Positions 1 through 64,000 of a DNA stretch of 64,000 nucleotides are shown here, in pieces. Below the pieces are notes generated by a model. The model was not told the origin of the DNA. It was given only the letters and a program-made list of their open reading frames with translations, and ran no database searches. The stretch lies in contig JALSNW010000052.1 in NCBI GenBank assembly GCA_026986785.1, positions 1-64,000 of the forward strand, in the 5' to 3' direction. This stretch comes from Deltaproteobacteria bacterium. Its GTDB lineage: Bacteria > Desulfobacterota > Dissulfuribacteria > Dissulfuribacterales > QOAL01. How positions within the stretch are numbered: the stretch's first letter is position 1; every line of letters begins with the position of its first letter. Made by a program: the position numbers and the translations under genes.

Positions 1-252
1 GTGAGCGACGAAAAAAGATTGCGCAACATAGCAAAAACCCTGGAAAATTATGGCCAGAGAGTGCAAAAAAGTGTTTTTGAAGCGCATTTAGAGCCAGAGC
101 AGCTTTACAGGCTGAAGGAACAGGTGGGGAGAATAATGGATAAAGAAGTTGACCAGGTGCGATATTACACTTTGTGCCCCAAGGATATCGAAAGGATATT
201 GATTGATGGACCTGGCACGGTAACAGTGGATCCAGACTATTATTTTGTATAA
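1..252 (+). CDS. cas2: CRISPR-associated protein Cas2, 5' end cut by window
   Basis: Cas2 is the small ferredoxin-fold subunit of the Cas1-Cas2 spacer integrase. The visible 83 residues carry the family hallmarks: a segment reading SDEKRLRNIAKTLENYG followed by RVQKSVFEAHL. In complete Cas2 proteins a short beta strand such as VVxYDI precedes SDEKR, so the apparent GTG at base 1 is an internal Val codon and about ten residues lie outside the window. The C-terminus is intact. It ends 264 bp before a CRISPR array, as expected for the last gene of an adaptation module. No effector cas gene is visible, so the subtype cannot be assigned. Confidence 0.9.
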   Translation: MSDEKRLRNIAKTLENYGQRVQKSVFEAHLEPEQLYRLKEQVGRIMDKEVDQVRYYTLCPKDIERILIDGPGTVTVDPDYYFV

Positions 253-516
253 AAAGGTGTAAAAGTTAAAAATATAATAAATTCAAGTGGTTCGACCCGC
301 GATTTTGACTGGAGCAAACAATGGATCTTAAGTGTGATTTAGCCTGAAATATCAATATGTTATTGAAAAACAGACACCAATAGTGGGCCGATGCCTGATT
401 TTATTGGAAAAACTCCCTTTTTCAGGGTGCAATGGATGCCGCCGACACCGCCGACTGTCCAACAGGCCGGAAACAGCCTTTTTTACCTTGCAAAATCAGC
501 GGCTTTCAGCTATAGG
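253..516 (+). promoter_or_regulatory. Probable CRISPR leader
   Basis: This non-coding stretch lies between cas2 and the first repeat. Its first 40 bases are very AT-rich and contain a perfect TATAAT at 273-278, with no convincing -35 box. The leader side is inferred from two facts: cas2 is here, and the mutated and truncated repeats are all at the other end of the array. Bases near 420-480 hold short GC-rich segments (a CCGCCGACACCGCCGAC tandem) of unknown meaning. Confidence 0.6.
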
Positions 517-1500
517 GGTGTAATTGACCGGACTTTGTGAACGGGACGGAAACTTTAATTCATATCGCCTCATAAGCATGTTTTCCACATCAAGGTGTAA
601 TTGACCGGACTTTGTGAACGGGACGGAAACTTCACAATCTCCTCCACGATTCATCATAGCTAAAGTGGGTGTAATTGACCGGACTTTGTGAACGGGACGG
701 AAACATTTGGAAAGGGGTCCCTTTCCTTTTTTCCTACCGGTGTAATTGACCGGACTTTGTGAACGGGACGGAAACCTGTGCGATAAGCTCACTTTCTTCC
801 ATTTCAGCGGCGTGGTGTAATTGACCGGACTTTGTGAACGGGACGGAAACAATCATATGTTGAACCACTATCACTCGAGTATTCCCAGGTGTAATTGACC
901 GGACTTTGTGAACGGGACGGAAACTTCATTATAATCCCCTCACGAGCAAGCTTTCTGACGGTGTAATTGACCGGACTTTGTGAACGGGACGGAAACTAGA
1001 CGAGGTCAATCCTCGTCATCATCTTCATCTTTTGATGGTGTAATTGACCGGACTTTGTGAACGGGACGGAAACTCTTTAACCATGTTCACGAAACTTCTT
1101 CTTTCTTTTTTCGGTGTAATTGACCGGACTTTGTGAACGGGACGGAAACTTTTTCATAGTATCCTCCTTTGTTTTTTTTGATTAGGTGTAATTGACCGGA
1201 CTTTGTGAACGGGACGGAAACTAATACCTGAATTGGTTGAAAGCGATTCGCTTTCCTTTTGGGTGTAATTGACCGGACTTTGTGAACGGGATGGAAACAT
1301 TTTGACCACCTCCCAAATCCTCTGCCCCATAGGAGGTGTAATTGACCGGACTTTGTGAACGGGACGGAAACTTGTTGGACAGGGTTATGATCCAATTCAG
1401 AGCGTCAAGGTGTAATTGACCGGACTTTGTGAACGGGATGGAAACCATCTTGTCTCCCACGATGACAAGTTTCTGTGCATGGTGTAATTGACCGGACTTT
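517..1500 (+). CRISPR. CRISPR array, 13 full 37-bp repeats and one truncated repeat
   Basis: Repeats start at 517, 594, 668, 739, 814, 888, 960, 1037, 1113, 1185, 1262, 1335 and 1409. Each is 37 bp, opening GGTGTAATTGACCGG and closing GAACGGGACGGAAAC. The copies at 1262 and 1409 carry GGGATGG instead of GGGACGG. A fourteenth copy (1481-1500) stops after its first 20 bases and runs into transposase-like DNA. The 13 spacers are 34-40 bp and all different. The conserved leader end next to cas2 and the decayed far end set the orientation to plus, giving crRNA handles ending CGGAAAC. The repeat contains stops on the plus strand and none on the minus strand, which creates spurious minus-strand reading frames through the array. 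Confidence 0.97.
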
Positions 1501-1710
1501 CTCGCTAAAAAATCCCGTTCCACCGTTATCTGGCCTATTTTCTTATAAAGATGCTCCATTTCCTTCTCAAGTCGTCTTTCTTCACTACGAGATTTTTTAA
1601 ATACCACAGAGGCATTTTTCAGAAACTCGTTCTTCCAATCATCTGGGCAGGATGAATCTTGAACCTGGAGGCTATCTGACTGGTGGTTGTCTTGAACTCT
1701 GGGGATATGT
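1501..1710 (-). pseudogene. Remnant of IS3-family transposase OrfA
   Basis: Read on the minus strand, pieces of a typical IS3-group OrfA appear: ISPEFK, then TSQIASRFKIHPAQ, then in another frame WKNEFLKNASVVFKKS and LYKKIGQITVERDFLARKS. The helix that normally follows SPEFK is missing (an internal deletion), and a frameshift separates HPAQ from WKNEF. No OrfB and no terminal inverted repeat was found. The fragment ends inside a CRISPR repeat, at a point where the transposase codons for Lys-Ser-Gly and the repeat sequence AAAGTCCGG (minus strand) coincide, so the joint could be microhomology-mediated. It is clearly non-functional. Confidence 0.7.
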
Positions 1711-1725
1711 GTTTGGTCTCAGAGA

Positions 1726-2505
1726 TTACAGGCCATACTTGTCCTCATAACCCCGTGGAGTGATCATGCGGCCGTTCCAGGAAAATGTCCTGGAGTTTCC
1801 AATGATGACCGTGCTCTGCATGTTTACAGGGATTGCACCCTTTGCCAAATCGTCCAGGCTGATGAGATGAACCGACTGGTCCTGACGGTAGGCTGATGTA
1901 ACTATGCCAACAGGCGTGGCAGGGGACCTGGTTTCAAGGATGAGTTCTGCTGCCTTTTGGATGTGCAGCCTCCTCTTTTTCGATGCCGGGTTGTAGATCA
2001 CGATTACAAGATCTGCCTGTGCTGCAAGTTTCAGTCTTTTTTCTATAAGCTTCCAGGGAGTCAGGAGATCCGAAAGGCTTATTACTGCAAAGTCGTGCAT
2101 AAGTGGAGCCCCAAGAAGGGCAGCACAGGCACTAAGGGCCGGTATTCCAGGGATCACTTCTATGTCAACGGCCATGTCTTGTAGCCTCGCAAGCTGAAAA
2201 ACAAGCCCGGCCATGGCATAGATGCCAGGGTCACCGCCGCAGACAAGGGCTACGGTTTTCCCATCCAATGCAAGGCCAAGGGCCCTTTTGCACCTATCCA
2301 CCTCCTGCATCATGCCAGAGCCAATTATGTCCTGCTCTGGCCTGAGCAGTTCGGATATGAGATCGAGATAGGTTTGGTAGCCCGCTACTGTCTGGGCATT
2401 TTCGATTGCATCCCTGGCCCTGGGGCATAGGAACTCTATTGGCCCGGGGCCTGTTCCCACCACGGCCAGGTGGCCTTTGCCACTGCTATCGTCACGTCTT
2501 TGCAT
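1726..2505 (-). CDS. cbiH: Precorrin-3B / cobalt-factor III C17-methyltransferase
   Basis: This SAM-dependent methyltransferase of the anaerobic corrin pathway methylates C17 and drives ring contraction. The 259-residue protein has the family signatures: the N-terminal loop VVGTGPGP, GYQTYLDLI, a GGDPGIYAMAG loop and the IPGIPALSACAALLG region, then VIYNPASKKR near residue 170. It is the last gene of the cobalamin operon. The ATG at 2505 makes it overlap cbiG by about 70 bp; a later start is possible but no in-frame ATG precedes the glycine-rich loop. Confidence 0.93.
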   Translation of the reverse strand: MQRRDDSSGKGHLAVVGTGPGPIEFLCPRARDAIENAQTVAGYQTYLDLISELLRPEQDIIGSGMMQEVDRCKRALGLALDGKTVALVCGGDPGIYAMAGLVFQLARLQDMAVDIEVIPGIPALSACAALLGAPLMHDFAVISLSDLLTPWKLIEKRLKLAAQADLVIVIYNPASKKRRLHIQKAAELILETRSPATPVGIVTSAYRQDQSVHLISLDDLAKGAIPVNMQSTVIIGNSRTFSWNGRMITPRGYEDKYGL

Positions 2506-3464
2506 CTTTGTTTCCTCACAATAAGCTCGCCTTGGCCTGAGGCAAGCACTGCTGCTGGTTCACATACCCCCCTTGCGCCAGTTGCCCGGAATACCGCTTC
2601 TGAATATCCGGTATCAGTTATGCTGTTCAGTTCCTGTGCACTGTAGAAAAAGAGATCGAGGCCAGTCTTGTTCGCAAAGTCAACAAGTCCTATCTCGTCT
2701 TTTTTTATATCTATTGATGCCAGCCGGCACAGGGAGTCAAGTGAAAGCCCGACGCTGATGAATGTATGGTTCAGTGCATCAGCTATCTTTTCAGGCGCGG
2801 TACCCCTATTACAGCCTATACCTGCCACCAATACTGGTGGATGCAGGATGAGTGCCCCCCTGTTCACCTGTCCCATGTGCTGTTCGCCTGTCCCCATGGC
2901 TTTAGAGCTTGGCGTCACTATCATGTCTGCTTCATATATGGAATCCACTTCTAAAAGATCATGGGGAAGAGGTGGCAGACCTGAATCAGAAAAGATAGAG
3001 AGTCTTCCCCTGTCCAAGAGCCTACCCATCAGCCTGGCCAATACCTCTGGGTTGGCAACCCTCAAGCCTTGATCCCTGATCCAGATGTCAAGTGCTGTGT
3101 TGCCCATGAGATCTGAGGCCGTGGTAACAACCGGCCTGGCACCCATGATGGCTGAGATCTTCCTGGCCAACCCATTCGCCCCGCCAAGGTGTCCAGAGAG
3201 TATGGGTATTATGTATTTGCCCTTTTGATCCATGACCAGTACGGCAGGGTCGGTCTTCTTGTCTTCAACAAGGGGGACAATGGTCCTTACCACTATACCT
3301 GTGGCCATTATGCAGATAAGCGCATCATAGTCTTTCCATGCCAAGGCAATGGCCTTGGCCGTGTTGCCCCTACAGCAAATGAGCTCGGCATTGGCCAAGT
3401 CTTTGGCCAGGGTCTTGCCGAGCCGTTCTGCCTCCTTGGTTATTGTCAAGACAGCTATCTTCAA
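2436..3464 (-). CDS. cbiG: Cobalt-precorrin 5A hydrolase
   Basis: CbiG opens the delta-lactone of cobalt-precorrin-5A and releases acetaldehyde. The 342 residues show the N-terminal domain (AVLTITKEAERLGKTLA, then ICIMATGIVVRTIVPL and LSGHLGGANGLARKI) and the C-terminal CbiG domain (VAGIGCNRGTAPEKI, then LASIDIKKDEIGL). The start is TTG at 3464 in a TTGA overlap with the cbiF stop codon, which suggests translational coupling. It lies between cbiF and cbiH, the pathway neighbours expected for this step. Confidence 0.93.
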   Translation of the reverse strand: MKIAVLTITKEAERLGKTLAKDLANAELICCRGNTAKAIALAWKDYDALICIMATGIVVRTIVPLVEDKKTDPAVLVMDQKGKYIIPILSGHLGGANGLARKISAIMGARPVVTTASDLMGNTALDIWIRDQGLRVANPEVLARLMGRLLDRGRLSIFSDSGLPPLPHDLLEVDSIYEADMIVTPSSKAMGTGEQHMGQVNRGALILHPPVLVAGIGCNRGTAPEKIADALNHTFISVGLSLDSLCRLASIDIKKDEIGLVDFANKTGLDLFFYSAQELNSITDTGYSEAVFRATGARGVCEPAAVLASGQGELIVRKQRCKDVTIAVAKATWPWWEQAPGQ

Positions 3465-4231
3465 TCCTTTTTCTTCCTGTATCCGTGGCTGAACCCTGGA
3501 TCATACAGCCTGGAATTTTCGGCATTTTCTGGCTTGAGGGCATCTCCCACAATGATCATGGCTGTCTTTCTTATCCCAGCATCCTTTATCTTTGAGGCAA
3601 TGTCTTCGAGGTTTCCTTCTATGATCTCCTGCTCAGGCCAGGATGCCCTGACCACAACTGCTACCGGGGTAGATTTGGCATATCCTCCAGAGACGAGTTC
3701 GTCCACGAGCTCTTCCATCATGGATACACTCAGGAATATACACATGGTGGCCCTGTGCCTGGCCAGGGCCTCTATCTCCTGTCCCCTGGGGACAGGCGTC
3801 CTGCCCGCCCTCCTGGTAAAGATTACGCTTTGGCTTGTGCCCGGGCAGGTCAGCTCCTTTTTCATTGCCGCGGCGGCTGCAGCGGCAGAGCTCACGCCTG
3901 GTATCACTTCATAGGGAATGGCCAGTTCATCGAGGCGTTTCATCTGTTCCCCAATGGCCCCGAATATGGAAGGGTCCCCGGTATGGAGCCTTACGCATCT
4001 TTTGCCCTGGTGGTAGGAGCGAGAAATAACATGGATTATTTCATCCAGGTTCATGCCTGACGAATCGTGTATTTCTGCATCCAGGCCATCGAGCAGGGCA
4101 GGGTTTACCAGGCTTCCCGCATAGACAATGACATCCGCCGCCTCGAGGAGCCTTCTGCCCTTGATGGTGATTAGCTCTGGATCTCCTGGTCCTGCCCCTA
4201 TGAAAAATATCGGTGACTTGTCAGGCTTCAT
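3461..4231 (-). CDS. cbiF: Cobalt-precorrin-4 C11-methyltransferase
   Basis: This is a SAM-dependent C11 methylase of the anaerobic pathway. The 256-residue protein begins with the family's IFFIGAGPGDPELIT, followed by DVIVYAGSLVNP, LHTGDPSIFGAI and EVIPGVSS, an order typical of CbiF/CobM. An Ala-rich stretch (SSAAAAAAAMKKELTCPG) covers the substrate-binding segment. The ATG at 4231 lies inside the end of cbiL, an 11-bp overlap. Confidence 0.95.
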   Translation of the reverse strand: MKPDKSPIFFIGAGPGDPELITIKGRRLLEAADVIVYAGSLVNPALLDGLDAEIHDSSGMNLDEIIHVISRSYHQGKRCVRLHTGDPSIFGAIGEQMKRLDELAIPYEVIPGVSSAAAAAAAMKKELTCPGTSQSVIFTRRAGRTPVPRGQEIEALARHRATMCIFLSVSMMEELVDELVSGGYAKSTPVAVVVRASWPEQEIIEGNLEDIASKIKDAGIRKTAMIIVGDALKPENAENSRLYDPGFSHGYRKKKD

Positions 4232-5009
4232 GGTGGTTGTCTGTTTTGATGATATCTTTAAACCCTCGTTTTCTCACAAGTAATGTGGAAAAGTAGTGGA
4301 GTTTTTCTCCAACGGCGTCCTTTGGATCAAAGTATATCCTTTGTCCCTCCATGCCGCACCTTTCTATTAGGATACTTGCATCAATCAGCCTGGTTTTTTC
4401 AAGTAATTCCATGAGCCTTGGTAGGCACTTGTGGACCTTCATCAGTGCAATGGAGTCAAATTGCAAGAGGGCTGCCTCTATCCTCTTGTCATCGAAGGTG
4501 GCAGGGATTACGCAGAACAGGTCGTCTCCAAGGGCCAGGGGGTTTTGCACAGTGCAGGAGCAGGTGCTCATTGAGCTGATCCCAGGGATGACCTCTGTCT
4601 CAAGCCCCGGGGCCTTTTCGAGACAGGTAGCCAGGAGGTAATAGGCCGTGGAATACAGGGATGGGTCGCCAAGGGTAGGGAAGACGACTTTCATCCCACG
4701 TCTCGTTCTCTTCAATATCTCTGTGGCAGCCGTGTCCCAGCTCCTTGTTACAGAAGAATCCTTTTCTCCAGAAAGATGCACCTTTTTCATGGAAAAATGT
4801 ACGTCCACTACCTCTTTATCTGAGATGTCCACTACTCTTTTGATTATTTCCAGGGCGCTGCTGGCCCCATTGACAGTTCCCTTTGGGGCTACAATGGCCT
4901 GTGCTGCCTCAATGGCCTTGATTGCCTTCAAAGTCAAAAGCTCCGGGTCTCCTGGGCCTGTCCCCAAAAGGGTCAATGTACCATTTGGAATAGAATCGTC
5001 ACCAATCAA
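4221..5009 (-). CDS. cbiL: Cobalt-factor II / precorrin-2 C20-methyltransferase
   Basis: CbiL methylates C20 of cobalt-factor II, the first methylation after cobalt insertion. The 262 residues contain LLGTGPGDPELLTLKAIKAI, VFPTLGDPSLYSTAYYLL and EVIPGISSMSTCSC, all diagnostic. The start is TTG at 5009 in a TTGA overlap with the cbiET stop, preceded by a good AAGGAG about seven bases upstream. Confidence 0.94.
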   Translation of the reverse strand: MIGDDSIPNGTLTLLGTGPGDPELLTLKAIKAIEAAQAIVAPKGTVNGASSALEIIKRVVDISDKEVVDVHFSMKKVHLSGEKDSSVTRSWDTAATEILKRTRRGMKVVFPTLGDPSLYSTAYYLLATCLEKAPGLETEVIPGISSMSTCSCTVQNPLALGDDLFCVIPATFDDKRIEAALLQFDSIALMKVHKCLPRLMELLEKTRLIDASILIERCGMEGQRIYFDPKDAVGEKLHYFSTLLVRKRGFKDIIKTDNHHEA

Positions 5010-6274
5010 CCTGTTACTCCTTTTTTCATCCCCCTTATAATTGTTATGGGATTGAGATGGGTTCTATGTCTCTTTCCATCTCTGGTGACAGAGACGTGAA
5101 TCATATCCACCTCAAGCCCAGCATGTTCCATGAAACTCGGTGCATCCTGGCTGGTCTTTTCGAGGATGGCATTTACCACTATTATCCCACCAGGCAGGAT
5201 GGCACGTGCGCAGTATCCGATTATCTCCTCGAGCCTGCCCCTCGAGCCTCCCACAAAGACCCGGTTGGGAGGAGGGAGGCCTATCAGGACATCTGGAGCT
5301 ACACCCTTTATGGGGATGAGGTTGAACAACCTGAATTTCTCGATGTTTTGTCTTATGACACCCTGCTGTTGTCTGTCCATCTCTATGGCATAGCAGGTAA
5401 GGTCTGGATACAACCTTGCTGCCTCGAGGCCTACAGAACCCGAACCTGCCCCTATGTCCCATAACACCTGCCCTGGGGCAATCCTGAGCCTATGAAGGGT
5501 TACGGCCCGTATCTCGTCCTTGGTTATCATGCCTCTCAGGTGATAGATCTCTTGCTCATTGAGGCCTATCCCCTTGGAAGGAAGAAGATCAGCATCTTTA
5601 ACCTCCAAGATCATGATATTGAGGGGAGAAAAGGTCTCTAAAGATGCCTGTAAGAGATCCATAGAACGTATCCTCTCTCCTGGGCACTCCAGCTCCTCTG
5701 CCACATGTACTATTATGGAGCTTGTTGCCTCTTTGTCTCCTGCCCCGTGGAGTAGCTCCATGAGTTTTTTGCAGATTACATCAGGGCTGTTTCTTCCGTC
5801 CGTGAAGATGATGCTTTTGGGAGAAGACAGCATGAGGGGATAAATGGTTTCATCCCTCCTCCCGTGCAGGCTTAACACTTGGGCATCATCCCAGCAGAGG
5901 CCAAGCCTTGCACAGGCAAGCTGCATGGCCGAAAGGGCAGGAAAGATCTGGACCCGCTCTGGACCGAATCTCTTTATAAGCCTCTTGCCTATACCGAAAA
6001 ACATGGGATCTCCACTGGCAAATACCGCGCAGTGTCCCTTTTCAAGGTGTTTCTCAAGGCCTTCAAACATGTCCCCCAAGGGGGTTATAGGAATAATGGC
6101 CGGTTGAGGATCCAGTGCCTTTATCTCTGTTGCCAAGGCCTCTTTGAGCCTGCTCGATGAACAGATGGCCACGCATCCTGAGAGGAGTTGCTTCAGGTTG
6201 GAAGGGGCACGGCATCCTGAAATCCCAATGATTTTAACCAGATTTTTCTCTGCAAACATGTCCTGTCTATCCAT
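5006..6274 (-). CDS. cbiET: Fused CbiE-CbiT: precorrin-6Y C5,15-methyltransferase and C12 decarboxylase
   Basis: This is a two-domain protein of about 422 residues, equivalent to aerobic CobL. The N-terminal half is CbiE (IIGISGCRAPSNLKQ, then VFASGDPMFFGIGKRL and IFPALSAMQLACARLG), which methylates C5. The C-terminal half is CbiT (LRGMITKDEIRAVTLHRL, then LWDIGAGSGSVGLEAA and VFVGGSRGRLEEII), which methylates C15 and decarboxylates the C12 acetate. The frame is open upstream into cbiD, but the ATG at 6274, two bases after the cbiD stop, is the sensible start because the upstream residues have no family character. Confidence 0.94.
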   Translation of the reverse strand: MDRQDMFAEKNLVKIIGISGCRAPSNLKQLLSGCVAICSSSRLKEALATEIKALDPQPAIIPITPLGDMFEGLEKHLEKGHCAVFASGDPMFFGIGKRLIKRFGPERVQIFPALSAMQLACARLGLCWDDAQVLSLHGRRDETIYPLMLSSPKSIIFTDGRNSPDVICKKLMELLHGAGDKEATSSIIVHVAEELECPGERIRSMDLLQASLETFSPLNIMILEVKDADLLPSKGIGLNEQEIYHLRGMITKDEIRAVTLHRLRIAPGQVLWDIGAGSGSVGLEAARLYPDLTCYAIEMDRQQQGVIRQNIEKFRLFNLIPIKGVAPDVLIGLPPPNRVFVGGSRGRLEEIIGYCARAILPGGIIVVNAILEKTSQDAPSFMEHAGLEVDMIHVSVTRDGKRHRTHLNPITIIRGMKKGVTG

Positions 6275-6276
6275 CC

Positions 6277-7401
6277 TCAGGCCTGGGTAATGATCTTTTT
6301 TTCTGAAGAGACCAGATATACAGTTACCGGTATCCCGGAAAGCCTTTCGGCATATTGCCTGGCACGCTGGCATACAGCTCGTATCAAGGCCAGTCTCTCT
6401 TCCTCGAGGAGCAGATCCAGGACATGCCTGGCAGTATTTGCCGATTTCACACAATCTCTTAGCCCTTGTGGCATGCCAAGCTCTATCAGGAGCCTGGATG
6501 TCCTGTCCATGTCCAGGGCACCATGCCTTACATGGGTTTGGGGTATCTCCAGGGCTGCCTTTATGATCTTCGCCCACATACCGGCAAGATGAAGCCTTTT
6601 GAACCTGTGCCTCCCAGCAGCCTTCAGCGCATATTCCAGATAATCACCCATCATAACCAGGGCCTCGTCAGGAAGGCCAAGAAGGCCTTGGACAGCCGCT
6701 TCAGAGGTTCGGCCAGTGGACAGGATGACCTCTCTGAGCCCTGCCTTTTCTGCCACGTTCAGGCATACATCGATGGTGTCCGTCCATGCCTTTGCCGAAA
6801 TTGGACGTACGATTCCAGTGGTACCAAGGACTGAAAGCCCACCCTTTATGCCCAGCCGGGGATTCAGGGTGTTGTGTGCGAGTTTTTCGCCATCCTTGAT
6901 GAAGATCGTTATATCAACTATCTGGGAACGAGGAGGAGAAAAACCAGCTTCCCGAAAGGCCTCTTCTATGGCCGAGGCTATCATACGTCTGGGGCCAGGG
7001 TTGATGGCAGGCTCCCCCTTTGGCACAGCTAAACCCTTTCTCGTTACTGTTCCCACCCCAGGGCCTGCCCTGAAGGAGATAGGTGGTGCTTCTTGTCCAG
7101 GCTCCACTTCATCCTTCCCAGATCGCAGTCTTATCTCCACCCCTATCTCTGCGCCGTTTGTCACGTCCGGATCATCTCCTGCATCCTTTATGACCGAGGC
7201 CACTACAGAATGGGCGTTTCTTTCAAGGGAAAACAGGGCAAATTCGTGCCTCGATCCATCAGGAAACGGGATCGAGACCTCCTTTATTCCCATGTCAGGG
7301 CACAGGATCTTCAGGAGTCCTGCCTTGGAGGCCGCGGCTGCGCATGCACCAGTGGTAAAGCCCGACCTGAGTCTTTTGGGATGCCTTTGTTCTTTTTTCA
7401 T
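6277..7401 (-). CDS. cbiD: Cobalt-precorrin-5B C1-methyltransferase
   Basis: CbiD methylates C1 of the contracted ring. Key segments are LRSGFTTGACAAAASKAGL near the N-terminus, GPGVGTVTRKGLAVPKGEPA and the C-terminal HLAGMWAKIIKAALEIPQTH. ATG 7401 overlaps the cbiC stop as ATGA and is preferred; ATG 7416 would add five residues (MHSKR). Neither has a strong ribosome-binding site. Both starts lie within a copy of the dispersed intergenic repeat, so the first few residues are repeat-encoded. Confidence 0.93.
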   Translation of the reverse strand: MKKEQRHPKRLRSGFTTGACAAAASKAGLLKILCPDMGIKEVSIPFPDGSRHEFALFSLERNAHSVVASVIKDAGDDPDVTNGAEIGVEIRLRSGKDEVEPGQEAPPISFRAGPGVGTVTRKGLAVPKGEPAINPGPRRMIASAIEEAFREAGFSPPRSQIVDITIFIKDGEKLAHNTLNPRLGIKGGLSVLGTTGIVRPISAKAWTDTIDVCLNVAEKAGLREVILSTGRTSEAAVQGLLGLPDEALVMMGDYLEYALKAAGRHRFKRLHLAGMWAKIIKAALEIPQTHVRHGALDMDRTSRLLIELGMPQGLRDCVKSANTARHVLDLLLEEERLALIRAVCQRARQYAERLSGIPVTVYLVSSEKKIITQA

Positions 7402-7430
7402 GCGTTTGGAGTGCATGACCTGGGTTCAAG
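7386..7430 (+). repeat. Dispersed repeat copy (L type) at the cbiC/cbiD junction
   Basis: The plus strand reads CCTTTGTTCTTTTTTCATGC then GTTTGGAGTGCATGACC and TGGGTTCAAG. This matches the intergenic repeat seen at 19.1 kb and 54.2 kb (CTTTTTCA, GGGTTTGAAGTGCATGATC). It is the only clear copy inside coding DNA. It encodes the last residues and stop of cbiC and the first codons of cbiD. Confidence 0.55.
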
Positions 7431-8051
7431 GCTGAGCCTGAGTATGGCATTTACTGCTGCCACTGCTGTTGGGGTACCCCCCTTTGTGCCCTTGACTGTG
7501 ATAAACGGTTGATCCAGCTCTTGTAGCAGTTCCTTTGACTCCTTGGCGTTTACGAATCCTACAGGGACACCGATTATGAGATCTGGACTGAATCTGCCTT
7601 CCCTGACCATTTCGATTGTGTGCACAAGGGCAGTGGGTGCGTTCCCTATGGCAACGATGCCAGTATTGGTATCTGCTCCAAGTTCTATACCTGCCTCTGC
7701 CCTGGTGATGTGCTGCTTTCTTGCAAGCTCTACCACCTCCTGGTCTCCAATGCGGCAGACCACCTTGCCACCAAAGCCTTGGAGTATCTTGGCGGAGATA
7801 CCCTGTACCGCCATGTTTACGTCCACCAGTATGTCTTTGCCCGCCTTGATGGCCTCTATCCCAGCCCGGACCGCACCTGGATAGAATCTCACGATTTTGG
7901 CAAAACCAAGATCACCACTTGCATGTATCATGCGCCGGACCACTGCAAATTCTTCATGGGAAAATTCGGTTGGCCCAAGCTCCCTTTCGATTATTCTGAA
8001 ACTCTCCTCTTCTATCCTTTCTGGCGGTATGTTTTTGAGTTTTACAGCCAT
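7398..8051 (-). CDS. cbiC: Cobalt-precorrin-8 methylmutase
   Basis: CbiC moves the methyl group from C11 to C12, forming cobyrinate. The chosen start, MAVKLKNIPPERIEEESF at 8051, has GAGGAG eight bases upstream; a start at 8084 would add eleven unconvincing residues. Conserved features are RRMIHASGDLG with the catalytic His, ILVDVNMAVQGI, GAIGNAPTAL-like VAIGNAPTALVH and GVPVGFVNAKESKEL, then TVKGTKGGTPTAVAAVN. The last residues (EPRSCTPNA) come from a dispersed repeat that also supplies the start of cbiD. Confidence 0.94.
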   Translation of the reverse strand: MAVKLKNIPPERIEEESFRIIERELGPTEFSHEEFAVVRRMIHASGDLGFAKIVRFYPGAVRAGIEAIKAGKDILVDVNMAVQGISAKILQGFGGKVVCRIGDQEVVELARKQHITRAEAGIELGADTNTGIVAIGNAPTALVHTIEMVREGRFSPDLIIGVPVGFVNAKESKELLQELDQPFITVKGTKGGTPTAVAAVNAILRLSLEPRSCTPNA

Positions 8052-8117
8052 CTCATTTTCTCCTCTGCCTCGTTGTTGAGACAACGTGTGAGCAGACAGG
8101 GATCAGCAGGGCATACA

Positions 8118-9494
8118 TCATTCACAGGATCTATTGCGATCCATTGCCTGGCAGGTATTCACAAATTGGGCTGGAGCCTGGGGGGTGGATCCAAAGTGGA
8201 TATGCACATAGCCTGCAATGGTGTTTTTTATCCTGTATCCCTCTTTCCCCCTGTGGTTCATGCTGAATATCTTTTCTACCGGCCCATTAAAGTTAGCCAC
8301 TGAATAGTGAAATTCATGGCCGTGTAGCCTGTCTCCAGGTCCTCCCAAGGGACATGGGCTGTCAATGGTTATGTCTCTGTAACCCAGAGAGGCGAGTCGT
8401 TTCTGCATACGGGCATCTGCAGGGAAGACACCGGCCATATCATAGTCTTGGCCCTTGATGTCTGTGATGGAGCGGCAAAGGTACATGAAACCTCCACATT
8501 CTGCAAAAATAGGCATGCCTGTCCAGGAAAGATCCTTGATCTCCTGCCTCAACCTCTTGTTTTCCGAAAGCTGTTCTGCAAAGAGTTCTGGATATCCCCC
8601 TCCAAGATAGAGACCACTTATTCCCCTTGGCAATCCTTCGTCTTTCAAAGGGCTGAAGGGGACGAGGCTGGCGCCTGCCGATTCAAATATCCTCAGGTTG
8701 TCTTCGTAGTAAAAGCAGAATGCCTGGTCCCTTGCAATTCCAATCTGCACATTTGCCCCTTTTACCCCATTGTCTTGGGAGGAGGAAAAGGCAGGTGGAC
8801 ATTGTCCAGGCCCTTTGCAATCTTTACTGATCTTTACAAGGATGTCCATATCGAGGTGCTGGCAGATGATGTCAGAGAGGCTGGAGAGATCTTTCAAGGG
8901 TTTTTCTTCTCCCATGAAAAGCCCCAGGTGCCTGGACGGGATCTCTATTGCCCTCTCCCTGGGTATGGCGCCAATTATCCTTGTGCAGCAGTACCTGGAA
9001 ACAGCCCCCTTTATGAGTTCCACGTGCCTCGGGCTTGCAACCTTGTTCAGGACCACTCCACTGATGCCTTTTTCTGTGGAGATCATCTCTTCGAAGCCCC
9101 TTATTATGGCGGCTATGCTTTCAGCCGCAGATGATGCGTCAACTACAAGTACTACAGGAACGGAAAGAAGGGCGGCAAGGCTTGCAGCACTTGCTTCGCC
9201 GCCGTCAAAGAGGCCCATGACACCTTCGATCACATTTATCCCTTCTGTCGTCGCCTCCTGGCCGAACAGGTTTCTTACATAAGTCTTTCCACACATGCGA
9301 ACATCCAGGTTCCAGGACGTATTTCCTGTGACCATGGTGTGAAGGGTGGTGTCTATGAAGTCGGGGCCACACTTGAAGGGCTGGACGAAATTGCCCCTTT
9401 GCCTGAGGGCAGCCATGATACCAAGGGCCACGGTTGTCTTACCGCACCCACTGGACACCCCTGCCACAAGGATGGATGGCGTAAGGGCTGTCAA
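8118..9494 (-). CDS. cbiA: Cobyrinate a,c-diamide synthase
   Basis: CbiA is a glutamine-dependent amidotransferase that amidates the a and c acetates of cobyrinate. The 458-residue protein has the N-terminal P-loop AGVSSGCGKTTVALGI, the VIEGVMGLFDG motif, and a class I glutamine amidotransferase half with GLYLGGGYPELFAEQLS and the catalytic Cys in FAECGGFMYL, ending with HIHFGS. The start is TTG at 9494 (TTGA with the btuF stop), preceded by an unusually strong AGAGGGGGG about five bases upstream. Confidence 0.95.
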   Translation of the reverse strand: MTALTPSILVAGVSSGCGKTTVALGIMAALRQRGNFVQPFKCGPDFIDTTLHTMVTGNTSWNLDVRMCGKTYVRNLFGQEATTEGINVIEGVMGLFDGGEASAASLAALLSVPVVLVVDASSAAESIAAIIRGFEEMISTEKGISGVVLNKVASPRHVELIKGAVSRYCCTRIIGAIPRERAIEIPSRHLGLFMGEEKPLKDLSSLSDIICQHLDMDILVKISKDCKGPGQCPPAFSSSQDNGVKGANVQIGIARDQAFCFYYEDNLRIFESAGASLVPFSPLKDEGLPRGISGLYLGGGYPELFAEQLSENKRLRQEIKDLSWTGMPIFAECGGFMYLCRSITDIKGQDYDMAGVFPADARMQKRLASLGYRDITIDSPCPLGGPGDRLHGHEFHYSVANFNGPVEKIFSMNHRGKEGYRIKNTIAGYVHIHFGSTPQAPAQFVNTCQAMDRNRSCE

Positions 9495-10447
9495 TTCAAC
9501 CCCCCTCTTTTCTTGTCAGGGTACAATATCTCAAATATCTGCCTCATACCCTGGAGCAGTCTCAATGTGGGCCTGCTTACAATGGTCTCGTCCACAAGGT
9601 AGATCCTCCCCTCCCTGATGGCCTTTATGACCTGAAAGCCAGGCTCGTTCAAAATATCTTGCCTGGTAACCGGATTCATCCTGCCCTTCTGGGCAAGGAA
9701 GACATCTATCTGATTTGCCTTGGCCAGTATCCTTTCCTTGCCATAGGTCGCTATATTTGTATTCCTGATCCTTTGCGCATCAGATGCGATATTGATGCCA
9801 CCGGCCGATTCCAGGCAAAATATCTGAAAGGAGCCTGGAGCAAAGGTCTTCATGCGTCTGTGTATGGCCTCGAAATAGACCCTTGGGCGCTTTTGGATTG
9901 GGATGGTCGCCACCTTTTGTCTCATCTCTTCCACCCCTTTTTTGAAGGATTTCACCATGTCCTCTGCCTCTTTTTGTCTGCCTGTCAACTGGCCGAGTTT
10001 TCTCCAGTAGGCATAGAGGCCATCTGGAGAGACGGGCTGAAGGGATACGACGGTTATACCGCTTTTTTCAAGGCCCCTTACCAGATTTGGATGGGCACGG
10101 CTTATCATGGGCCGGATTATGACAAGATCGGGCTTGAGGGCCAGAAGCCTTTCGAGATCGTCTCGGTAGCCTACGGTTTTACAGCCCCTTGGAATCCCCT
10201 TGATGGATCTGGAACTCCTGGAGATACCAACGAGCGTGTCTCCGGCGCCAAGACTGACCAGGTTCTCCGTATGGGCAGGATAAAGGGAGATGATTCGTGC
10301 AAAAGGGGACTTGATCACAATCTTTCTGCCGTCACTATCGGTTATGGTCACTGGATATCCAGAGGCATGGCAAGGGCCAATGGAGGAAAAGAAGAGTGAG
10401 AGAAGGATCGCTGTTGTGGAAATAATACCGAGTATCTTTTGTTTCAT
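9491..10447 (-). CDS. btuF: Cobalamin/corrinoid ABC transporter substrate-binding protein
   Basis: This is a periplasmic binding protein of the BtuF/FhuD class (PF01497). ATG 10447 (MKQKILGIIS) gives a 318-residue product with a classical signal peptide ending near GPCHASG and an AAGGA site upstream; a GTG at 10483 would bury the signal sequence. The body has DGRKIVIKSPFARIISLYPA, LVGISRSS, LKPDLVIIRP and a C-terminal EGRIYLVDETIVSRP. Its position in a cobalamin-riboswitch operon with a permease and ATPase indicates a corrinoid substrate, though sequence alone cannot exclude a siderophore. Confidence 0.88.
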   Translation of the reverse strand: MKQKILGIISTTAILLSLFFSSIGPCHASGYPVTITDSDGRKIVIKSPFARIISLYPAHTENLVSLGAGDTLVGISRSSRSIKGIPRGCKTVGYRDDLERLLALKPDLVIIRPMISRAHPNLVRGLEKSGITVVSLQPVSPDGLYAYWRKLGQLTGRQKEAEDMVKSFKKGVEEMRQKVATIPIQKRPRVYFEAIHRRMKTFAPGSFQIFCLESAGGINIASDAQRIRNTNIATYGKERILAKANQIDVFLAQKGRMNPVTRQDILNEPGFQVIKAIREGRIYLVDETIVSRPTLRLLQGMRQIFEILYPDKKRGGLN

Positions 10448-10482
10448 GGTATATGTCCTTGGTATCTCTTGTTTGACATCCA

Positions 10483-11277
10483 CTATCTTGTCATCTTGTC
10501 AGGTAGCCTGAAAGAGATCTGAAGTCCCTGCCTGAAGGCGTCCTTGTGTACCGCTGCCTCCACGCCATAGATCTTCGATATGAGCTCTTCCTTCATCAGT
10601 GCAGGCATGGGGCCAGAGGCTTCAACACGTCCTTGGTCCATGAATACAGTATTGGAACAGTACATGGCAGCAAGATTTATATCATGTATGGCAGCTATTA
10701 CTGTAAGGTTCTCGGTTTCGACCTTGTCTCTTATGACCGACATTATGTACAGGCTGTGAAAGATATCGAGATTCGAGGTGGCTTCGTCCAGGAGCAGGGT
10801 CTTAGGGGTCTGTGCCAAGGCCCTTGCCACTGCAACCCTCTGGAGTTCTCCGCCAGACAGCATCGTTACAGGCCTTTCGGACAGAGACAAGATGTCGAGT
10901 TCTTCCATCACCTGGGTTACGATATCATGATCCGTCTGTCCCATGCCCTTGATGCGGCCGAGGTATGGGAATCTGCCCATTTCTACCACCTGCCTTGCCG
11001 TAAAGGCAAACCTGATGGAAAAATCCTGGGGTACCATGGCCACCTGCCTGGAAAGTTCCCTTGTGTCCCAGTCGGTTACAGGTTGGTCCTGAAACAGGAT
11101 GGTTCCCTGGTTAGGTCTCAAGATGCCTGAGAACAGGTCGAGAAGAGTGGTCTTGCCACATCCGTTTGGACCAAGGATGCCTGTAAGGCTGCCTTCCTCG
11201 ATGCTAAAATTCAACCCTCTTATGGTCCAGGGCATGTCCTCATGGTAGCGGAACCATAGATCCTTCACCTGCCACAT
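10483..11277 (-). CDS. btuD: Cobalamin/corrinoid ABC transporter ATPase
   Basis: This cytoplasmic ATPase powers the BtuCD-type importer. The 264-residue protein has Walker A (GILGPNGCGKTTLLDLF), the Q-loop in VAMVPQDF, signature LSGGELQRVAVARAL, Walker B LLLDEATSNLD and the switch His in AAIHDINLAA. The open frame continues 147 codons upstream inside btuC, but ATG 11277, two bases after the btuC stop, begins the recognisable domain (MWQVKDLWFRYHE). Confidence 0.93.
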   Translation of the reverse strand: MWQVKDLWFRYHEDMPWTIRGLNFSIEEGSLTGILGPNGCGKTTLLDLFSGILRPNQGTILFQDQPVTDWDTRELSRQVAMVPQDFSIRFAFTARQVVEMGRFPYLGRIKGMGQTDHDIVTQVMEELDILSLSERPVTMLSGGELQRVAVARALAQTPKTLLLDEATSNLDIFHSLYIMSVIRDKVETENLTVIAAIHDINLAAMYCSNTVFMDQGRVEASGPMPALMKEELISKIYGVEAAVHKDAFRQGLQISFRLPDKMTR

Positions 11278-11279
11278 GG

Positions 11280-12305
11280 TCAGAATCCCCCCTGGAGTTC
11301 TACCTGGCGCCTCTTGAAGATGAAACAGAAGAACGGGCCGCCGATCAGGGCAGTCAATACACCGATGGGGACCTCGGCTGGTAGTATGGCCCTGGTAACC
11401 GTATCTGCTGCCAGGAGCAGGAGGGCCCCTGTTGGAAAGGAGAGAATAGCCAGCCAGCGGTTGTCTGGCCCTGCCCAGTGGCGCAAAAGGTGAGGGACGA
11501 TAAGGCCGACGAAGCCAATAATGCCAGATATGGATACAGCAATAGCAGTCCAGAAGGAACAAATACCAAGGAGCAGGACCCTGAGCCTTGCAGTGTCTAT
11601 GCCCATGCTCCTTGCCGTTTTTTCCCCTGTGGCAACTACATTCAACTCCCTGCTGTATAGCTGTACGAGGATGATGCATGGTCCAGTGACCACTGCCATA
11701 AGGAGTACCTGGTCCCACGAGATGGCAGAAAAGCTGCCCATGAGCCAGAATATTATTGCGCCTACCTGTTCGTCGGCAAGAAATTTCATGAAGCCTATGG
11801 CAGCAGAGAGTATCGCAGACACTATCACACCTGCGAGTATCAGGTTGGTAGATGATAGCCCCTTGCTGCCAGAGGCAAGGCCCATCACTATAAAGAGACT
11901 TCCCATGGCACCCGTGAATGCCAGTAAGGGGATGGAGACGAATTTGGGAAGGCAGATCCCCAATACCCCAAGGACTATGGCAAGGGAAGCGCCGAAGGCA
12001 GCACCTGAGGATATGCCCAGGGTATAGGGATCGGCCAGAGGGTTCAGGAGAAGGGCCTGAAACACCGTTCCGCTGACGCCAAGTGCCCCACCTACCAAGG
12101 CTGCAGCAATGATCCGCGGGATGCGTATATCCATTATTATGGCTGCTGTAGCACTACTGGCAGTATCATGGGGACCAGACATGCCTGAAAAGAGTATATG
12201 GATTATTTCGTGGAACGGGATATGTACATATCCAAGCCGGGCAGAAGACAGTATGGAGATCAGGAGGAGCATATAGAGGAAAACTGCTGATATGGTTTGT
12301 CTCAC
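11280..12305 (-). CDS. btuC: Cobalamin/corrinoid ABC transporter permease
   Basis: This is a FecCD-family permease, 341 residues, with about nine or ten hydrophobic helices. Characteristic segments are RIPRIIAAALVGGALGVSG, LLNPLADPYTLGISSGAAFG and, near the end, GFVGLIVPHLLRHWAGPDN. The start is GTG at 12305 with GGGGAGGGG just upstream. It sits between cbiK and btuD, making a complete importer with btuF inside the biosynthetic operon. Confidence 0.94.
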   Translation of the reverse strand: MRQTISAVFLYMLLLISILSSARLGYVHIPFHEIIHILFSGMSGPHDTASSATAAIIMDIRIPRIIAAALVGGALGVSGTVFQALLLNPLADPYTLGISSGAAFGASLAIVLGVLGICLPKFVSIPLLAFTGAMGSLFIVMGLASGSKGLSSTNLILAGVIVSAILSAAIGFMKFLADEQVGAIIFWLMGSFSAISWDQVLLMAVVTGPCIILVQLYSRELNVVATGEKTARSMGIDTARLRVLLLGICSFWTAIAVSISGIIGFVGLIVPHLLRHWAGPDNRWLAILSFPTGALLLLAADTVTRAILPAEVPIGVLTALIGGPFFCFIFKRRQVELQGGF

Positions 12306-12327
12306 ATGCCCCTCCCCATGAGCTGGG

Positions 12328-13326
12328 TTATTTCAGCTCGATCCCTGCATCTTTTGCCGCATCCACGGCGTGGGCAACATATATCTCTGCAAAGGAATCC
12401 ATCTCACCAAGGCCGTGGATGTCGGTTATCACCTTTATCCCGTCTTTTTCCAGCATGGATTTCCATGAATCAGGCCCAGGACCAGACATGTCGTTTCTGG
12501 CATGGTCACCAGCAACGACCATGAAGGGCTTGAGAAAGACCTTTTTTACCTTGGCATGTTTCAGGAGCTCTTTGGCCCTTTCAAAGCCGGGAAAGCCTTC
12601 CACGGTTCCCACTATGGTGAGGACGTCTGGATAGGCCTCGTTCATCATGTGTTCAAATTCCAGGTAGGAGCCCCCAGAGGGAAAGAATTCATTCCCATGT
12701 CCCATGTATACCAAGGCCGCTTTATACTTACGGGCCTTTTCCACATCGGCTTTGACAGCCTTTACGGCAGCCTCGATATCCTCTGCGTATGGATGCCTTG
12801 GGCCAAAGGTGCCAAGGGCAGGCCTTCCTACCACCAGTTTGTTGAAGGGTTTGAATTTTTCCTTGATGGTGTCGATGGAGGCCAGGGCCTTCATATATGA
12901 ACATAGATCCATGTATTCCTCTGCAGGCGCTATGTGGGTTGGCTGTACCACGATGGTGTCAAAGCCTTCGTCCTGGAGGTCTGCTACTGTGGCCAAGGGG
13001 CCTTTCACATGGAGGATCTCTCCGGGGATCTCAGGATGTTTCTTGACGTATGATGGATCTGCTGCCCTCTTTTGCCAGATCTTCCTGATGATATTCGAAG
13101 TGAATGCTATCTGCACCGGGGTGTTGGGAAAGCGTTTTTCCAGTTTGTCCTTGATGTTTAGGAGTCCCTTGAGGGCAGGTTCAACCGTTGTTCCAAACAT
13201 GCCGAGGACGATGGCAGTCTTGTGTTTTTGTGTATGCTCCATTGCAGAGACAGTAAGCGGGGACGTGACCAGGAAGAAAAAAAGGATCATGGCGGTCACA
13301 GAAAGGGGAAAAAGCCGTCTTAACAT
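12328..13326 (-). CDS. cbiK: Sirohydrochlorin cobaltochelatase with signal peptide (periplasmic CbiK type)
   Basis: CbiK inserts Co2+ into sirohydrochlorin, the entry step of anaerobic B12 synthesis. The 332-residue product starts at ATG 13326, 10 bases after GAGGAGG, with a clear signal peptide (MLRRLFPLSVTAMILFFFLV then TVSAM). The mature part begins KTAIVLGMFGTTVEPAL and has the metal-site histidines in QPTHIAPAEEYMDL and YMGHGNEFFPSG. Exported CbiK (CbiKp) is known from Desulfovibrio, where its role outside the cytoplasm is unsettled. As the first gene of the riboswitch operon it is likely repressed by cobalamin. Confidence 0.92.
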   Translation of the reverse strand: MLRRLFPLSVTAMILFFFLVTSPLTVSAMEHTQKHKTAIVLGMFGTTVEPALKGLLNIKDKLEKRFPNTPVQIAFTSNIIRKIWQKRAADPSYVKKHPEIPGEILHVKGPLATVADLQDEGFDTIVVQPTHIAPAEEYMDLCSYMKALASIDTIKEKFKPFNKLVVGRPALGTFGPRHPYAEDIEAAVKAVKADVEKARKYKAALVYMGHGNEFFPSGGSYLEFEHMMNEAYPDVLTIVGTVEGFPGFERAKELLKHAKVKKVFLKPFMVVAGDHARNDMSGPGPDSWKSMLEKDGIKVITDIHGLGEMDSFAEIYVAHAVDAAKDAGIELK

Positions 13327-13351
13327 GATAAAACCTCCTCTTTTTTGTTGC

Positions 13352-13369
13352 GGCCCGGATCTCCGGGCC
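13352..13369 (-). promoter_or_regulatory. Perfect hairpin in the cbiK 5' leader
   Basis: GGCCCGG-AGAT-CCGGGCC forms a 7-bp all-GC stem with a tetraloop, between the riboswitch terminator and the cbiK ribosome-binding site. It is not followed by a T-run. It could stabilise the mRNA 5' end or take part in translational control. Confidence 0.45.
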
Positions 13370-13420
13370 AATCTCCGAATCGATAGGCCCGGAATGCCCG
13401 TTTTTCCCGGTGACCATTGA

Positions 13421-13456
13421 AAAAGGCCCTGACCCTGCCGCGGGGTCTGGCCTTTT
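13421..13456 (-). terminator. Intrinsic terminator serving as riboswitch expression platform
   Basis: On the minus strand AAAAGGCCAGACCC and GGGTCAGGGCCTTTTT pair into a GC-rich stem with a short CGCGGCA loop and a U-tract. It lies directly downstream of the cobalamin aptamer, the arrangement expected for ligand-induced premature termination. Confidence 0.8.
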
Positions 13457-13461
13457 CTTCT

Positions 13462-13627
13462 CTCAGGCAGGTCTTCTGACTCCCGGATCATCCTACTTGC
13501 TGCGCCTTCCCATTTGCCCAAAGGCAAAAAGTGGCTTTTTGCAGGGTTCGTCCCCGGTTACAGCGGCGGGCCCGTCCCGGATTCTCACCGGGTTCCCTTT
13601 TGATCCTCGTTGCGAGGAACCTGAAAG
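13462..13627 (-). promoter_or_regulatory. Cobalamin riboswitch
   Basis: The minus strand contains the class-defining elements in order: GGGAACCCGGTGAGAATCCGG, then GCCGCTGTAACCGG, then the B12 box with GGGAAGGCGCAGCAAGTAGG, and finally AGTCAGAAGACCTGCCTG closing the P1 region. The element is followed by an intrinsic terminator and the 12-gene cobalamin operon, so it should switch the operon off when adenosyl- or aquocobalamin is plentiful. Confidence 0.96.
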
Positions 13628-13648
13628 AAAAGGATCAAGTTTGTAAAA

Positions 13649-13678
13649 AAGCTAAACGCAAAAAGGAATAATAGTCAA
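13649..13678 (-). promoter_or_regulatory. Candidate promoter of the cobalamin operon
   Basis: TTGACT at 13678-13673 is a good -35 box just upstream of the riboswitch. The -10 region 17-18 bases on is poor (TTAGCT or TAGCTT). The position is right for an operon promoter but the second hexamer is weak. Confidence 0.35.
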
Positions 13679-14234
13679 TAGGAGTTTTTTAGCGATGGCT
13701 GGGAGCGGTTTACATCTTGGAAGATGCACATGGTGTAACTACTCAGGTGTGCTGAAAGACCGATTCTTTAAGAAGACAGTAATGGGAGAAACATCCTGGA
13801 ATCGCATTATTGACGTCACAATAATTGATTGATGTGTATACTTTTGTAGACAATAAGGATTAATTTTATTATTTTATGTAAATAGATCCGAGCCACCACG
13901 GGGCTGGCCTTGGTCTTTTGGATGCGTTTTTGTTGGAATTTTTCAAAAAAATCAATAGCTATCATATGGCGGCTTCTAAAGATTAGGAATTTTGTTCAAG
14001 AACAAGGCACATGAGAAGAATAACCTGAGACATGTTATCGGTATTTTGAGGGTTATTTTTTGAATGTAACACAGTTATTGGGCTGAAGGGCAATTTTTAG
14101 AGATAGCCACATGTCAAAAATGGTTTGGTTGGAGAGAATGATGTCTTGGCAAAAGTATCGAGGTCGTCGGAAGTTGATCCTTTTGCCCGTTTTTTTCGAT
14201 AAAAAAAGATAGATCCTGCAAATAGAGGAAAAAA
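13679..14234. other. Non-coding gap between the B12 operon and a signalling gene
   Basis: No credible reading frame, tRNA or array is visible in these roughly 560 bases between two divergent genes. The part from 13681 to 13790 is moderately GC-rich and could be a decayed gene or a structured RNA; the remainder is AT-rich. A GAGG site at 14225 serves the next gene. Confidence 0.5.
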
Positions 14235-15407
14235 ATGAAACCTCCCACCATTTTAGTGGTTGATGATCAACCGGTAAATGTCAAGTTGTTGACTGGCATT
14301 TTGTCTGCCGAGGGCTATTCACTGATAGAGGCGTATAATGGCAAGGAGGCCATCGAGGCTGCAAAGCAGCAAAGGCCAGACCTTGTACTGCTCGATGTCA
14401 TGATGCCTGATGTCGATGGTTTCCAGGTGTGCCGAAGTCTTAAGGAAGACGAAAAAACCCGTTTTATCCCAGTCTTGATGGTGACAGCCCTCCAGGAGAA
14501 AGAGCACAGGTTCCAGGCCATGGAATCTGGCGCAGACGACTTCCTTACCAAACCCGTGGATAGGATCGAACTCTTGATCCGTGTCAAGTCCCTGCTTCGG
14601 ATAAAGAAGTACTCTGATGACCTGATCAAGAGTTACAGCAAGTTACAGGAAAAGAATCAACAGCTGAAGGAAATCGAAGAGGCAAGAGAAGGGCTCATGC
14701 ATATGATTATTCATGATCTTCGCAGTCCTTTGACCATCATTTCAGGTAACTTGGAGTTATCTCTCATAAAACTTGGGACAGATGCTGGGGCCAGGCCCTA
14801 TATAGAAAAGTGTCAACATTACTGTAGTTATCTGGATGAACTCATTCAGAGTTTGTTGGATGTATATAGGATGGAACAGGGCAATTTGAAGCTGAACCTG
14901 GAGGAGATGGATCCTTGGCAATTGGCCTTGGAGACCAAAGACAAATTTTCTATCCAGGCAGCGGTGAAAGGTGTGGAGCTTTATCTCGAAAAGATTGGCC
15001 CTTTACCTCCAATAGAAATGGATCGGATGTTGATCAGTAGGGTGCTTGCCAATCTCATGGACAATGCCATCAGGCATACCCCTGAAAAGGGTTTTGTAAA
15101 GCTGGTGATGGATTTCCATCAGGAGGCCCAAGAGCTTCGGGTCAAGGTTACCGATAGTGGAGAAGGCCTTCCAGAAGAATATCGGGACAAGATATTCGAC
15201 AAGTTCCAGCAGATAAAACTCAAAAAGACCGACAAATCTATAGGTAGCTGTGGCCTTGGTCTCACATTCAGCAAGATGGCTGTGGAGATGCACGGTGGGA
15301 AGATTTGGGCTGAGGGCCAGGGAAAAGACCAGGGTTGCAGCTTCATCTTCCAGATCCCTGCAAGGGTGAAAGAATATCAGGCCAGCACTGGATCTTTTGG
15401 GGCCTGA
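14235..15407 (+). CDS. Response regulator-histidine kinase hybrid
   Basis: This 390-residue cytoplasmic signalling protein has no membrane segment. Residues 1-120 are a REC domain with ILVVDDQPVN, phospho-acceptor Asp54 in LVLLDVMMPDVDG and Lys in FLTKPVD. A coiled linker leads to a HisKA domain with the phospho-His in MIIHDLRSPLTIISGN (about residue 160). The HATPase domain has N-box NLMDNAIRHTP, G1 DSGEGLP and G2 CGLGLTFSKMAVEMHGG. GAGG seven bases before the ATG supports the start. Its target is unknown; it is followed by a binding protein and chemoreceptor but separated from them by about 200 bp. Confidence 0.9.
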   Translation: MKPPTILVVDDQPVNVKLLTGILSAEGYSLIEAYNGKEAIEAAKQQRPDLVLLDVMMPDVDGFQVCRSLKEDEKTRFIPVLMVTALQEKEHRFQAMESGADDFLTKPVDRIELLIRVKSLLRIKKYSDDLIKSYSKLQEKNQQLKEIEEAREGLMHMIIHDLRSPLTIISGNLELSLIKLGTDAGARPYIEKCQHYCSYLDELIQSLLDVYRMEQGNLKLNLEEMDPWQLALETKDKFSIQAAVKGVELYLEKIGPLPPIEMDRMLISRVLANLMDNAIRHTPEKGFVKLVMDFHQEAQELRVKVTDSGEGLPEEYRDKIFDKFQQIKLKKTDKSIGSCGLGLTFSKMAVEMHGGKIWAEGQGKDQGCSFIFQIPARVKEYQASTGSFGA

Positions 15408-15546
15408 AATATCCCCTGGGTTTCCCATCTTGGCAAGCCCCATCCCTTTTGTCACCAGAGATGTTTTTTCCCCTTTCCATGTGTTTTTTCTCATTAATGG
15501 GCACAAGGTGTGCCTCCGATAAGCTGTAACAGCAATCAAAGATTAT

Positions 15547-15568
15547 AAATCCAGATTATGCACTTAAA
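15547..15568 (-). repeat. Dispersed intergenic repeat, short copy
   Basis: AAATCCAGATTATGCACTTAA is the reverse complement of the repeat core (TTAAGTGCATAATCTGGATTT). It lies about 40 bp before the binding-protein gene. Confidence 0.55.
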
Positions 15569-15603
15569 AATAATCCAGGAGAAAGATCAAGGGGTGATAA
15601 ACT

Positions 15604-16788
15604 ATGAAAAAGGTATGTTCAAGAAAGATTTTCATCAAGCTCGTTTTGACAGTGGCGGCAATAGGTATGTGGGCAGCTATTTCCCCATACGATGTCCAGG
15701 CCCAAGTCAAAGGTGTTACGGATTCTTCGGTATTGCTGTGTGCTTCAAATGCCCAGAGCGGCCCTGCTAAATTCCTAGGCCGGGAATATACCAAGGGATT
15801 CAATGCTGTGTTTTCACGAATCAACAAGAATGGGGGAATAAATGGCAGAAAGATAAAATTGAAGGTCTTGGACGATGGTTATGAGCCCAATAGGGCCATA
15901 GACAATACAAAGACCTTCATAAAAGAGGGCTGCTTCCTGTTGACCGGCTACGTGGGCACCCCTACCTCAAAGGCATCGGTACCCTTGGCAGAAAAGGCCT
16001 CCATACCATATTTTTTCCCGTTCACAGGTGCTGAATTCCTTAGAAATCCTGTAAGGCCCTTGGTATTCAACCTCCGTGCCTCATACTATATGGAGACAGA
16101 GGAGATGGTTCACTATCTATCGGACAAATTGGGACTCAAAAAGATCGCAATCTTTTACCAGGATGATTCATACGGAAGGGCTGGCCTTGCAGGTTTCAAG
16201 AAGGCAATGGAGAAGCGGGGACTCAAGATGGCAGGCGAGGCAACCTATCCCAGGAATACAGTGGCAGTAGGTAAGGCAGTTATTACCATGCGCAGGTTAA
16301 AGCCTGAGGCAATAGTCATGATAGGTGCCTACAAGCCCTGTGCTGAATTTATCAAGAAGGCCAAGAAGATAGGCCTGGCAGATACCAAGTTCATCAATAT
16401 CTCTTTCGTCGGTAGCAAGGCCCTGCTCAATGAGCTTGGTCCCCAGGGTGAAGGTGTCCTGGTGACCCAGGTGGTGCCGTTTCCGTGGGATTCCTCTCTG
16501 CCTGGGGTGAAAGAATATTCCAAGGTCATGAAAGAGGCCTACAAGGATTTCGAGCCTGGTTTCGTAAGCCTGGAGGGTTTTCTTGCTGCCAAGACACTGA
16601 CCGAGATCATGTCAAAGGCAGGGAAAGACCTTTCGAGGGAGTCGGTGGTGGCCTCTGCAAACAATCTGAGAGATTTCGATCTTGGCATAAACGATCCCAT
16701 ATCCTTTTCCAAGACAGACCACCAGGGCCTGGAAAAGGTCTATATCACTGTCATAAGCAACGGTAAGTTTCAACAGGTCAACTACTAA
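15604..16788 (+). CDS. Periplasmic LivK-type ligand-binding protein
   Basis: This is a type I periplasmic binding protein of the branched-chain amino acid/amide class (Peripla_BP_6), 394 residues. A signal peptide (KLVLTVAAIGMWAAISPYD, then VQAQ) precedes the mature domain. Fold markers include FNAVFSRINKNGGINGRKIK near the N-terminus, TGYVGTPTSKASVPLAEKA, and IAIFYQDDSYGRAGLAGFKK at the inter-domain strand. There are no permease or ATPase genes beside it. Instead a chemoreceptor begins 15 bp later, so the likely job is to present a ligand to that receptor. The ligand cannot be read from sequence. Confidence 0.88.
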   Translation: MKKVCSRKIFIKLVLTVAAIGMWAAISPYDVQAQVKGVTDSSVLLCASNAQSGPAKFLGREYTKGFNAVFSRINKNGGINGRKIKLKVLDDGYEPNRAIDNTKTFIKEGCFLLTGYVGTPTSKASVPLAEKASIPYFFPFTGAEFLRNPVRPLVFNLRASYYMETEEMVHYLSDKLGLKKIAIFYQDDSYGRAGLAGFKKAMEKRGLKMAGEATYPRNTVAVGKAVITMRRLKPEAIVMIGAYKPCAEFIKKAKKIGLADTKFINISFVGSKALLNELGPQGEGVLVTQVVPFPWDSSLPGVKEYSKVMKEAYKDFEPGFVSLEGFLAAKTLTEIMSKAGKDLSRESVVASANNLRDFDLGINDPISFSKTDHQGLEKVYITVISNGKFQQVNY

Positions 16789-16803
16789 AAGAGGTATGGT
16801 AAA

Positions 16804-18846
16804 ATGGAACAACTGCTAAGCAGAATAAAGATTTCAAGGCTTATAGCAGCCTTTTTTGCCTTTGGATTGCTTGCCTTGACAGCTATCTGTTTTTTGTCGT
16901 ATGCTAATATGCAGGACGGGCTCAGGGGCTTTGAAAAGGTGTCGTCTTTGTTAGTTTCAACTACAAAGAATTCCGGGGAAGATACATCTGCGGCAGTAGT
17001 TCTCGAGCGCGTAAAAGGGGATATATTTTCCATATACGGGGCCTCTGACCCCAACCAGCTGAAAGATTTCCAACAGACTGCCGAGAAAGACCTGGAACTC
17101 ATGGCATCTATCCCCGGGGCCTCAGACCTCGTGGACAAACTGCGAGATTTCATAAGAGAGGCTGTAAAGGTAAACAAGGAGATATACGATATTGGATCGG
17201 TTTGGAAGGAAAAGACAAAACAGATCCAAAAAGACTATTCAGTAATCAGAAAAGATGTCCTCGAGGCAATAGACGAGGCAGAGCTCAATCTGATAATGGA
17301 TGGGGACAGCATCTCTTCAGCTTCGAGCCCAGAAGAGATAAAGGCCAAGGTGGACAAGTTGGTGAATGCCGACTACCAAGCCGTATCTGCACTCAAGGAT
17401 CTTATGGCCCAGTTCCAGGAGTTCTTGCTGATAAGGGCAGAGCTCGGGGAGATAGAGTCATCGGAATATATTGAGCCCTTGAAAGAGAGGTTTAGTGCCT
17501 CTGCCTACAAGATAGATCATCTGGCAGAAACCCTGGCAAGTCTGCCTATTGGTGACAATGTGAGGAAAACTGTAAAAAAGACCGGCTTCTCTATGAGGTC
17601 GGACCTCACTGAGATGTTCAACTTGAAGAGGAGGCTTCTCAAGATCCGTGCTGAAAAAGAAGGCATGGTATCCGGTATGGCATCCCTTACAGGAGATCTG
17701 GACAAGTTGGTAAGAAGGCTAACCAGCGAGATGACCTCTGAGGTTTCCAGTCTGGCCCGGGCCCAGAAGGATAGGCTCGATTCTCGCCTAAAAGTGATCG
17801 GAATAGTCCTTGGGTTGAGCATAATCTTTGCCTTGGTCATCGGGATCTCCGTTACAGGGTTTCTCAGGAGGAGATTCAACTCGGTGACTGCTTTACTGAA
17901 CGCATTGTTTGATCAAATCTCCAGTGGCAATTTCGACTTTTCCCACATAAGGCGTTTGAAGGGGAGAGACGAGGTGGCCAATATCCAGAATCTGCTTTTC
18001 GATACGGTCGTAAAGATAGGAGAAATCCTGAAAGAGGTCTCCGAAGGTTCTCAGGACGTATTCGAAAGGACAAGGAAATTGGATCGGGCAGCCAATGAAA
18101 TGGCAGTATCAGCGGCCAAGACAGAGGATGTGGCCGCAGACATACAAAACTTGGCAGAAGTGGCCAATAAATATGTAAAAAAGGTCACCGTATCCATTGA
18201 AGATGTAAACGATGCTATTGATGAGGTGATGAACCATGTGAGTAGCTCCAGCACGAATGCAGAAGATGCAGAGACGAAACTCTCTGATGTCAAGGTGGCA
18301 GTAAACGAACTCGTGGTATCCTCCAATAAGATAGGGGAGATCACAAGCCTCATAGGTTCTATAGCCGAACAGACAAATCTCCTCGCCCTCAATGCCACCA
18401 TAGAGGCAGCCAGGGCTGGCGAGGCAGGCAAGGGTTTTGCTGTCGTTGCCAATGAGGTAAAGGAGCTGGCCAAGGAGACAGGTGGCTCTGTCGAAGAGAT
18501 AGAAAAGATAGTTACTGAGATACAAAGTGGGGTCAACAGGGTCAGTGTTAGCATCGACCATGCATCCTCTACAATAGCCACCATCTCTGAACAGTCGTTA
18601 AAGGTACGTGACAGTATTGAAACGGAAAAAATAGCCATTGACGATATCAGGGGGCAGGCTGAAGAGACAGAGAAGGAGACAGGCATTATCGTGAAAAGGG
18701 TGAAAGAGATCGTACAGGCCTCCCAGGATACCTCTGGATTGGCAAGAGAGGTGAAAGACGTCTCTGGCAGGCTCAAGGAGGTTGGAGACAGATTGAAAAA
18801 GGGGCTCTCCCACTTCAGTCTCCATAGACATGAAAAGGCGGTCTGA
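16804..18846 (+). CDS. Methyl-accepting chemotaxis protein
   Basis: This is a 680-residue transmembrane chemoreceptor. The first TM helix is at about 11-33 ([19 protein letters not shown]), followed by a long, helical periplasmic region of about 290 residues. The second TM is at about 328-351 ([18 protein letters not shown]), then HAMP, then a cytoplasmic signalling hairpin with the universal tip [19 protein letters not shown]. No CheR-docking pentapeptide is seen at the C-terminus. It is almost certainly co-transcribed with the binding protein 15 bp upstream. Confidence 0.95.
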
Positions 18847-18960
18847 TGGCTGTTTTCAAGGCACTTTTTGTATGATGGTGCCTTGGGTGGCTACAACAGC
18901 CTCCAAGGGATCAGGAAGTGTTTTCGTCTCACGTCTGAGTCTGATCTCGGCGATTTGGAC

Positions 18961-19012
18961 GAAAGGGGCAGGTCCTCGGGGATTATTCCGTAGAGGGATC
19001 TGCCCCTTTTCA
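18961..19012 (+). terminator. Intrinsic terminator after the chemoreceptor gene
   Basis: AAAGGGGCAGGTCC and GGATCTGCCCCTTTTC can pair into a stem of about 13 bp with a 20-nt loop and a T-run on both strands. It is 115 bp beyond the receptor stop codon. A smaller 8-bp hairpin without a T-run (CAAGGCAC with GTGCCTTG, 18857-18885) lies between. Confidence 0.7.
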
Positions 19013-19075
19013 TTCACTTATCACCATTTTTTGTATCCTATGAGGGGATATCCATTTCATTGAGATCTCCAGACA

Positions 19076-19112
19076 GTTGAACCTGGATTGTGCAGCCTAC
19101 AGGTTTTCCGAG
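19076..19112 (-). repeat. Dispersed intergenic repeat (S type)
   Basis: Read on the minus strand: CTCGGAAAACCTGTAGGC, TGCACAATCCAGGTTCAAC. It pairs with the inverted copy at 19142-19170, so the two form an imperfect inverted repeat of about 95 bp upstream of the copper ATPase gene. Confidence 0.65.
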
Positions 19113-19117
19113 TAATC

Positions 19118-19170
19118 ATTCAAGGGAATTGTCTTTTTCACGGGTTTGAAGTGCATGATCCCGGATTATC
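19118..19170 (+). repeat. Dispersed intergenic repeat (L type)
   Basis: ATTCAAGGGAATTGTCTTTT, TCACGGGTTTGAAGTGC, ATGATCCCGGATTATC. It closely matches the copy at 54211-54264 over about 50 bp and lies 110 bp before the copper ATPase start. Confidence 0.7.
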
Positions 19171-19279
19171 TGTTCTTCTCTGGCCATTCAAAGAAAGATG
19201 GTTATATTGTTTATATATTTATTTTTAGAATAGAAATTAAGAAATGGCTAACTCTATGAATGCCCAGAGAGGAAACAAT

Positions 19280-21646
19280 ATGGAAAATGATAGCTGCCAG
19301 CACTGTGTCATGACAGGCCCGAGCCATGAAAATGGACAGGAGCGATATGTCGATCCGGTTTGTGGAATGTCGACCCATGAGCCAGGACGGTATCTAAGCT
19401 TTGAGTATGAAGGCCAGAAATATCATTTTTGTTCCGAACACTGTTTGAATAAGTTCAAGCAGGATCCCCATGCCTATTTAACACCGCATCCTGTCATCAA
19501 TGGAGAGAGCCTGGATGAAAGGGCAATCTATACCTGCCCCATGCATCCAGAAATCGAGCAAATAGGACCGGGGCTCTGTCCTAAATGTGGTATGGCCCTT
19601 GAGCCAAAGAGCATCTCCCTGGAAGGAGATGAGGAGAACCCAGAATACAGGGACATGCTGAGGCGTTTTGTTATGGGGGCTATCCTGACTGTGCCCCTGG
19701 TCGTTATCGCCATGCGCTCCATGTTGCCAGGAGGGCAGGTGCTCGATCAATTGGTCAAGGAACAGACATGGCAATGGATAGAGTTTTTGCTGGCCACTCC
19801 AGTTGTGTTATGGGCTGGTTGGCCTTTTTTTGTCCGAGGGATCCAGTCGGTAATAAATCAAAACCTCAATATGTTTACCCTCATAGGGCTTGGAATCAGC
19901 GTTGCCTATCTCTACAGCGTGGTAGCTGTCCTCTTTCCAGAGATCTTTCCAGAGATAATGCGTTCCCAGCACGGTACCGTGGGTGTCTATTTCGAGGCCG
20001 CTGCAGTGATAGTAGTACTAATATTATTGGGGCAAGTAATGGAGTTAAGGGCAAGGAGTCAGACAGGTGCGGCAATCAAGGCCCTTCTCGGCCTGGCCCC
20101 AAAAAGTGCCAGGAGGATAAATCCCGACAACTCGGAGGAGGATGTTCCCATTGAACATGTAAAGAGGGGCGACATGCTCAGGATAAGGCCTGGGGAGAAG
20201 ATACCTGTGGATGGCGTGGTCGTTTCGGGTTCCAGCCTGGTGGATGAGTCCATGATCTCTGGGGAGCCAGTACCAGTAAAGAAGGCCAAAGGGGACAAGG
20301 TCATCGGGGCAACGGTAAATACTACAGGGGGCTTGATAATAGAGGCAGAAAAGGTAGGTGCAGAGACCCTGTTGGCACAAATCGTCCAGATGGTGGCAGA
20401 TGCCCAGCGCAGCCGGGCCCCTATACAGAACCTGGCAGACAAGGTGGCTGGCTATTTCGTGCCTGCTGTCATATTGGTGGCCATAATTGCCTTTGGAGGC
20501 TGGTATATGTTGGGTCCTGAGCCAAAACTTGGCCACGCACTCGTTGCAGCAGTCTCCGTGCTGATTATAGCCTGCCCTTGTGCACTAGGCCTTGCTACAC
20601 CGATGTCCATTATGGTGGCCACAGGCAAAGGTGCATCCATGGGGGTGCTCTTTAGAAACGCACAGGCCATAGAGACCTTGCACAGGGTGAATACCCTTGT
20701 GGTGGATAAGACAGGTACCCTCACGGAGGGAAGGCCGAGGCTTGTGTCCATAAGGCCTGTACCTGGTCATGACGAGGAAGAGATCTTGGGCCTGGTCGCA
20801 AGTCTTGAGAAAGGGAGTGAGCATCCCTTGGCCTTTGCCATTTTGGAGGCAGCTCAAAAAAAAGGATTGATGGTGATGGATGCCCAGGCCTTCAGGTCTC
20901 ATACGGGAAAGGGTGTCTCAGGTATAGTGGATGGCAGGGAGATCCTCTTTGGAAATAGGAGGTTACTGGTCGATTTTTCTGTTGACCCATCCCAAATGGA
21001 CAAGGAGGCTACCTCTTTGGCATCTGAAGGGCAAACGGTCATGTTCGTGGCAGTGGATGGAAAACCTGCAGGCCTCTTGGCGGTGGCAGATCCCATCAAG
21101 GCTACTGCCTCCAGGGCAATTGAGACCCTTCATGGAGAGGGTATGGAGATAGTCATGCTCACAGGAGACAATGAGGAGACCGCCAAGTCTGTCGCCAGGA
21201 AACTTGGAATAGACAAGGCAATATCTGAACTGCTGCCACAGCAAAAGGCAGAGGCAATAAAAGGGCTTCAGGCCAAGGCCCGTGTTGTTGCCATGGCTGG
21301 TGATGGCATAAACGATGCACCAGCCCTGGCCCAAGCAGATGTGGGTATAGCCATGGGTACTGGTACTGACATTGCCATGGAGAGCGCTGATGTCACATTG
21401 GTGAAGGGGGATCTTACAGGTATCGTAAGGGCGAGAAAACTCAGTAGGGCAACCATGGCCAATATAAAGCAAAATCTCTTTTTTGCCTTTGTCTATAACG
21501 CTCTCGGTGTGCCTGTGGCCGCAGGAATACTCTATCCGAACTTCGGTATTGTTTTATCTCCAGTGATCGCAGCAGCCGCAATGAGTTTCAGTTCTGTCTC
21601 AGTGGTGACAAATGCCTTGAGACTCAAAAGGCTGAAGGATCTTTAA
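19280..21646 (+). CDS. copA: Copper/heavy-metal P1B-type ATPase with YHS domain
   Basis: This is a membrane efflux pump for monovalent copper or silver, about 788 residues. The N-terminus has CQHC, a YHS domain (YVDPVCGM to CSEHCLNKF) and a heavy-metal-binding domain ([17 protein letters not shown]) in place of the usual HMA domain. The pump core has the CPC helix [13 protein letters not shown] near residue 430, phosphorylation Asp in DKTGTLTEG near 475, and [10 protein letters not shown] near 673. ATG 19280 is preferred over 19244 because GAGAGGAAAC precedes it. CpxP-like and transporter genes follow nearby, consistent with metal stress. Confidence 0.93.
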
Positions 21647-21683
21647 TACGGGTTATGGCCTGTTTCATGGATGATGTGCCAAG

Positions 21684-22730
21684 ATGAAGGAGAGATTGCC
21701 GCCGAGGTATATTTTGAAGACCGGCCAGGAAAGATGTTACCATGTCGATGGCAATATCATCCCATGCTCTGCAACAGGTCAAGATGGTGAATATCAGGTT
21801 GGGGTCGAGATACCCTGTTCCAGATTCGGCCTTGAAGGCCAGGTGGTCTTTGACAATCTCACCGGCCTTACCTGGACCAGAGACGCCAATATCAACACCT
21901 TCCCCATGTCCTGGAAAGAAGGTTTCGCGTTTTTACATGAATTGAACAAAGACAATTATGGGGGTTATTCGGACTGGCGTATGCCCAACCGAAGGGAGCT
22001 AAGGAGCCTGCTCCACATGGAGACCATGAATCCAGTATTGCCCTCTGGGCACCCTTTTATAAACGTATTCCACGGCTGGTATTGGACCTCCACTACAGCT
22101 GCCATCAACAGGTCTTATGCTTGGTATATCCATCTTGGTGGGGCCCGCATGTTTTATGGCAGAAAGGACCAGGAGTGTATCGTTTGGCCAGTAAGGGGAG
22201 ATTCGAGGTTGATACCAGCCACTGGTCAAAAGAGCTGTTTTGATGTCATTGGCCGTGTCATCCCTTGTGCAGCCACTTGTCAGGATGGCGAGTTCAAGAC
22301 AGGTGTGGCCTGGCCCGAGCCTCGTTTTACTGGGAAAGGCCAGGTGGTCTTTGACAATCTCACCGGCCTTACCTGGACCAGAGACGCCGACCTGGGTCAG
22401 GGCCTTATATCCTGGCTGGATGCCTTTGGTATCGTAAGGAATCTCAATACCAAAAGACTTGGTGGCCTTGGTGATTGGCGTCTTCCAAACATCAACGAAC
22501 TCGAGTCCCTCGTGGACTGCCAACATCATTCTCCAGCCCTTCCCAAAGGTCATCCATTTGTCAATGTGCAAGAATTTTACTGGTCATCGACCACGAGCTT
22601 TTTTGAACCAACTTGGTCTTGGGCCCTTTACCTCCAAAAGGGGGCAATTGGCGTTGGACTCAAGAAGGGACGCCACTTCCACTGCTGGGCTGTAAGATCA
22701 GGCCTTGGGGACCGAATCAGGAAGAGATAG
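21684..22730 (+). CDS. Protein with two DUF1566 (Lcl-type) domains
   Basis: The 348-residue protein has two tandem copies of a unit ending in the DUF1566/Lcl C-terminal fold. Each unit has a GQ-C-D leader, GLTWTRDA, a W-R-LPN/MPN motif (DWRMPNRREL, DWRLPNINEL), a YWTST/YWSST motif and a closing VWPVRG/CWAVRSG. No signal peptide is evident. The function of the domain is not established; it occurs in surface and collagen-like proteins. The two units share a perfect 53-bp stretch (see findings). It starts 37 bp after the copper ATPase. Confidence 0.85.
   Translation: MKERLPPRYILKTGQERCYHVDGNIIPCSATGQDGEYQVGVEIPCSRFGLEGQVVFDNLTGLTWTRDANINTFPMSWKEGFAFLHELNKDNYGGYSDWRMPNRRELRSLLHMETMNPVLPSGHPFINVFHGWYWTSTTAAINRSYAWYIHLGGARMFYGRKDQECIVWPVRGDSRLIPATGQKSCFDVIGRVIPCAATCQDGEFKTGVAWPEPRFTGKGQVVFDNLTGLTWTRDADLGQGLISWLDAFGIVRNLNTKRLGGLGDWRLPNINELESLVDCQHHSPALPKGHPFVNVQEFYWSSTTSFFEPTWSWALYLQKGAIGVGLKKGRHFHCWAVRSGLGDRIRKR
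21835..21887 (+). repeat. 53-bp perfect direct repeat, first copy
   Basis: It starts AAGGCCAGGTGGTCTTTGAC, ends CTGGACCAGAGACGCC, and is identical to 22336-22388. It encodes GQVVFDNLTGLTWTRDA in each DUF1566 unit. The neighbouring sequence of the two units is much more diverged. Confidence 0.9.
22336..22388 (+). repeat. 53-bp perfect direct repeat, second copy
   Basis: Identical to 21835-21887, in the second DUF1566 unit of the same gene, in the same frame. Confidence 0.9.
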
Positions 22731-22806
22731 CCCAGCAAAAAAGCCTCTCTAAAGACATACTCGATCTGCCCCCTGTGTTAATTCCAGCCAATGTGTTTTG
22801 AGCTTG

Positions 22807-23262
22807 CTATTTAGGGCTGCTGTCGATGAGCTTGTCCAACATCTTCAGTCGCAGGTTCAACATGTCCTTTTCTATGAGGGCAAGATCCTTAGGGCTGGTA
22901 TCTGGGTGGCGCAATGCCTCGAGATAGTCGAAACGCCTTTCCATCATCTGCCGCCTGAGGGCTACTGTATCGTCTAAAAACCTCTGTCGCTGTTCGTCTG
23001 ACATCCGTTTCAGCAACATGCATCCTGCCATGCCTTTGCATCCCATCATGGCCATGAACATCCCATTCTTTTCATCCATCATGCCCATGCGATGCCTGAA
23101 GCCCTTTGTCTTTCCTGCCATCATCTTTTTGGCCATCATCTCTTTCTGAAAACAGTTACATGGGCTCGTGTCCTTTGTTTCCCCCATTGTGACAGAGGGA
23201 CCAGCCAGTAGAGCTATGGCCAAGATCAAAGAGGGAATGATCCTTTTCAAATCGGTTCTCAT
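22807..23262 (-). CDS. Small Met-rich periplasmic protein, CpxP/Spy/ZraP-like
   Basis: The 151-residue exported protein has a signal peptide (LKRIIPSLILAIALLAG, then TMGE) and a mature part rich in Met, Cys and His (MMAKKMMAGKTKGFRHRMGM, then MFMAMMGCKGMAGCML). A C-terminal helical region (MSDEQRQRFLDDTVALRRQM) resembles the LTxxQ-type hairpin of periplasmic metal-stress chaperones. ATG 23262 follows AAAGGAGG; the 44 upstream in-frame codons look non-coding. Its position next to a copper ATPase suggests metal binding. Family membership is inferred from pattern only. Confidence 0.7.
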   Translation of the reverse strand: MRTDLKRIIPSLILAIALLAGPSVTMGETKDTSPCNCFQKEMMAKKMMAGKTKGFRHRMGMMDEKNGMFMAMMGCKGMAGCMLLKRMSDEQRQRFLDDTVALRRQMMERRFDYLEALRHPDTSPKDLALIEKDMLNLRLKMLDKLIDSSPK

Positions 23263-23420
23263 CTTAACTTCCTCCTTTTTGTTGGATATATTATCCAACG
23301 AGTTTTTTGCACCATATATTCTTTTAACATAGTTGGTCCCCTGAGACAAAATCTGTTGCCGGGCGGATTCGGCCTCTAACGGATTTGATTTCACACTTTG
23401 GGGCCAGAGGCATCACAAAG

Positions 23421-24800
23421 ATGGGAAAATCGCCTGATATAGGTAAACCGGGGGACATGTCCAAGATCAAGATTCATGGTGTCAGGGCCGAAGTGTTTGG
23501 TTGGGCCATGTACGACTGGGCCAATTCTGCCTTTAGTACCATTGTTGTAACAACGCTTCTGGGACCATATCTCACAGGTCTTGGAGAAAAAGTCGGAGGA
23601 GTGGTCATAAATGGGTTTTCCATTGAGCCAAGTGCCTTCTTCCCTGCCTGTGTCTCTGTCTCTGTATTGCTTCAGGTTGTCTTTTTGCCCCTTATCGGTG
23701 TATTGGCCGATAATGCCCGCATGAAAAAGGAGATGCTCGTAGGCTTTGCCATCACTGGCTCTATTGCAACGCTTTTACTTTATTTCATAAGGCCTGACTT
23801 ATTGGCAGTGGGCACGAAGGGAGCCGTGTTGCTTGGGGGCCTGTTTTTCGTCCTGGCAAATTTTGCTTTTGGGGCATCGATTGTCCTGTGTAATGCCTTT
23901 CTTACCCATATTGCATCACCAGAACAACGGGACAGGGTCAGTTCCTTTGGGTGGGCCTTGGGATACCTCGGCGGGGGAATAGCACTGGCGATAACCCTTG
24001 TATTTTTTAGATGGATGGCAGATCAGGAACTGGCAGTTCGTCTGTCTCTGGCTTTTGCAGGAGGGTGGTGGTTGCTATTCACCTTGATGTTTCCTGCCAG
24101 GTATCTCAGTAATGGTCAGCCCAACAAGTACGTGTTCACCGAAGGTGCATCTCTTGGAAACGGCTTCAGGCAGATCTTCCATACCCTTCACTCCATGTAC
24201 CATAATTATCCTGAGACCCTCAAGTTTCTGACAGCCTATCTGTTTTACAACGATGGCATCCAGACGGTCATCGTGGTCGCCACCATCTTCGCATCCGAGG
24301 AACTGGGTGTGGATGCCAAGATACTTGTCTATCTTATTGTCATGATCCAGTTTGTGGCCTTTGCGGGTTCTTTATTGTTTGGGTGGTTGACTGGCTGGAT
24401 AGGGGCAAAGAAGGCCATAATGTTATCCCTGTTTGTCTGGTCACTTGTGACTATTTATGCATGTGTCTTCCTTCATAACACCGCAGAGCTTTTTTTCATG
24501 GGGGCGGTGGTGGCCCTGGTACTTGGTGGTTCCCAGGCCCTGAGCCGCTCTCTGTTCTCTCAGCTCATCCCTGAAAGGAGCGAGGCTGAATATTTTGCCT
24601 TTTACGAAATAAGTGAGAGGGGTACCTCATGGATAGGTCCCCTTGCCTTTTCTGCTGCCATACAGATGACAGGCAGTTGTCGTATCGCCATTTTTCCTTT
24701 GGTGCTGTTTTTCGTGATGGGCCTTATATTATTAAGCCGGGTCAATGTCAGGATGGGAATGGTTAGGGCAGGAAATGACGTTACAGGTGTGATCATATAG
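23421..24800 (+). CDS. MFS transporter, UMF1 family
   Basis: This integral membrane protein of about 459 residues has some twelve hydrophobic segments. The N-terminal FGWAMYDWANSAFSTIVVTT is diagnostic for the UMF1 family (relatives of yeast Atg22), as are LPLIGVLADNARMKKEML and ALSRSLFSQLIPERSEAEYF near the C-terminus. The substrate is unknown. Starts at 23385, 23421 or 23457 are possible; 23421 has AGAGG nine bases upstream. Confidence 0.85.
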   Translation: MGKSPDIGKPGDMSKIKIHGVRAEVFGWAMYDWANSAFSTIVVTTLLGPYLTGLGEKVGGVVINGFSIEPSAFFPACVSVSVLLQVVFLPLIGVLADNARMKKEMLVGFAITGSIATLLLYFIRPDLLAVGTKGAVLLGGLFFVLANFAFGASIVLCNAFLTHIASPEQRDRVSSFGWALGYLGGGIALAITLVFFRWMADQELAVRLSLAFAGGWWLLFTLMFPARYLSNGQPNKYVFTEGASLGNGFRQIFHTLHSMYHNYPETLKFLTAYLFYNDGIQTVIVVATIFASEELGVDAKILVYLIVMIQFVAFAGSLLFGWLTGWIGAKKAIMLSLFVWSLVTIYACVFLHNTAELFFMGAVVALVLGGSQALSRSLFSQLIPERSEAEYFAFYEISERGTSWIGPLAFSAAIQMTGSCRIAIFPLVLFFVMGLILLSRVNVRMGMVRAGNDVTGVII

Positions 24801-24855
24801 GGTGTGAGCAATGACTGTTTGGGGAGACTCTACTTGGTCTTACGGGTGAACGAAA

Positions 24856-25290
24856 ATGAAAAGGGTGATAACCATCAAAAATGGAATAGAGATACCTGAG
24901 AGGGAGCTGCGATTCACATTCTCCAGGTCTAGTGGGCCAGGAGGACAAAACGTCAACAAGGTGAATACACGTGTTACACTGAATTTTGATCTCGATGGCT
25001 CCAAGAGCCTTACAGAAGAGGAAAAGATAAGAATAAGGAAGAGCCTGGCCTCACGCATCAGCCAAAACGGGGTGCTCAAGGTAACTGCTGGGTATCATAG
25101 GAGCCAGAAGGCAAATAGGGAGGCTGCCACCAAGCGTTTTTCCCAACTCATGGAATGGGCCCTTTCAGAGAAGAAGCCAAGGAAGAGGACAAAGCTGCCA
25201 AGGGCAGCAAAGGAGAGACGACTAAGGGAGAAGAGACACAGGAGCCGAATAAAACAGTACAGAAAAAGGGACCTTTGGGACGGTTGGTAG
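24856..25290 (+). CDS. arfB: Ribosome-rescue peptidyl-tRNA hydrolase ArfB
   Basis: ArfB (YaeJ) releases peptide from ribosomes stalled without a stop codon. The 144-residue protein has the catalytic GGQ at 29-31 within FSRSSGPGGQNVNKVNTRV and a long basic tail (KKPRKRTKLPRAAKERR onward) that enters the empty mRNA channel. It lacks the codon-recognition domains of RF1/RF2, so it is a rescue factor and not a release factor. It converges on korC with 68 bp between. Confidence 0.93.
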   Translation: MKRVITIKNGIEIPERELRFTFSRSSGPGGQNVNKVNTRVTLNFDLDGSKSLTEEEKIRIRKSLASRISQNGVLKVTAGYHRSQKANREAATKRFSQLMEWALSEKKPRKRTKLPRAAKERRLREKRHRSRIKQYRKRDLWDGW

Positions 25291-25358
25291 GTAAAAACAA
25301 CAGAACTTCCTTGGGGCGAACATGTCCGAAGGCCCAGGGACCCTACTTTTTGACAATA

Positions 25359-25946
25359 TCATGATACCTGCCAGCCAAAATACGCCTTACAGGCTATCTT
25401 CACACCTTGATCCACAGCCATACAGTCTATGTCAAGCACTTTTGAGGGTACATGTTTCTCCAGTGTCAGTTTAAGGGCCTCTGGGGCAATAAGGCGAGAG
25501 AGTGTGGCAAGGGCCCCCAGGGCGATCATATTGGCGACCACTGGTGTCTTCATCATCTTTACAGCCATTTCTGTAAAGGGTGCCTTGAATACATGTTCAA
25601 AGGGCTCCGGGATGTCTTCGACAAGGGTAGTGTTTACGATTATCAGTCCGTCTGGACCAAGCATGGGGGCATATCTGTCCATTGCCTCCTGTGACATGGC
25701 GATCAGGATGTTCGGCCTCGTTATCCTTGGATAGTCTATGGGGTCTGAATCAATTATGATTTCTGCAGTTGAAACCCCTCCTCTCACCTCTGGTCCATAA
25801 CAGGGCACCATTGCCGCTTGGCATCCTTGGTACACGGCTGCAGTCTCGGCAAGGAGTTTCCCCCCCAGGATTATTCCCTGTCCCCCAGAGCCACTGACTA
25901 CTATCTCGAAGCGTCCCTGAGGAATTTGGGTATTGGCATCATTCAT
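25359..25946 (-). CDS. korC: 2-oxoacid:ferredoxin oxidoreductase, gamma subunit
   Basis: The gamma-type subunit (195 residues) has the glycine-rich IVVSGSGGQGIILGGKLLAE and the SYGPEVRGG-like motif PCYGPEVRGGVSTAEIIID. With the three genes upstream it forms a four-subunit oxidoreductase converting a 2-oxoacid (most likely 2-oxoglutarate) to its CoA ester with reduction of ferredoxin. It overlaps korB by 8 bp. Confidence 0.9.
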   Translation of the reverse strand: MNDANTQIPQGRFEIVVSGSGGQGIILGGKLLAETAAVYQGCQAAMVPCYGPEVRGGVSTAEIIIDSDPIDYPRITRPNILIAMSQEAMDRYAPMLGPDGLIIVNTTLVEDIPEPFEHVFKAPFTEMAVKMMKTPVVANMIALGALATLSRLIAPEALKLTLEKHVPSKVLDIDCMAVDQGVKIACKAYFGWQVS

Positions 25947-26766
25947 TCAGACCGCTCCGTGCAACTTTTGTATATGCATCGGTATATTCTGGCCTGGAGG
26001 ATGAATGGATAATGCCTATGGGGAACAGGTCTTTTTTTTCCTTCTCTGGCAACTGCCTGAATATGTCAATGGGCACTCCATGTTCTTTTTGCCAGCGTAG
26101 CATCTTCACCGCTGTTTCTCTCTGGTTTCTCTTGCCATAGTTTATATGACATCCTGCTATTACATCTATCACAGAGAAACCGTGGTGATCTATGCCTCTT
26201 GAAATCAGATGAACAAGGTCGAAGGCATGCCACGTGGTGGATCGTGCTATGAAAGTGGCACCTGCTCCCTTTGCAAGTTCACATATATCGAAAGGTGATT
26301 CCACTGAACCCGCAGGAGAGGTGGCTGTCCTTTCCCCCTTTGGGGTAAGGGGGGAATATTGTCCCCCAGTCATACCATAGGTGAAGTTGTCAAAGATGAT
26401 GACCGTCAGGTCTATGTTCCTCCTTGCAGCGTGGATGAAGTGATTGCCTCCAATGGCTGCTATGTCACCATCGCCTGCCAGTACGACTACAGTGAGTTGG
26501 GGGCTGACTATTTTGATCCCCGTGGCCAAGGGGATGGCCCTGCCATGGGCCGTGTGGACAGTGTCGAAATCGAGATATTCTACAACCCTTGAAGAACAGC
26601 CGATACCAGATACTATTACCGTCTTGTCTGGATCAAGGCAGAGGGCTTCTACTGCCCTCAGAAAGGCCTGGGTAATGATGCCATTTCCGCATCCAGGGCA
26701 CCAGATGTGGGGTAGGCGATGGGTACGCAGGTGCCTTTTTATCTCAGATAGGCCTGTCGATAGCAC
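25939..26766 (-). CDS. korB: 2-oxoacid:ferredoxin oxidoreductase, beta subunit (TPP-binding)
   Basis: The 275-residue TPP-binding subunit has HIWCPGCGNGIITQAF, IVSGIGCSSRVVEYL, the TPP motif LAGDGDIAAIGGNHFIHAAR and NFTYGMTGGQYSPLTPKGE. It overlaps korA by 23 bp. The split alpha/beta arrangement with a separate ferredoxin subunit favours 2-oxoglutarate as substrate over pyruvate. Confidence 0.92.
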   Translation of the reverse strand: MLSTGLSEIKRHLRTHRLPHIWCPGCGNGIITQAFLRAVEALCLDPDKTVIVSGIGCSSRVVEYLDFDTVHTAHGRAIPLATGIKIVSPQLTVVVLAGDGDIAAIGGNHFIHAARRNIDLTVIIFDNFTYGMTGGQYSPLTPKGERTATSPAGSVESPFDICELAKGAGATFIARSTTWHAFDLVHLISRGIDHHGFSVIDVIAGCHINYGKRNQRETAVKMLRWQKEHGVPIDIFRQLPEKEKKDLFPIGIIHSSSRPEYTDAYTKVARSGLNE

Positions 26767-27898
26767 TTCTTATCTCTCCTGGGGTTATTATCGTGCCTGA
26801 GCACTTGTTGATCCCAACTACCTTCAATCTGTTACCAGTAGCCTGACGGACCAGTCCGGCTACCTGGCCCTGGTTCATTTCACAAACCACTACAGTTTCC
26901 ACAGACTTTGGCAGTTCCTGGAAGACAAAGTCTGGGAAGGGCCATAGTGTCTTGAGATTGATCCCGCCTATCTTCAGCCCTTCCAATCGGCCTTCCCTGA
27001 CCACCTGGAAACAGGATCTGGCAGTGGCGCCAAAGGAACAAAGGACTATTCTGGCATCTTCCATTTCCCTCTTTTCCATCAGGCAGATCCGTCTCTTTCT
27101 GGAATCGATCTTGCCGTGAAGACGCTTGAGCAAGTCCCTTACCTTGTCTGGATCACGGGTGGGGAAGCCATCTTTTCCGTGGATGAGCCCTGTGATGTGG
27201 CAATGGAACCCTGTCCCGATGTCAGGAATGCAAGGGATACCGTCTGGTTCAGAGGTATGGTAGATCTCATATCTGCCAGGGGGCGGTTTTGTGGGACGCT
27301 TTCTATCGATCAGGGACAGGTTCGAGATGTCAGGTATCCTGATACGTTCATAGAGATGGCCTACAATCTCATCTGAAAGCAATATCACAGGGGTCCTGAG
27401 CTCTTCCGCTATGTTGAAGGCATGTATGGTCAAATCGAAGGTTTCCCGGACCGAGGATGGCGAAAGCACTACCATGGGGTAATCCCCATGAGATCCCCAT
27501 TTGCACTGCATCACGTCTGCCTGGGCAGGGGATGTGGGAAGACCTGTTGAAGGTCCTCCACGTTGTACGTTGACAATGACACATGGGATCTCACATAGTG
27601 CTGCAAATCCTATGAGTTCCTGCATGAGGGTAAAGCCAGGGCCTGAGGTAGCAGTCATAGTTTTTATGCCTGTGAGGGATGCCCCGATTATAGCCCCCAT
27701 GCTGGCGATCTCATCCTCCATCTGGATAAAGTTTCCGCCAACTGCTGGCAGGGCAGAAGACAGAAAGTCTGCTATTTCAGACGAAGGGGTGATGGGATAG
27801 CCGGCAAAGAAACGCATGCCTGCTGCCAGGGCCGCCTCTGCACAGGCGCGGTTGCCTTGCATCAGCTGGATGTTGTCATTGTTCATGGGATACGGCAT
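26744..27898 (-). CDS. korA: 2-oxoacid:ferredoxin oxidoreductase, alpha subunit
   Basis: The 384-residue alpha subunit has MQGNRACAEAALAAGMRFFA, GYPITPSSEIADFL, QMEDEIASMGAIIGASL and TATSGPGFTLMQELIGFA, the usual order for KorA-type pyrimidine-binding subunits. VNVQRGGPSTGLPT is also conserved. It starts 2 bp after the end of korD. Confidence 0.94.
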   Translation of the reverse strand: MPYPMNNDNIQLMQGNRACAEAALAAGMRFFAGYPITPSSEIADFLSSALPAVGGNFIQMEDEIASMGAIIGASLTGIKTMTATSGPGFTLMQELIGFAALCEIPCVIVNVQRGGPSTGLPTSPAQADVMQCKWGSHGDYPMVVLSPSSVRETFDLTIHAFNIAEELRTPVILLSDEIVGHLYERIRIPDISNLSLIDRKRPTKPPPGRYEIYHTSEPDGIPCIPDIGTGFHCHITGLIHGKDGFPTRDPDKVRDLLKRLHGKIDSRKRRICLMEKREMEDARIVLCSFGATARSCFQVVREGRLEGLKIGGINLKTLWPFPDFVFQELPKSVETVVVCEMNQGQVAGLVRQATGNRLKVVGINKCSGTIITPGEIRSAIDRPI

Positions 27899-27899
27899 C

Positions 27900-28151
27900 T
27901 TACAAGCTATTCATCTCCTGCTGCTTGGAGGTACTCTGTTTGGTTGAGATGTCTATGGCGAAATCAGGACAGAGGACGACACATGTGAAGCAACTGGTAC
28001 AACTGTCCACGTTGGCCGCATGGGGGAAGCCAAAAGCATCTGTTTCATATACGTCTGCTGGACAGAATGCAGAACATATCCCACACCGTTTACACCATTT
28101 TTCATTGATGCTTATCTCTATTTGTGATGTATTGGATTGTTCAGTAGGCAT
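27900..28151 (-). CDS. korD: 2-oxoacid:ferredoxin oxidoreductase, 4Fe-4S ferredoxin subunit
   Basis: This is an 83-residue ferredoxin with two cluster motifs, CKRCGICSAFCP and CTSCFTCVVLCP, so it should carry two [4Fe-4S] centres. ATG 28151 (MPTEQSNTSQIEISI) starts where the domain starts, but no clear ribosome-binding site precedes it; the open frame extends upstream without family character. It is the first gene of korDABC. Confidence 0.88.
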   Translation of the reverse strand: MPTEQSNTSQIEISINEKWCKRCGICSAFCPADVYETDAFGFPHAANVDSCTSCFTCVVLCPDFAIDISTKQSTSKQQEMNSL

Positions 28152-28354
28152 ATGCAAACCAAGGAGGTCGATTAATAAGTGGCCCAAAAAACTCTGCCCC
28201 CAGAGACACAAATTCATGGCGCAAGGTCTTGGGCTATAAGGGCCTTGGAGATTGGCTGTTTTAACATGGATACATGACACAGACAAGGATCCTATCAGGG
28301 TTAACCTGTGAATGATTCCATGGTTGGCATGCATCTGATCCCATGTTGTAGGGC

Positions 28355-28391
28355 ACTTAAACCCGATTATGCAGCTTCACAAATTTGCCGA
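28355..28391 (-). repeat. Dispersed intergenic repeat (S type)
   Basis: Minus strand: TCGGCAAATTTGTGAAGC, TGCATAATCGGGTTTAAG. Confidence 0.7.
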
Positions 28392-28440
28392 ATATGCGCG
28401 GCAGAGGGCATGCAGACGTACTTTTGGGTACTTCAAACAC

Positions 28441-28495
28441 CTGGCAACAAAGCAGATTCGGTAAGATTGCAAGCCCCTTGCGGCTTCAAATGTCT
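28441..28495 (-). repeat. Third repeat module, shared with 57971-58027
   Basis: Minus strand reads AGACATTTGAAGCCGCAAGG, GGCTTGCAATCTTACC, GAATCTGC, then TTGCCAGG. It aligns along its whole length with the plus strand at about 57973-58027, roughly three quarters identical by eye. Confidence 0.65.
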
Positions 28496-28578
28496 ACGTT
28501 TTTAGAGCAGAAAAATCTTCACTTTTGGCTGAGAGTATTTATACGAAAAATGCAGATAATTATCTGATTTTCTATAAA

Positions 28579-28620
28579 AATTTTTACCCAGGCATTTGAA
28601 GTGTATAATCCATGTTAAAG
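28579..28620 (+). repeat. Dispersed intergenic repeat (L type)
   Basis: AATTTTTACCCAGGCATTTG, AAGTGTATAATCCATG, TTAAAG. The core here contains an exact TATAAT. Confidence 0.7.
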
Positions 28621-28653
28621 TACCAAAGTATGTTTTAGAGCTCCCTTTTAACT

Positions 28654-28692
28654 CTTCGGCAAGCTTGTGAAGCTGCATAATCCGGGTTCAAG
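28654..28692 (+). repeat. Dispersed intergenic repeat (S type)
   Basis: TTCGGCAAGCTTGTGAAGC, TGCATAATCCGGGTTCAAG. Nearly identical to the inverted copy at 28355-28391. Confidence 0.7.
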
Positions 28693-28917
28693 ACTCGAGG
28701 GCACAGGCATTCTCATGGTCTTGAGAGATTGACTTCATTTTTCCATAATGTTAGCCTCTTGAAAAGAACCCTATCTATCTGTTTGTAAGTACTGTTTTAT
28801 AGATAGTTTATCCATAGTCTTTGATGTGTCATTAGTTTGTTGTTTGTGATATAATTTAAAGTAATTTATCTCTATCGTTAAAATTTTTTAGAGATATCTT
28901 CCCCAAGAGAGATTGTT

Positions 28918-29247
28918 GTGATCGATAAAGATAAAATCGTATCTGCCCTCTATGAGGCAATAGATGAGATCAACGAATTTCGACCTCAGGGACAGAGATT
29001 AGAAAAAGCCCTGGACACCCGTTTGTTCGGGGCTGGTGGCGTTCTTGATTCTATAGGGCTTGTATCCTTCATTGTCGCAGTTGAGCAAAGAATAGCCGAA
29101 GTTTTCGGGACCTCGATCACCCTTGCAGACGAGAGGGCATTGTCTCAAAGAAACAGTCCATTCAGGAGCATTGGCTCCCTTGCCGATTATATCAGTAAAC
29201 TCTTAGGAGAGGTCTCAGGGGTACCATCCACTCATGGGACTGGATAG
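28918..29247 (+). CDS. Acyl carrier protein
   Basis: This 109-residue phosphopantetheine-binding protein has the modification Ser in GVLDSIGLVSFIVAVEQRI and a GSLADYISKLL-type last helix. It is longer than housekeeping AcpP and lies in a cluster with an SDR and an adenylate-forming ligase, not in a fab operon, so it is probably a dedicated carrier. The start is GTG at 28918 following AGAGAGA-type sequence. It overlaps the next gene by 14 bp. Confidence 0.85.
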   Translation: MIDKDKIVSALYEAIDEINEFRPQGQRLEKALDTRLFGAGGVLDSIGLVSFIVAVEQRIAEVFGTSITLADERALSQRNSPFRSIGSLADYISKLLGEVSGVPSTHGTG

Positions 29248-29938
29248 AAAACGTATCTTCATTACAGGCACTCGGAAGGGCATAGGGGCGTTTCTTGTTC
29301 GTTATTATGCTGCAAGAGGCTTCATGGTCTGTGGTTGTAGCCGGGGTGAAGCCGAATTCGATCTGAAAAATTACAGGCACTTTTGTGCAGATGTCTCAGA
29401 TGAGGCCCAAACATTGAAGATATTCAGCACCATTCGCAAGGAATACGGCGGACTGGATATCCTCGTCAACAATGCAGGCGTGGCCTCGATGAATCATTGT
29501 CTCCTTACACCCTATCGGAGTGTGAGAAAGATAGTGGACACCAATATAATCGGGACATTCCTGTTTTGCAGGGAGGCGGCCAAGCTCATGCAGGCCCAAG
29601 GCTATGGACGCATAGTGAATTTTGCAACCATTGCCACACCATTAAAACTCGAAGGAGAGGCCGTATATGCAGCATCCAAGGCAGCCGTGGTCTGCCTTAC
29701 CGAGGTGTTGGCCAGGGAACTGGCACCCTTTGGCATCACGGTGAATGCCGTTGGGCCCACGCCTATAAAGACGGATCTCATAAGATCCGTCCCCCAGGAC
29801 AAGTTGGATGCGCTCCTGCAGCGTCAGGCCATACCAAGGTATGGCAAGATGGAGGACATTGCGAATGTCATTGATTTCTTCATCAGGCCGGAATCCGATT
29901 TCATCACCGGCCAGGTAATCTATCTCGGTGGCGTGTGA
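29234..29938 (+). CDS. SDR-family reductase, 3-oxoacyl-ACP reductase-like
   Basis: This 234-residue short-chain dehydrogenase has the cofactor loop ITGTRKGIGAFL, NNAGVASMNHC, and the catalytic YxxxK in VYAASKAAVVCLTEVLAREL, then GITVNAVGPTPIKTDL. Its position right after an ACP suggests a thioester-linked keto substrate like FabG. The C-terminus DFITGQVIYLGG is typical. Confidence 0.88.
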   Translation: MGLDRKRIFITGTRKGIGAFLVRYYAARGFMVCGCSRGEAEFDLKNYRHFCADVSDEAQTLKIFSTIRKEYGGLDILVNNAGVASMNHCLLTPYRSVRKIVDTNIIGTFLFCREAAKLMQAQGYGRIVNFATIATPLKLEGEAVYAASKAAVVCLTEVLARELAPFGITVNAVGPTPIKTDLIRSVPQDKLDALLQRQAIPRYGKMEDIANVIDFFIRPESDFITGQVIYLGGV

Positions 29939-31338
29939 GAAGACAGATCAAGATGGCTATAGGATTCCTGCTCGAAAGATTTGAGGAGGCTGGCACCAGG
30001 CCGGCAATCGTCTGGAGAGATCAGACATACTCCTATGATTCCCTGGTGGAGCGTATCGCCTACTGGCAGAAAAGGCTGTCTCAAGAAGGGGTGACCAAGG
30101 GTACGGTCACTGTCTTGGAGGCTGATTTTTCTCCCGAGGCTGTAGCACTCATGCTGGCCCTCATCGAGCGTGGCTGTATCATAGTGCCCCTGACTGCTGC
30201 AGTGGAACAAAAAAAGCCGGAGTTCATCAGGATAGCCAGTGGGCAGAAGGCCTTCGTGCTTGACAAGAACGATCATGTGGAGATAATACCGCTTGGGTAC
30301 CCAGGTGAACACGAATTGTATGACAAGCTTCGCAAAAGAGGCCATGCTGGCCTCGTATTGTTTTCATCAGGGACTACAGGCAAGAGCAAGGCCATTCTCC
30401 ACGATATGATCCGGCTTCTCAAGAAGTACCAGACCCCAAGACACGATTTTGTTACCCTGGCATTCCTTCTCTTTGACCATATCGCAGGTATCGATACCCT
30501 CTTTTATTGTCTGTCAAACAAGAGTTGCCTCGTGACCCTTGAGGAGCGTTCACCAGATGCAGTCTGCCGGGCCATAGAAAGATACAAGGTGGAGGTATTG
30601 CCTGTATCGGCCACCTTTATCAACCTTTTGATATACAGTGAGGCATACAAGAGATATGATCTGTCTTCACTGAAATACATAGCCTATGGTTCAGAGGTGA
30701 TGCTTCAGTCCACCCTGGACAAATGCGCAAAGTTGTTTCCAGACGTGATTATCCTCCAGAAATATGGCACCACAGAGGTAGGCACCCTGCGTTCCAAGTC
30801 CAGGAGTTCGGACTCCTTGTGGGTCAAGCTTGGTGGAGAGGGTTTTGAAACCCGGGTGGTCGACGGGGTGCTTCAGATCAAGGCCCATTCTGCCATGATG
30901 GGTTATCTCAATGCCCCCAGTCCTTTTACACGAGATGGTTGGTTCATAACTGGTGACAGGGTGGAGCAGGACGGGGACTATTACAGGATTCACGGAAGGG
31001 CCTGTGACATCATAAATGTAGGTGGTGAAAAGGTTTCTCCCACCGAGGTGGAAGATTTTATTCAGACCCTGGACAATATTGCCGAAGTAGTGGTTTATGG
31101 AGAGAGAAACAATATTACAGGCAATATTGTGTGTGCAGACGTAAGTCTGGTGAAAAAAGAGGATTCGAGACAGTGTATTACGCGTATAAAAAAGGCCTGT
31201 TATATGCATCTCCAGCCTTGGAAGGTCCCGGTCAAGATCAATATCGTAGAAAATATAGACCTTAGTGAGAGATTCAAAAAGGTGAGAAGACGCACTAATG
31301 AATCTGGTTCTGTTGCATGTGAGACTACTCAAAGCTGA
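29935..31338 (+). CDS. Adenylate-forming acyl/aryl ligase (ANL superfamily)
   Basis: The protein is about 467 residues. Core motifs are A3 LVLFSSGTTGKSKAIL, A5 LQKYGTTEVGTL, A7 GWFITGDRVEQDGDYYRIHG and A8 DIINVGGEKVSPTEVEDFI. It would activate a carboxylic acid as its adenylate and pass it to CoA or to the ACP encoded two genes upstream. The catalytic Lys that normally sits near the C-terminus is not obvious by eye. The start is GTG 29935 (GTGA overlap with the SDR stop) or ATG 29953. Confidence 0.87.
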   Translation: MRRQIKMAIGFLLERFEEAGTRPAIVWRDQTYSYDSLVERIAYWQKRLSQEGVTKGTVTVLEADFSPEAVALMLALIERGCIIVPLTAAVEQKKPEFIRIASGQKAFVLDKNDHVEIIPLGYPGEHELYDKLRKRGHAGLVLFSSGTTGKSKAILHDMIRLLKKYQTPRHDFVTLAFLLFDHIAGIDTLFYCLSNKSCLVTLEERSPDAVCRAIERYKVEVLPVSATFINLLIYSEAYKRYDLSSLKYIAYGSEVMLQSTLDKCAKLFPDVIILQKYGTTEVGTLRSKSRSSDSLWVKLGGEGFETRVVDGVLQIKAHSAMMGYLNAPSPFTRDGWFITGDRVEQDGDYYRIHGRACDIINVGGEKVSPTEVEDFIQTLDNIAEVVVYGERNNITGNIVCADVSLVKKEDSRQCITRIKKACYMHLQPWKVPVKINIVENIDLSERFKKVRRRTNESGSVACETTQS

Positions 31339-32201
31339 TGGCTGAACTGAGAAAGGCAACCATTGACCTTTTTCCCGATATCCTACCCCTCCTTGAACAC
31401 TTTGATGTGCCAGATATGGGATCAGAAGACTGGTTTCATCTATTCTCGGCCAGTTGGAAAGGGAAAAGGGATTACTTCGGCTATGTTCTCATGGAAGGCA
31501 GAAAGGCAGTTGGATTTCTCGGCGGCCTTTTTCATGAGCGCTTGTTCGAGGAGGACAGATATCCTGTCTGTAATCTTTTTTGTTGGTATGTATTGGAAGA
31601 ATTTCGATCCCAGAGTCTACTTCTGTTGATGCCATTTTTGAGGGAAAAAGGATTGACCGTTACAAGCCTTACCCCTTCCAGGGAGGCAAGTCTGGTACTA
31701 AAAAAGTTTAATTTCACAGTTCTCGAAAGCTCTGTGATGATCCTGCCAATGCTTCCCTTTGGATGGGCTTCCTTGGGCTACGAGATGTTGAGCGAGCCAG
31801 GACTGGTCTCTCTTGTTTTGAGCCCTGGAGACAAGATCCTGTTGAAGGATCACAGTCCCCATTGGTGCAGACACATTCTGCTCTGGAATGGTGAAAAGAG
31901 TGGTGAATATTGTCTAATCCTCTTCAATAAGGTGAGGAAAAGGGGGGTGAATTTTACACAGGTCTACCATGTGAGTAATGTGGGGCTCTTTTTGAGAAAT
32001 TTAGGCCGTATACAGAGAAGGTTTTTCATTTTGAACAAGACGTTCTTCACTGTCGTGGATCGTCGGCTCCTCAAAGGCCATAGGGCCTTTGGGGGGTTTT
32101 CGTACGAGCTTCGATACCCACGGCTGATGTGCTCCGAGGATATCAGGCCTGAAATAGTGGACAATCTCTATAGCGAATTAGTCTTTTTGAAAAAGATATA
32201 A
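31338..32201 (+). CDS. GNAT-like acyltransferase, putative
   Basis: The 287-residue protein's first 150 residues follow a GNAT-fold pattern: a loading helix (PDILPLLEHFDVPD), paired strands with GYVLMEGRKAVGFLGGLF, VCNLFCWYVLEEFRSQSLLL at the motif A position, then SLTPSREASLVLKKFNF like the C-terminal GNAT helix. The second half has no family I recognise. It overlaps the ligase stop as TGATG, so it is translationally coupled. An N-acyl transfer using the ACP-bound product is plausible but inferred. Confidence 0.6.
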   Translation: MAELRKATIDLFPDILPLLEHFDVPDMGSEDWFHLFSASWKGKRDYFGYVLMEGRKAVGFLGGLFHERLFEEDRYPVCNLFCWYVLEEFRSQSLLLLMPFLREKGLTVTSLTPSREASLVLKKFNFTVLESSVMILPMLPFGWASLGYEMLSEPGLVSLVLSPGDKILLKDHSPHWCRHILLWNGEKSGEYCLILFNKVRKRGVNFTQVYHVSNVGLFLRNLGRIQRRFFILNKTFFTVVDRRLLKGHRAFGGFSYELRYPRLMCSEDIRPEIVDNLYSELVFLKKI

Positions 32202-32235
32202 TCCGGGACAATATGGAACCCAACCTCCTGTATCG

Positions 32236-33285
32236 ATGAAACATATTCTCATCAGGTCAATCGTAAATCTTTTGGGCATTACAAGGATGTATCGTCTTCT
32301 CTGCCCATTTCTGTCAGGGCAGGGATTGATCCTTGCCATGCACAGGGTTGTCAAGGACGGTGGCAGATCGCGTATTGGAGCAAGTTCCAGGATAGAGATC
32401 AGCCCTGGGTTTCTCCGGGAGCTTCTGTTGTTTTTCAGGGGCAGAGACTACGAAATCATCTCCTTGGACGATCTTTACGAAAGGCTCGAGGCAGGCGTCA
32501 AAGGCCCACCTTTCGTCTGCTTCACATTTGATGATGGTTATGCTGATGTCCATGACATCATCTATCCCATATTCAAGAGGTATAATGCGCCATTTGCCGT
32601 GTACATGGTCACATCTTTTGTCGAGGGTGATGCTGTTGTGTGGTGGTACATATTGGAGGACTTACTGCTTGAAACTGATCTGCCCATTCATTTCACTTTC
32701 AGGGGGAGGGAATACTGCCTGGACGTATCCTCAAAGGCAAAGAAGGAACAGGCCTATAACATATTGCGCCAGATCCTCATGGAACTTCCCCAGGAGCAGG
32801 TCTCGTCCTTGCTGAAAAGGATATTCCCCCAGGTCGAGATCAATTTCTTGGACTACAACTCTTATCAGATTAGCTGGAAGAAGTTGTTGGAGATGGCCAA
32901 AGATCCCTTGGTGACAATAGGGGCCCATACAGTGAATCATTTGAATCTCAGGAAGTTGACCAGGGATGCTGTTCTAAGGGAGGTCATGGATTCCAAACAC
33001 ATCTTGGAGGCTAAGCTCAAGGGTCCTGTTCATCACTTTGCTTATCCCTTTGGTTCCAAGGAAGAGGCTGGCCCAAGAGAATTCGATCTGGTGAAGAGAT
33101 GTGGCTTCAAAACTGCTGTGACAATGAGGGAAGGGGCTATCTTTCCAGTCCACAGGCATTATACCCACTGTCTTCCTCGTGTCGAGGTTACTGGCAGGCA
33201 CCAGGATCTCAAGTTAATAGACATGAGAAGGTGCGGGTTGATCTCTTTGTTGAAGAATGGTTTCAGGCCCGTGGTAGCTGATTAG
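32236..33285 (+). CDS. Polysaccharide deacetylase (NodB-homology) family protein
   Basis: This is a 349-residue carbohydrate esterase 4-type protein. Motif 1 is PFVCFTFDDGYADV (metal and base Asp), and a second motif appears as TIGAHTVNHLNLRK with the two metal His. FAYPFGSKEEAG is also typical. A possible membrane-proximal N-terminus (LLGITRMYRLLCPFLSG) is not a standard signal peptide. It closes the ACP-SDR-ligase-GNAT cluster and would deacetylate an amino sugar or lipid-linked sugar. Confidence 0.85.
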   Translation: MKHILIRSIVNLLGITRMYRLLCPFLSGQGLILAMHRVVKDGGRSRIGASSRIEISPGFLRELLLFFRGRDYEIISLDDLYERLEAGVKGPPFVCFTFDDGYADVHDIIYPIFKRYNAPFAVYMVTSFVEGDAVVWWYILEDLLLETDLPIHFTFRGREYCLDVSSKAKKEQAYNILRQILMELPQEQVSSLLKRIFPQVEINFLDYNSYQISWKKLLEMAKDPLVTIGAHTVNHLNLRKLTRDAVLREVMDSKHILEAKLKGPVHHFAYPFGSKEEAGPREFDLVKRCGFKTAVTMREGAIFPVHRHYTHCLPRVEVTGRHQDLKLIDMRRCGLISLLKNGFRPVVAD

Positions 33286-33290
33286 ATATA

Positions 33291-34382
33291 TCAGGCGAGA
33301 TCACCGGGTTTTTCCTCGGGTTCATCTACTTCGTTTACCCATGCCATGAAGAGTGTATAACTGATGGCTGTGACCACAGCACCTATGAAAAGTCCTATTA
33401 TGCCTGAGAGCATCATGCCACCAAGTGCCCCCAATAATATAACCAGCATTGGTATATCTGCGCCCCTGCCCATGAAAATGGGTTTCAATAGGCTATCACT
33501 CATGCTGACAAGGATGCACCAGATGAGAAAGATCACTGCCACGGTTGTATTGTCCATCTCTAAAAATACCCATGCAGCAACAGGGCCAAGGACGAGGATT
33601 GGAGGAAGCTGGATAACTGCACATACGAGTACCAGCACTGCCCAGACACCTGCAAATGGGACATCCACGGCCAACATCCCAGCCGCAGCAAGGACGGACT
33701 GGATAATGGCAACTCCAACCACTCCAAGCATTACCGCCCTTATGGTGGATGTGGCAAGGCAGTTTATCTCTTCTGCCTTGGCACCGGCAAAGCGTCGAAC
33801 CACCTTCTGCATGGCAGCAGTGGATTTTTCAGCAGTGGCGAGCAGTGCTGATGCAATGATTATGGCAATCAAAAACATGAATACAGCCTTTACGCCCCCA
33901 CCCACCAGGCCCAGGATGTAGCCAGCAGCTATCTTGATCTGGGGTTCGAACTGTTTCAAGAGCTCTCCAAGGTTAGTGGAGGCAAGGCTCCAGAGCTTGG
34001 ATATGTGATGGCCGACTACGGGTAGGTTTTCCACACCCGAGGGCAGGGGAGGGATGACTATATGCCACTGTCCCATGTTTTTTACCAGGGGTTGCAAGGC
34101 CTTGATGGATGAAGACGACAGCATGACCACTGGCACAATTAGTGCGACAATGATGATAATGGCAAAGAGGATGGAGACGAGTTTTCTTCGTCCACCAAGG
34201 GCATTTGCACACCTGGCTATAAATGGATCCACGGCTATAGCAATTATTATTCCCCAGATGACAGGCATTATGAACGGGTGGATTATCTGGTAGGTCCATA
34301 TGACAAGGGCAGCTACGGCCACGATCTTGATGGCAGATTCGATGGCTATCTTTTCAAAGGTCCTTTTCTCGTTGTTGGTCAT
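33291..34382 (-). CDS. AI-2E family transporter (PerM-like permease)
   Basis: This is a 363-residue membrane protein with about eight TM helices. The start has the paired hydrophobic segments IVAVAALVIWTYQIIHPFIM and PVIWGIIIAIAVDPFI. The C-terminal part includes LVCAVIQLPPILVLGPVAAW, DSLLKPIFMGRGADIPMLVI and LGALGGMMLSGIIGLFIGAV, which are typical of the family (PF01594). Substrates vary or are unknown; the AI-2 link is from one E. coli member. It converges on the deacetylase gene with 5 bp between stops. Confidence 0.9.
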   Translation of the reverse strand: MTNNEKRTFEKIAIESAIKIVAVAALVIWTYQIIHPFIMPVIWGIIIAIAVDPFIARCANALGGRRKLVSILFAIIIIVALIVPVVMLSSSSIKALQPLVKNMGQWHIVIPPLPSGVENLPVVGHHISKLWSLASTNLGELLKQFEPQIKIAAGYILGLVGGGVKAVFMFLIAIIIASALLATAEKSTAAMQKVVRRFAGAKAEEINCLATSTIRAVMLGVVGVAIIQSVLAAAGMLAVDVPFAGVWAVLVLVCAVIQLPPILVLGPVAAWVFLEMDNTTVAVIFLIWCILVSMSDSLLKPIFMGRGADIPMLVILLGALGGMMLSGIIGLFIGAVVTAISYTLFMAWVNEVDEPEEKPGDLA

Positions 34383-34451
34383 TTCCCCTGGACTATTTGA
34401 GTTGTGATGCCCTTCAAGGTACCTATCTTTGGAAGGCCCCCTTGAGTGGGC

Positions 34452-35027
34452 TTAGATGGCCTTCTTGTGGGTGTGATAAAATTTCATCTGGGCCCTACGC
34501 CATTTCCACATGAATTGGCCTTTGAGATGTTCAGGGACCATGGCTGTCATGATCCTGGCCAGTGAACTCACCTTTGGATAGAGGTAGGAATTGGTTATCA
34601 ATTTACTGTTTTCCGGCAGGGTCAAGGTGAGGATAAATATTACGACACCCGTTATGATGGCCGCCTTGATAAAGCCGAAGATCCCACCAAGTATCTTGTC
34701 GAACCATGACAAGTGAAGCGCCTTGAAAAAGCCCTGGAGCAAGATCCCCGCGATTACGAAGCACAGGTAAATTACAATAAACAGGAGCAAGAAGGCCAAT
34801 AGCTTTCTCCCTACCTCATTGGTTATGAAGACCGATAGCTGTCTGGCAACGAATTCGTAATGATAGACTGCCGCCCAGAAGCCAGCCAAGACCCCCAAAA
34901 GGCTCGTTGCAGTCTGGCTGAAGCCTCTCATGAAGCCCCTTACGATTATGACCAGGAAGGTGATCCCCAGAAAGAGATCAAGCCAATTGATATGTAATGT
35001 GTTGAAAAGATCTTGTATGAATGACAT
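34452..35027 (-). CDS. CvpA family membrane protein
   Basis: The 191-residue inner-membrane protein has four hydrophobic segments and the CvpA start pattern NWLDLFLGITFLVIIVRGF, MRGFSQTATSLLGVLAGFW. WFDKILGGIFGFIKAAIITG is the other conserved stretch. In E. coli CvpA is linked to colicin V production and envelope stress; the molecular role is unknown. It is the penultimate gene of a minus-strand run from the acyltransferase. Confidence 0.88.
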   Translation of the reverse strand: MSFIQDLFNTLHINWLDLFLGITFLVIIVRGFMRGFSQTATSLLGVLAGFWAAVYHYEFVARQLSVFITNEVGRKLLAFLLLFIVIYLCFVIAGILLQGFFKALHLSWFDKILGGIFGFIKAAIITGVVIFILTLTLPENSKLITNSYLYPKVSSLARIMTAMVPEHLKGQFMWKWRRAQMKFYHTHKKAI

Positions 35028-35039
35028 TTGACAAGTAGA

Positions 35040-35330
35040 TCAGATCAGTCCTCTTCTCGCAAGGAATCTGAGATGTCTTTCTCCTTTTTTTGTTATTTCA
35101 TAATAGGTATGATTCATGTGCTTAGGACGTCTGAAGCCCCTCTTGAACAAAAATGTACCCTTGACGCGTTGAAGCCAGCCCCCAGTCTCCAGGCTTGCCA
35201 AGAGATCCATGCAGGTAGCAAGGTCTGTCTTCAGGCGCCTGGAAAGAAACTTGGCGCAATCGGGGCCGTTTTTTCTCAGGTCAAGGATTACGGCCCTGGA
35301 TGCTTGGTTTAGCTCATGCCAATCTTTCAT
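35040..35330 (-). CDS. Winged-helix DUF2250-like protein
   Basis: The 96-residue basic protein reads as a winged helix: ILDLRKNGPDCAKFLSRRL, a recognition-helix-like DLATCMDLLASLETGGWLQ, then a wing ending HTYYEITKKGERHLRFLARR. The pattern resembles DUF2250/MarR-like DNA-binding proteins. Its ATG overlaps the stop of the acyltransferase gene (ATGA). Its target is unknown. Confidence 0.65.
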   Translation of the reverse strand: MKDWHELNQASRAVILDLRKNGPDCAKFLSRRLKTDLATCMDLLASLETGGWLQRVKGTFLFKRGFRRPKHMNHTYYEITKKGERHLRFLARRGLI

Positions 35331-35995
35331 CTGGGGCCCTTGCTTTTTATAATTCTTCTGGCCTTGATTGTAGCCTTGTTGAGTTCCTTTTCAAGGAGGT
35401 GTCTAAATTTTTCCAGTTCTTTCCCCTTTGCCTCATGAGGCACGAGGATTGGAGGACCGTATACCATGGCTATCCTGGAAAAGGGCCATGGTAGCACCAT
35501 CCTGTCCCAACTGTGAAAGTAAAAGGCTGGTTTGGCAGCAAATCCCGTAGGCACTATGGGGATGCCCGTGTTCCGTGCCAGGATGACAGGGCCTTTCTGG
35601 GCTATACATGCAGGGCCTGTGGCACCATCGGCCACGATACCAGCAGAGAGAAAGCCCTCGTTTAACAGTCTTGTCATATCCTTGATGGCATTTAGGCCAC
35701 CTTTCAACCTGGAGCCCCTGACAGGAATTTGTCCCCAAAGACTGAGTACTCTGGCTACCCATTCGCCGTCTGCACTCGCGCTTACCATTACGGCTGCAGG
35801 GTTATTTCTAAAATGGTACAAGGTATAGATGAGGGCACTGTGCCACAGGGCAGCTATCACCTGCCTCTTTTCCTGGAGCATCTGTTGGGAAGATGGATTG
35901 CCAGTGAGTACCAAGGGACATGTGGCAAGGTATAGCTCAACCATCTTCAGAAGGATCTTGAGCCCTGTGGATTTATTGTTGTCTTCTGATTTCAT
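35327..35995 (-). CDS. DUF374 family lysophospholipid/lipid A acyltransferase-like protein
   Basis: The 222-residue protein of the LPLAT superfamily has the DUF374 hallmarks VIAALWHSALIYTLYHF (the HX4D-region analogue), VMVSASADGEWVARVL, PVRGSRLKGGLNAI and VADGATGPACIAQKGPVILA. It probably transfers an acyl chain to a lipid A precursor or another lipid at the inner membrane; the acceptor is not predictable. Confidence 0.87.
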   Translation of the reverse strand: MKSEDNNKSTGLKILLKMVELYLATCPLVLTGNPSSQQMLQEKRQVIAALWHSALIYTLYHFRNNPAAVMVSASADGEWVARVLSLWGQIPVRGSRLKGGLNAIKDMTRLLNEGFLSAGIVADGATGPACIAQKGPVILARNTGIPIVPTGFAAKPAFYFHSWDRMVLPWPFSRIAMVYGPPILVPHEAKGKELEKFRHLLEKELNKATIKARRIIKSKGPR

Positions 35996-36042
35996 GTCTA
36001 AGACCTTGTGATCAGGATAGATCTACTGGAGTATTGACTGAT

Positions 36043-36077
36043 CCTGCCAAGTTATGCAGTTTGCGAGTTGTGTCGAG
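36043..36077 (-). repeat. Dispersed intergenic repeat, diverged S-type copy
   Basis: Minus strand: CTCGACACAACTCGCAAAC, TGCATAACTTGGCAGG. It resembles the copy at 46924-46957 and lies between the acyltransferase and nucleotidyltransferase genes. Confidence 0.45.
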
Positions 36078-36083
36078 GCTTCT

Positions 36084-37022
36084 TCAGCCATCATTTCGTC
36101 CAAGTATGCAAGGCAGGGTGCCATAGGGTGTTACAGTGCAATTTTCAATATGCATGTTCCCTCCTATCTCGGCCAGTGGCCAAATGATAGAGTCCTTGAT
36201 AGTAGTATTATCTCCTATGATTGCCTTGTCTCCAATATATATTTTCCCTTCAAGCCTCAGGTTTTTCCCAAGGAATGCTTGGCTCGAGATGAATTGTCTT
36301 TCTTGGCTCCTTGCGAGAAGTGTCCAGTTTCCCTTCAGGTAACCACAAGGTGTACCAATGTCGTTCCATGTCCAGTCTTCTCCGCTACGAGTGATCTCTT
36401 TCCCATGTATTGCCTTTACCGATAGTCCCTTTTCGATTGCATCCTGCCATATGTCGACAAGGGAACAAGGCTTGAGGACAACATCCCTGAACAATTCCGG
36501 GGAAATGATTGCAATTCCAGTGTATGCCAAGCTGCTTGGCCCCCTTTCATCAAAGCCGACTACCTGTCCCTTTTTAATGCAGAGCTTGTTGAAGGGGGAC
36601 CTGTGGTGCACACACAAGAGGGATGCCGGAGCACCCATTGCATAATAGCATTCGATTAACCGGGTTGGGTCAAGATTGCTTATTATGTCACTATTATAGA
36701 TGAGTAGTGGCCTATCATAGCCCATTTTTCCAAAGGCGTTCTTGACTGCCCCACCTGTACCAAGAAGTAGCCTTTCTTCCAGGATTGTGAAGCGATCCTG
36801 GCGACCATTGGATGAGGCCCACTCGATGAGTTGATCCTTTAGGTGGAAAACATTGATTGCGGTTTGACAGATCCCAGGGATTGAGAGAATCTTGGCAATA
36901 CGCTCTATGGCAGGTATGCCAAGGACAGGGAATAGGGGTTTGGGAATGGCCTTGGTAACAGGCAAAAGCCTAGTCCCTTTGCCTGCTGCCAGGATTAATG
37001 CACGGCCATTAGGCCATTTCAT
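36084..37022 (-). CDS. Sugar-1-phosphate nucleotidyltransferase
   Basis: The protein is 312 residues. The N-terminus has the pyrophosphorylase signature ALILAAGKGTRLLPVTKAIP and KPLFPVLGIP, then LLGTGGAVKNAF and YNSDIIS with the metal Asp. After residue 230 the sequence becomes a short left-handed beta-helix (LEGKIYIGDKAIIGDNTTI, KDSIIWPLAEIGGN). This fits GDP-mannose, UDP- or MurU-type enzymes; the sugar cannot be fixed. It follows tatA by 7 bp. Confidence 0.85.
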   Translation of the reverse strand: MKWPNGRALILAAGKGTRLLPVTKAIPKPLFPVLGIPAIERIAKILSIPGICQTAINVFHLKDQLIEWASSNGRQDRFTILEERLLLGTGGAVKNAFGKMGYDRPLLIYNSDIISNLDPTRLIECYYAMGAPASLLCVHHRSPFNKLCIKKGQVVGFDERGPSSLAYTGIAIISPELFRDVVLKPCSLVDIWQDAIEKGLSVKAIHGKEITRSGEDWTWNDIGTPCGYLKGNWTLLARSQERQFISSQAFLGKNLRLEGKIYIGDKAIIGDNTTIKDSIIWPLAEIGGNMHIENCTVTPYGTLPCILGRNDG

Positions 37023-37029
37023 GGCCGAT

Positions 37030-37242
37030 TTAGTGGGTCGGTGTCGTCTTGGCCTTTCCTTCTTCCAACTTGGTCTTGTCTTCCTCGGGTTTGATTTCCT
37101 CGTTTATCTCATTGAGGCCCTTCTTGAATGCCCTCAGCCCTTTGCCTAGGCCTGCTCCTATCTCTGGAAGCTTTTTGCCACCAAAGAGAAATAGGGCGAT
37201 TATCAAGATTATCAACAGTTCCTGGGTGCCCAATCCAAACAT
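37030..37242 (-). CDS. tatA: Sec-independent translocase subunit TatA/E (copy 1)
   Basis: This is a 70-residue protein with one N-terminal TM helix ([19 protein letters not shown]), the [20 protein letters not shown] amphipathic helix and an acidic/basic tail. It supplies the pore-forming component for export of folded Tat substrates. tatC is not in the window. It lies 57 bp beyond ccsA. Confidence 0.92.
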
Positions 37243-37299
37243 GATATACCTCCAAGATCGGTTGCGTATGTATTGGCAGGTCTGCCTATTACAGAAGTG

Positions 37300-38142
37300 T
37301 TAGCTCGATCCATAACTATGCAGCCCGGACAACAAGAAGTTTACACCAAAATAGGTAAAAATGACAGAGATAAAACCTATTATGGAAAGATAGGCGATCT
37401 TTTTACCAGCCCAACCCCGGACAAATCGGGCGTGGAGAGCGGTTGCATAGACAAACCATGTTATCAGTGACCAGGTTTCCTTGGGGTCCCAACTCCAATA
37501 GGTGCCCCATGCCTGGTTGGCCCATACTGCACCAGTGATGATGCCGACGGTGAGCCACAGAAAGCCAAAGATTATTGTCTGATGCATCAATTCATCCAGC
37601 ACCTTTTTGGAAGGCAAGGCGCTCAGAAGACTGCCACTTTTGCCGTCTCCCTTTATCAGATACATGATGCCAAAACCACAGGCCACTGCAAAGGATGCAT
37701 ATCCCAGAAAACAGGTTATCACGTGTGCTATCAGCCAATTACTCTGGAGGGCCGGTATGAGGGGCTGTATGGTGTCCTGGACGTTTGGACTGAATGAGGC
37801 ATAGGCCATGGCGAGGCATGCAAAAGGGGTTGCAAAGGCCCCGATCACCCTGTTCTTGGTCTTGAATTCAACCACGAGGTACACGAGAATGGTCACCCAG
37901 GAGAAGAATATCAGTGATTCGTATAGATTGGATAAGGGTGCGTGTCCATAACCCAAGGCGTAGGATTCCTTCCATCTAAGGGCTATCCCTGCAGTCTCGA
38001 TGCACCATCCAGAGATGGTGATCAGGGTGGCGAGGAGCCCCACCTTTTCCAAGCGAAATATCCAGTAAAGCAGATAAACGGCTGCTGCCCCAAGATAGAA
38101 AAAGGTGGTCAAACTCAATAGAAAAGAGCTAGTTATCTGCAT
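37300..38142 (-). CDS. ccsA: Cytochrome c biogenesis protein CcsA/CcsB (ResC type)
   Basis: This 280-residue polytopic membrane protein is the haem-handling partner in system II maturation. The tryptophan-rich WWD segment appears as WGTYWSWDPKETWSLITW, with conserved His in TALHARFVRGW and further His in the TM region (LDELMHQTIIFGFLWL). The end, IFTYFGVNFLLSGLHSYG, is typical. It directly abuts resB (stop and start adjacent). Confidence 0.93.
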   Translation of the reverse strand: MQITSSFLLSLTTFFYLGAAAVYLLYWIFRLEKVGLLATLITISGWCIETAGIALRWKESYALGYGHAPLSNLYESLIFFSWVTILVYLVVEFKTKNRVIGAFATPFACLAMAYASFSPNVQDTIQPLIPALQSNWLIAHVITCFLGYASFAVACGFGIMYLIKGDGKSGSLLSALPSKKVLDELMHQTIIFGFLWLTVGIITGAVWANQAWGTYWSWDPKETWSLITWFVYATALHARFVRGWAGKKIAYLSIIGFISVIFTYFGVNFLLSGLHSYGSS

Positions 38143-39513
38143 TTATGCATCTCCTATATGGTTTTCTATTTCTGCTTCAAGTCTCCTGAAGTGTTTCTCA
38201 AACGAGACCTTGTTCTTATTGGTCTGGCCAGCAAGGATGATCTCCAAGTCGCTGCTGCCACGTCCAATCCAAAGCCAGTACCTCTGATGAGGTACCCAGA
38301 AGACTACGGCAAAGCCCAGGATAAGCATAGTGCATCCCAACCACACTATCCATACCCCAGGATCCTTCTTGACCTGGAGGCCTGTCATGTATTTTTCACC
38401 TCCACCTACCAGAGAGATCCTGTAGGTAGTATGGCCAGCCTGGTATTCCTTGTCATGTCCCTTTAGTAGCCATAAGGCATCACCATTGCCAGCCTGATCC
38501 CCAATGTATATCCTGGCAGCAGGGGCGCCATGTACATTGGGGAGAAATTTTATAAGACCTAACATTAGGCCAGTTCCAGGCCAGGCAGTCTTCTCAAAGG
38601 CCGATATGCGGAGTAGCTCTTGTTTACCATTGGAGGCGGTTATCTTGACTAACACTTCGGGGAGGGCCTGGTAAGTGGATTGATAGAAGGTTATGCCATT
38701 GTAGGACAGGGGATCGTTGACCAATATGGATTTCTTTTTCACCTCTTTTCCATCCTTGATAATGGAAAGGTCTGACTGAAAAAGCTTTGGGGCCCCACTG
38801 GGATAGAATTCCACCCTGAATTTGTTACACCTGATGGAAAATCCCAGGGGGATGGTCTCGATGTTGCCTGCTTGGTCAACCCTCATGACCTGATTGGTCG
38901 TCTCTCCTTCCAAGAGCATGATTCTGCCCTTGAAGCCTGTGAATGTCCCAAAGATTGCCCCAACGAAGATGATGAGGATACTCACATGGATGAAATATAC
39001 GCCCCAGTAGTTCCACTTCCCCTTTTCTATGAGGTACAGCTCTCCGCCCTGGACATTGGATCTGAACTTGACCTTGCCACCAGCTTTTTCGAACAGAGAT
39101 CTCAGCCGTTGGTGCAGGGCTGTGTCATCCGCCTTTCCTTTTATGTTCCAGATCCTCTTGAAAGGGCGCCTGGCAATGTCATCCTTGGAAAGATCAAGGG
39201 CATCTTTTTGATAGAGTCTCAAGGTATATGGCAGCCTCCTGATGGTGCATACGATCAGATTTATGCTAAAGAGGCCCAGGAGTGACAGATACCACCAGGA
39301 GTGATAGGTGTCATAGAGCTGAAGAGATTTTATTATCTTGAAGTAGGTCGGACCAAAGTTTTCCAGATAGAATTGTAACGTCTCTCCCTGTGGCAGCACC
39401 GTTCCTATGATTGACGTGGCAGCCAACAGGATGAACAGGGTTATGGCCAGTTTCACTGATGAGAAAAAATTCAGTATCATATTGGACTTGGATTCAGCTT
39501 TTTTAGAATTCAT
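38143..39513 (-). CDS. resB: Cytochrome c biogenesis protein ResB (Ccs1)
   Basis: The 456-residue protein forms the haem lyase with CcsA. TM helices are near residues 15-38 (SVKLAITLFILLAATSIIG, then TVLPQG), 70-90, 170-190 (YWGVYFIHVSILIIFVGAI) and 400-420. A long periplasmic domain lies between TM3 and TM4 with LVNDPLSYNGITFYQSTYQ. It lies between two tatA genes. Confidence 0.92.
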   Translation of the reverse strand: MNSKKAESKSNMILNFFSSVKLAITLFILLAATSIIGTVLPQGETLQFYLENFGPTYFKIIKSLQLYDTYHSWWYLSLLGLFSINLIVCTIRRLPYTLRLYQKDALDLSKDDIARRPFKRIWNIKGKADDTALHQRLRSLFEKAGGKVKFRSNVQGGELYLIEKGKWNYWGVYFIHVSILIIFVGAIFGTFTGFKGRIMLLEGETTNQVMRVDQAGNIETIPLGFSIRCNKFRVEFYPSGAPKLFQSDLSIIKDGKEVKKKSILVNDPLSYNGITFYQSTYQALPEVLVKITASNGKQELLRISAFEKTAWPGTGLMLGLIKFLPNVHGAPAARIYIGDQAGNGDALWLLKGHDKEYQAGHTTYRISLVGGGEKYMTGLQVKKDPGVWIVWLGCTMLILGFAVVFWVPHQRYWLWIGRGSSDLEIILAGQTNKNKVSFEKHFRRLEAEIENHIGDA

Positions 39514-39569
39514 GGAGTCTTTCTCGGGTAAGGTGTTTAGAATGATCAGAGAAGGGTCTAAGGGATATC

Positions 39570-39755
39570 TTATTTTTTATCTGGAGTCGTTTCTTTGTCT
39601 GGGCTTTCTTCATCTTCATCCTGTTTGAGAGATCTCTTGAAATTGCTGATACCTTTTCCAAGGCCCTCCCCAATCTGGGGAAGCTTGCCCGCCCCAAATA
39701 TGATCAGGATTATGAAAAGTATTATCAGCAGTTCCGGCAATCCCAGCCCAAACAT
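39570..39755 (-). CDS. tatA: Sec-independent translocase subunit TatA/E (copy 2)
   Basis: This 61-residue paralogue of the gene at 37030 has [39 protein letters not shown] and a charged tail. It is the first gene of the resB-ccsA operon, preceded by GGGAGATAAGG and by a good sigma-70 promoter at 39877-39905. Confidence 0.92.
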
Positions 39756-39876
39756 AAAACCTTATCTCCCTTTGATAAAGAGGCCTAGAACATGATCATG
39801 AAATAGTGCATGCGGCCAAGATGGCTGTGTGGATATTGGTTTCAGTCAAGACCTCCTGCCACACAACTGGCCAGCT

Positions 39877-39905
39877 AATTTAATGCTGTATTTCTCAAGT
39901 GTCAA
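39877..39905 (-). promoter_or_regulatory. Sigma-70 type promoter for tatA-resB-ccsA
   Basis: On the minus strand: TTGACA (39905-39900), 17 bases, TAAATT (39882-39877). The perfect -35 and correct spacing sit about 125 bp before the tatA start. Confidence 0.6.
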
Positions 39906-40015
39906 TGAAACTATCTTGTTAAAGATCGATGTGCAAACCAAACCCATAAAATCCCCGTCAATAGAGTAAGTTACAAACCTTGGTCTATATCGACTCCCAC
40001 AAGGCCCTCCAGGAG

Positions 40016-41941
40016 CTATACCCTGAGGGAGTGGACCCTGGCTGGTGTTTGATGTTCGGCTCCTGTGTCATGGAGAAGTGTTTGTGCCGCATCCAGAAGG
40101 GAGGCCACGTCTATTCCTGCCTCGCGTCTCAGATTCTCCTGGCTGCCATGTTCTATGAATCTATCCGGGAGGCCAAGACGCTTGACTTGTACGTTTTGGA
40201 TACCGCTGTCTGTCAATACCTCGAGAACAGCCGAACCAAACCCTCCCATCAGGGCATTTTCTTCAATGGTGATGATCTTGCCAGTGTTTCTGGCTACATC
40301 CACGATGATTTCCCGATCAAGGGGTTTTACAAATCTCATGTTCACCACCGTGGTCTTCACCCCGTCCTTTTTCAGTTCGTCTGCCGTCTGAAGTGCAGTA
40401 TGTACATGATGACCTATGGCCAATATGGCAATATCATCGCCATGACGTTCCACAGAGGCCTTGCCAATGGGTAGAGTGTTCAGTTGCCAATCCAGGCTGA
40501 CGCCCACACCCGTGCCCCTTGGATAACGAACAGCAATGGGACCATCGTGTTTCACGGCTGTGTAAAGCATGTGTTGGAGTTCATTTTCATCTTTGGGTGA
40601 CATGACCACCATATTGGGGATCATTCTCAGGAAAGATAAGTCGAAGACGCCGTGGTGCGTGGGGCCATCATCTCCCACAAGCCCACCTCTATCCAAGGCG
40701 AATACAACGTGGAGATTGGACAGGCAGACATCATGGACTATCTGGTCGAAGGCCCTTTGTAGAAAAGTGGAATAGATGGCGACCACAGGTGTCATACCTT
40801 CGAGCGCCAGGCCTGCGGCAAATGTTACCGCGTGCTGCTCGGCAATCCCCACATCGAAGAATCTATCGGGTAGCGCTTCCTGCAACTGCTTGAGGCCTGT
40901 TCCTGCAGGCATGGCCGCGGTTATCCCAACGATTTTCGGGTCTTCCTTGGCAAGTCTTACAATGGTCTGTCCAAAAATCTGGGTATATGCAGGGGGTTTG
41001 GGCACATCGGACTTTTTGGGCTTACCCGTTGCTATGTCAAACGGACCAACCCCATGAAAGAGATCCGGGTGCTCCTCAGCTGGGGGATAGCCCCTGCCTT
41101 TCTTGGTGAGGACATGAACAAGGACGGGGCCTGGCACGTTTTTGACATTCTGAAGTGTCTCGATAAGGGTCCTTATGTGATGTCCTGGAATTGGGCCAAC
41201 ATATTCGAATTGTAGGGCCTCGAATAGCATGCCAGGGGTCAATAGGCTCTTGAGGGAGTCCTCGCTCTTTTTGAGTACCTGCCAGATGTTTTCACCTACA
41301 CCAGAGCGTTTCAAAAAGGATTCCATCTCTTTTTTGAGCCTCGTGGCAACCCTGCCCGTGAGTTTCCTGCTCAGAAAAGACGACAAGGCGCCTACATTGG
41401 GAGAGATGGACATCTCGTTGTCGTTCAGTATGACTATCAGGTCCTTCCTGAGGTGACCTGCATTGTTGAGGGCCTCGAAGGCCATGCCAGCGGTCATCGA
41501 GCCATCACCTATTACAGCTACCACCTTTTTGTCTTCTCCCTTGAGGGAAGCTGCCGTGGCCATGCCCAAGGCCGCAGAGATGGATGTGCTGCTGTGGCCT
41601 GTGTCAAGGGCGTCGTGTTCGCTTTCACTCCTTTTGGGAAAGCCACTGATGCCGTCTTGTTGGCGCAAGGTAGAGAACCTGTCACGTCTTCCAGTGATGA
41701 GTTTGTGGGCGTAAGATTGATGCCCAACATCCCATATGATCTTGTCCTTGGGAGAATTGAAACAATAGTGTATGGCAAGGGTCAGCTCTACAACCCCCAG
41801 GCTTGGTGCCAGATGGCCCCCTTTCTCTGCGACCGTGTTTACTATGGTCTTTCTTATCTCGGATGCCAGCTGTACCAGCTCCTTGTGGCTAAGTCCTTTG
41901 ATATCGTCAGGTGAGTCTATCTTGTCAAGTAAACTGCTCAT
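40016..41941 (-). CDS. dxs: 1-deoxy-D-xylulose-5-phosphate synthase
   Basis: Dxs joins pyruvate and glyceraldehyde 3-phosphate in a TPP-dependent reaction, the first step of the MEP isoprenoid pathway. The roughly 641-residue protein shows [19 protein letters not shown], the TPP motif [39 protein letters not shown] and [18 protein letters not shown] 41941 (MSSLLDKID) with GAGGAG upstream is preferred to the GTG at 41953. It is 18 bp after ispA. Confidence 0.96.
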
Positions 41942-41959
41942 ATTATCGAACACTCCTCA

Positions 41960-42859
41960 TTATCTATCTCTTTCCACCACATAAGTGGCAATGGCCCTCA
42001 AGGGTTCTGCCTCAGGACCAAAATCCGAAAGGGATGAAAGTGCCTCTTCCTTGAGATCTTTGGCCTTTTCAATTGCCTTATCAATGCCAAAAAGTGCCGG
42101 GTAGGTGGCCTTTTGGTTTTTCAGGTCAGAGCCAACAGGCTTTCCTATCTTTTCCTGGTCTCCTACCACATCCAAGATATCGTCCACGACCTGAAAGGCA
42201 AGGCCAAGGGCTGTACCATATTGTTTCAGGCTCTGGATCTGCTCTCTACGACCTTTACCGAGCATGGCACCCATCTCTACCGATGCCCTGATCAATGCCC
42301 CTGTCTTTTTTGCATGTATGAAAGAAAGCGTATTGGCATCTACTGTCTTGCCTTCGAACAGTATGTCTGCTGTTTGTCCTCCAACCATACCCCTTATGCC
42401 TGCTGCATCTGCAAAAACGGCTGTACAATCAAGGATTGTCCGGGCATCTACAGCTTCCATCAGATCAGGATGAGTCATGAGTTCAAAGGCATAGGTGAGA
42501 AGCCCATCACCTGCAAGGATTGCAATGGCCTCTCCAAAGACCTTGTGACAGGTTGGTTTGCCTCTCCTGAGGTCGTCGTTGTCCATTGCTGGAAGATCAT
42601 CGTGGATGAGAGAATAGGTATGAACACATTCAAGCGCACATGCGGCAGGTAATATCTTGGTATGGTCACCACCTACTGCATTGCAGCCAGCCATTAGAAG
42701 GATGGGGCGCACCCGTTTCCCTCCGGCGGATAGGCTGTAGCGCATGGCCTCTACTACCTTGCCAGAAGGCCCTTCCGGCCTTGGAAGGAGGGAATCCAAC
42801 CACTTGTCCACGATAGCCCGTCTTTCTTCTATATATCTTTTTAGGTCAAAGTCAGCCAT
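41960..42859 (-). CDS. ispA: Polyprenyl (farnesyl/geranylgeranyl) diphosphate synthase
   Basis: This 299-residue trans-prenyl synthase has GGKRVRPILLMAGCNAVGG, the first Asp-rich motif HDDLPAMDNDDLRRGKPT and the second QVVDDILDVVGDQEKIGK. A small residue pattern before the first motif (ECVHTYSLIHDD) suggests C15-C20 products. Together with dxs it forms the usual two-gene isoprenoid operon, feeding hopanoid genes nearby. Confidence 0.94.
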   Translation of the reverse strand: MADFDLKRYIEERRAIVDKWLDSLLPRPEGPSGKVVEAMRYSLSAGGKRVRPILLMAGCNAVGGDHTKILPAACALECVHTYSLIHDDLPAMDNDDLRRGKPTCHKVFGEAIAILAGDGLLTYAFELMTHPDLMEAVDARTILDCTAVFADAAGIRGMVGGQTADILFEGKTVDANTLSFIHAKKTGALIRASVEMGAMLGKGRREQIQSLKQYGTALGLAFQVVDDILDVVGDQEKIGKPVGSDLKNQKATYPALFGIDKAIEKAKDLKEEALSSLSDFGPEAEPLRAIATYVVERDR

Positions 42860-42929
42860 TTAATTTCTTGTATGTCCTAGGGATTGTCAGCCTCCTTGTC
42901 GTTTCCTCCAAAAAAAGATTAGACCTATC

Positions 42930-42959
42930 AGACTACCTTTAGTGCATGGATTGTGTCAA
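42930..42959 (-). promoter_or_regulatory. Candidate promoter for ispA-dxs
   Basis: The minus strand has TTGACA at 42959-42954 and, 18 bases on, TAGTCT. The -35 is perfect and the -10 weak; it is 70 bp before ispA. Confidence 0.4.
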
Positions 42960-43037
42960 TGAATTTTTGACGTTATATTCTTCTTAGATTACAGCCCGTT
43001 GACATAGTTTCCAAGAGGTCTCGAATAAGGGGGGAAG

Positions 43038-43559
43038 ATGCTGATATGCATCGATGCTGCTTATAGGGAAGACATTGGTGTGGCTTGTGGTATCGTGTTC
43101 GACAATCTTTCTTCATCCACGCCATTGGGTTGTCATGCACTATCCATAGAAGGTCTTCCAGGCTATGTGCCCGGAAGTTTCTATTTGCGGGAGATGCCAC
43201 TTGCTGTAAAAGTGCTCCAAGGGCTTGATGAAGAATTGGAAATGGTGTTTATCGATGCATATGTATGGTTGCCTGGCAGAAGGGCCGGCTTTGGTGCCCA
43301 TCTTTACAATGCCCTGAATGGCAGGACTCCTGTGATCGGGATGGCAAAGAAACGGTTCAATGCCCATCATTCCTGTGTGAGGGTGTTGAGGGGCGGGAGC
43401 AATCGACCTCTCTACGTTACTGCTGCAGGGATTAGTGAGGTTATGGCAGCCAAGATAGTCAGGGAGATGGCTGGCAGGTACAGGGTGCCCGATATGATGC
43501 GCCTTGCAGACCAACAGGCTCGAAGGTTATTGGCCAAGGAGAAGACAGTATATGGATGA
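43038..43559 (+). CDS. nfi: Endonuclease V family protein (divergent)
   Basis: The 173-residue protein resembles Nfi, which nicks DNA (or RNA) one base 3' of inosine. Likely catalytic residues are present: Asp6 (LICIDAAY), Glu52 (FYLREMPLAV) and Asp73 (MVFIDAYVWLPG). TPVIGMAKKRF is the conserved lysine strand. The usual DGHGxAHPRxxG loop is instead DAYVWLPGRRAGFG, and the protein is shorter than the typical 220 residues, so substrate range may differ. It overlaps the next gene by 8 bp. Confidence 0.75.
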   Translation: MLICIDAAYREDIGVACGIVFDNLSSSTPLGCHALSIEGLPGYVPGSFYLREMPLAVKVLQGLDEELEMVFIDAYVWLPGRRAGFGAHLYNALNGRTPVIGMAKKRFNAHHSCVRVLRGGSNRPLYVTAAGISEVMAAKIVREMAGRYRVPDMMRLADQQARRLLAKEKTVYG

Positions 43560-44151
43560 ACGCAAGAGGTGTTTTGAGCAGAGATATCAGACAGGTAACA
43601 TGCCTTGGGATATTGGCCGTCCCGATTTCAACCTCCGACAGGTACTTGCCACCTATGATATTCCAAGGGGACCAGCCCTTGAGATAGGTTGTGGTACAGG
43701 GGATAATGCGATTTTTCTTGCCAAGAGTGGTTTCGATGTCACTGCCACGGAGATAGTAGAGATGGCCCTGGAGGCTGCCCGGAAAAAGGCCAAGGCAGAG
43801 GGAATCAATGGTCGCTTCATCCTTCAGGATATCTTGGAGACAGATATAGAGGGCAGCCCCTTTGTATTTGTCTTTGACAGGGGCTGCTTTCATTCATTCG
43901 ATATGCCTGAAAAGAGGAAGAGATTTGCACAATCTGTTGCCAGGCATTTGGTCCACAGGGGATACTGGTTGAGTTTGCTGGGCAATGCCGATGAAAATCG
44001 TCAAGGTCCTGGCCCTCCTCAGAGGACTGCATGTGAGATAGTCGAGGCGGTGGAACCCTTTTTTGAGATAATTGTCTTGAAGTCTGGACATTTCGATTCA
44101 AATCTGAAACCACCGCCAAGAAACTGGATCATGCTTGGGCGCCGACGTTGA
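43552..44151 (+). CDS. Class I SAM-dependent methyltransferase
   Basis: The protein has 199 residues. N-terminal FEQRYQTGNMPWDIGRPD and the SAM motif PALEIGCGTGDNAIFLAKSG are followed by VTATEIVEMALEAARKKA and FDRGCFHSFDMPEKR. The pattern is close to thiopurine/TehB-like small-molecule methyltransferases. The ATG at 43552 has AAGGAG nine bases upstream and overlaps the nfi stop. The substrate is unknown. Confidence 0.85.
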   Translation: MDERKRCFEQRYQTGNMPWDIGRPDFNLRQVLATYDIPRGPALEIGCGTGDNAIFLAKSGFDVTATEIVEMALEAARKKAKAEGINGRFILQDILETDIEGSPFVFVFDRGCFHSFDMPEKRKRFAQSVARHLVHRGYWLSLLGNADENRQGPGPPQRTACEIVEAVEPFFEIIVLKSGHFDSNLKPPPRNWIMLGRRR

Positions 44152-44153
44152 TT

Positions 44154-44486
44154 TCATACAGCAAGGGGTTTGGCCAGTTTTATGAAATGTTCCAGGCCGG
44201 TACCATCTGTAACCCTGATGGTTTTTAGCTTTCCATCTTCTTCCTCGATACATATCTCCTGGGGCTTGTTTATGAGGTGATCGAGGTCTTCGCAGAATAT
44301 GGACAGCACCTTGTCTTTCGGGTCATAGCTAATGCCTGCCAAGGTAAGGGCCTTTCCCTCCTCCATCTCGGCGACACTCGGGGCTACCAAGTCTATGATG
44401 GTTTTTTCTTCTTCCTGTTTTAGCTTTTTGGACAGATTGTCAAAATATTCTTCCCATTCAGCAGGTATTATACATTTCTCAGCCAT
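44154..44486 (-). CDS. DUF5335-like conserved protein
   Basis: The 110-residue soluble protein is acidic overall, with ECGISYDP-type core ALTLAGISYDPKDKVLSIF and DHLINKPQEICIEE. The resemblance to DUF5335 is from memory of the LxGIxYDPKDDxLEI pattern. It converges on the methyltransferase gene with 2 bp between. No function is known. Confidence 0.65.
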   Translation of the reverse strand: MAEKCIIPAEWEEYFDNLSKKLKQEEEKTIIDLVAPSVAEMEEGKALTLAGISYDPKDKVLSIFCEDLDHLINKPQEICIEEEDGKLKTIRVTDGTGLEHFIKLAKPLAV

Positions 44487-44674
44487 TTTTCCCTCCTTAT
44501 TGATAAGATTATTTTAGGCCTTGGATAATTACAAAATTGTTTATCAAACCCATAACCATTCAATAGGGTCAAGTCAATGGAGGTAGGTAGTAGGAGATAC
44601 CCCTTGAAAAAAGATTGAAAGGCATGTCGAGCTGGTGTTAGCTAAGATACTTCGGAAATCTCCAGGAGAGAAAG

Positions 44675-44959
44675 ATGGCAGAAAACATAGATGATATTTC
44701 TATCAGATACGAAGATGAAAACGGCAATCTTATAGTCAAGGAGCTGGAAAAGGAGGTCCTTACAAGGGGGGGCTGGACCACTATCATGTTTCTATACCAA
44801 GAGTTGGATAGAAAGACAGGTGAGTTTGGCCCTCCCAAGGTCACCATCCGCAGGTATAGGAAGCAATCAGGCCAATTCCGGCCCCAGAGCAAGTTCAATA
44901 TCTCCAATAAGAAACAGGCCTTGAAGATCGCACAAGTCCTCAAGGACTGGTATTCTTGA
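44675..44959 (+). CDS. Conserved protein of unknown function
   Basis: The 94-residue protein is rich in charged residues. It reads as several strands (ISIRYEDENGNLIVKELE), then RGGWTTIMFLYQELDRKTG, VTIRRYRKQSGQ and a C-terminal helix (NKKQALKIAQVLKDWY). AGGAGAG nine bases upstream supports the ATG. The pattern GGWTTIMFLYQELD is one I associate with widespread deltaproteobacterial hypotheticals, without known role. Confidence 0.75.
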   Translation: MAENIDDISIRYEDENGNLIVKELEKEVLTRGGWTTIMFLYQELDRKTGEFGPPKVTIRRYRKQSGQFRPQSKFNISNKKQALKIAQVLKDWYS

Positions 44960-45006
44960 ATGATCCCAACTCAGCTTACATGGCCCACACGTTTAAACAA
45001 CTGGGC

Positions 45007-46020
45007 TTAGCTTGTTTTTATACCAGTCAGGCTCACTTTTAGGGCCTTCAGGGGATGTTTAACCGTATCTATCACAGCTGAGGGTTCGTAACCGCAGTGT
45101 ACCATACAGTCGGTACATCTTGGGTCATTGCCGCGTCCGTACTTGCTCCAATCCGTTCCCTCTATGAGTTCCTTGTAGGTGGGGACATATTCGTCATCCA
45201 ATAGGTAACATGGTCTCTGCCAGCCAAAGATGTTCCTGGTGGGATTACCCCAGGGGGTGCACTTGTAATTCTGGTTGCCCGCGAGGAAATCCAGGTAGAG
45301 GATACTGTGGTTGAATTGCCACCTCTTCCTTTTGGCCCGTTCAAATATGCCACGAAATAGCTGGACGGTGGTCTCCCTGGTGAGGAAGCTCTCCCTATCC
45401 TTTGCATTTTCATAATTGAAACCTGCCGAGATGGTCATGGCCTCTACGTTGAGACTGGTCAAGAAATCCAGAAATTTCTCTGCGGACTCAGGTGTCTCTC
45501 CCAGGAAAAACGTAGTGTTGGTAGTTACCCTGAATCCCCGAGACACCAAAAGCCTTATGGCCTTTACCGCCTTGTCAAAGGTGCCGGGGGCACATACCAT
45601 CTCATCGTGCTTTTCACCCAATCCGTCAAGGTGGATGTTGAAGGTGAGATATGGAGATGGAGAGAAGTCATCGATCCTTTTTTCCACCAGCAAGGAATTG
45701 GTGCATAGATAGACGAACCTCTTTCTATTTATCAGCTCCCGGACGATGATGTGGATGTCCGGGTGCATCAGGGGTTCTCCACCTGGAATAGAGACAACGG
45801 GCGCACCACATTCTTCGGCAGCGGCAATACATTCCTCGATTGAAAGGCGCTTTTTCAAGATCTCTGGCGGGTGTGCCGTCTTGCCGCAACCTTTACAGTT
45901 GAGGTTACACAGGAAAAGGGGTTCGAGCATGAGAACGAGCGGAAACTTTTCTCTTTTCAAGAAGATATTCTTGGTGACATATCTACCTAATCTTATTTTT
46001 TGAATGGCTGGAATAGACAC
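45007..46020 (-). CDS. hpnH: Adenosyl-hopene transferase, radical SAM
   Basis: HpnH adds the 5'-deoxyadenosyl group of SAM to diploptene, the committed step to C35 hopanoids. The 337-residue protein has the cluster motif CNLNCKGC (Cys38, 42, 45), VSIPGGEPLMHPDI, NIHLDGLGEKHD, and the C-terminal Cys cluster (CTDCMVHCGYEPSAV). The N-terminal MSIPAIQKIRLGRYVTKNI is typical for the family. No squalene-hopene cyclase is in the window. Confidence 0.94.
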   Translation of the reverse strand: MSIPAIQKIRLGRYVTKNIFLKREKFPLVLMLEPLFLCNLNCKGCGKTAHPPEILKKRLSIEECIAAAEECGAPVVSIPGGEPLMHPDIHIIVRELINRKRFVYLCTNSLLVEKRIDDFSPSPYLTFNIHLDGLGEKHDEMVCAPGTFDKAVKAIRLLVSRGFRVTTNTTFFLGETPESAEKFLDFLTSLNVEAMTISAGFNYENAKDRESFLTRETTVQLFRGIFERAKRKRWQFNHSILYLDFLAGNQNYKCTPWGNPTRNIFGWQRPCYLLDDEYVPTYKELIEGTDWSKYGRGNDPRCTDCMVHCGYEPSAVIDTVKHPLKALKVSLTGIKTS

Positions 46021-46045
46021 GTTTTTCTCCTGTCGATGGCTGGTA

Positions 46046-46894
46046 TTAGTCCCTATGATTGATTGAAACAGGATCTGAACTTACTGACTCGGGATAGTAG
46101 CGTGGGTCGAGGAAACGCCTGATGGCAGCCTCCAGGTGGTCGAGGGGAACCAAGGTGTCGAGGCAGGGGCCATGGGGCCTGAGATTGAGTATCCCATAGA
46201 CCGGCAGGGGATAGGTGTCCTGTATCCCGCTTGCCAGATCCCTCTGGCAGGCAACGGCCACGATTATTTTGGGCCTCCTCTCAACCACTATTCTCCTTGC
46301 GATAGTGCCTCCCGTGGCCACTGCAAGATGTATGTTATACTTGTCGCTTATCTCCAAGAGACCTGCAATGGAGCACTTTCCACACCTTTTGCAGTTTCTC
46401 ACATTATAGGTGAGTCTGAGTTTACACCTGCTGTTCTGGAGACAGTGGGGCATGAGCATCAATATCTCCTCGGGTTTGAATGTGCCTGCCTCAGAGAGTA
46501 CGAGATCATTGTTCACCCTGATGAAAGAGGATCTGATCTTATTTTTGGAGATACCAAATAGCCTGCCTATAAGGGTCATGATAGGCAGGAAGAGCCTTAT
46601 GGTGATCCCCCTCATCTTGTTGAAAAAAGGGATATTTTTCCCAGTTGTAGATTTTATGAGAAGCCCGATGCTCGCCCATAGTACCACTAAGAGCGCTGTG
46701 CCTACTAAGACTGCGGCAATCCATTTTGCCCACGGATGTATTGCATTGAAGCCGAAATAGGGGACGATCCATAGAGAAAGCAGAAAGATACCGATGAATA
46801 GGCTGGTTAGGGCCACCAGGGTGAGAAACAGGCCCTTGCCTGCAGTCTCATCGAGGCTGTTTCCCCTATTTTTGTCTTGTGCATGTTCAATCAT
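46046..46894 (-). CDS. DUF116 membrane protein with Cys cluster
   Basis: The 282-residue protein has two N-terminal TM helices (LFLTLVALTSLFIGIFLLSL and WIAAVLVGTALLVVLWASIG) and a soluble DUF116 domain: LPHCLQNSRCKLRL-like MPHCLQNSRCKLRL, CKRCGKCSI, VATGGTIARRIV and VAVACQRDLASGI. The spaced cysteines suggest a metal or Fe-S site. Its biochemical role is unknown. It sits 25 bp before hpnH on the same strand. Confidence 0.85.
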   Translation of the reverse strand: MIEHAQDKNRGNSLDETAGKGLFLTLVALTSLFIGIFLLSLWIVPYFGFNAIHPWAKWIAAVLVGTALLVVLWASIGLLIKSTTGKNIPFFNKMRGITIRLFLPIMTLIGRLFGISKNKIRSSFIRVNNDLVLSEAGTFKPEEILMLMPHCLQNSRCKLRLTYNVRNCKRCGKCSIAGLLEISDKYNIHLAVATGGTIARRIVVERRPKIIVAVACQRDLASGIQDTYPLPVYGILNLRPHGPCLDTLVPLDHLEAAIRRFLDPRYYPESVSSDPVSINHRD

Positions 46895-46923
46895 GTCAAC
46901 GTAGGCCTTGTTCGCAGGGTCTC

Positions 46924-46957
46924 AAACCAGGGTTATGCATCTCGCAAGTTTGCCGAG
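46924..46957 (-). repeat. Dispersed intergenic repeat (S type)
   Basis: Minus strand: CTCGGCAAACTTGCGAGA, TGCATAACCCTGGTTT. It lies between ispH and the DUF116 gene. Confidence 0.65.
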
Positions 46958-46983
46958 TTAAACTGTTTGCCCTTACAGGAAAA

Positions 46984-47958
46984 TCAGAAGTTTGGGAAAA
47001 CAGGCTGTTTGAATCTCATGGATTCCTCTCGACCCTCCATTGTCTTGACAGTTACGTCGAAGTATTCACATAGGCATTTTATTACATCCTGTACCAGGAT
47101 CTCAGGTGCAGAAGCGCCTGCAGTAATGCCAACCCTCTTTTTTCCTTTCAACCATTTCATGTCGATGGCCTTTGCATTGTCGACGAGATAGGCGGGAAGG
47201 CCCCTGGAAATGCCTGTCTCCTTCAATCTGTTGGAATTGGAGCTATTGGGAGATCCTACAACCAAGAGAATGTCGATGGATTCAGACAACTTTCTCACAG
47301 CATCTTGGCGGCTTTGGGTTGCATAGCAAATATCTTTGAGGGCAGGGCCCTGGATGTTGGGAAATCTTTCCTTCAGGGCCTCTATGAGCTCTCTCGTGTC
47401 ATCGGTACTCAAGGTAGTCTGGGTTACATATGCCAGTTTGTCCGGGCTGGCCACATCCAAGTTGGAGATATCCTGGATCTTGGATACTACGTGGACCTCT
47501 CCAGTGACTCTGCCAAGGGTGCCTTCCACTTCTGGATGTCCATGATGGCCAATGATAATTACTACATGTCCGCTCTTGGCATAGCGTTGGGCCTGATGAT
47601 GTACCTTCTTGACGAGGGGGCAGGTGGCATCGATTGTCTTTAGCCCCATCTTTGCAGCCTGTTGTTCTACTGCAGTAGAGACCCCATGGGCACTGAATAT
47701 GGTGACAGAACCAGGAGGGACTTCACTTATGTCCTCTACAAACCTGGCTCCAGCCTTGGATAGATTTTCAATCACATGGGTATTGTGTACTATCTCGTGG
47801 ATGACCCATACCTGATTGTCATAAAGGGAAAGGGCGGTCTCGACTATCTTGATGGCCCTTTTTACACCTGCGCAAAAACCCCTTGGCTGGGCAAGTATGA
47901 TTTCAAGTTGTTCCATTTGGCGTGTCCCATCTATATTGTCTTTTTTTCCATTTGGCAC
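46984..47958 (-). CDS. ispH: 4-hydroxy-3-methylbut-2-enyl diphosphate reductase
   Basis: IspH is the Fe-S enzyme that makes IPP and DMAPP at the end of the MEP pathway. Cluster cysteines are in AQPRGFCAGVKRAI, TIDATCPLVKKVHHQA and DICYATQSRQDAV; FSAHGVS and IIGHHGHPEVEGT are also conserved. The start at 47958 has GGAGAAGG upstream and overlaps hpnB by 56 bp; ATG 47916 fits the family N-terminus but has no ribosome-binding site. Confidence 0.95.
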   Translation of the reverse strand: MPNGKKDNIDGTRQMEQLEIILAQPRGFCAGVKRAIKIVETALSLYDNQVWVIHEIVHNTHVIENLSKAGARFVEDISEVPPGSVTIFSAHGVSTAVEQQAAKMGLKTIDATCPLVKKVHHQAQRYAKSGHVVIIIGHHGHPEVEGTLGRVTGEVHVVSKIQDISNLDVASPDKLAYVTQTTLSTDDTRELIEALKERFPNIQGPALKDICYATQSRQDAVRKLSESIDILLVVGSPNSSNSNRLKETGISRGLPAYLVDNAKAIDMKWLKGKKRVGITAGASAPEILVQDVIKCLCEYFDVTVKTMEGREESMRFKQPVFPNF

Positions 47959-49039
47959 CTTCTCCCCTCAGATACCCTATTGACGAAGACCAGGTCATGG
48001 CCATATATAGCAGGGCCACTGGGGGGAGAGTAAGGCATAGGTATACTGGCAACCCATAATATCTCAAAATCGGAAGATAAGTAATACACATAATTGTCAA
48101 GGCTGCAAGACATGTCATCATGACTTCTGTTTTTAGCGTCAGAATCCCGGCGACAGGCCAGATGAATAGTATGCCCATTACTACAGTGGTGCCCAGAAGC
48201 AGTGCCCAGGAATAGTGGAGCTGGGTGAATGCGGTCCGTTCCACCATCTGCCATATGTCATTGAGGCTGGGGTATCTGCGAGAGCTCAAAACCCACCTGC
48301 TGAGTCCTATCCACGTGCTGAAGCCAGCCCCTTTGATCTTTTTTGCCAGGCTACAGTCATCTATCAAGGCATCTTTTATGGATTCGAATGCCTTGACCCG
48401 TCTCAATGCCTTGGTCTTTGTGAGGATGAATCCTCCTGCTGCTGCAGCTACAAAGTGCCTTGGCCTATTGGATAGGCGAAATGGGTAGAGCAACTTGAAA
48501 AAATAGACGAATGCCGGCATGAAGAGCCTTTCAGGAAGATTTTTCATGCTGAGTTCTGCCATTAGTGATAGAAAGTCCAGATCCTTCCTCTTCATGAAGG
48601 CCTGTGCCTGAGACAAGATGCCTGGCTTTAAAATGATGTCTGCATCCATGAGCAGTACCATCGGGGTCTTGACCAGACATAGCCCCTGCTCCAGGGCCCA
48701 CAACTTGCCACTCCAGCCTTTAGGAAGGGGGCGGCCTGTTAGCACCATACCATCGGTGCCGATTACCCGTTTGGCTATCTCTGCCGTCTTGTCGCTGGAG
48801 CAATCGTCTATGACTATGATCTGGATGTCGTGTCCCTGGCTTTTCAATGCCAAGAGTGTATTTTCGATGACTTGTTCCTCATCCCTGGCAGGGATCAAGA
48901 CTGTTATCCGGTCTATTGGTCCAACAGTATGGGGGTAGTTGACATCGAGGTTTTCAGATACTGACCAAGGTCGCCACGGAAGGCACAGGATAATTGCCCA
49001 TAGCAGGACAGAGCCAAGGGATAAGACGAGAAATATCAC
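47903..49039 (-). CDS. hpnB: Hopene-associated glycosyltransferase
   Basis: This is a membrane family-2 glycosyltransferase, 378 residues. The N-terminal hydrophobic anchor MIFLVLSLGSVLLWAIILCL is followed by the GT-2 core ITVLIPARDEEQVIENTL, DDCSSDKT and LPKGWSGKLWALEQG, with DADIILKPG as the metal motif. Several TM helices end the protein. The WSGKLWALEQG stretch and the neighbourhood (ispH, hpnH) point to HpnB, whose acceptor is not proven. GTG start at 49039. Confidence 0.85.
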   Translation of the reverse strand: MIFLVLSLGSVLLWAIILCLPWRPWSVSENLDVNYPHTVGPIDRITVLIPARDEEQVIENTLLALKSQGHDIQIIVIDDCSSDKTAEIAKRVIGTDGMVLTGRPLPKGWSGKLWALEQGLCLVKTPMVLLMDADIILKPGILSQAQAFMKRKDLDFLSLMAELSMKNLPERLFMPAFVYFFKLLYPFRLSNRPRHFVAAAAGGFILTKTKALRRVKAFESIKDALIDDCSLAKKIKGAGFSTWIGLSRWVLSSRRYPSLNDIWQMVERTAFTQLHYSWALLLGTTVVMGILFIWPVAGILTLKTEVMMTCLAALTIMCITYLPILRYYGLPVYLCLTLPPVALLYMAMTWSSSIGYLRGEGAKWKKRQYRWDTPNGTT

Positions 49040-49056
49040 TTCTCAGGGGTACCTGG

Positions 49057-49851
49057 TTAAAATGGCCAGATCTTATTCCACCAGTGTTTTTCCTCTTTAA
49101 GGGTTACTGGTTCGCTGCTCTCTTGCTCCATCTGGTCCAGTTTTGCAAGTTCATCCCGGTGCTCTGCAAGGATCTTGGCTGCCTTGTGGTATATGGGGGT
49201 ATCTGGATAGATGGTGACTATGTTTTCCAGCCTTTTTAGGGCCTGGGGCACATGATCGGTTCTGAGGTACCAATGGGCTACCACCCATTCGTGTTCTGCC
49301 AAGAGCTCTCTGCCCTCGGTGATCCTTTTTTCTGCCTCGAGCCTGAAGGCGCAGTCTGGATACCTCTTTATCAGGCGGTAATAAGTGTCGATCATCTTGT
49401 GGGTGCTGGTCTGGTCCCTGTCCGGGGTATCCATGAGGTTGTAGTAGCAGGAACCTATCTGGAATATTACATATGGGATGGCCTCGTTGGTAGGATGGAG
49501 GTCTTCGAACTCCTCATAGAGCGGAATGGCCTCTTCATAGAGACTCTGATAGAATTTGCAGTCTGCCAGCCTCAATTCTGCAACAGTGGCATAGGGGCTG
49601 AATGGATATCTATCCCTTATCTTTTTGAATTCTTCTTCTGCCAGTTGATACCGGCCTATGTCAAAATAATGCATGGCTTTTGCCGTCAACTGGGCTTGAG
49701 GTGCTATGGGCCCTTCTTCCTCTACATCCTCTGAGGGGGAAAAAATATGCTTTAGCCAGGAATCCCCCTTTTTGGCAAGACAGGCCGTTGAAAATGCTAT
49801 GACAAATACGAGCTGCAGACAGAATATGATAGATATTTTTTTCATGCTCAT
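49057..49851 (-). CDS. bamD: Outer-membrane assembly protein BamD-like
   Basis: The 264-residue exported TPR protein has signal sequence ISIIFCLQLVFVIAFSTAC with a weak lipobox (STAC). Repeats follow: AKAMHYFDIGRYQLAEEEFK, DRYPFSPYATVAELRLADCK, YEEAIPLYEEFEDLHPTNEA and PQALKRLENIVTIYPDT. BamD anchors the BAM complex that inserts outer-membrane proteins. It overlaps trxB by 4 bp; MKKISI at 49845 is an alternative start. Confidence 0.85.
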   Translation of the reverse strand: MSMKKISIIFCLQLVFVIAFSTACLAKKGDSWLKHIFSPSEDVEEEGPIAPQAQLTAKAMHYFDIGRYQLAEEEFKKIRDRYPFSPYATVAELRLADCKFYQSLYEEAIPLYEEFEDLHPTNEAIPYVIFQIGSCYYNLMDTPDRDQTSTHKMIDTYYRLIKRYPDCAFRLEAEKRITEGRELLAEHEWVVAHWYLRTDHVPQALKRLENIVTIYPDTPIYHKAAKILAEHRDELAKLDQMEQESSEPVTLKEEKHWWNKIWPF

Positions 49852-50762
49852 GATAGGTCGTGTTCAACTGCAAAGGCGGCAGTTGCGCCGTCTGAAACAG
49901 CGGTAACGATCTGAAGAAGGGGTTTACTCCTGCAATCACCTGCGGCATAGATGCCCTTTTCAGATGTCCTCATCCATTCATCCGTTTTGATAAAGCCTTG
50001 TTCATCCATTTCCACCAGGCCTTTAACAAAACCGGTATTTGGCTGTATGCCAACAAAGATGAAGACGCCTTGGACCTCCAGGACTGAGTCTTGATCTGTT
50101 TTTTTGTTCCTGATCCTGACAGCTTCAACAGAATCGGCCCCGATAATCTCCTCTACAACGCTGTCCCAAACGAGTTCTATAGAGTCGTTGTCGAATGCCT
50201 TTTTTTGTAGTACCTTCGTGGCCCTGAGTTCGTCTCTCCTGTGGATCAGATATACCTTTTTGGCAAATCTTGTCAAGAAGATTGCCTCTTGTACCGCACT
50301 GTCTCCTCCTCCGACTACAGCCACTACCTGATCCCTGAAGAACGGGCCGTCACAAGTCGCACAGTAGGAGACTCCTTTGCCAGTTAATTCCTTTTCACCT
50401 TTTACACCAAGGCTTCTGTGTGTGGCGCCTGTTGCAATGATTATGGCCTCGGTGAGGATGTTGTCTTCTCCAGCAAGGGATATGGACAAGGCGTCATCCC
50501 TACGCTCTATCGAGACCACTTCGTCATTTCTTTGTTCTATCCCGAACTTCTTTGCATGGGCAGCCATCTTGTCAACAAGCTCGAATCCCGATATTCCATC
50601 GGGAAAGCCTGGATAGTTTTCCACCCTGTCTGTTATGAGTACCTGACCACCTGGGCTCAATTTTTCCAGCAGCAGTCCATGCAGTTCTGCACGCCCTGCA
50701 TAGATGGCCGCTGCAAGACCTGCAGGACCACTGCCAATGATTACCAGCTGTTTCTTGTCCAT
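49848..50762 (-). CDS. trxB: Thioredoxin reductase
   Basis: The 304-residue flavoprotein has the FAD loop VIIGSGPAGLAAAIYAGRAE, redox pair Cys134/Cys137 in GVSYCATCDGPFF, NADPH loop VAVVGGGDSAVQEAIFL and the C-terminal YAAGDCRSKPLLQIVTAVSD. It reduces the thioredoxin encoded immediately upstream (1 bp gap). Confidence 0.96.
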   Translation of the reverse strand: MDKKQLVIIGSGPAGLAAAIYAGRAELHGLLLEKLSPGGQVLITDRVENYPGFPDGISGFELVDKMAAHAKKFGIEQRNDEVVSIERRDDALSISLAGEDNILTEAIIIATGATHRSLGVKGEKELTGKGVSYCATCDGPFFRDQVVAVVGGGDSAVQEAIFLTRFAKKVYLIHRRDELRATKVLQKKAFDNDSIELVWDSVVEEIIGADSVEAVRIRNKKTDQDSVLEVQGVFIFVGIQPNTGFVKGLVEMDEQGFIKTDEWMRTSEKGIYAAGDCRSKPLLQIVTAVSDGATAAFAVEHDLS

Positions 50763-50763
50763 A

Positions 50764-51093
50764 TCAGATCACTTTACTTATAGCACCTTCTATTATGGCC
50801 TTGCCTACAGCACCAGTAATTTGATCGACTACCCCGCCGTCCTTGAAGAGGATGAGGGTGGGGATGGCCCTTATTCCATAGCGACCGGGTGTTGCTGGGT
50901 TTTCATCTACATTCATCTTGGCTATTTTCACCTTTCCATCGTACTTGTCTGCCATCTCGTCTATTACTGGCGCAATGGCCCTACATGGGCCGCACCAGGC
51001 AGCCCAGAAATCCACCAATACTGGTAGATCCGACTGGAGCACCTTGGCCTCGAAGTCTGCATCTGTTACATGGAAAATCTTGTCATTTGACAT
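50764..51093 (-). CDS. trxA: Thioredoxin
   Basis: The 109-residue thioredoxin has the active site WCGPC (Cys34, Cys37) in VDFWAAWCGPCRAIAP and a conserved cis-Pro in YGIRAIPTLILFKDG. AAAGGAGAT upstream supports the start. It heads a run trxA-trxB-bamD-hpnB-ispH on the minus strand. Confidence 0.97.
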   Translation of the reverse strand: MSNDKIFHVTDADFEAKVLQSDLPVLVDFWAAWCGPCRAIAPVIDEMADKYDGKVKIAKMNVDENPATPGRYGIRAIPTLILFKDGGVVDQITGAVGKAIIEGAISKVI

Positions 51094-51200
51094 GCCTTGT
51101 ATCTCCTTTTGAAAAAAATATTTAATTAAGAAGGTTAATTTAGTGACTGAAATAATTTCAGTTTCTGAATCGATGGATCAATGTGAACCCGAATTTAAAA

Positions 51201-51229
51201 AGTGTAGGATAGCTTAAGTTAGGTGTCAA
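51201..51229 (-). promoter_or_regulatory. Sigma-70 type promoter for trxA and downstream genes
   Basis: The minus strand has a perfect TTGACA (51229-51224), 17 bases, then TACACT (51206-51201), about 110 bp before trxA. Confidence 0.65.
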
Positions 51230-51259
51230 GGAATTAAACCCAGTATAAGTCTATCTTTT

Positions 51260-52648
51260 TCACAAATCCATGAAGTTGACAATACCTTGGATGGAAGAGA
51301 TGTTTATGACGTCCATGTTGGCTGGCACATTGAGTTTTTGCCCTCCTGGTTCAGGCAGGATGCATCTTGTTATACCAAGCCTGGCAGCTTCGTTTAATCT
51401 CAGTTGCATTTGGCCTACCGGCCTTACCTCTCCCGTAAGTCCCACCTCCCCAAAGACAGCTATTCTCGTCCCCAAGGGTTTTTCTATCAGGCTTGAGAGT
51501 ATGGCGCAAATGAGGGGGAGGTCTGCAGCGGGTTCTGAAAGCCTGAAGCCCCCCACCACATTTATGAAGATATCCTTGTCATAGAGAGTGATGTCAAGGT
51601 GCTTTTCTGCAACGGCAGTCAAGAGGGCAAGCCGGTTCGTATCCACTCCAGCCGTGGTCCTTCTGGGCATGGCCAGGTAAGACTGATTCACAAGGGCCTG
51701 GATCTCCACAAGGATGGGTCTGCTGCCTTCGATACACGGTAATATGACCGAACCAGGAGAGGCCTTTCCCCTCTGTTCCAAGAATATGTTAGAAGGATTT
51801 GAGACCTCTGAAAGGCCAGAGTCTGTCATTTCGAAGACGCCGATTTCATGAGTGGGGCCGAATCTGTTCTTTACCGTACGTAATATCCTGAAAGAATGGG
51901 TCCTGTCTCCTTCAAAATAGAGAACCGTATCCACCAGGTGTTCCAGGACCCTTGGCCCTGCGATGGCCCCATCCTTTGTGACGTGCCCAACAATGAAGAT
52001 TGGAATCTTTAGCCCCTTTGCCATATGCATGAGGGCAGAGGTGACATTTCTTACCTGGTTCATACTCCCTGGCAACGAGCCTATCTGTGGATCGAAAAGG
52101 GTCTGTATCGAATCCACGGCAAGGATGTCTGGGCCAGTGTCGAGGACAGCTTTCAGCACAAGTTCCATGTTTGATTCGCATAGAATGAGGAGGCTGCCTT
52201 GGTGGGCACCCAGCCTTTCTGCCCTCAATCTTATCTGGGCAGGGGATTCCTCCCCGCTGATATAGAGGACATTGAGTCCACGCTCCGAAAGTATGGTAAG
52301 GGCCTGGAGTAATATAGTAGACTTGCCAATGCCTGGCTCTCCTCCTATGAGGATTAGTGAGCCAGGTACTATTCCCCCTCCAAGCACCCGGTCGAATTCA
52401 TCTATGCCTACGGGGATGCGAATGGCCCGGTCTTTTGAAGATATGGCAGACAATGGTAACGGAACCTCCCCTTCTTTTGAACTGGTTTTGCAGGCCATTT
52501 GGCCCTTGGGGGGTGTCTTGGGCAGTATCGTTTTTTCCAGCATGCTATCCCATGATCCGCATTCGGGACAGCGGCCAAGCCATTTCACTGAGGAATACCC
52601 ACAGTTTTCGCAGACAAATAGTTGTTTTTCAGGTGTTTCGCGGGCCAT
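51260..52648 (-). CDS. radA: DNA repair protein RadA
   Basis: RadA (Sms) is a RecA-like helicase that extends recombination joints. The 462 residues comprise a zinc finger (Cys13, 16, 27, 30: FVCENCGYSS, GRCPECGSW), Walker A LIGGEPGIGKSTILLQ, the family motif TVKNRFGPTHEIGVF and a Lon-like C-terminal domain (GVDTNRLALLTAVAEKH, FGEVGLTGEVRPV). It lies 6 bp after an orphan sensor kinase. Confidence 0.97.
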   Translation of the reverse strand: MARETPEKQLFVCENCGYSSVKWLGRCPECGSWDSMLEKTILPKTPPKGQMACKTSSKEGEVPLPLSAISSKDRAIRIPVGIDEFDRVLGGGIVPGSLILIGGEPGIGKSTILLQALTILSERGLNVLYISGEESPAQIRLRAERLGAHQGSLLILCESNMELVLKAVLDTGPDILAVDSIQTLFDPQIGSLPGSMNQVRNVTSALMHMAKGLKIPIFIVGHVTKDGAIAGPRVLEHLVDTVLYFEGDRTHSFRILRTVKNRFGPTHEIGVFEMTDSGLSEVSNPSNIFLEQRGKASPGSVILPCIEGSRPILVEIQALVNQSYLAMPRRTTAGVDTNRLALLTAVAEKHLDITLYDKDIFINVVGGFRLSEPAADLPLICAILSSLIEKPLGTRIAVFGEVGLTGEVRPVGQMQLRLNEAARLGITRCILPEPGGQKLNVPANMDVINISSIQGIVNFMDL

Positions 52649-52654
52649 ATCGTC

Positions 52655-54046
52655 TCAGTCCTCTTCAGGCCACGGCAGATAGATCTCCACGATGGAGCCT
52701 CTACCAGGCCGGTTCTTTGTCCTGATCTTACCGTCCATTGCCACGACGAGCCTTTTTACTATGGCCAGGCCAAGGCCGGTGCCCTTTGTCTTTGTGGTGA
52801 CGAAGGGTTCAAAGACCTCGTCCTTGATCTGTTCCGGAAAGCCGGGGCCTGTGTCTTCCACAACGATCTCCAGGCCATCGTCCAGGGCATTCACGGTTAC
52901 TATGACCTTTTTTTCACTCTCTTGTTTCTCCATGGCCTCTATGGAATTTTGTACCAAGTTCAAGACTATCTGGATCAGTTTTTCCCTGTCGGATTTGACA
53001 ATTGTGTTATTGCATCTCATCTGGAGATCCACGCCCTTTTTATAGGGTTGGACGATCCTGACAATTTCCCTACAGAAGCTGTCGAGAGAGAAATTTTCAA
53101 GGTTGAGTTCAGTGGGGCGGGCATAGACCAGCAGATTGGCAGTGAGTCTTTCCAGCCTGTCCGCCTGCTCTACTACCACGGCCATGTCTTGTCTGAGATA
53201 AGGGTCTGGGCCGTCCTCCATGTAAAGCTGGGCAAATCCCTTTATACTGCTCAAGGGATTTCGGATCTCATGGGCCAGTACTGCTGCCATCTGGCCAAGG
53301 GCAGCCATGCGTTCCTTTTCGGCAAGACTTGCCTCGAGCCTGTAATTCTTTTGCCAGGCCCTGATGAAAAAGAGCGCCAGGATCCAGAGTAGGGTCAGGG
53401 ATGCGAGTATCATGATAAGCTGAAATTTGGCACGTCTTTCAATTGACCTGGCAGGATAGGGGTGAAGGGCAACCCTGAGACAGAATACCTTTAGGGCTGG
53501 CACTGGCTCCAGGGTCTTTTGTCTGTATCCAGGCAGCACATAGTGCATTTGATCTCCCTGTGAATCCATGCGGTTGACATCACTGATATGCAGTTTCAGG
53601 GGGAAGTCAAGGATGAAGACCACCTCTCCTGTGGCGAGTTTTTCGAAGTGGTTGAAGATACGCTCTTTTTCGAAGACCTGATTTATCGTGGGGTCGTTCA
53701 CCCTCCTGCCAATGAGTTTTTCATTGGAGTGGAGTATTATTGTCCTATCCTTGTCGATGAGGGCCAGGAAGGCAAGATATTCCCACCTGTCAGAGTCCAC
53801 GAGATCCCTGAACAGATCTGGATTGAGTCCGAGTCGTTCCAGGGTGAAACCCAGATTTACAGCAATGTCTGTGGCCCTTATCTCAAGAAGGTGCCTGGAG
53901 CCCTCTATTGATATCCTGTAGGTGCCGATTGCGCTGATAACCGTTATGATGCTGAAGAGCCCAAGGAGAATGACTATTGCAAGAAGATACTTGTTTTGTA
54001 CGAGTTCCGGGGTTCCACCCTGGCTGTTTTTCCGTTTCAATATCAT
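52655..54046 (-). CDS. Membrane sensor histidine kinase
   Basis: This 463-residue kinase has TM1 at about 18-43 (LLAIVILLGLFSIITVISAI), a periplasmic sensing domain of about 170 residues and TM2 at 214-237 (LIMILASLTLLWILALFFI). HisKA has the phospho-His near 259 in LAHEIRNPLSSIKGFAQLY, and the HATPase has ILNLVQNSIEAMEKQ, DTGPGFPEQI and GTGLGLAIVKRLV. The layout matches the ZraS/HydH type kinases that pair with sigma-54 regulators, but no response regulator is adjacent. Confidence 0.92.
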   Translation of the reverse strand: MILKRKNSQGGTPELVQNKYLLAIVILLGLFSIITVISAIGTYRISIEGSRHLLEIRATDIAVNLGFTLERLGLNPDLFRDLVDSDRWEYLAFLALIDKDRTIILHSNEKLIGRRVNDPTINQVFEKERIFNHFEKLATGEVVFILDFPLKLHISDVNRMDSQGDQMHYVLPGYRQKTLEPVPALKVFCLRVALHPYPARSIERRAKFQLIMILASLTLLWILALFFIRAWQKNYRLEASLAEKERMAALGQMAAVLAHEIRNPLSSIKGFAQLYMEDGPDPYLRQDMAVVVEQADRLERLTANLLVYARPTELNLENFSLDSFCREIVRIVQPYKKGVDLQMRCNNTIVKSDREKLIQIVLNLVQNSIEAMEKQESEKKVIVTVNALDDGLEIVVEDTGPGFPEQIKDEVFEPFVTTKTKGTGLGLAIVKRLVVAMDGKIRTKNRPGRGSIVEIYLPWPEED

Positions 54047-54210
54047 ACTATGTCCATGCTATCATGGAATAACGTGATCACCATGTTTCTATTCTTTGGC
54101 ATACAGCACGCATTTTCAATGCATAAGGTTATATATTGTAAGGATATAGGGGTTGCAAAGTAGCTCTTTTTGTTTTCTGCACAACGGGCTCGGATGCACG
54201 TCAGCCATGT

Positions 54211-54264
54211 GATCATTCAAAAGAATTACTTTTTTCAGGCGGTTGAAGTGCATGATCTGGGTTT
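54211..54264 (+). repeat. Dispersed intergenic repeat (L type)
   Basis: ATCATTCAAAAGAATTAC, TTTTTTCAGGCGGTTGAAG, TGCATGATCTGGGTTT. It is the closest relative of the copy at 19118-19170. Confidence 0.7.
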
Positions 54265-54269
54265 ATATT

Positions 54270-54300
54270 TGGCAACCTTGCGAGCTTCATAAATTGGGAT
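54270..54300 (+). repeat. Dispersed intergenic repeat (S type)
   Basis: TGGCAACCTTGCGAGCTTC, ATAAATTGGGAT. A diverged S unit in the same orientation as the L unit just upstream. Confidence 0.5.
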
Positions 54301-54345
54301 TAGTAGTTGTGAATTTAGAATATACCATGAACGGGAGAGTTTAAT

Positions 54346-56115
54346 ATGGAAAAAAGAAATATTTTGGTCGTGGGTTCTGGCGGACGAGAGCATGCCCTTT
54401 GCTGGAAGTTTTCCCAGAGTCCAAGGGCTGGCAAGATCTATTGTGCACCTGGAAATGCCGGTATATCTCAGCATGCAGAGTGTATATCGATCAAGGCATC
54501 AGACATAGATGGGCTTGCAGAATTTGCAAGGAAGAACCAGGTAGACATCACTGTGGTTGGGCCAGAGGCCCCACTTGCCGATGGCATAGTGGACTATTTT
54601 CAAAGGGAAGGCCTTAAGGTCTTCGGGCCAGACAAGAAGGCCGCCGAGATTGAGGCCAGCAAGGTATTCACCAAGGATCTGTTGACCAAATACAAGATCT
54701 CCACGGGGCAATACAAGGTCTTTGATGATGCTGATAAGGCCTTGAGCTATGTAAAAAACGAAACAGGGGTACCAGTAGTGATAAAGGCCGATGGTTTGGC
54801 AGCAGGTAAAGGTGTCCTTCTGTGTTTCACTCTCAAGGAGGCCGAGGAGGCCATTGACTTGGTCTTCAGGAAAAGGGCATTTGGTGAGGCAGGGGACCGC
54901 CTCATAGTGGAGGAGTTTCTGGATGGTGAAGAGGCATCTTTCATGGCTATCACCGATGGCAATACTGTCTTGCCACTTGCTACCTCTCAAGATCACAAGG
55001 CGGTATTCGATGGTGACAAAGGCCCCAATACTGGGGGTATGGGGGCCTATTCGCCTGCCCCAGTTGTCACCCCTGAACTTTTCAATAGGGTGATGGACGA
55101 GATCATGAAGCCTACTGTTCGGGCAATGGCCGAGGAAGGTCGTCCTTACAAAGGTGTGCTCTATGCTGGTCTAATCATAAAGGATGGAGAGCCAAAGGTA
55201 CTCGAATTCAACTGTAGGTTTGGGGATCCAGAGGCCCAACCCATATTGATGCGTATGGAAACAGACCTCTTGGACATGGTAGAGGCGGCCATCGATGGTA
55301 GTCTGGGCCAGCAGGATATAGATTGGGACAGCAGGGCATCTGTCTGCGTGGTGCTTGCGTCCGATGGTTATCCTGGAAAATATGAGACCGGGAAAAAGAT
55401 CGAAGGCCTGGACAAGGTCTCCGAGATGAAGGATGTTATGGTCTTTCATGCCGGTACCAAGTTGGAAAATGGGCACTATGTCACTGCAGGAGGCAGGGTT
55501 CTCGGGGTCACGGCCCTGGGAGAGACCATAGAGGATGCCATAAAGAGGGCATACAAGGCGGTTTCCAAGATAAAATGGGATGGAATGCATTATAGAAGAG
55601 ACATTGGCCAGAAAGCGCTGAGGCATATTGCAGGCAATTACGAGGTGGCAATCGTAATGGGAAGCAAGAGTGATGAAAAAGTTATGAAAAAGGCCGCCAG
55701 TGTGCTTTCTGATTTCGGTATTGCATTTCAGACCAGGGTCCTGTCTGCCCATAGGTGCCCGGAGCATACGGCAGCATTTGCAAAGGAGGCCCTTGACAAG
55801 GGCGTCAAGGTCATCATCGCAGGGGCTGGAATGGCCGCACATCTTGCAGGTGTCATGGCTGCACACACGACCTTGCCTGTCATAGGAGTGCCCATCGACA
55901 GTTCCCCCTTGAATGGAATGGATGCCTTGTTGTCAACTGTTCAGATGCCTCCTGGTGTGCCTGTGGCTACAATGGGTATTGGAAAGGCCGGTGCAAAAAA
56001 TGCTGCCTTTTTTGCCCTGGAGATCTTGGCCCTTTCAAGGCCGGATCTCATGGAGAAACTGGTCAGGTTCAGGAAAGAGCAGGCATCAGAGATACTCTCA
56101 ATAAAGATAAAATAG
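54346..56115 (+). CDS. purDE: Fused PurD-PurE: GAR synthetase and N5-CAIR mutase
   Basis: This 589-residue protein joins two purine enzymes. Residues 1-425 are PurD, an ATP-grasp ligase (VVGSGGREHALCWKF, VVIKADGLAAGKGVLL, GPNTGGMGAYSPAP, LEFNCRFGDPEAQPI), making glycinamide ribotide. From about residue 430 it is PurE (VAIVMGSKSDEKVMKKA, RVLSAHRCPEHTA, IIAGAGMAAHLAGVMAAH, LLSTVQMPPGVPVATM), which rearranges the carboxylated aminoimidazole. SAHR is followed by Cys and AGAG by Met where Thr and Gly are usual. There is no stop or frameshift between the halves. Confidence 0.95.
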   Translation: MEKRNILVVGSGGREHALCWKFSQSPRAGKIYCAPGNAGISQHAECISIKASDIDGLAEFARKNQVDITVVGPEAPLADGIVDYFQREGLKVFGPDKKAAEIEASKVFTKDLLTKYKISTGQYKVFDDADKALSYVKNETGVPVVIKADGLAAGKGVLLCFTLKEAEEAIDLVFRKRAFGEAGDRLIVEEFLDGEEASFMAITDGNTVLPLATSQDHKAVFDGDKGPNTGGMGAYSPAPVVTPELFNRVMDEIMKPTVRAMAEEGRPYKGVLYAGLIIKDGEPKVLEFNCRFGDPEAQPILMRMETDLLDMVEAAIDGSLGQQDIDWDSRASVCVVLASDGYPGKYETGKKIEGLDKVSEMKDVMVFHAGTKLENGHYVTAGGRVLGVTALGETIEDAIKRAYKAVSKIKWDGMHYRRDIGQKALRHIAGNYEVAIVMGSKSDEKVMKKAASVLSDFGIAFQTRVLSAHRCPEHTAAFAKEALDKGVKVIIAGAGMAAHLAGVMAAHTTLPVIGVPIDSSPLNGMDALLSTVQMPPGVPVATMGIGKAGAKNAAFFALEILALSRPDLMEKLVRFRKEQASEILSIKIK

Positions 56116-56118
56116 TAT

Positions 56119-56163
56119 TGACCTGGATTATGCACTTCATATGCCTTGGAAAGATAATTCCTA
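56119..56163 (-). repeat. Dispersed intergenic repeat (L type)
   Basis: Minus strand: GGAATTATCTTTCCAAGGC, ATATGAAGTGCATAATCC, AGGTC. It starts just after the purDE stop codon. Confidence 0.65.
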
Positions 56164-56223
56164 ATTGCCGAGTCTGTTTTGTCGTCGGATACGTGAAATA
56201 CCAAGATGGTCTAACGTGTCCTC

Positions 56224-56254
56224 TGGCTTGAGACTGTATAATCCAGGATTAAAG
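56224..56254 (+). repeat. Dispersed intergenic repeat, core with TATAAT
   Basis: TGGCTTGAGACTGTATAATCC, then AGGATTAAAG. It ends four bases before the Sua5-like start codon, and its AGGA is the only ribosome-binding-site-like sequence there. Confidence 0.6.
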
Positions 56255-56257
56255 ATC

Positions 56258-56878
56258 ATGGGAGATATCCAAGAGGCAGCAAGGATTTTGCGGGCTGGTG
56301 GTGTCTGTGTAATACCAACAGAGACCAGTTACGGTCTGGCTGCATCCATTGTAGAAAATCAGGCCCTTGAAAGGATATACAGGATCAAGAGGCGTCCTTT
56401 GGATAAGCCCCTTCTCATCCTGATAGACAGTATTTCACAGGCCCCTGTAGATCATGCCTCGATTTCACCATGCGCCAGGCAGCTAATGGAGGCCTTTTGG
56501 CCTGGCCCCCTTACACTTCTCCTTCCTGCCAAACAAGGCTTGCCCTTTGCCTTGACTGGTGGGACGGGTAGGATAGGGGTGCGGGTATCGAGTCATCCTG
56601 TTGCAGCTTCACTTGTTCAGGCTGTTGGTGTTCCTATAACTGCCACAAGTGCCAATATATCTGGCAAGGGGCTTCCAAAGAGCATAGGAGAAGTAAAGGT
56701 GCAGTTCCGTCAAGAACAGCCGGACTTTTTTTTGGATATTGGGAAGATATCCCCTGGACCTGCCTCGACCATAATCGATGTGACTGTAGAGCCTCCGAGA
56801 ATAGTCAGGGTCGGTGCGATCAACCTGGAAGATATTCGGGCCTTATGTGAAATAACGCCTTTTGGAGATTGCTTCTGA
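56258..56878 (+). CDS. Sua5/YciO/YrdC-type threonylcarbamoyl-AMP synthase
   Basis: The 206-residue YrdC-fold protein makes threonylcarbamoyl-adenylate for the t6A tRNA modification. Motifs: CVIPTETSYGLAASI, KRRPLDKPLLILI (the KxR..S/P nucleotide site), ITATSANISGKGLPKS and a closing PPRIVRVGAI. ATG 56258 begins at the family N-terminus; the longer open frame upstream is repeat DNA. The last 59 bp overlap the converging ttcA-like gene. Confidence 0.88.
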   Translation: MGDIQEAARILRAGGVCVIPTETSYGLAASIVENQALERIYRIKRRPLDKPLLILIDSISQAPVDHASISPCARQLMEAFWPGPLTLLLPAKQGLPFALTGGTGRIGVRVSSHPVAASLVQAVGVPITATSANISGKGLPKSIGEVKVQFRQEQPDFFLDIGKISPGPASTIIDVTVEPPRIVRVGAINLEDIRALCEITPFGDCF

Positions 56879-57548
56879 TCTTCTTGTTGGTGGAATAGAG
56901 TTGGGTCAAGAGATCCCTGATCTCCTGTCTCCTTGATGTCGTGACAGATGGACATCTGTTCTTACAGACAGGCAGTTTCAGGATGTCCGTGGCCCTTTCT
57001 ATCTTTCCCTTTTCAATCAGGGCCAAGGGCCGAATTATAGTGATCAGCCCCTTGAACATCTCCTGTCTGGGTAGCATTGTACTCATTTCACCGCTATAGC
57101 ACATGTTGATGAAGAATGTTTCTATCAAATCATCAAGGTTGTGGCCCATGGCTATCTTGTTGCAACCAAGGGCACGAGTGAGTTCAAAGAGTCTCTTGCG
57201 CCTATTGAGAGAACAGATGAAACAGGGGCTTTTACCCCTGTTTTGTTTGCCATGTGCATAAGGGCCGAAATCTGTCTCCTCCATGTGCCAAGGCAGTTTG
57301 AGCCTGGAAAAATGTATTTGCAGTGTATGCCAGGTGTCCTTGTTGCCAAATCCCATATCAAGATAGACTGGGAATATGTGGAAAGATATTGGCGCTTTTT
57401 GGGTCCACTTGTCCAGGAAATGGAGCATTACAAGGCTGTCTGCCCCGCCTGATACAGCCACCATTATGCGGTCTCCATCTTCCAAGAGGCCATATCTGTG
57501 TATGGCCCTGCCCATGAGTTTGTTGATTTCTTTTACGATGTACGCCAT
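56820..57548 (-). CDS. TtcA-family tRNA thiolation ATPase
   Basis: This 242-residue PP-loop enzyme has the ATP motif VAVSGGADSLVML (SGGADS 33-38) and the Cys pair SPCFIC (109, 112), followed by GCNKIAMGHNLDDLIETFF, the order of TtcA proteins that thiolate a tRNA cytidine using an Fe-S cluster. A third Cys region, VCKNRCPS, lies near the C-terminus. ATG 57548 is preferred; upstream in-frame residues have no family character. The substrate nucleotide is inferred. Confidence 0.85.
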   Translation of the reverse strand: MAYIVKEINKLMGRAIHRYGLLEDGDRIMVAVSGGADSLVMLHFLDKWTQKAPISFHIFPVYLDMGFGNKDTWHTLQIHFSRLKLPWHMEETDFGPYAHGKQNRGKSPCFICSLNRRKRLFELTRALGCNKIAMGHNLDDLIETFFINMCYSGEMSTMLPRQEMFKGLITIIRPLALIEKGKIERATDILKLPVCKNRCPSVTTSRRQEIRDLLTQLYSTNKKIRSNLQKALFHIRPEYLPG

Positions 57549-57659
57549 TTTAGAAGCTTGTGGTGTCTGGATCATGTGCCCTGCAATTTCATAGAATCTG
57601 CTTTGTTGTCGGGCAGTTGAAGGACCAAAGTACGTCTTTCGTGTCATCCTTTCTCATCT

Positions 57660-57692
57660 TCGGCAACCTTGCAAGCTGCACAATCCAGGCTT
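57660..57692 (+). repeat. Dispersed intergenic repeat (S type)
   Basis: TCGGCAACCTTGCAAGC, TGCACAATCCAGGCTTA. Confidence 0.7.
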
Positions 57693-57844
57693 ATATTGTG
57701 ACCTATGTCCATTGTCCAGGATATTCATTATCTTGTATCCAAATGTCGAATAAAAACACTGCTTTTTTCATTGGAGTAGTGACTCTCTCAAGGCATATGG
57801 ATATCTCCCCAAAAGATCCTTTGACCCCAATGATTCGTTGGAGG

Positions 57845-57905
57845 CTTGAATCCAGCTTATGCACTTCAAATGCCTGAAAAAGACAATTTTTTTTGAATGA
57901 TTGTA
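57845..57905 (-). repeat. Dispersed intergenic repeat (L type), long copy
   Basis: Minus strand: ATACAATCATTCAAAAAAAA, TTGTCTTTTTCAGGCA, TTTGAAGTGCATAAGC, TGGATTC. It shows the fullest left part of the L unit. Confidence 0.7.
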
Positions 57906-57970
57906 TGGTTGGCCTCTATTTGATATCCTTGTCTTTTTACCTAAAAAATAGGGTTCGATCCTTGATCAGT

Positions 57971-58027
57971 CCTCAGGCATTTGAAGCCACAAGGATCTGG
58001 CAATTTCAACAGATTTGTCAACTCGCC
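57971..58027 (+). repeat. Third repeat module, shared with 28441-28495
   Basis: CTCAGGCATTTGAAGCCAC, AAGGATCTGGCAATTTC, AACAGATTTG, then TCGCCAGG. About three quarters identical by eye to the inverted module at 28441-28495. Confidence 0.65.
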
Positions 58028-58314
58028 AGGCAGCTTGGAGACAAAAACCCCACTGTTTTCACCTGGCCTTGTGCCTTTCATAGATTGGCGCGGAGGATGA
58101 TTTGGGATCAAGTGTTGTCCTTTTGGCCCAACCTGCATGGTATTTTGTCCTTTTGCCCTGGCCCAACCTCCAGGCTTTGGTGTGTTTCATGCCCCACAAA
58201 ACTTGTGGGTCTGAAGATTCATGGTATCCTGGACGGATTTCTCCATGTAGAAAATAACCACCACAAGGCCAATAATAATAAGACTATGATCCAGAACAAC
58301 CTATCTCTATTCAT

Positions 58315-59337
58315 ATGAAATTTTTCTCCGAATTCAAGTGGATAATACTCCTTTATCTCTTGTTTATCTTGAGCTGGTTTGCATATAACAAGTGGCAAGA
58401 TACCATGAAACCAGTGGCAAGAAGCGGTTCGGCCATTGTGTTCGAGGTCCCAAAGGGCTCTTCTTTCAAGAGCATAGCCAAGGAGTTGGAGGACGATGGC
58501 CTCATAAGATCGAAAGAGGCCTTATATATCCTGGCATGGTACAAGAAAGAGCTGGCCTCCATCAAGGCTGGGGAATACAAGCTCAGTCCAGCAATGACTC
58601 CTGAGGAGATCCTCGAGACCCTGGTGACTGGAAAGGTCATAAGGCATCTTATCACCATACCAGAGGGTTATAACATGTTTCAGATTGCCAGGCTATTGGA
58701 GAGGGGGGGGGTAGTGAAAAAACAGGCATTTCTCAAGGTCTGCACAGACTGGGATTTTTTGAGAAAGTCAGGCATACAGGAAGATAGCGCCGAGGGTTAT
58801 CTCTTTCCTGAAAGCTATTACCTGTCGAAGAATAGTAGCCCACGAGAGATAGCTCAGACCTTCATCAACCAGTTCTGGAAGATCTGGAAAGACAATCATT
58901 TCAACAAGAGGCTCAAGGAGATCAATAGCAGTGTGCATGAGGTTGTCACCCTCGCCTCTATAGTAGAACTCGAGGCGGCAGTTCCAGAGGAAAAACCCAT
59001 TATAGCAAGTGTGTTCTGGAACAGGCTGAAGAGAGGGATACCCCTTCAGGCAGATCCCACAGTCAAATATGGGGTGCTGATAGAGAAGAAGATCAAGAAA
59101 AGGAGGCTTACTTGGAAGGACCTGAGAAAAAGTACCCCGTATAATACTTATACCTTGCATGGCCTGCCCAAAGGCCCTATTGCCAATCCTGGTCTTGATT
59201 CTTTGAGAGCCGTCCTCTATCCAAAGAAGACCGACTATCTCTATTTTGTATCAAAGGGCAATGGCAGGCATTATTTTTCAAAGACCCTCAAAGAGCACAA
59301 CCGGGCTGTTGAAAGATATATCAAGTCCCACCGCTGA
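58315..59337 (+). CDS. mltG: Endolytic murein transglycosylase MltG
   Basis: MltG cleaves nascent glycan strands at the inner membrane and sets chain length. The 340-residue protein has one N-terminal TM (WIILLYLLFILSWFAYNKW), a LysM-like VPKGSSFKSIAKELEDDGLI, then the YceG core ITIPEGYNMFQIARLLE, EGYLFPESYYL, the catalytic Glu at about 218 in TLASIVELEAA, and LQADPTVKYG. The end, YLYFVSKGNGRHYFSKTLKE, is typical. Confidence 0.94.
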   Translation: MKFFSEFKWIILLYLLFILSWFAYNKWQDTMKPVARSGSAIVFEVPKGSSFKSIAKELEDDGLIRSKEALYILAWYKKELASIKAGEYKLSPAMTPEEILETLVTGKVIRHLITIPEGYNMFQIARLLERGGVVKKQAFLKVCTDWDFLRKSGIQEDSAEGYLFPESYYLSKNSSPREIAQTFINQFWKIWKDNHFNKRLKEINSSVHEVVTLASIVELEAAVPEEKPIIASVFWNRLKRGIPLQADPTVKYGVLIEKKIKKRRLTWKDLRKSTPYNTYTLHGLPKGPIANPGLDSLRAVLYPKKTDYLYFVSKGNGRHYFSKTLKEHNRAVERYIKSHR

Positions 59338-59401
59338 GGCTGCTGAACTTGAAGACTATTCGATGAAATTCATTTAGGAGAGTTATTTGGTGCCACTTCG
59401 T

Positions 59402-61375
59402 TCATTTTATTTCCTCTGTACACGCAACCCAATGGCCGGATTTTATTTCTCTCAGTTGTGGTAAGTTTAATCTGCAATAGTCTTTCTTAATTGGACAATA
59501 AGGATAAAATGGGCACATCAAAGTATTCCAATTCACGTCTGGCACCGGAGAGGGTTTTTTATAACGACGACGCTCAATTGCAGGATCAGTTGTAAGCACC
59601 GCTGACATTAGTAACTCAGTATAGGGATGAAGTGGGCAATTGTAAACTTCTTCAGACGGCCCAAGTTCTACAATCTTACCCTTGTACATGACCACAGTAA
59701 TAGTGCTCATGAGTCTTATGATTTCAAGATCATGTGAAATCAGGACCAATGCCATCTGCTCTTTTTGTTTCTGCCTTAATAATCCCAGTATCCTCGAACA
59801 CGTATAAGTATCAACTGCGCTCACGGGCTCGTCAGCAAATAGAAGTTTTGGCTTTGTGATTAATGCCCTGGCAATGGCAATCCTCTGCTTTTGGCCATGG
59901 CTCAGTTCAATTGGATATCTATCTAACAACTCTTGTTCTAGATTAAGTTGATCAAACAACTCCTCAGCTGCAGTCCTCGCCTGAATCTTATCAGGATAGA
60001 CCCTGTGAAGGAGAGCTGGCTCCAATATAATGTCCATGACACGCATCTTTGGATTAAGGCTTGCGTCAGGATTCTGAAATACACCCTGCATCTGCGCCCT
60101 GTACGGCCTTAGAGCTCCATATCCCATGTTCGTGATATCTCTGCCTTCAAATACGATCCGACCATTTTCTATAGGGAGTAATCGCAGTGCCGCTTTCATC
60201 GCGGTTGTCTTTCCAGCTGCACTTTCACCTACAATTCCAAGACATTGCCCTGGTTGGACATTAAAGGAGACATGCTGTACTGCAAGATTCCTCCTATTCC
60301 TACGAAATAGATCCCTGAATGACAATCCTGATCTATATGACACTGACAAATCATGGACATCTATTATTGGGGTGTTCTCCTTTGATGGAAAGACCGACGT
60401 ACTATCTATTGTGTTAGAGTTGACCATAGATATTCGCCCTGATAGGTGGCACCGTACTAGGACATGGTCAGATACCCGAGTAAGATCAGGTAATCGAGTA
60501 CGGCAAATGTCAACGACGAAATCGCATCTACTTGCAAAGGGACAGCCGGGATAGCTCCTTTTTAAATCACCCGGGCTTTTAGATGTTGGCTTTTCCAGAT
60601 GATAAAGTGAATGAAGCAGACTCATTGTATAAGGATGGTGGGGATTTTTAAGGATCACTTCAACCTTACCTGACTCCATGACAAGGCCTTCCAGCAAGAC
60701 TGTTACATAGTCGGCTGTCCTTGCGACCACTCCCATATCATGGGTCACAAAAAGCACACCTAATCCTTCTTCATCACAAAGTGATCTAATGAGGTCAAGT
60801 ACCTTTACCTGTCGAGTACGGTCCACAGCAGTTGTGGGCTCATCGGCTATCAACAGTTTTGGGGTATTGAGCAGGGCCATCCCGATTAATAATCTTTGGC
60901 GCATCCCCCCTGAAAGCTGATGTGGATAGGAATTGAGCACTCTGTCTCTATCCGCAAGATCAAGAAGTGCAAGTATATTTTTAAAACGTTCAATTGCTTT
61001 TCTTGAAGACAGGTTCCTTCGTGCAGCAATCTCAATTGCCTGTCTTCGTATAGAGAGAAAGGGATTGAGCCCAGCATAGGCAGATTGTGGTATAAAGGTG
61101 ATATCAGTACCCAAGAGCTTCCTGCGCTCTTTGTGATTCATATGCAGGATATCCTTGCCTTCAAAAAGCACCTCTCCAAGAACGGTTATATCTCCATTTA
61201 AAAAAAATTTTACAAGTCCAAGCATTGCAAGGGTTGCTGTGGTCTTGCCACTTCCACTCTCGCCCACAAGTGCTGTGGTCTTGCCTCTGTGAACATTTAA
61301 AGATAGATCTTGCAGGATATACCCATTATAATTTTCCGTTGATAGGGATACCTTGAGGCCCTTTACAACCAGCAA
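59402..61375 (-). CDS. Fused double ABC ATPase of oligopeptide/nickel (Opp/Dpp) type
   Basis: This 657-residue protein carries two ATPase domains equivalent to DppD and DppF in one chain. Domain 1 has GESGSGKTTATLAML, LSGGMRQRLLIG, LLIADEPTTAVD and a C-terminal Cys motif (CPFASRCDFVVDICR). Domain 2 has GESAAGKTTAMKAAL, a deviant signature LSHGQKQRIAIARA, LLFADEPVSAVD and CPFYPYCPIKKDYCRL. Such Cys motifs occur at the ends of peptide-ABC ATPases and can bind an Fe-S cluster. The start is TTG at 61375, one base after the stop of the AAA+ gene. No permease or binding protein is in the window. Base composition is AT-richer than its neighbours. Confidence 0.9.
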   Translation of the reverse strand: MLVVKGLKVSLSTENYNGYILQDLSLNVHRGKTTALVGESGSGKTTATLAMLGLVKFFLNGDITVLGEVLFEGKDILHMNHKERRKLLGTDITFIPQSAYAGLNPFLSIRRQAIEIAARRNLSSRKAIERFKNILALLDLADRDRVLNSYPHQLSGGMRQRLLIGMALLNTPKLLIADEPTTAVDRTRQVKVLDLIRSLCDEEGLGVLFVTHDMGVVARTADYVTVLLEGLVMESGKVEVILKNPHHPYTMSLLHSLYHLEKPTSKSPGDLKRSYPGCPFASRCDFVVDICRTRLPDLTRVSDHVLVRCHLSGRISMVNSNTIDSTSVFPSKENTPIIDVHDLSVSYRSGLSFRDLFRRNRRNLAVQHVSFNVQPGQCLGIVGESAAGKTTAMKAALRLLPIENGRIVFEGRDITNMGYGALRPYRAQMQGVFQNPDASLNPKMRVMDIILEPALLHRVYPDKIQARTAAEELFDQLNLEQELLDRYPIELSHGQKQRIAIARALITKPKLLFADEPVSAVDTYTCSRILGLLRQKQKEQMALVLISHDLEIIRLMSTITVVMYKGKIVELGPSEEVYNCPLHPYTELLMSAVLTTDPAIERRRYKKPSPVPDVNWNTLMCPFYPYCPIKKDYCRLNLPQLREIKSGHWVACTEEIK

Positions 61376-61376
61376 A

Positions 61377-64000
61377 TCAGACCCCTGGATTGACGATATA
61401 ATTGAGAAGCTTTGGGAGGTTTACGGCGAGTATGTCGCTCAATCTCGCATTGAGAAAAGCCTCGCTTATTTCAGGAGATTGAAATTCCGCCTGTTGCTCT
61501 GCAAGAGCAACTTCTTCAAGGATTCCAACAAATAATCTCGTTGTGATCTGCTTTACAAGGTTTTTCTTTATGAAATAGAAATCAGCCTTGGGGAAATCCA
61601 TCATCTCAATGGTTCTTTTGAAGTAAAAATCTATTGTGTCAAAGAGATTCTCTAAAAATCTTCTTCTGCGATCATCATTTGGATTTTTTACACCTTTTGC
61701 TTTCTTCTCAAGAATAGTCATCATGATGGATACGAAATCCATTCGATTTATCCTTCGTTCATCATCATTTTCATATAGGAAGTAATCCGTTATAGGTGCT
61801 GGATAGACGGGTGGAAAGATAATGAGTCGGCTTAAAAGATCTGGGCGGAACCCTTGCTGCCTTGAAGCTGTCCTCGTCTCTTCATATAACTTAACTAAGG
61901 CTCTTATGTCCTTATGGGTTGCTGCAACAATCCTGATGTTGCCAACATCTTCTTGGATGGACTCCCATCCAAGCCTGCTTACCTTTTTCTCCTCAAGTGG
62001 GCCGAGGAGGTTGTCCTGAATCTTTATTGGCGCATCGGCAATCTCATCGAGAAAGACAGTGGCCGCCATGTAGCTTGCAGTCTGAAACAGCCCAGGCATG
62101 GGCATTTCAACATTTTCTGCAGTTCCGAAAAGTCGTCTCATAGAGGAAATAAATTCTGGCCCCTGTTCTGCTAAGGAACCACAGAGAACCTGGATAAAGT
62201 TTCCTGAGGTCTGTGGTTTTTCGTTTTTAATGCCATATACAGCATACAGTAGTCTTGCCAGATAGTGAGCCAAGAATTGCACTGAGAGATCAATACTGTT
62301 ATCGTTTGCAATGTTAGATGGAATATCTTGGGTTAGCCTCTTTAGATAAGAATTCGAAGACGACAGGTCTGAATTGGATTTCATACTAAGAGGGCAGCTG
62401 GCACAAACTCCTTTTACTTCTAGGAACCCTTTCTCGTCTCTCATGATTTTCGTACATAGGGTATCTTTTTCACAAGCCCAAATCTGCTTATCCCCTTTTT
62501 CACCACCTTTCAAAGGAGGAATCCATTGCCACCACCTTGTGCCTTGGAGCTGGGCCTTTGTAAAATCAAGAAGTTTTTTGCTAGAATTAACATCAGGCGC
62601 AATATTATCCATGACATCCCGCGCCCTTGGCAACATAAGGATATTAATTAGTCTTTTCCATAGTCCTTCTATTGTTTCCTTAAGTAAGTGTCCTTCTTTA
62701 TCTTTAGTGATCTCTTTAATGGCAAGTTCGTGATATCTTGTTGCAGTCAAGCCCTTCCCACCACCGGGGGCGCCAAGGAGGAGAATCTTTCCAGTTAGAG
62801 GATTCAAACCAACATGACGCACCAGATCAGCCATGAGTTTTGTTGACTTGCTTCCCTTGATTTTGATAACATCTCTTACATCCAGGGCAGAATTGATTGT
62901 ATCTGCTGACTGTTCAAGAAATTCTCGTATAAACAAAAGTCTTGCCCTAGAGCGTGTAAAATTGTCTCCTTGAGGATCCTCATTACTCAAGAAGGATTTC
63001 CAGAGCGTCAAGCTATCCTGGGCCGTGTTTATATCTTTTAGGGCCTGTGAAATCTTAATGGAATCTTCTTCTTCATAATCCAAAAACGTTGAAATTTCTT
63101 GATTAAGCAAGGCCTGTTCAGGTGACGCCCCCAAAAAAGCAAGCACTCTTGCCATCCATTCAAGTGCTTCTCTTGCATACATCACACGAAGGAGTTTCTT
63201 TGCCCTATCAGGGAAATTAAAAAAATCTTCTTTAAATTTCTGGTAGGCTTTTTGTAAATGACTATATTTTTCAAGGAATGAGAATTCACTTGAGGACTCC
63301 ATTTTCATAATGGTATTTACAAGCCTACCCACCCACTCAAAAAACCATGACTTTCGTGCCTCTTTCATGGCATATGTGAGGCCCAATAGATGTCTAGCGG
63401 GCTCAGGAGGAGATTGAGGATCAATAAAAAATGAATATACTAAATCTGGGATCTTATCATAGAAAAAGGAAATGGGACCAACAACGATATTAACTTTGTT
63501 TGTAGCCGGAGCAATCAGGCCCCCTTCTTTAAGGATTTCCTGGCCAAACCGTCCCCACCATATCGTTTTAGCCTGAAAAAGGCTTTCACCTGCTATCCAC
63601 AACATATTATCGGGTTCCCATTTATTAAGAACCTCTTTTCTTATATAGAAGTGATCTCTATGGCTCCGGATAAATGGTATACCTCCAGTGCCCTCTAAGC
63701 TCCTCAGAAATTCACTTACATAGAGTCCTCGAGCATCAAAACTCTGGGGAAGTACTGCATAAAGAGCTATAATACATTCTCGGCATGTCTTAAAAGGTTG
63801 TTGGCAATTCTCTGGAATAGAATGCAGCCCATTTTCCAGAATAGAACCAGCTTTTTCTAGTGACTTTACCACAATAACACGTGAAAATTTGCAAGGTTTA
63901 TAATTTCCTTCTTCAAATGGAAAAGAGGGTTGTAAAAGTAAAAAGCGTCGAAAACATGTAAAATTATTATTATGATTAAAATAGTTGACAGGAAGAGGTA
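61377..64000 (-). CDS. Sigma-54-activator-like AAA+ protein with Cys-rich insert, cut by window edge
   Basis: At least 831 residues. Counting from GTG 63872, residues 1-340 match no family I know. An AAA+ domain follows: Walker A LLGAPGGGKGLTA (about 366), LFGTAENVEMPMPGLFQTA where sigma-54 activators have the GAFTGA loop, Walker B TVFLDEIADAP (about 600), sensor IRIVAATHKDI and Arg finger GFRPDLLSRLIIFPP. Walker A and B are some 235 residues apart, against about 65-70 in NtrC proteins. The insert has CEKDTLC and CASC, suggesting a zinc or Fe-S knuckle (about 465-495). No HTH follows. The frame continues open, without an ATG, to base 64000 (CFRRFLLLQPSFPFEEG), so the true start is probably outside. 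Confidence 0.75.
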   Translation of the reverse strand, partial: PLPVNYFNHNNNFTCFRRFLLLQPSFPFEEGNYKPCKFSRVIVVKSLEKAGSILENGLHSIPENCQQPFKTCRECIIALYAVLPQSFDARGLYVSEFLRSLEGTGGIPFIRSHRDHFYIRKEVLNKWEPDNMLWIAGESLFQAKTIWWGRFGQEILKEGGLIAPATNKVNIVVGPISFFYDKIPDLVYSFFIDPQSPPEPARHLLGLTYAMKEARKSWFFEWVGRLVNTIMKMESSSEFSFLEKYSHLQKAYQKFKEDFFNFPDRAKKLLRVMYAREALEWMARVLAFLGASPEQALLNQEISTFLDYEEEDSIKISQALKDINTAQDSLTLWKSFLSNEDPQGDNFTRSRARLLFIREFLEQSADTINSALDVRDVIKIKGSKSTKLMADLVRHVGLNPLTGKILLLGAPGGGKGLTATRYHELAIKEITKDKEGHLLKETIEGLWKRLINILMLPRARDVMDNIAPDVNSSKKLLDFTKAQLQGTRWWQWIPPLKGGEKGDKQIWACEKDTLCTKIMRDEKGFLEVKGVCASCPLSMKSNSDLSSSNSYLKRLTQDIPSNIANDNSIDLSVQFLAHYLARLLYAVYGIKNEKPQTSGNFIQVLCGSLAEQGPEFISSMRRLFGTAENVEMPMPGLFQTASYMAATVFLDEIADAPIKIQDNLLGPLEEKKVSRLGWESIQEDVGNIRIVAATHKDIRALVKLYEETRTASRQQGFRPDLLSRLIIFPPVYPAPITDYFLYENDDERRINRMDFVSIMMTILEKKAKGVKNPNDDRRRRFLENLFDTIDFYFKRTIEMMDFPKADFYFIKKNLVKQITTRLFVGILEEVALAEQQAEFQSPEISEAFLNARLSDILAVNLPKLLNYIVNPGV

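Follow-up and report, generated by a model that had tools for sequence, protein, structure and literature searches.

A sigma-54-activator-like AAA+ protein with a replaced L1 loop and a cysteine-bearing insert, encoded in a conserved radical SAM and Opp-type importer cassette

Several described systems resemble parts of the locus reported here. RtcR, the RNA-repair activator, carries a CARF domain, GAFTGA and a helix-turn-helix (HTH), while RuvBL1 and RuvBL2 (pontin and reptin) are AAA+ remodellers with a large OB-fold domain inserted between Walker A and Walker B. In bacterial enhancer-binding proteins (bEBPs), the GAFTGA of loop L1 has been linked to sigma-54 contact, and members without a DNA-binding domain are on record (PMC7175178). 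Caulobacter NtrC has no GAFTGA, yet it regulates transcription and is active at sigma-70 promoters; alleles of it with a defective HTH still activate some sigma-54 genes (PMC12421884). Among peptide systems, RaS-RiPPs use radical SAM enzymes to modify tiny peptides, and in streptococci Opp permeases return peptide signals (PMC13361665). MoxR-vWA and FtsH ternary conflict systems have been reported to unite an AAA+ protein with radical SAM and tiny variable peptide genes (PMC7159879).

The AAA+ gene considered here overruns the end of the window, that is, the whole stretch of 64,000 nucleotides analyzed. The full protein comprises 921 aa from a GTG start, and its contig (C52) belongs to a 2.59 Mb genome assembled in 52 contigs. 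The gene and its core motifs are located as follows.

61377..64000 in the window, continuing on the contig to ~64142, minus strand: AAA+ gene, from the open reading frame and its orthologues
62751..62774, minus strand: Walker A, GAPGGGKG
62034..62057, minus strand: Walker B, VFLDEIAD
61908..61928, minus strand: sensor 1 region, VAATHKD
61824..61853, minus strand: arginine-finger motif, GFRPDLLSRL

A preliminary description made from the window had given the coordinates, strand and motif calls of this reading frame correctly, and the gap of ~235 residues that it proposed between Walker A and Walker B comes to 236 when counted from lysine to aspartate, a distance due to extra sequence that follows helix 1 and precedes strand 2. 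Pfam Sigma54_activat (PF00158) matches the core, and only the core, at 2.7e-15, so the resemblance to sigma-54 activators is not due to chance; PDB matches are likewise bEBP cores, e.g. FleQ, NtrC and PspF. The protein shares with these bEBPs the order of the core, Walker A and B, the sensor 1 region and the FRxDLxxRL fingers. With Walker A, Walker B and both arginine-finger arginines intact, a working ATPase would be expected. The best NCBIfam match is RtcR, at 58 bits against a cut-off of 650, and RtcR was also top by score in PADLOC, which returned generic core matches only. The likeness to RtcR is confined to this generic core, and none of its CARF, GAFTGA and HTH elements was detected. 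No transmembrane segment was found in the protein.

Beyond these shared motifs, the protein departs from bEBPs in several places. Its core was aligned with those of 19 strong sigma-54-activator matches from the same genome, and the altered or added parts are listed below.

62091..62126, minus strand: L1-loop position, GTAENVEMPMPG replacing GAFTGA and four residues shorter, from the alignment
62208..62705, minus strand: insert separating helix 1 from strand 2 in the AAA+ core and carrying four invariant cysteines, from the alignment with the 19 own-genome bEBPs
62394..62477, minus strand: cysteine motif of the insert, C-x5-C ... C-x2-C (CEKDTLC, CASC)
63771..63899, minus strand: N-terminal cysteine cluster, C-x28-C-x6-C-x2-C in this protein, its four cysteines invariant in three orthologues
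61380..61796, minus strand: C-terminal region where bEBPs have their lid end and HTH, closing with a conserved FLNAR...LLN.IV

The substitute L1 loop reads GTAE(N/G/K)VEMP(M/L)PG across all three members of the family, with AExVEMPxP as its conserved core, whereas every one of the 19 own-genome bEBPs has a GAFT-like loop and none has the cysteine insert; their Walker A to Walker B spacing is 65–67 residues where the motif search caught both sites. At the switch position, those bEBPs carry asparagine (18 of 19) or aspartate (one), and the AAA+ protein carries leucine; the family has VLCG or ILCG where bEBPs have VNC. The PPLRxR lid start and the GNxREL sensor-2 motif are also missing, and no GNxREL could be aligned. 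The losses of the switch asparagine, PPLRxR and GNxREL are additions to the preliminary description. The own-genome bEBPs end in HTH-like sequence, as read by eye from the alignment; in the AAA+ protein, unlike bEBPs, searches of Pfam and NCBIfam gave no HTH, and the C-terminal region has no similarity to theirs and no match elsewhere.

The insert of ~160 residues and the unique N- and C-terminal regions further separate the protein from bEBPs. The insert spans ~168 residues here and 154 and 163 in the relatives, and all four cysteines of CEKDTLC and CASC are invariant in the three orthologues; they may form a zinc or Fe-S site. An insertion between Walker A and Walker B is, by general knowledge, a likeness to RuvBL1 and RuvBL2, while the four cysteines set this insert apart. 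The N-terminal region, ~460 residues ahead of Walker A, matches nothing in Pfam or NCBIfam, and its profile has no significant match in the PDB. Thus, what the preliminary description had said of these parts largely stands: GAFTGA is replaced in this protein and in both orthologues, a cysteine-bearing insert put at ~165 residues measures ~154–168 in the three members, the cysteines whose conservation it had left to be checked are conserved, and the C-terminal HTH is missing. The N-terminal region was rightly called unrecognized; its length of >340 residues was too short because the window end cuts the protein. The idea of a new N-terminal domain holds only in the sense that no relative is detectable, as the AlphaFold prediction had a pLDDT of 33.5 and is unusable as a structure model.

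These features bear directly on whether the protein could regulate transcription in an atypical way, as a bEBP derivative that works on sigma-54 or sigma-70 polymerase from solution and so controls its own operon. Its core is clearly bEBP-like, and both the recorded bEBPs without a DNA-binding domain (PMC7175178) and Caulobacter NtrC (PMC12421884) offer precedents; since the latter regulates without GAFTGA, motif loss is a strong but not a decisive argument. However, L1 is not only shortened but rebuilt, the switch asparagine, sensor-2 motif and HTH are all lost, a large insert has been gained, and the new loop has been conserved as though it served a different partner. The gene is moreover embedded in a transporter operon. 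We consider such a regulator highly improbable, and the protein is very probably not a conventional sigma-54 activator.

A search of ~500 genomes of the phylum with a profile of the N-terminal region plus insert returned three strong matches only: the genome itself; a congener (G001), with 62% identity and a contig matching JALVJO010000077.1, a Deltaproteobacteria MAG; and a genome from a different class of the phylum (G308), with 48–54% identity. The family thus has three known members. Genome-contig scans found no relatives at first and only the congener in a second round; these scans start from short peptide patterns that must match exactly and may have overlooked relatives in other phyla. 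Viral contigs yielded no relatives, and plasmids gave partial core matches only, most of the others listed being annotated as sigma-54 regulators. The best plasmid match, from Persicobacter, is an ordinary bEBP with GAFSGA, and weak own-genome matches on contigs C31 and C23 are ClpB- and ClpA-like. Both orthologues share the altered L1 loop, the cysteine insert and the HTH loss, and Pfam, NCBIfam and PADLOC place the protein no closer than the generic core. Neither a close homologue with intact GAFTGA and HTH nor a described AAA+ family for the protein was therefore found, which supports the preliminary reading of a remodelling ATPase or sensor built on a repurposed AAA+ core, and no ordinary activator. 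The protein founds a small AAA+ family for which we found no description.

The genomic setting of the gene lies mostly beyond the window end, out of sight of the preliminary description. In all three genomes, the gene is part of a cassette of eight genes in the same order: radical SAM enzyme, OppA-like SBP_bac_5 protein, Opp-type permeases B and C, ORF1, ORF2, AAA+ protein and fused OppDF. Most of these genes overlap or sit a few tens of bases apart, with gaps of up to 275 bases around ORF1 and ORF2. The last gene falls within the window.

59402..61375, minus strand: fused OppD-OppF-type ABC ATPase gene, last in the cassette, one base from the AAA+ gene

OppDF unites both ATPase domains in one protein of 657 aa, and neither its length nor its position differs in the two relatives. 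Together, the SBP_bac_5 protein, two BPD_transp_1 permeases and paired ABC ATPases with oligo_HPY make up an Opp/Dpp-type importer, and the AAA+ gene sits between the permease and ATPase genes of this one transporter, one base from or overlapping the ATPase gene. An assembly chimera is ruled out, as the cassette agrees across three independent genomes. Among the 395 genomes common to the AAA+, radical SAM and ORF1 profile searches, each profile picks the genome of this contig and G308; the radical SAM profile adds one far weaker match (76 bits, G150), and five further AAA+ matches with E values of 0.001–0.01 are regarded as noise. The AAA+ protein almost certainly forms a functional unit with the cassette. 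A literature search found no description of such a cassette.

The radical SAM enzyme (Pfam 3.7e-14) contains CX3CX2C as an invariant CNLxCxHC. Its C-terminus carries an invariant C-x4-C-x3-C-x6-C, the spacing of which we take to differ from the standard auxiliary-cluster spacing, and no SPASM/twitch model scored over cut-off. The enzyme matches peptide maturases weakly, and heme-d1 and MoaA enzymes about equally; its profile gave a single weak generic match in plasmids. ORF1 encodes a small helical protein of 70, 82 and 92 aa in the three genomes. ORF2, preceded by a Shine-Dalgarno-like sequence, encodes a basic peptide (55, 61 and 54 aa; pI above 10) that has the conserved start and variable remainder of a small precursor-like peptide near a radical SAM gene. 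Its start, M(A/G)SxAGSKG(G/S)(I/L)(V/I) with invariant AGSKG, is under purifying selection: the first 12 codons differ by 2–6 synonymous changes per pair, while the remainder diverges and overall identity is 29–38%. A small peptide under selection would look like this, as a precursor should, yet small peptides of other kinds could show the same. In the 395-genome sample, the ORF2 DNA pattern picked both operons and six other genomes, the latter at about control or chance level. No known RiPP family matched ORF2, the conserved part of which is N-terminal, and no exporter or maturation protease lies within the cassette. The stretch between ORF1 and the AAA+ gene gave no Rfam match and no unusual folding.

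The enzyme and transporter matches could also point to a peptide-derived cofactor or metallophore, in which the radical SAM enzyme would build a redox cofactor or metal carrier out of ORF2 or some other peptide, the ABC transporter would import it, and the cysteine-rich AAA+ protein would function as MoxR/NorQ do, as a chaperone that handles the metal or inserts the cofactor. The two invariant cysteine clusters, the Opp/Nik-type transporter subunits and the heme-d1 and MoaA enzymes among the radical SAM matches are consistent with this scheme. However, scores for NikD and OppD have no discriminating power in this superfamily, and in none of the three genomes does the cassette include an oxidoreductase or metal enzyme that would depend on such a product. 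We rate the scheme as distinctly unlikely.

The distribution and surroundings of the cassette raise another alternative. In all three genomes, the cassette is lower in GC than neighbouring or host DNA (0.423 vs. 0.488; 0.445 vs. 0.465; 0.496 vs. 0.56). The cassette adjoins yceG in G000; in G001, yceG is on another contig, among other neighbours. In G308, the cassette is flanked by direct repeats 12.86 kb apart, with 92–97% identity per segment.

L055:3134-3733 and 15987-16591: direct repeats of G308, each a gene remnant with a weak DnaA-C-like HTH

Given the sporadic distribution, low GC, differing sites and repeats, lateral transfer of the cassette is likely. Several smaller features were seen nearby. 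An integrase-core transposase fragment occupies L046:13599-13832 of G001, at the contig end just past the cassette. In the window, a 44-nt stretch (57976-58019) is 84% identical to L046:981-1024 and 3013-3056 upstream of the G001 cassette and is apparently a dispersed genomic repeat. In G308, genes for a trypsin-like protease and, next after it, a PD-T4-10_B homologue (PADLOC 7e-36) lie at L055:1028-2453, just outside the repeats, and an extra 484-aa ORF, missing from the other two cassettes, overlaps the OppDF gene end (L055:14246-15700), with matches to bDLD2 (E 0.016, subthreshold) and ESAT6_2 (2.8e-5, under cut-off).

Such mobility, the adjoining protease and PD-T4-10_B genes and the bDLD2 match of the ninth gene would suit a conflict (defence) system, in which the modified peptide would be an effector or alarm and the AAA+ protein, with its large N-terminus, a sensor or threshold-setting chaperone releasing it. 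MoxR-vWA/FtsH systems likewise combine an AAA+ protein, a radical SAM enzyme and a tiny variable peptide (PMC7159879). Nevertheless, the cassette differs from them in its AAA+ clade and in having an Opp-type importer instead of vWA, MoxR, FtsH or metallopeptidase components; vWA and MoxR are missing from the cassette genes of all three genomes, as are a nuclease and a caspase. Descriptions of those systems include no Opp importer, and the term "ABC transporter" does not occur in the text of PMC7159879. PADLOC, as noted, recognizes only the generic AAA+ core. Because the defence genes occur in G308 alone and are placed beyond its repeats, we keep defence as a rival reading that is unlikely.

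The explanation we favour, with somewhat less than even confidence, is that the AAA+ protein does not activate transcription but works as a remodelling ATPase for a radical-SAM-modified peptide and the importer of that peptide. It would be a cytoplasmic ATPase of enhancer-binding (NtrC/PspF) descent that no longer contacts sigma-54 or DNA. ORF2 would be a ribosomally made precursor modified by the radical SAM enzyme; the evidence leaves this substrate assignment about evenly balanced. The Opp-type importer would take up the modified product or a related external peptide, import being the default direction because a substrate-binding protein is present. The AAA+ protein may form a ring in which the cysteine insert and the substituted L1 loop contact the substrate, and it would bind and remodel either the peptide or a partner, for instance ORF1 or the importer. 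Its constant place within the same eight-gene set argues that it probably acts on a peptide and not on genes; the specific proposal of a peptide or peptide-linked target is tentative. Counting against the explanation are the lack of an exporter and a maturation protease in the cassette, the N-terminal position of the conserved part of ORF2, the generic matches of the radical SAM enzyme, the small family of three and the example of Caulobacter NtrC.

This arrangement has in common with streptococcal RaS-RiPP and Rgg/SHP circuits a radical SAM enzyme, a tiny precursor and Opp import (PMC13361665). Unlike the streptococcal circuits, the cassette has no Rgg-type regulator, exporter or protease, and its host is no streptococcus; the AAA+ protein would hold the receiver position. 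For the pairing of a radical SAM enzyme with a peptide, the conflict systems regulated by AAA+ proteins are a further precedent (PMC7159879). The broader picture, an undescribed peptide system in which an enhancer-binding-type motor has been turned into a receiver or remodeller of an imported radical-SAM-modified peptide within one laterally moving eight-gene unit, is conceivable, and we offer it with more doubt than belief. The AAA+ protein belongs to a known superfamily, and the cassette may be a new system.

Enhancer-binding proteins are textbook AAA+ motors acting on RNA polymerase. A member that kept its ATPase, swapped its substrate loop and gained a cysteine-rich insert would show how such a motor gets retargeted, and the family provides a natural L1-loop swap for study. 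The cassette, in turn, is a concrete candidate for a new import-linked pathway in which a radical SAM enzyme modifies a peptide.
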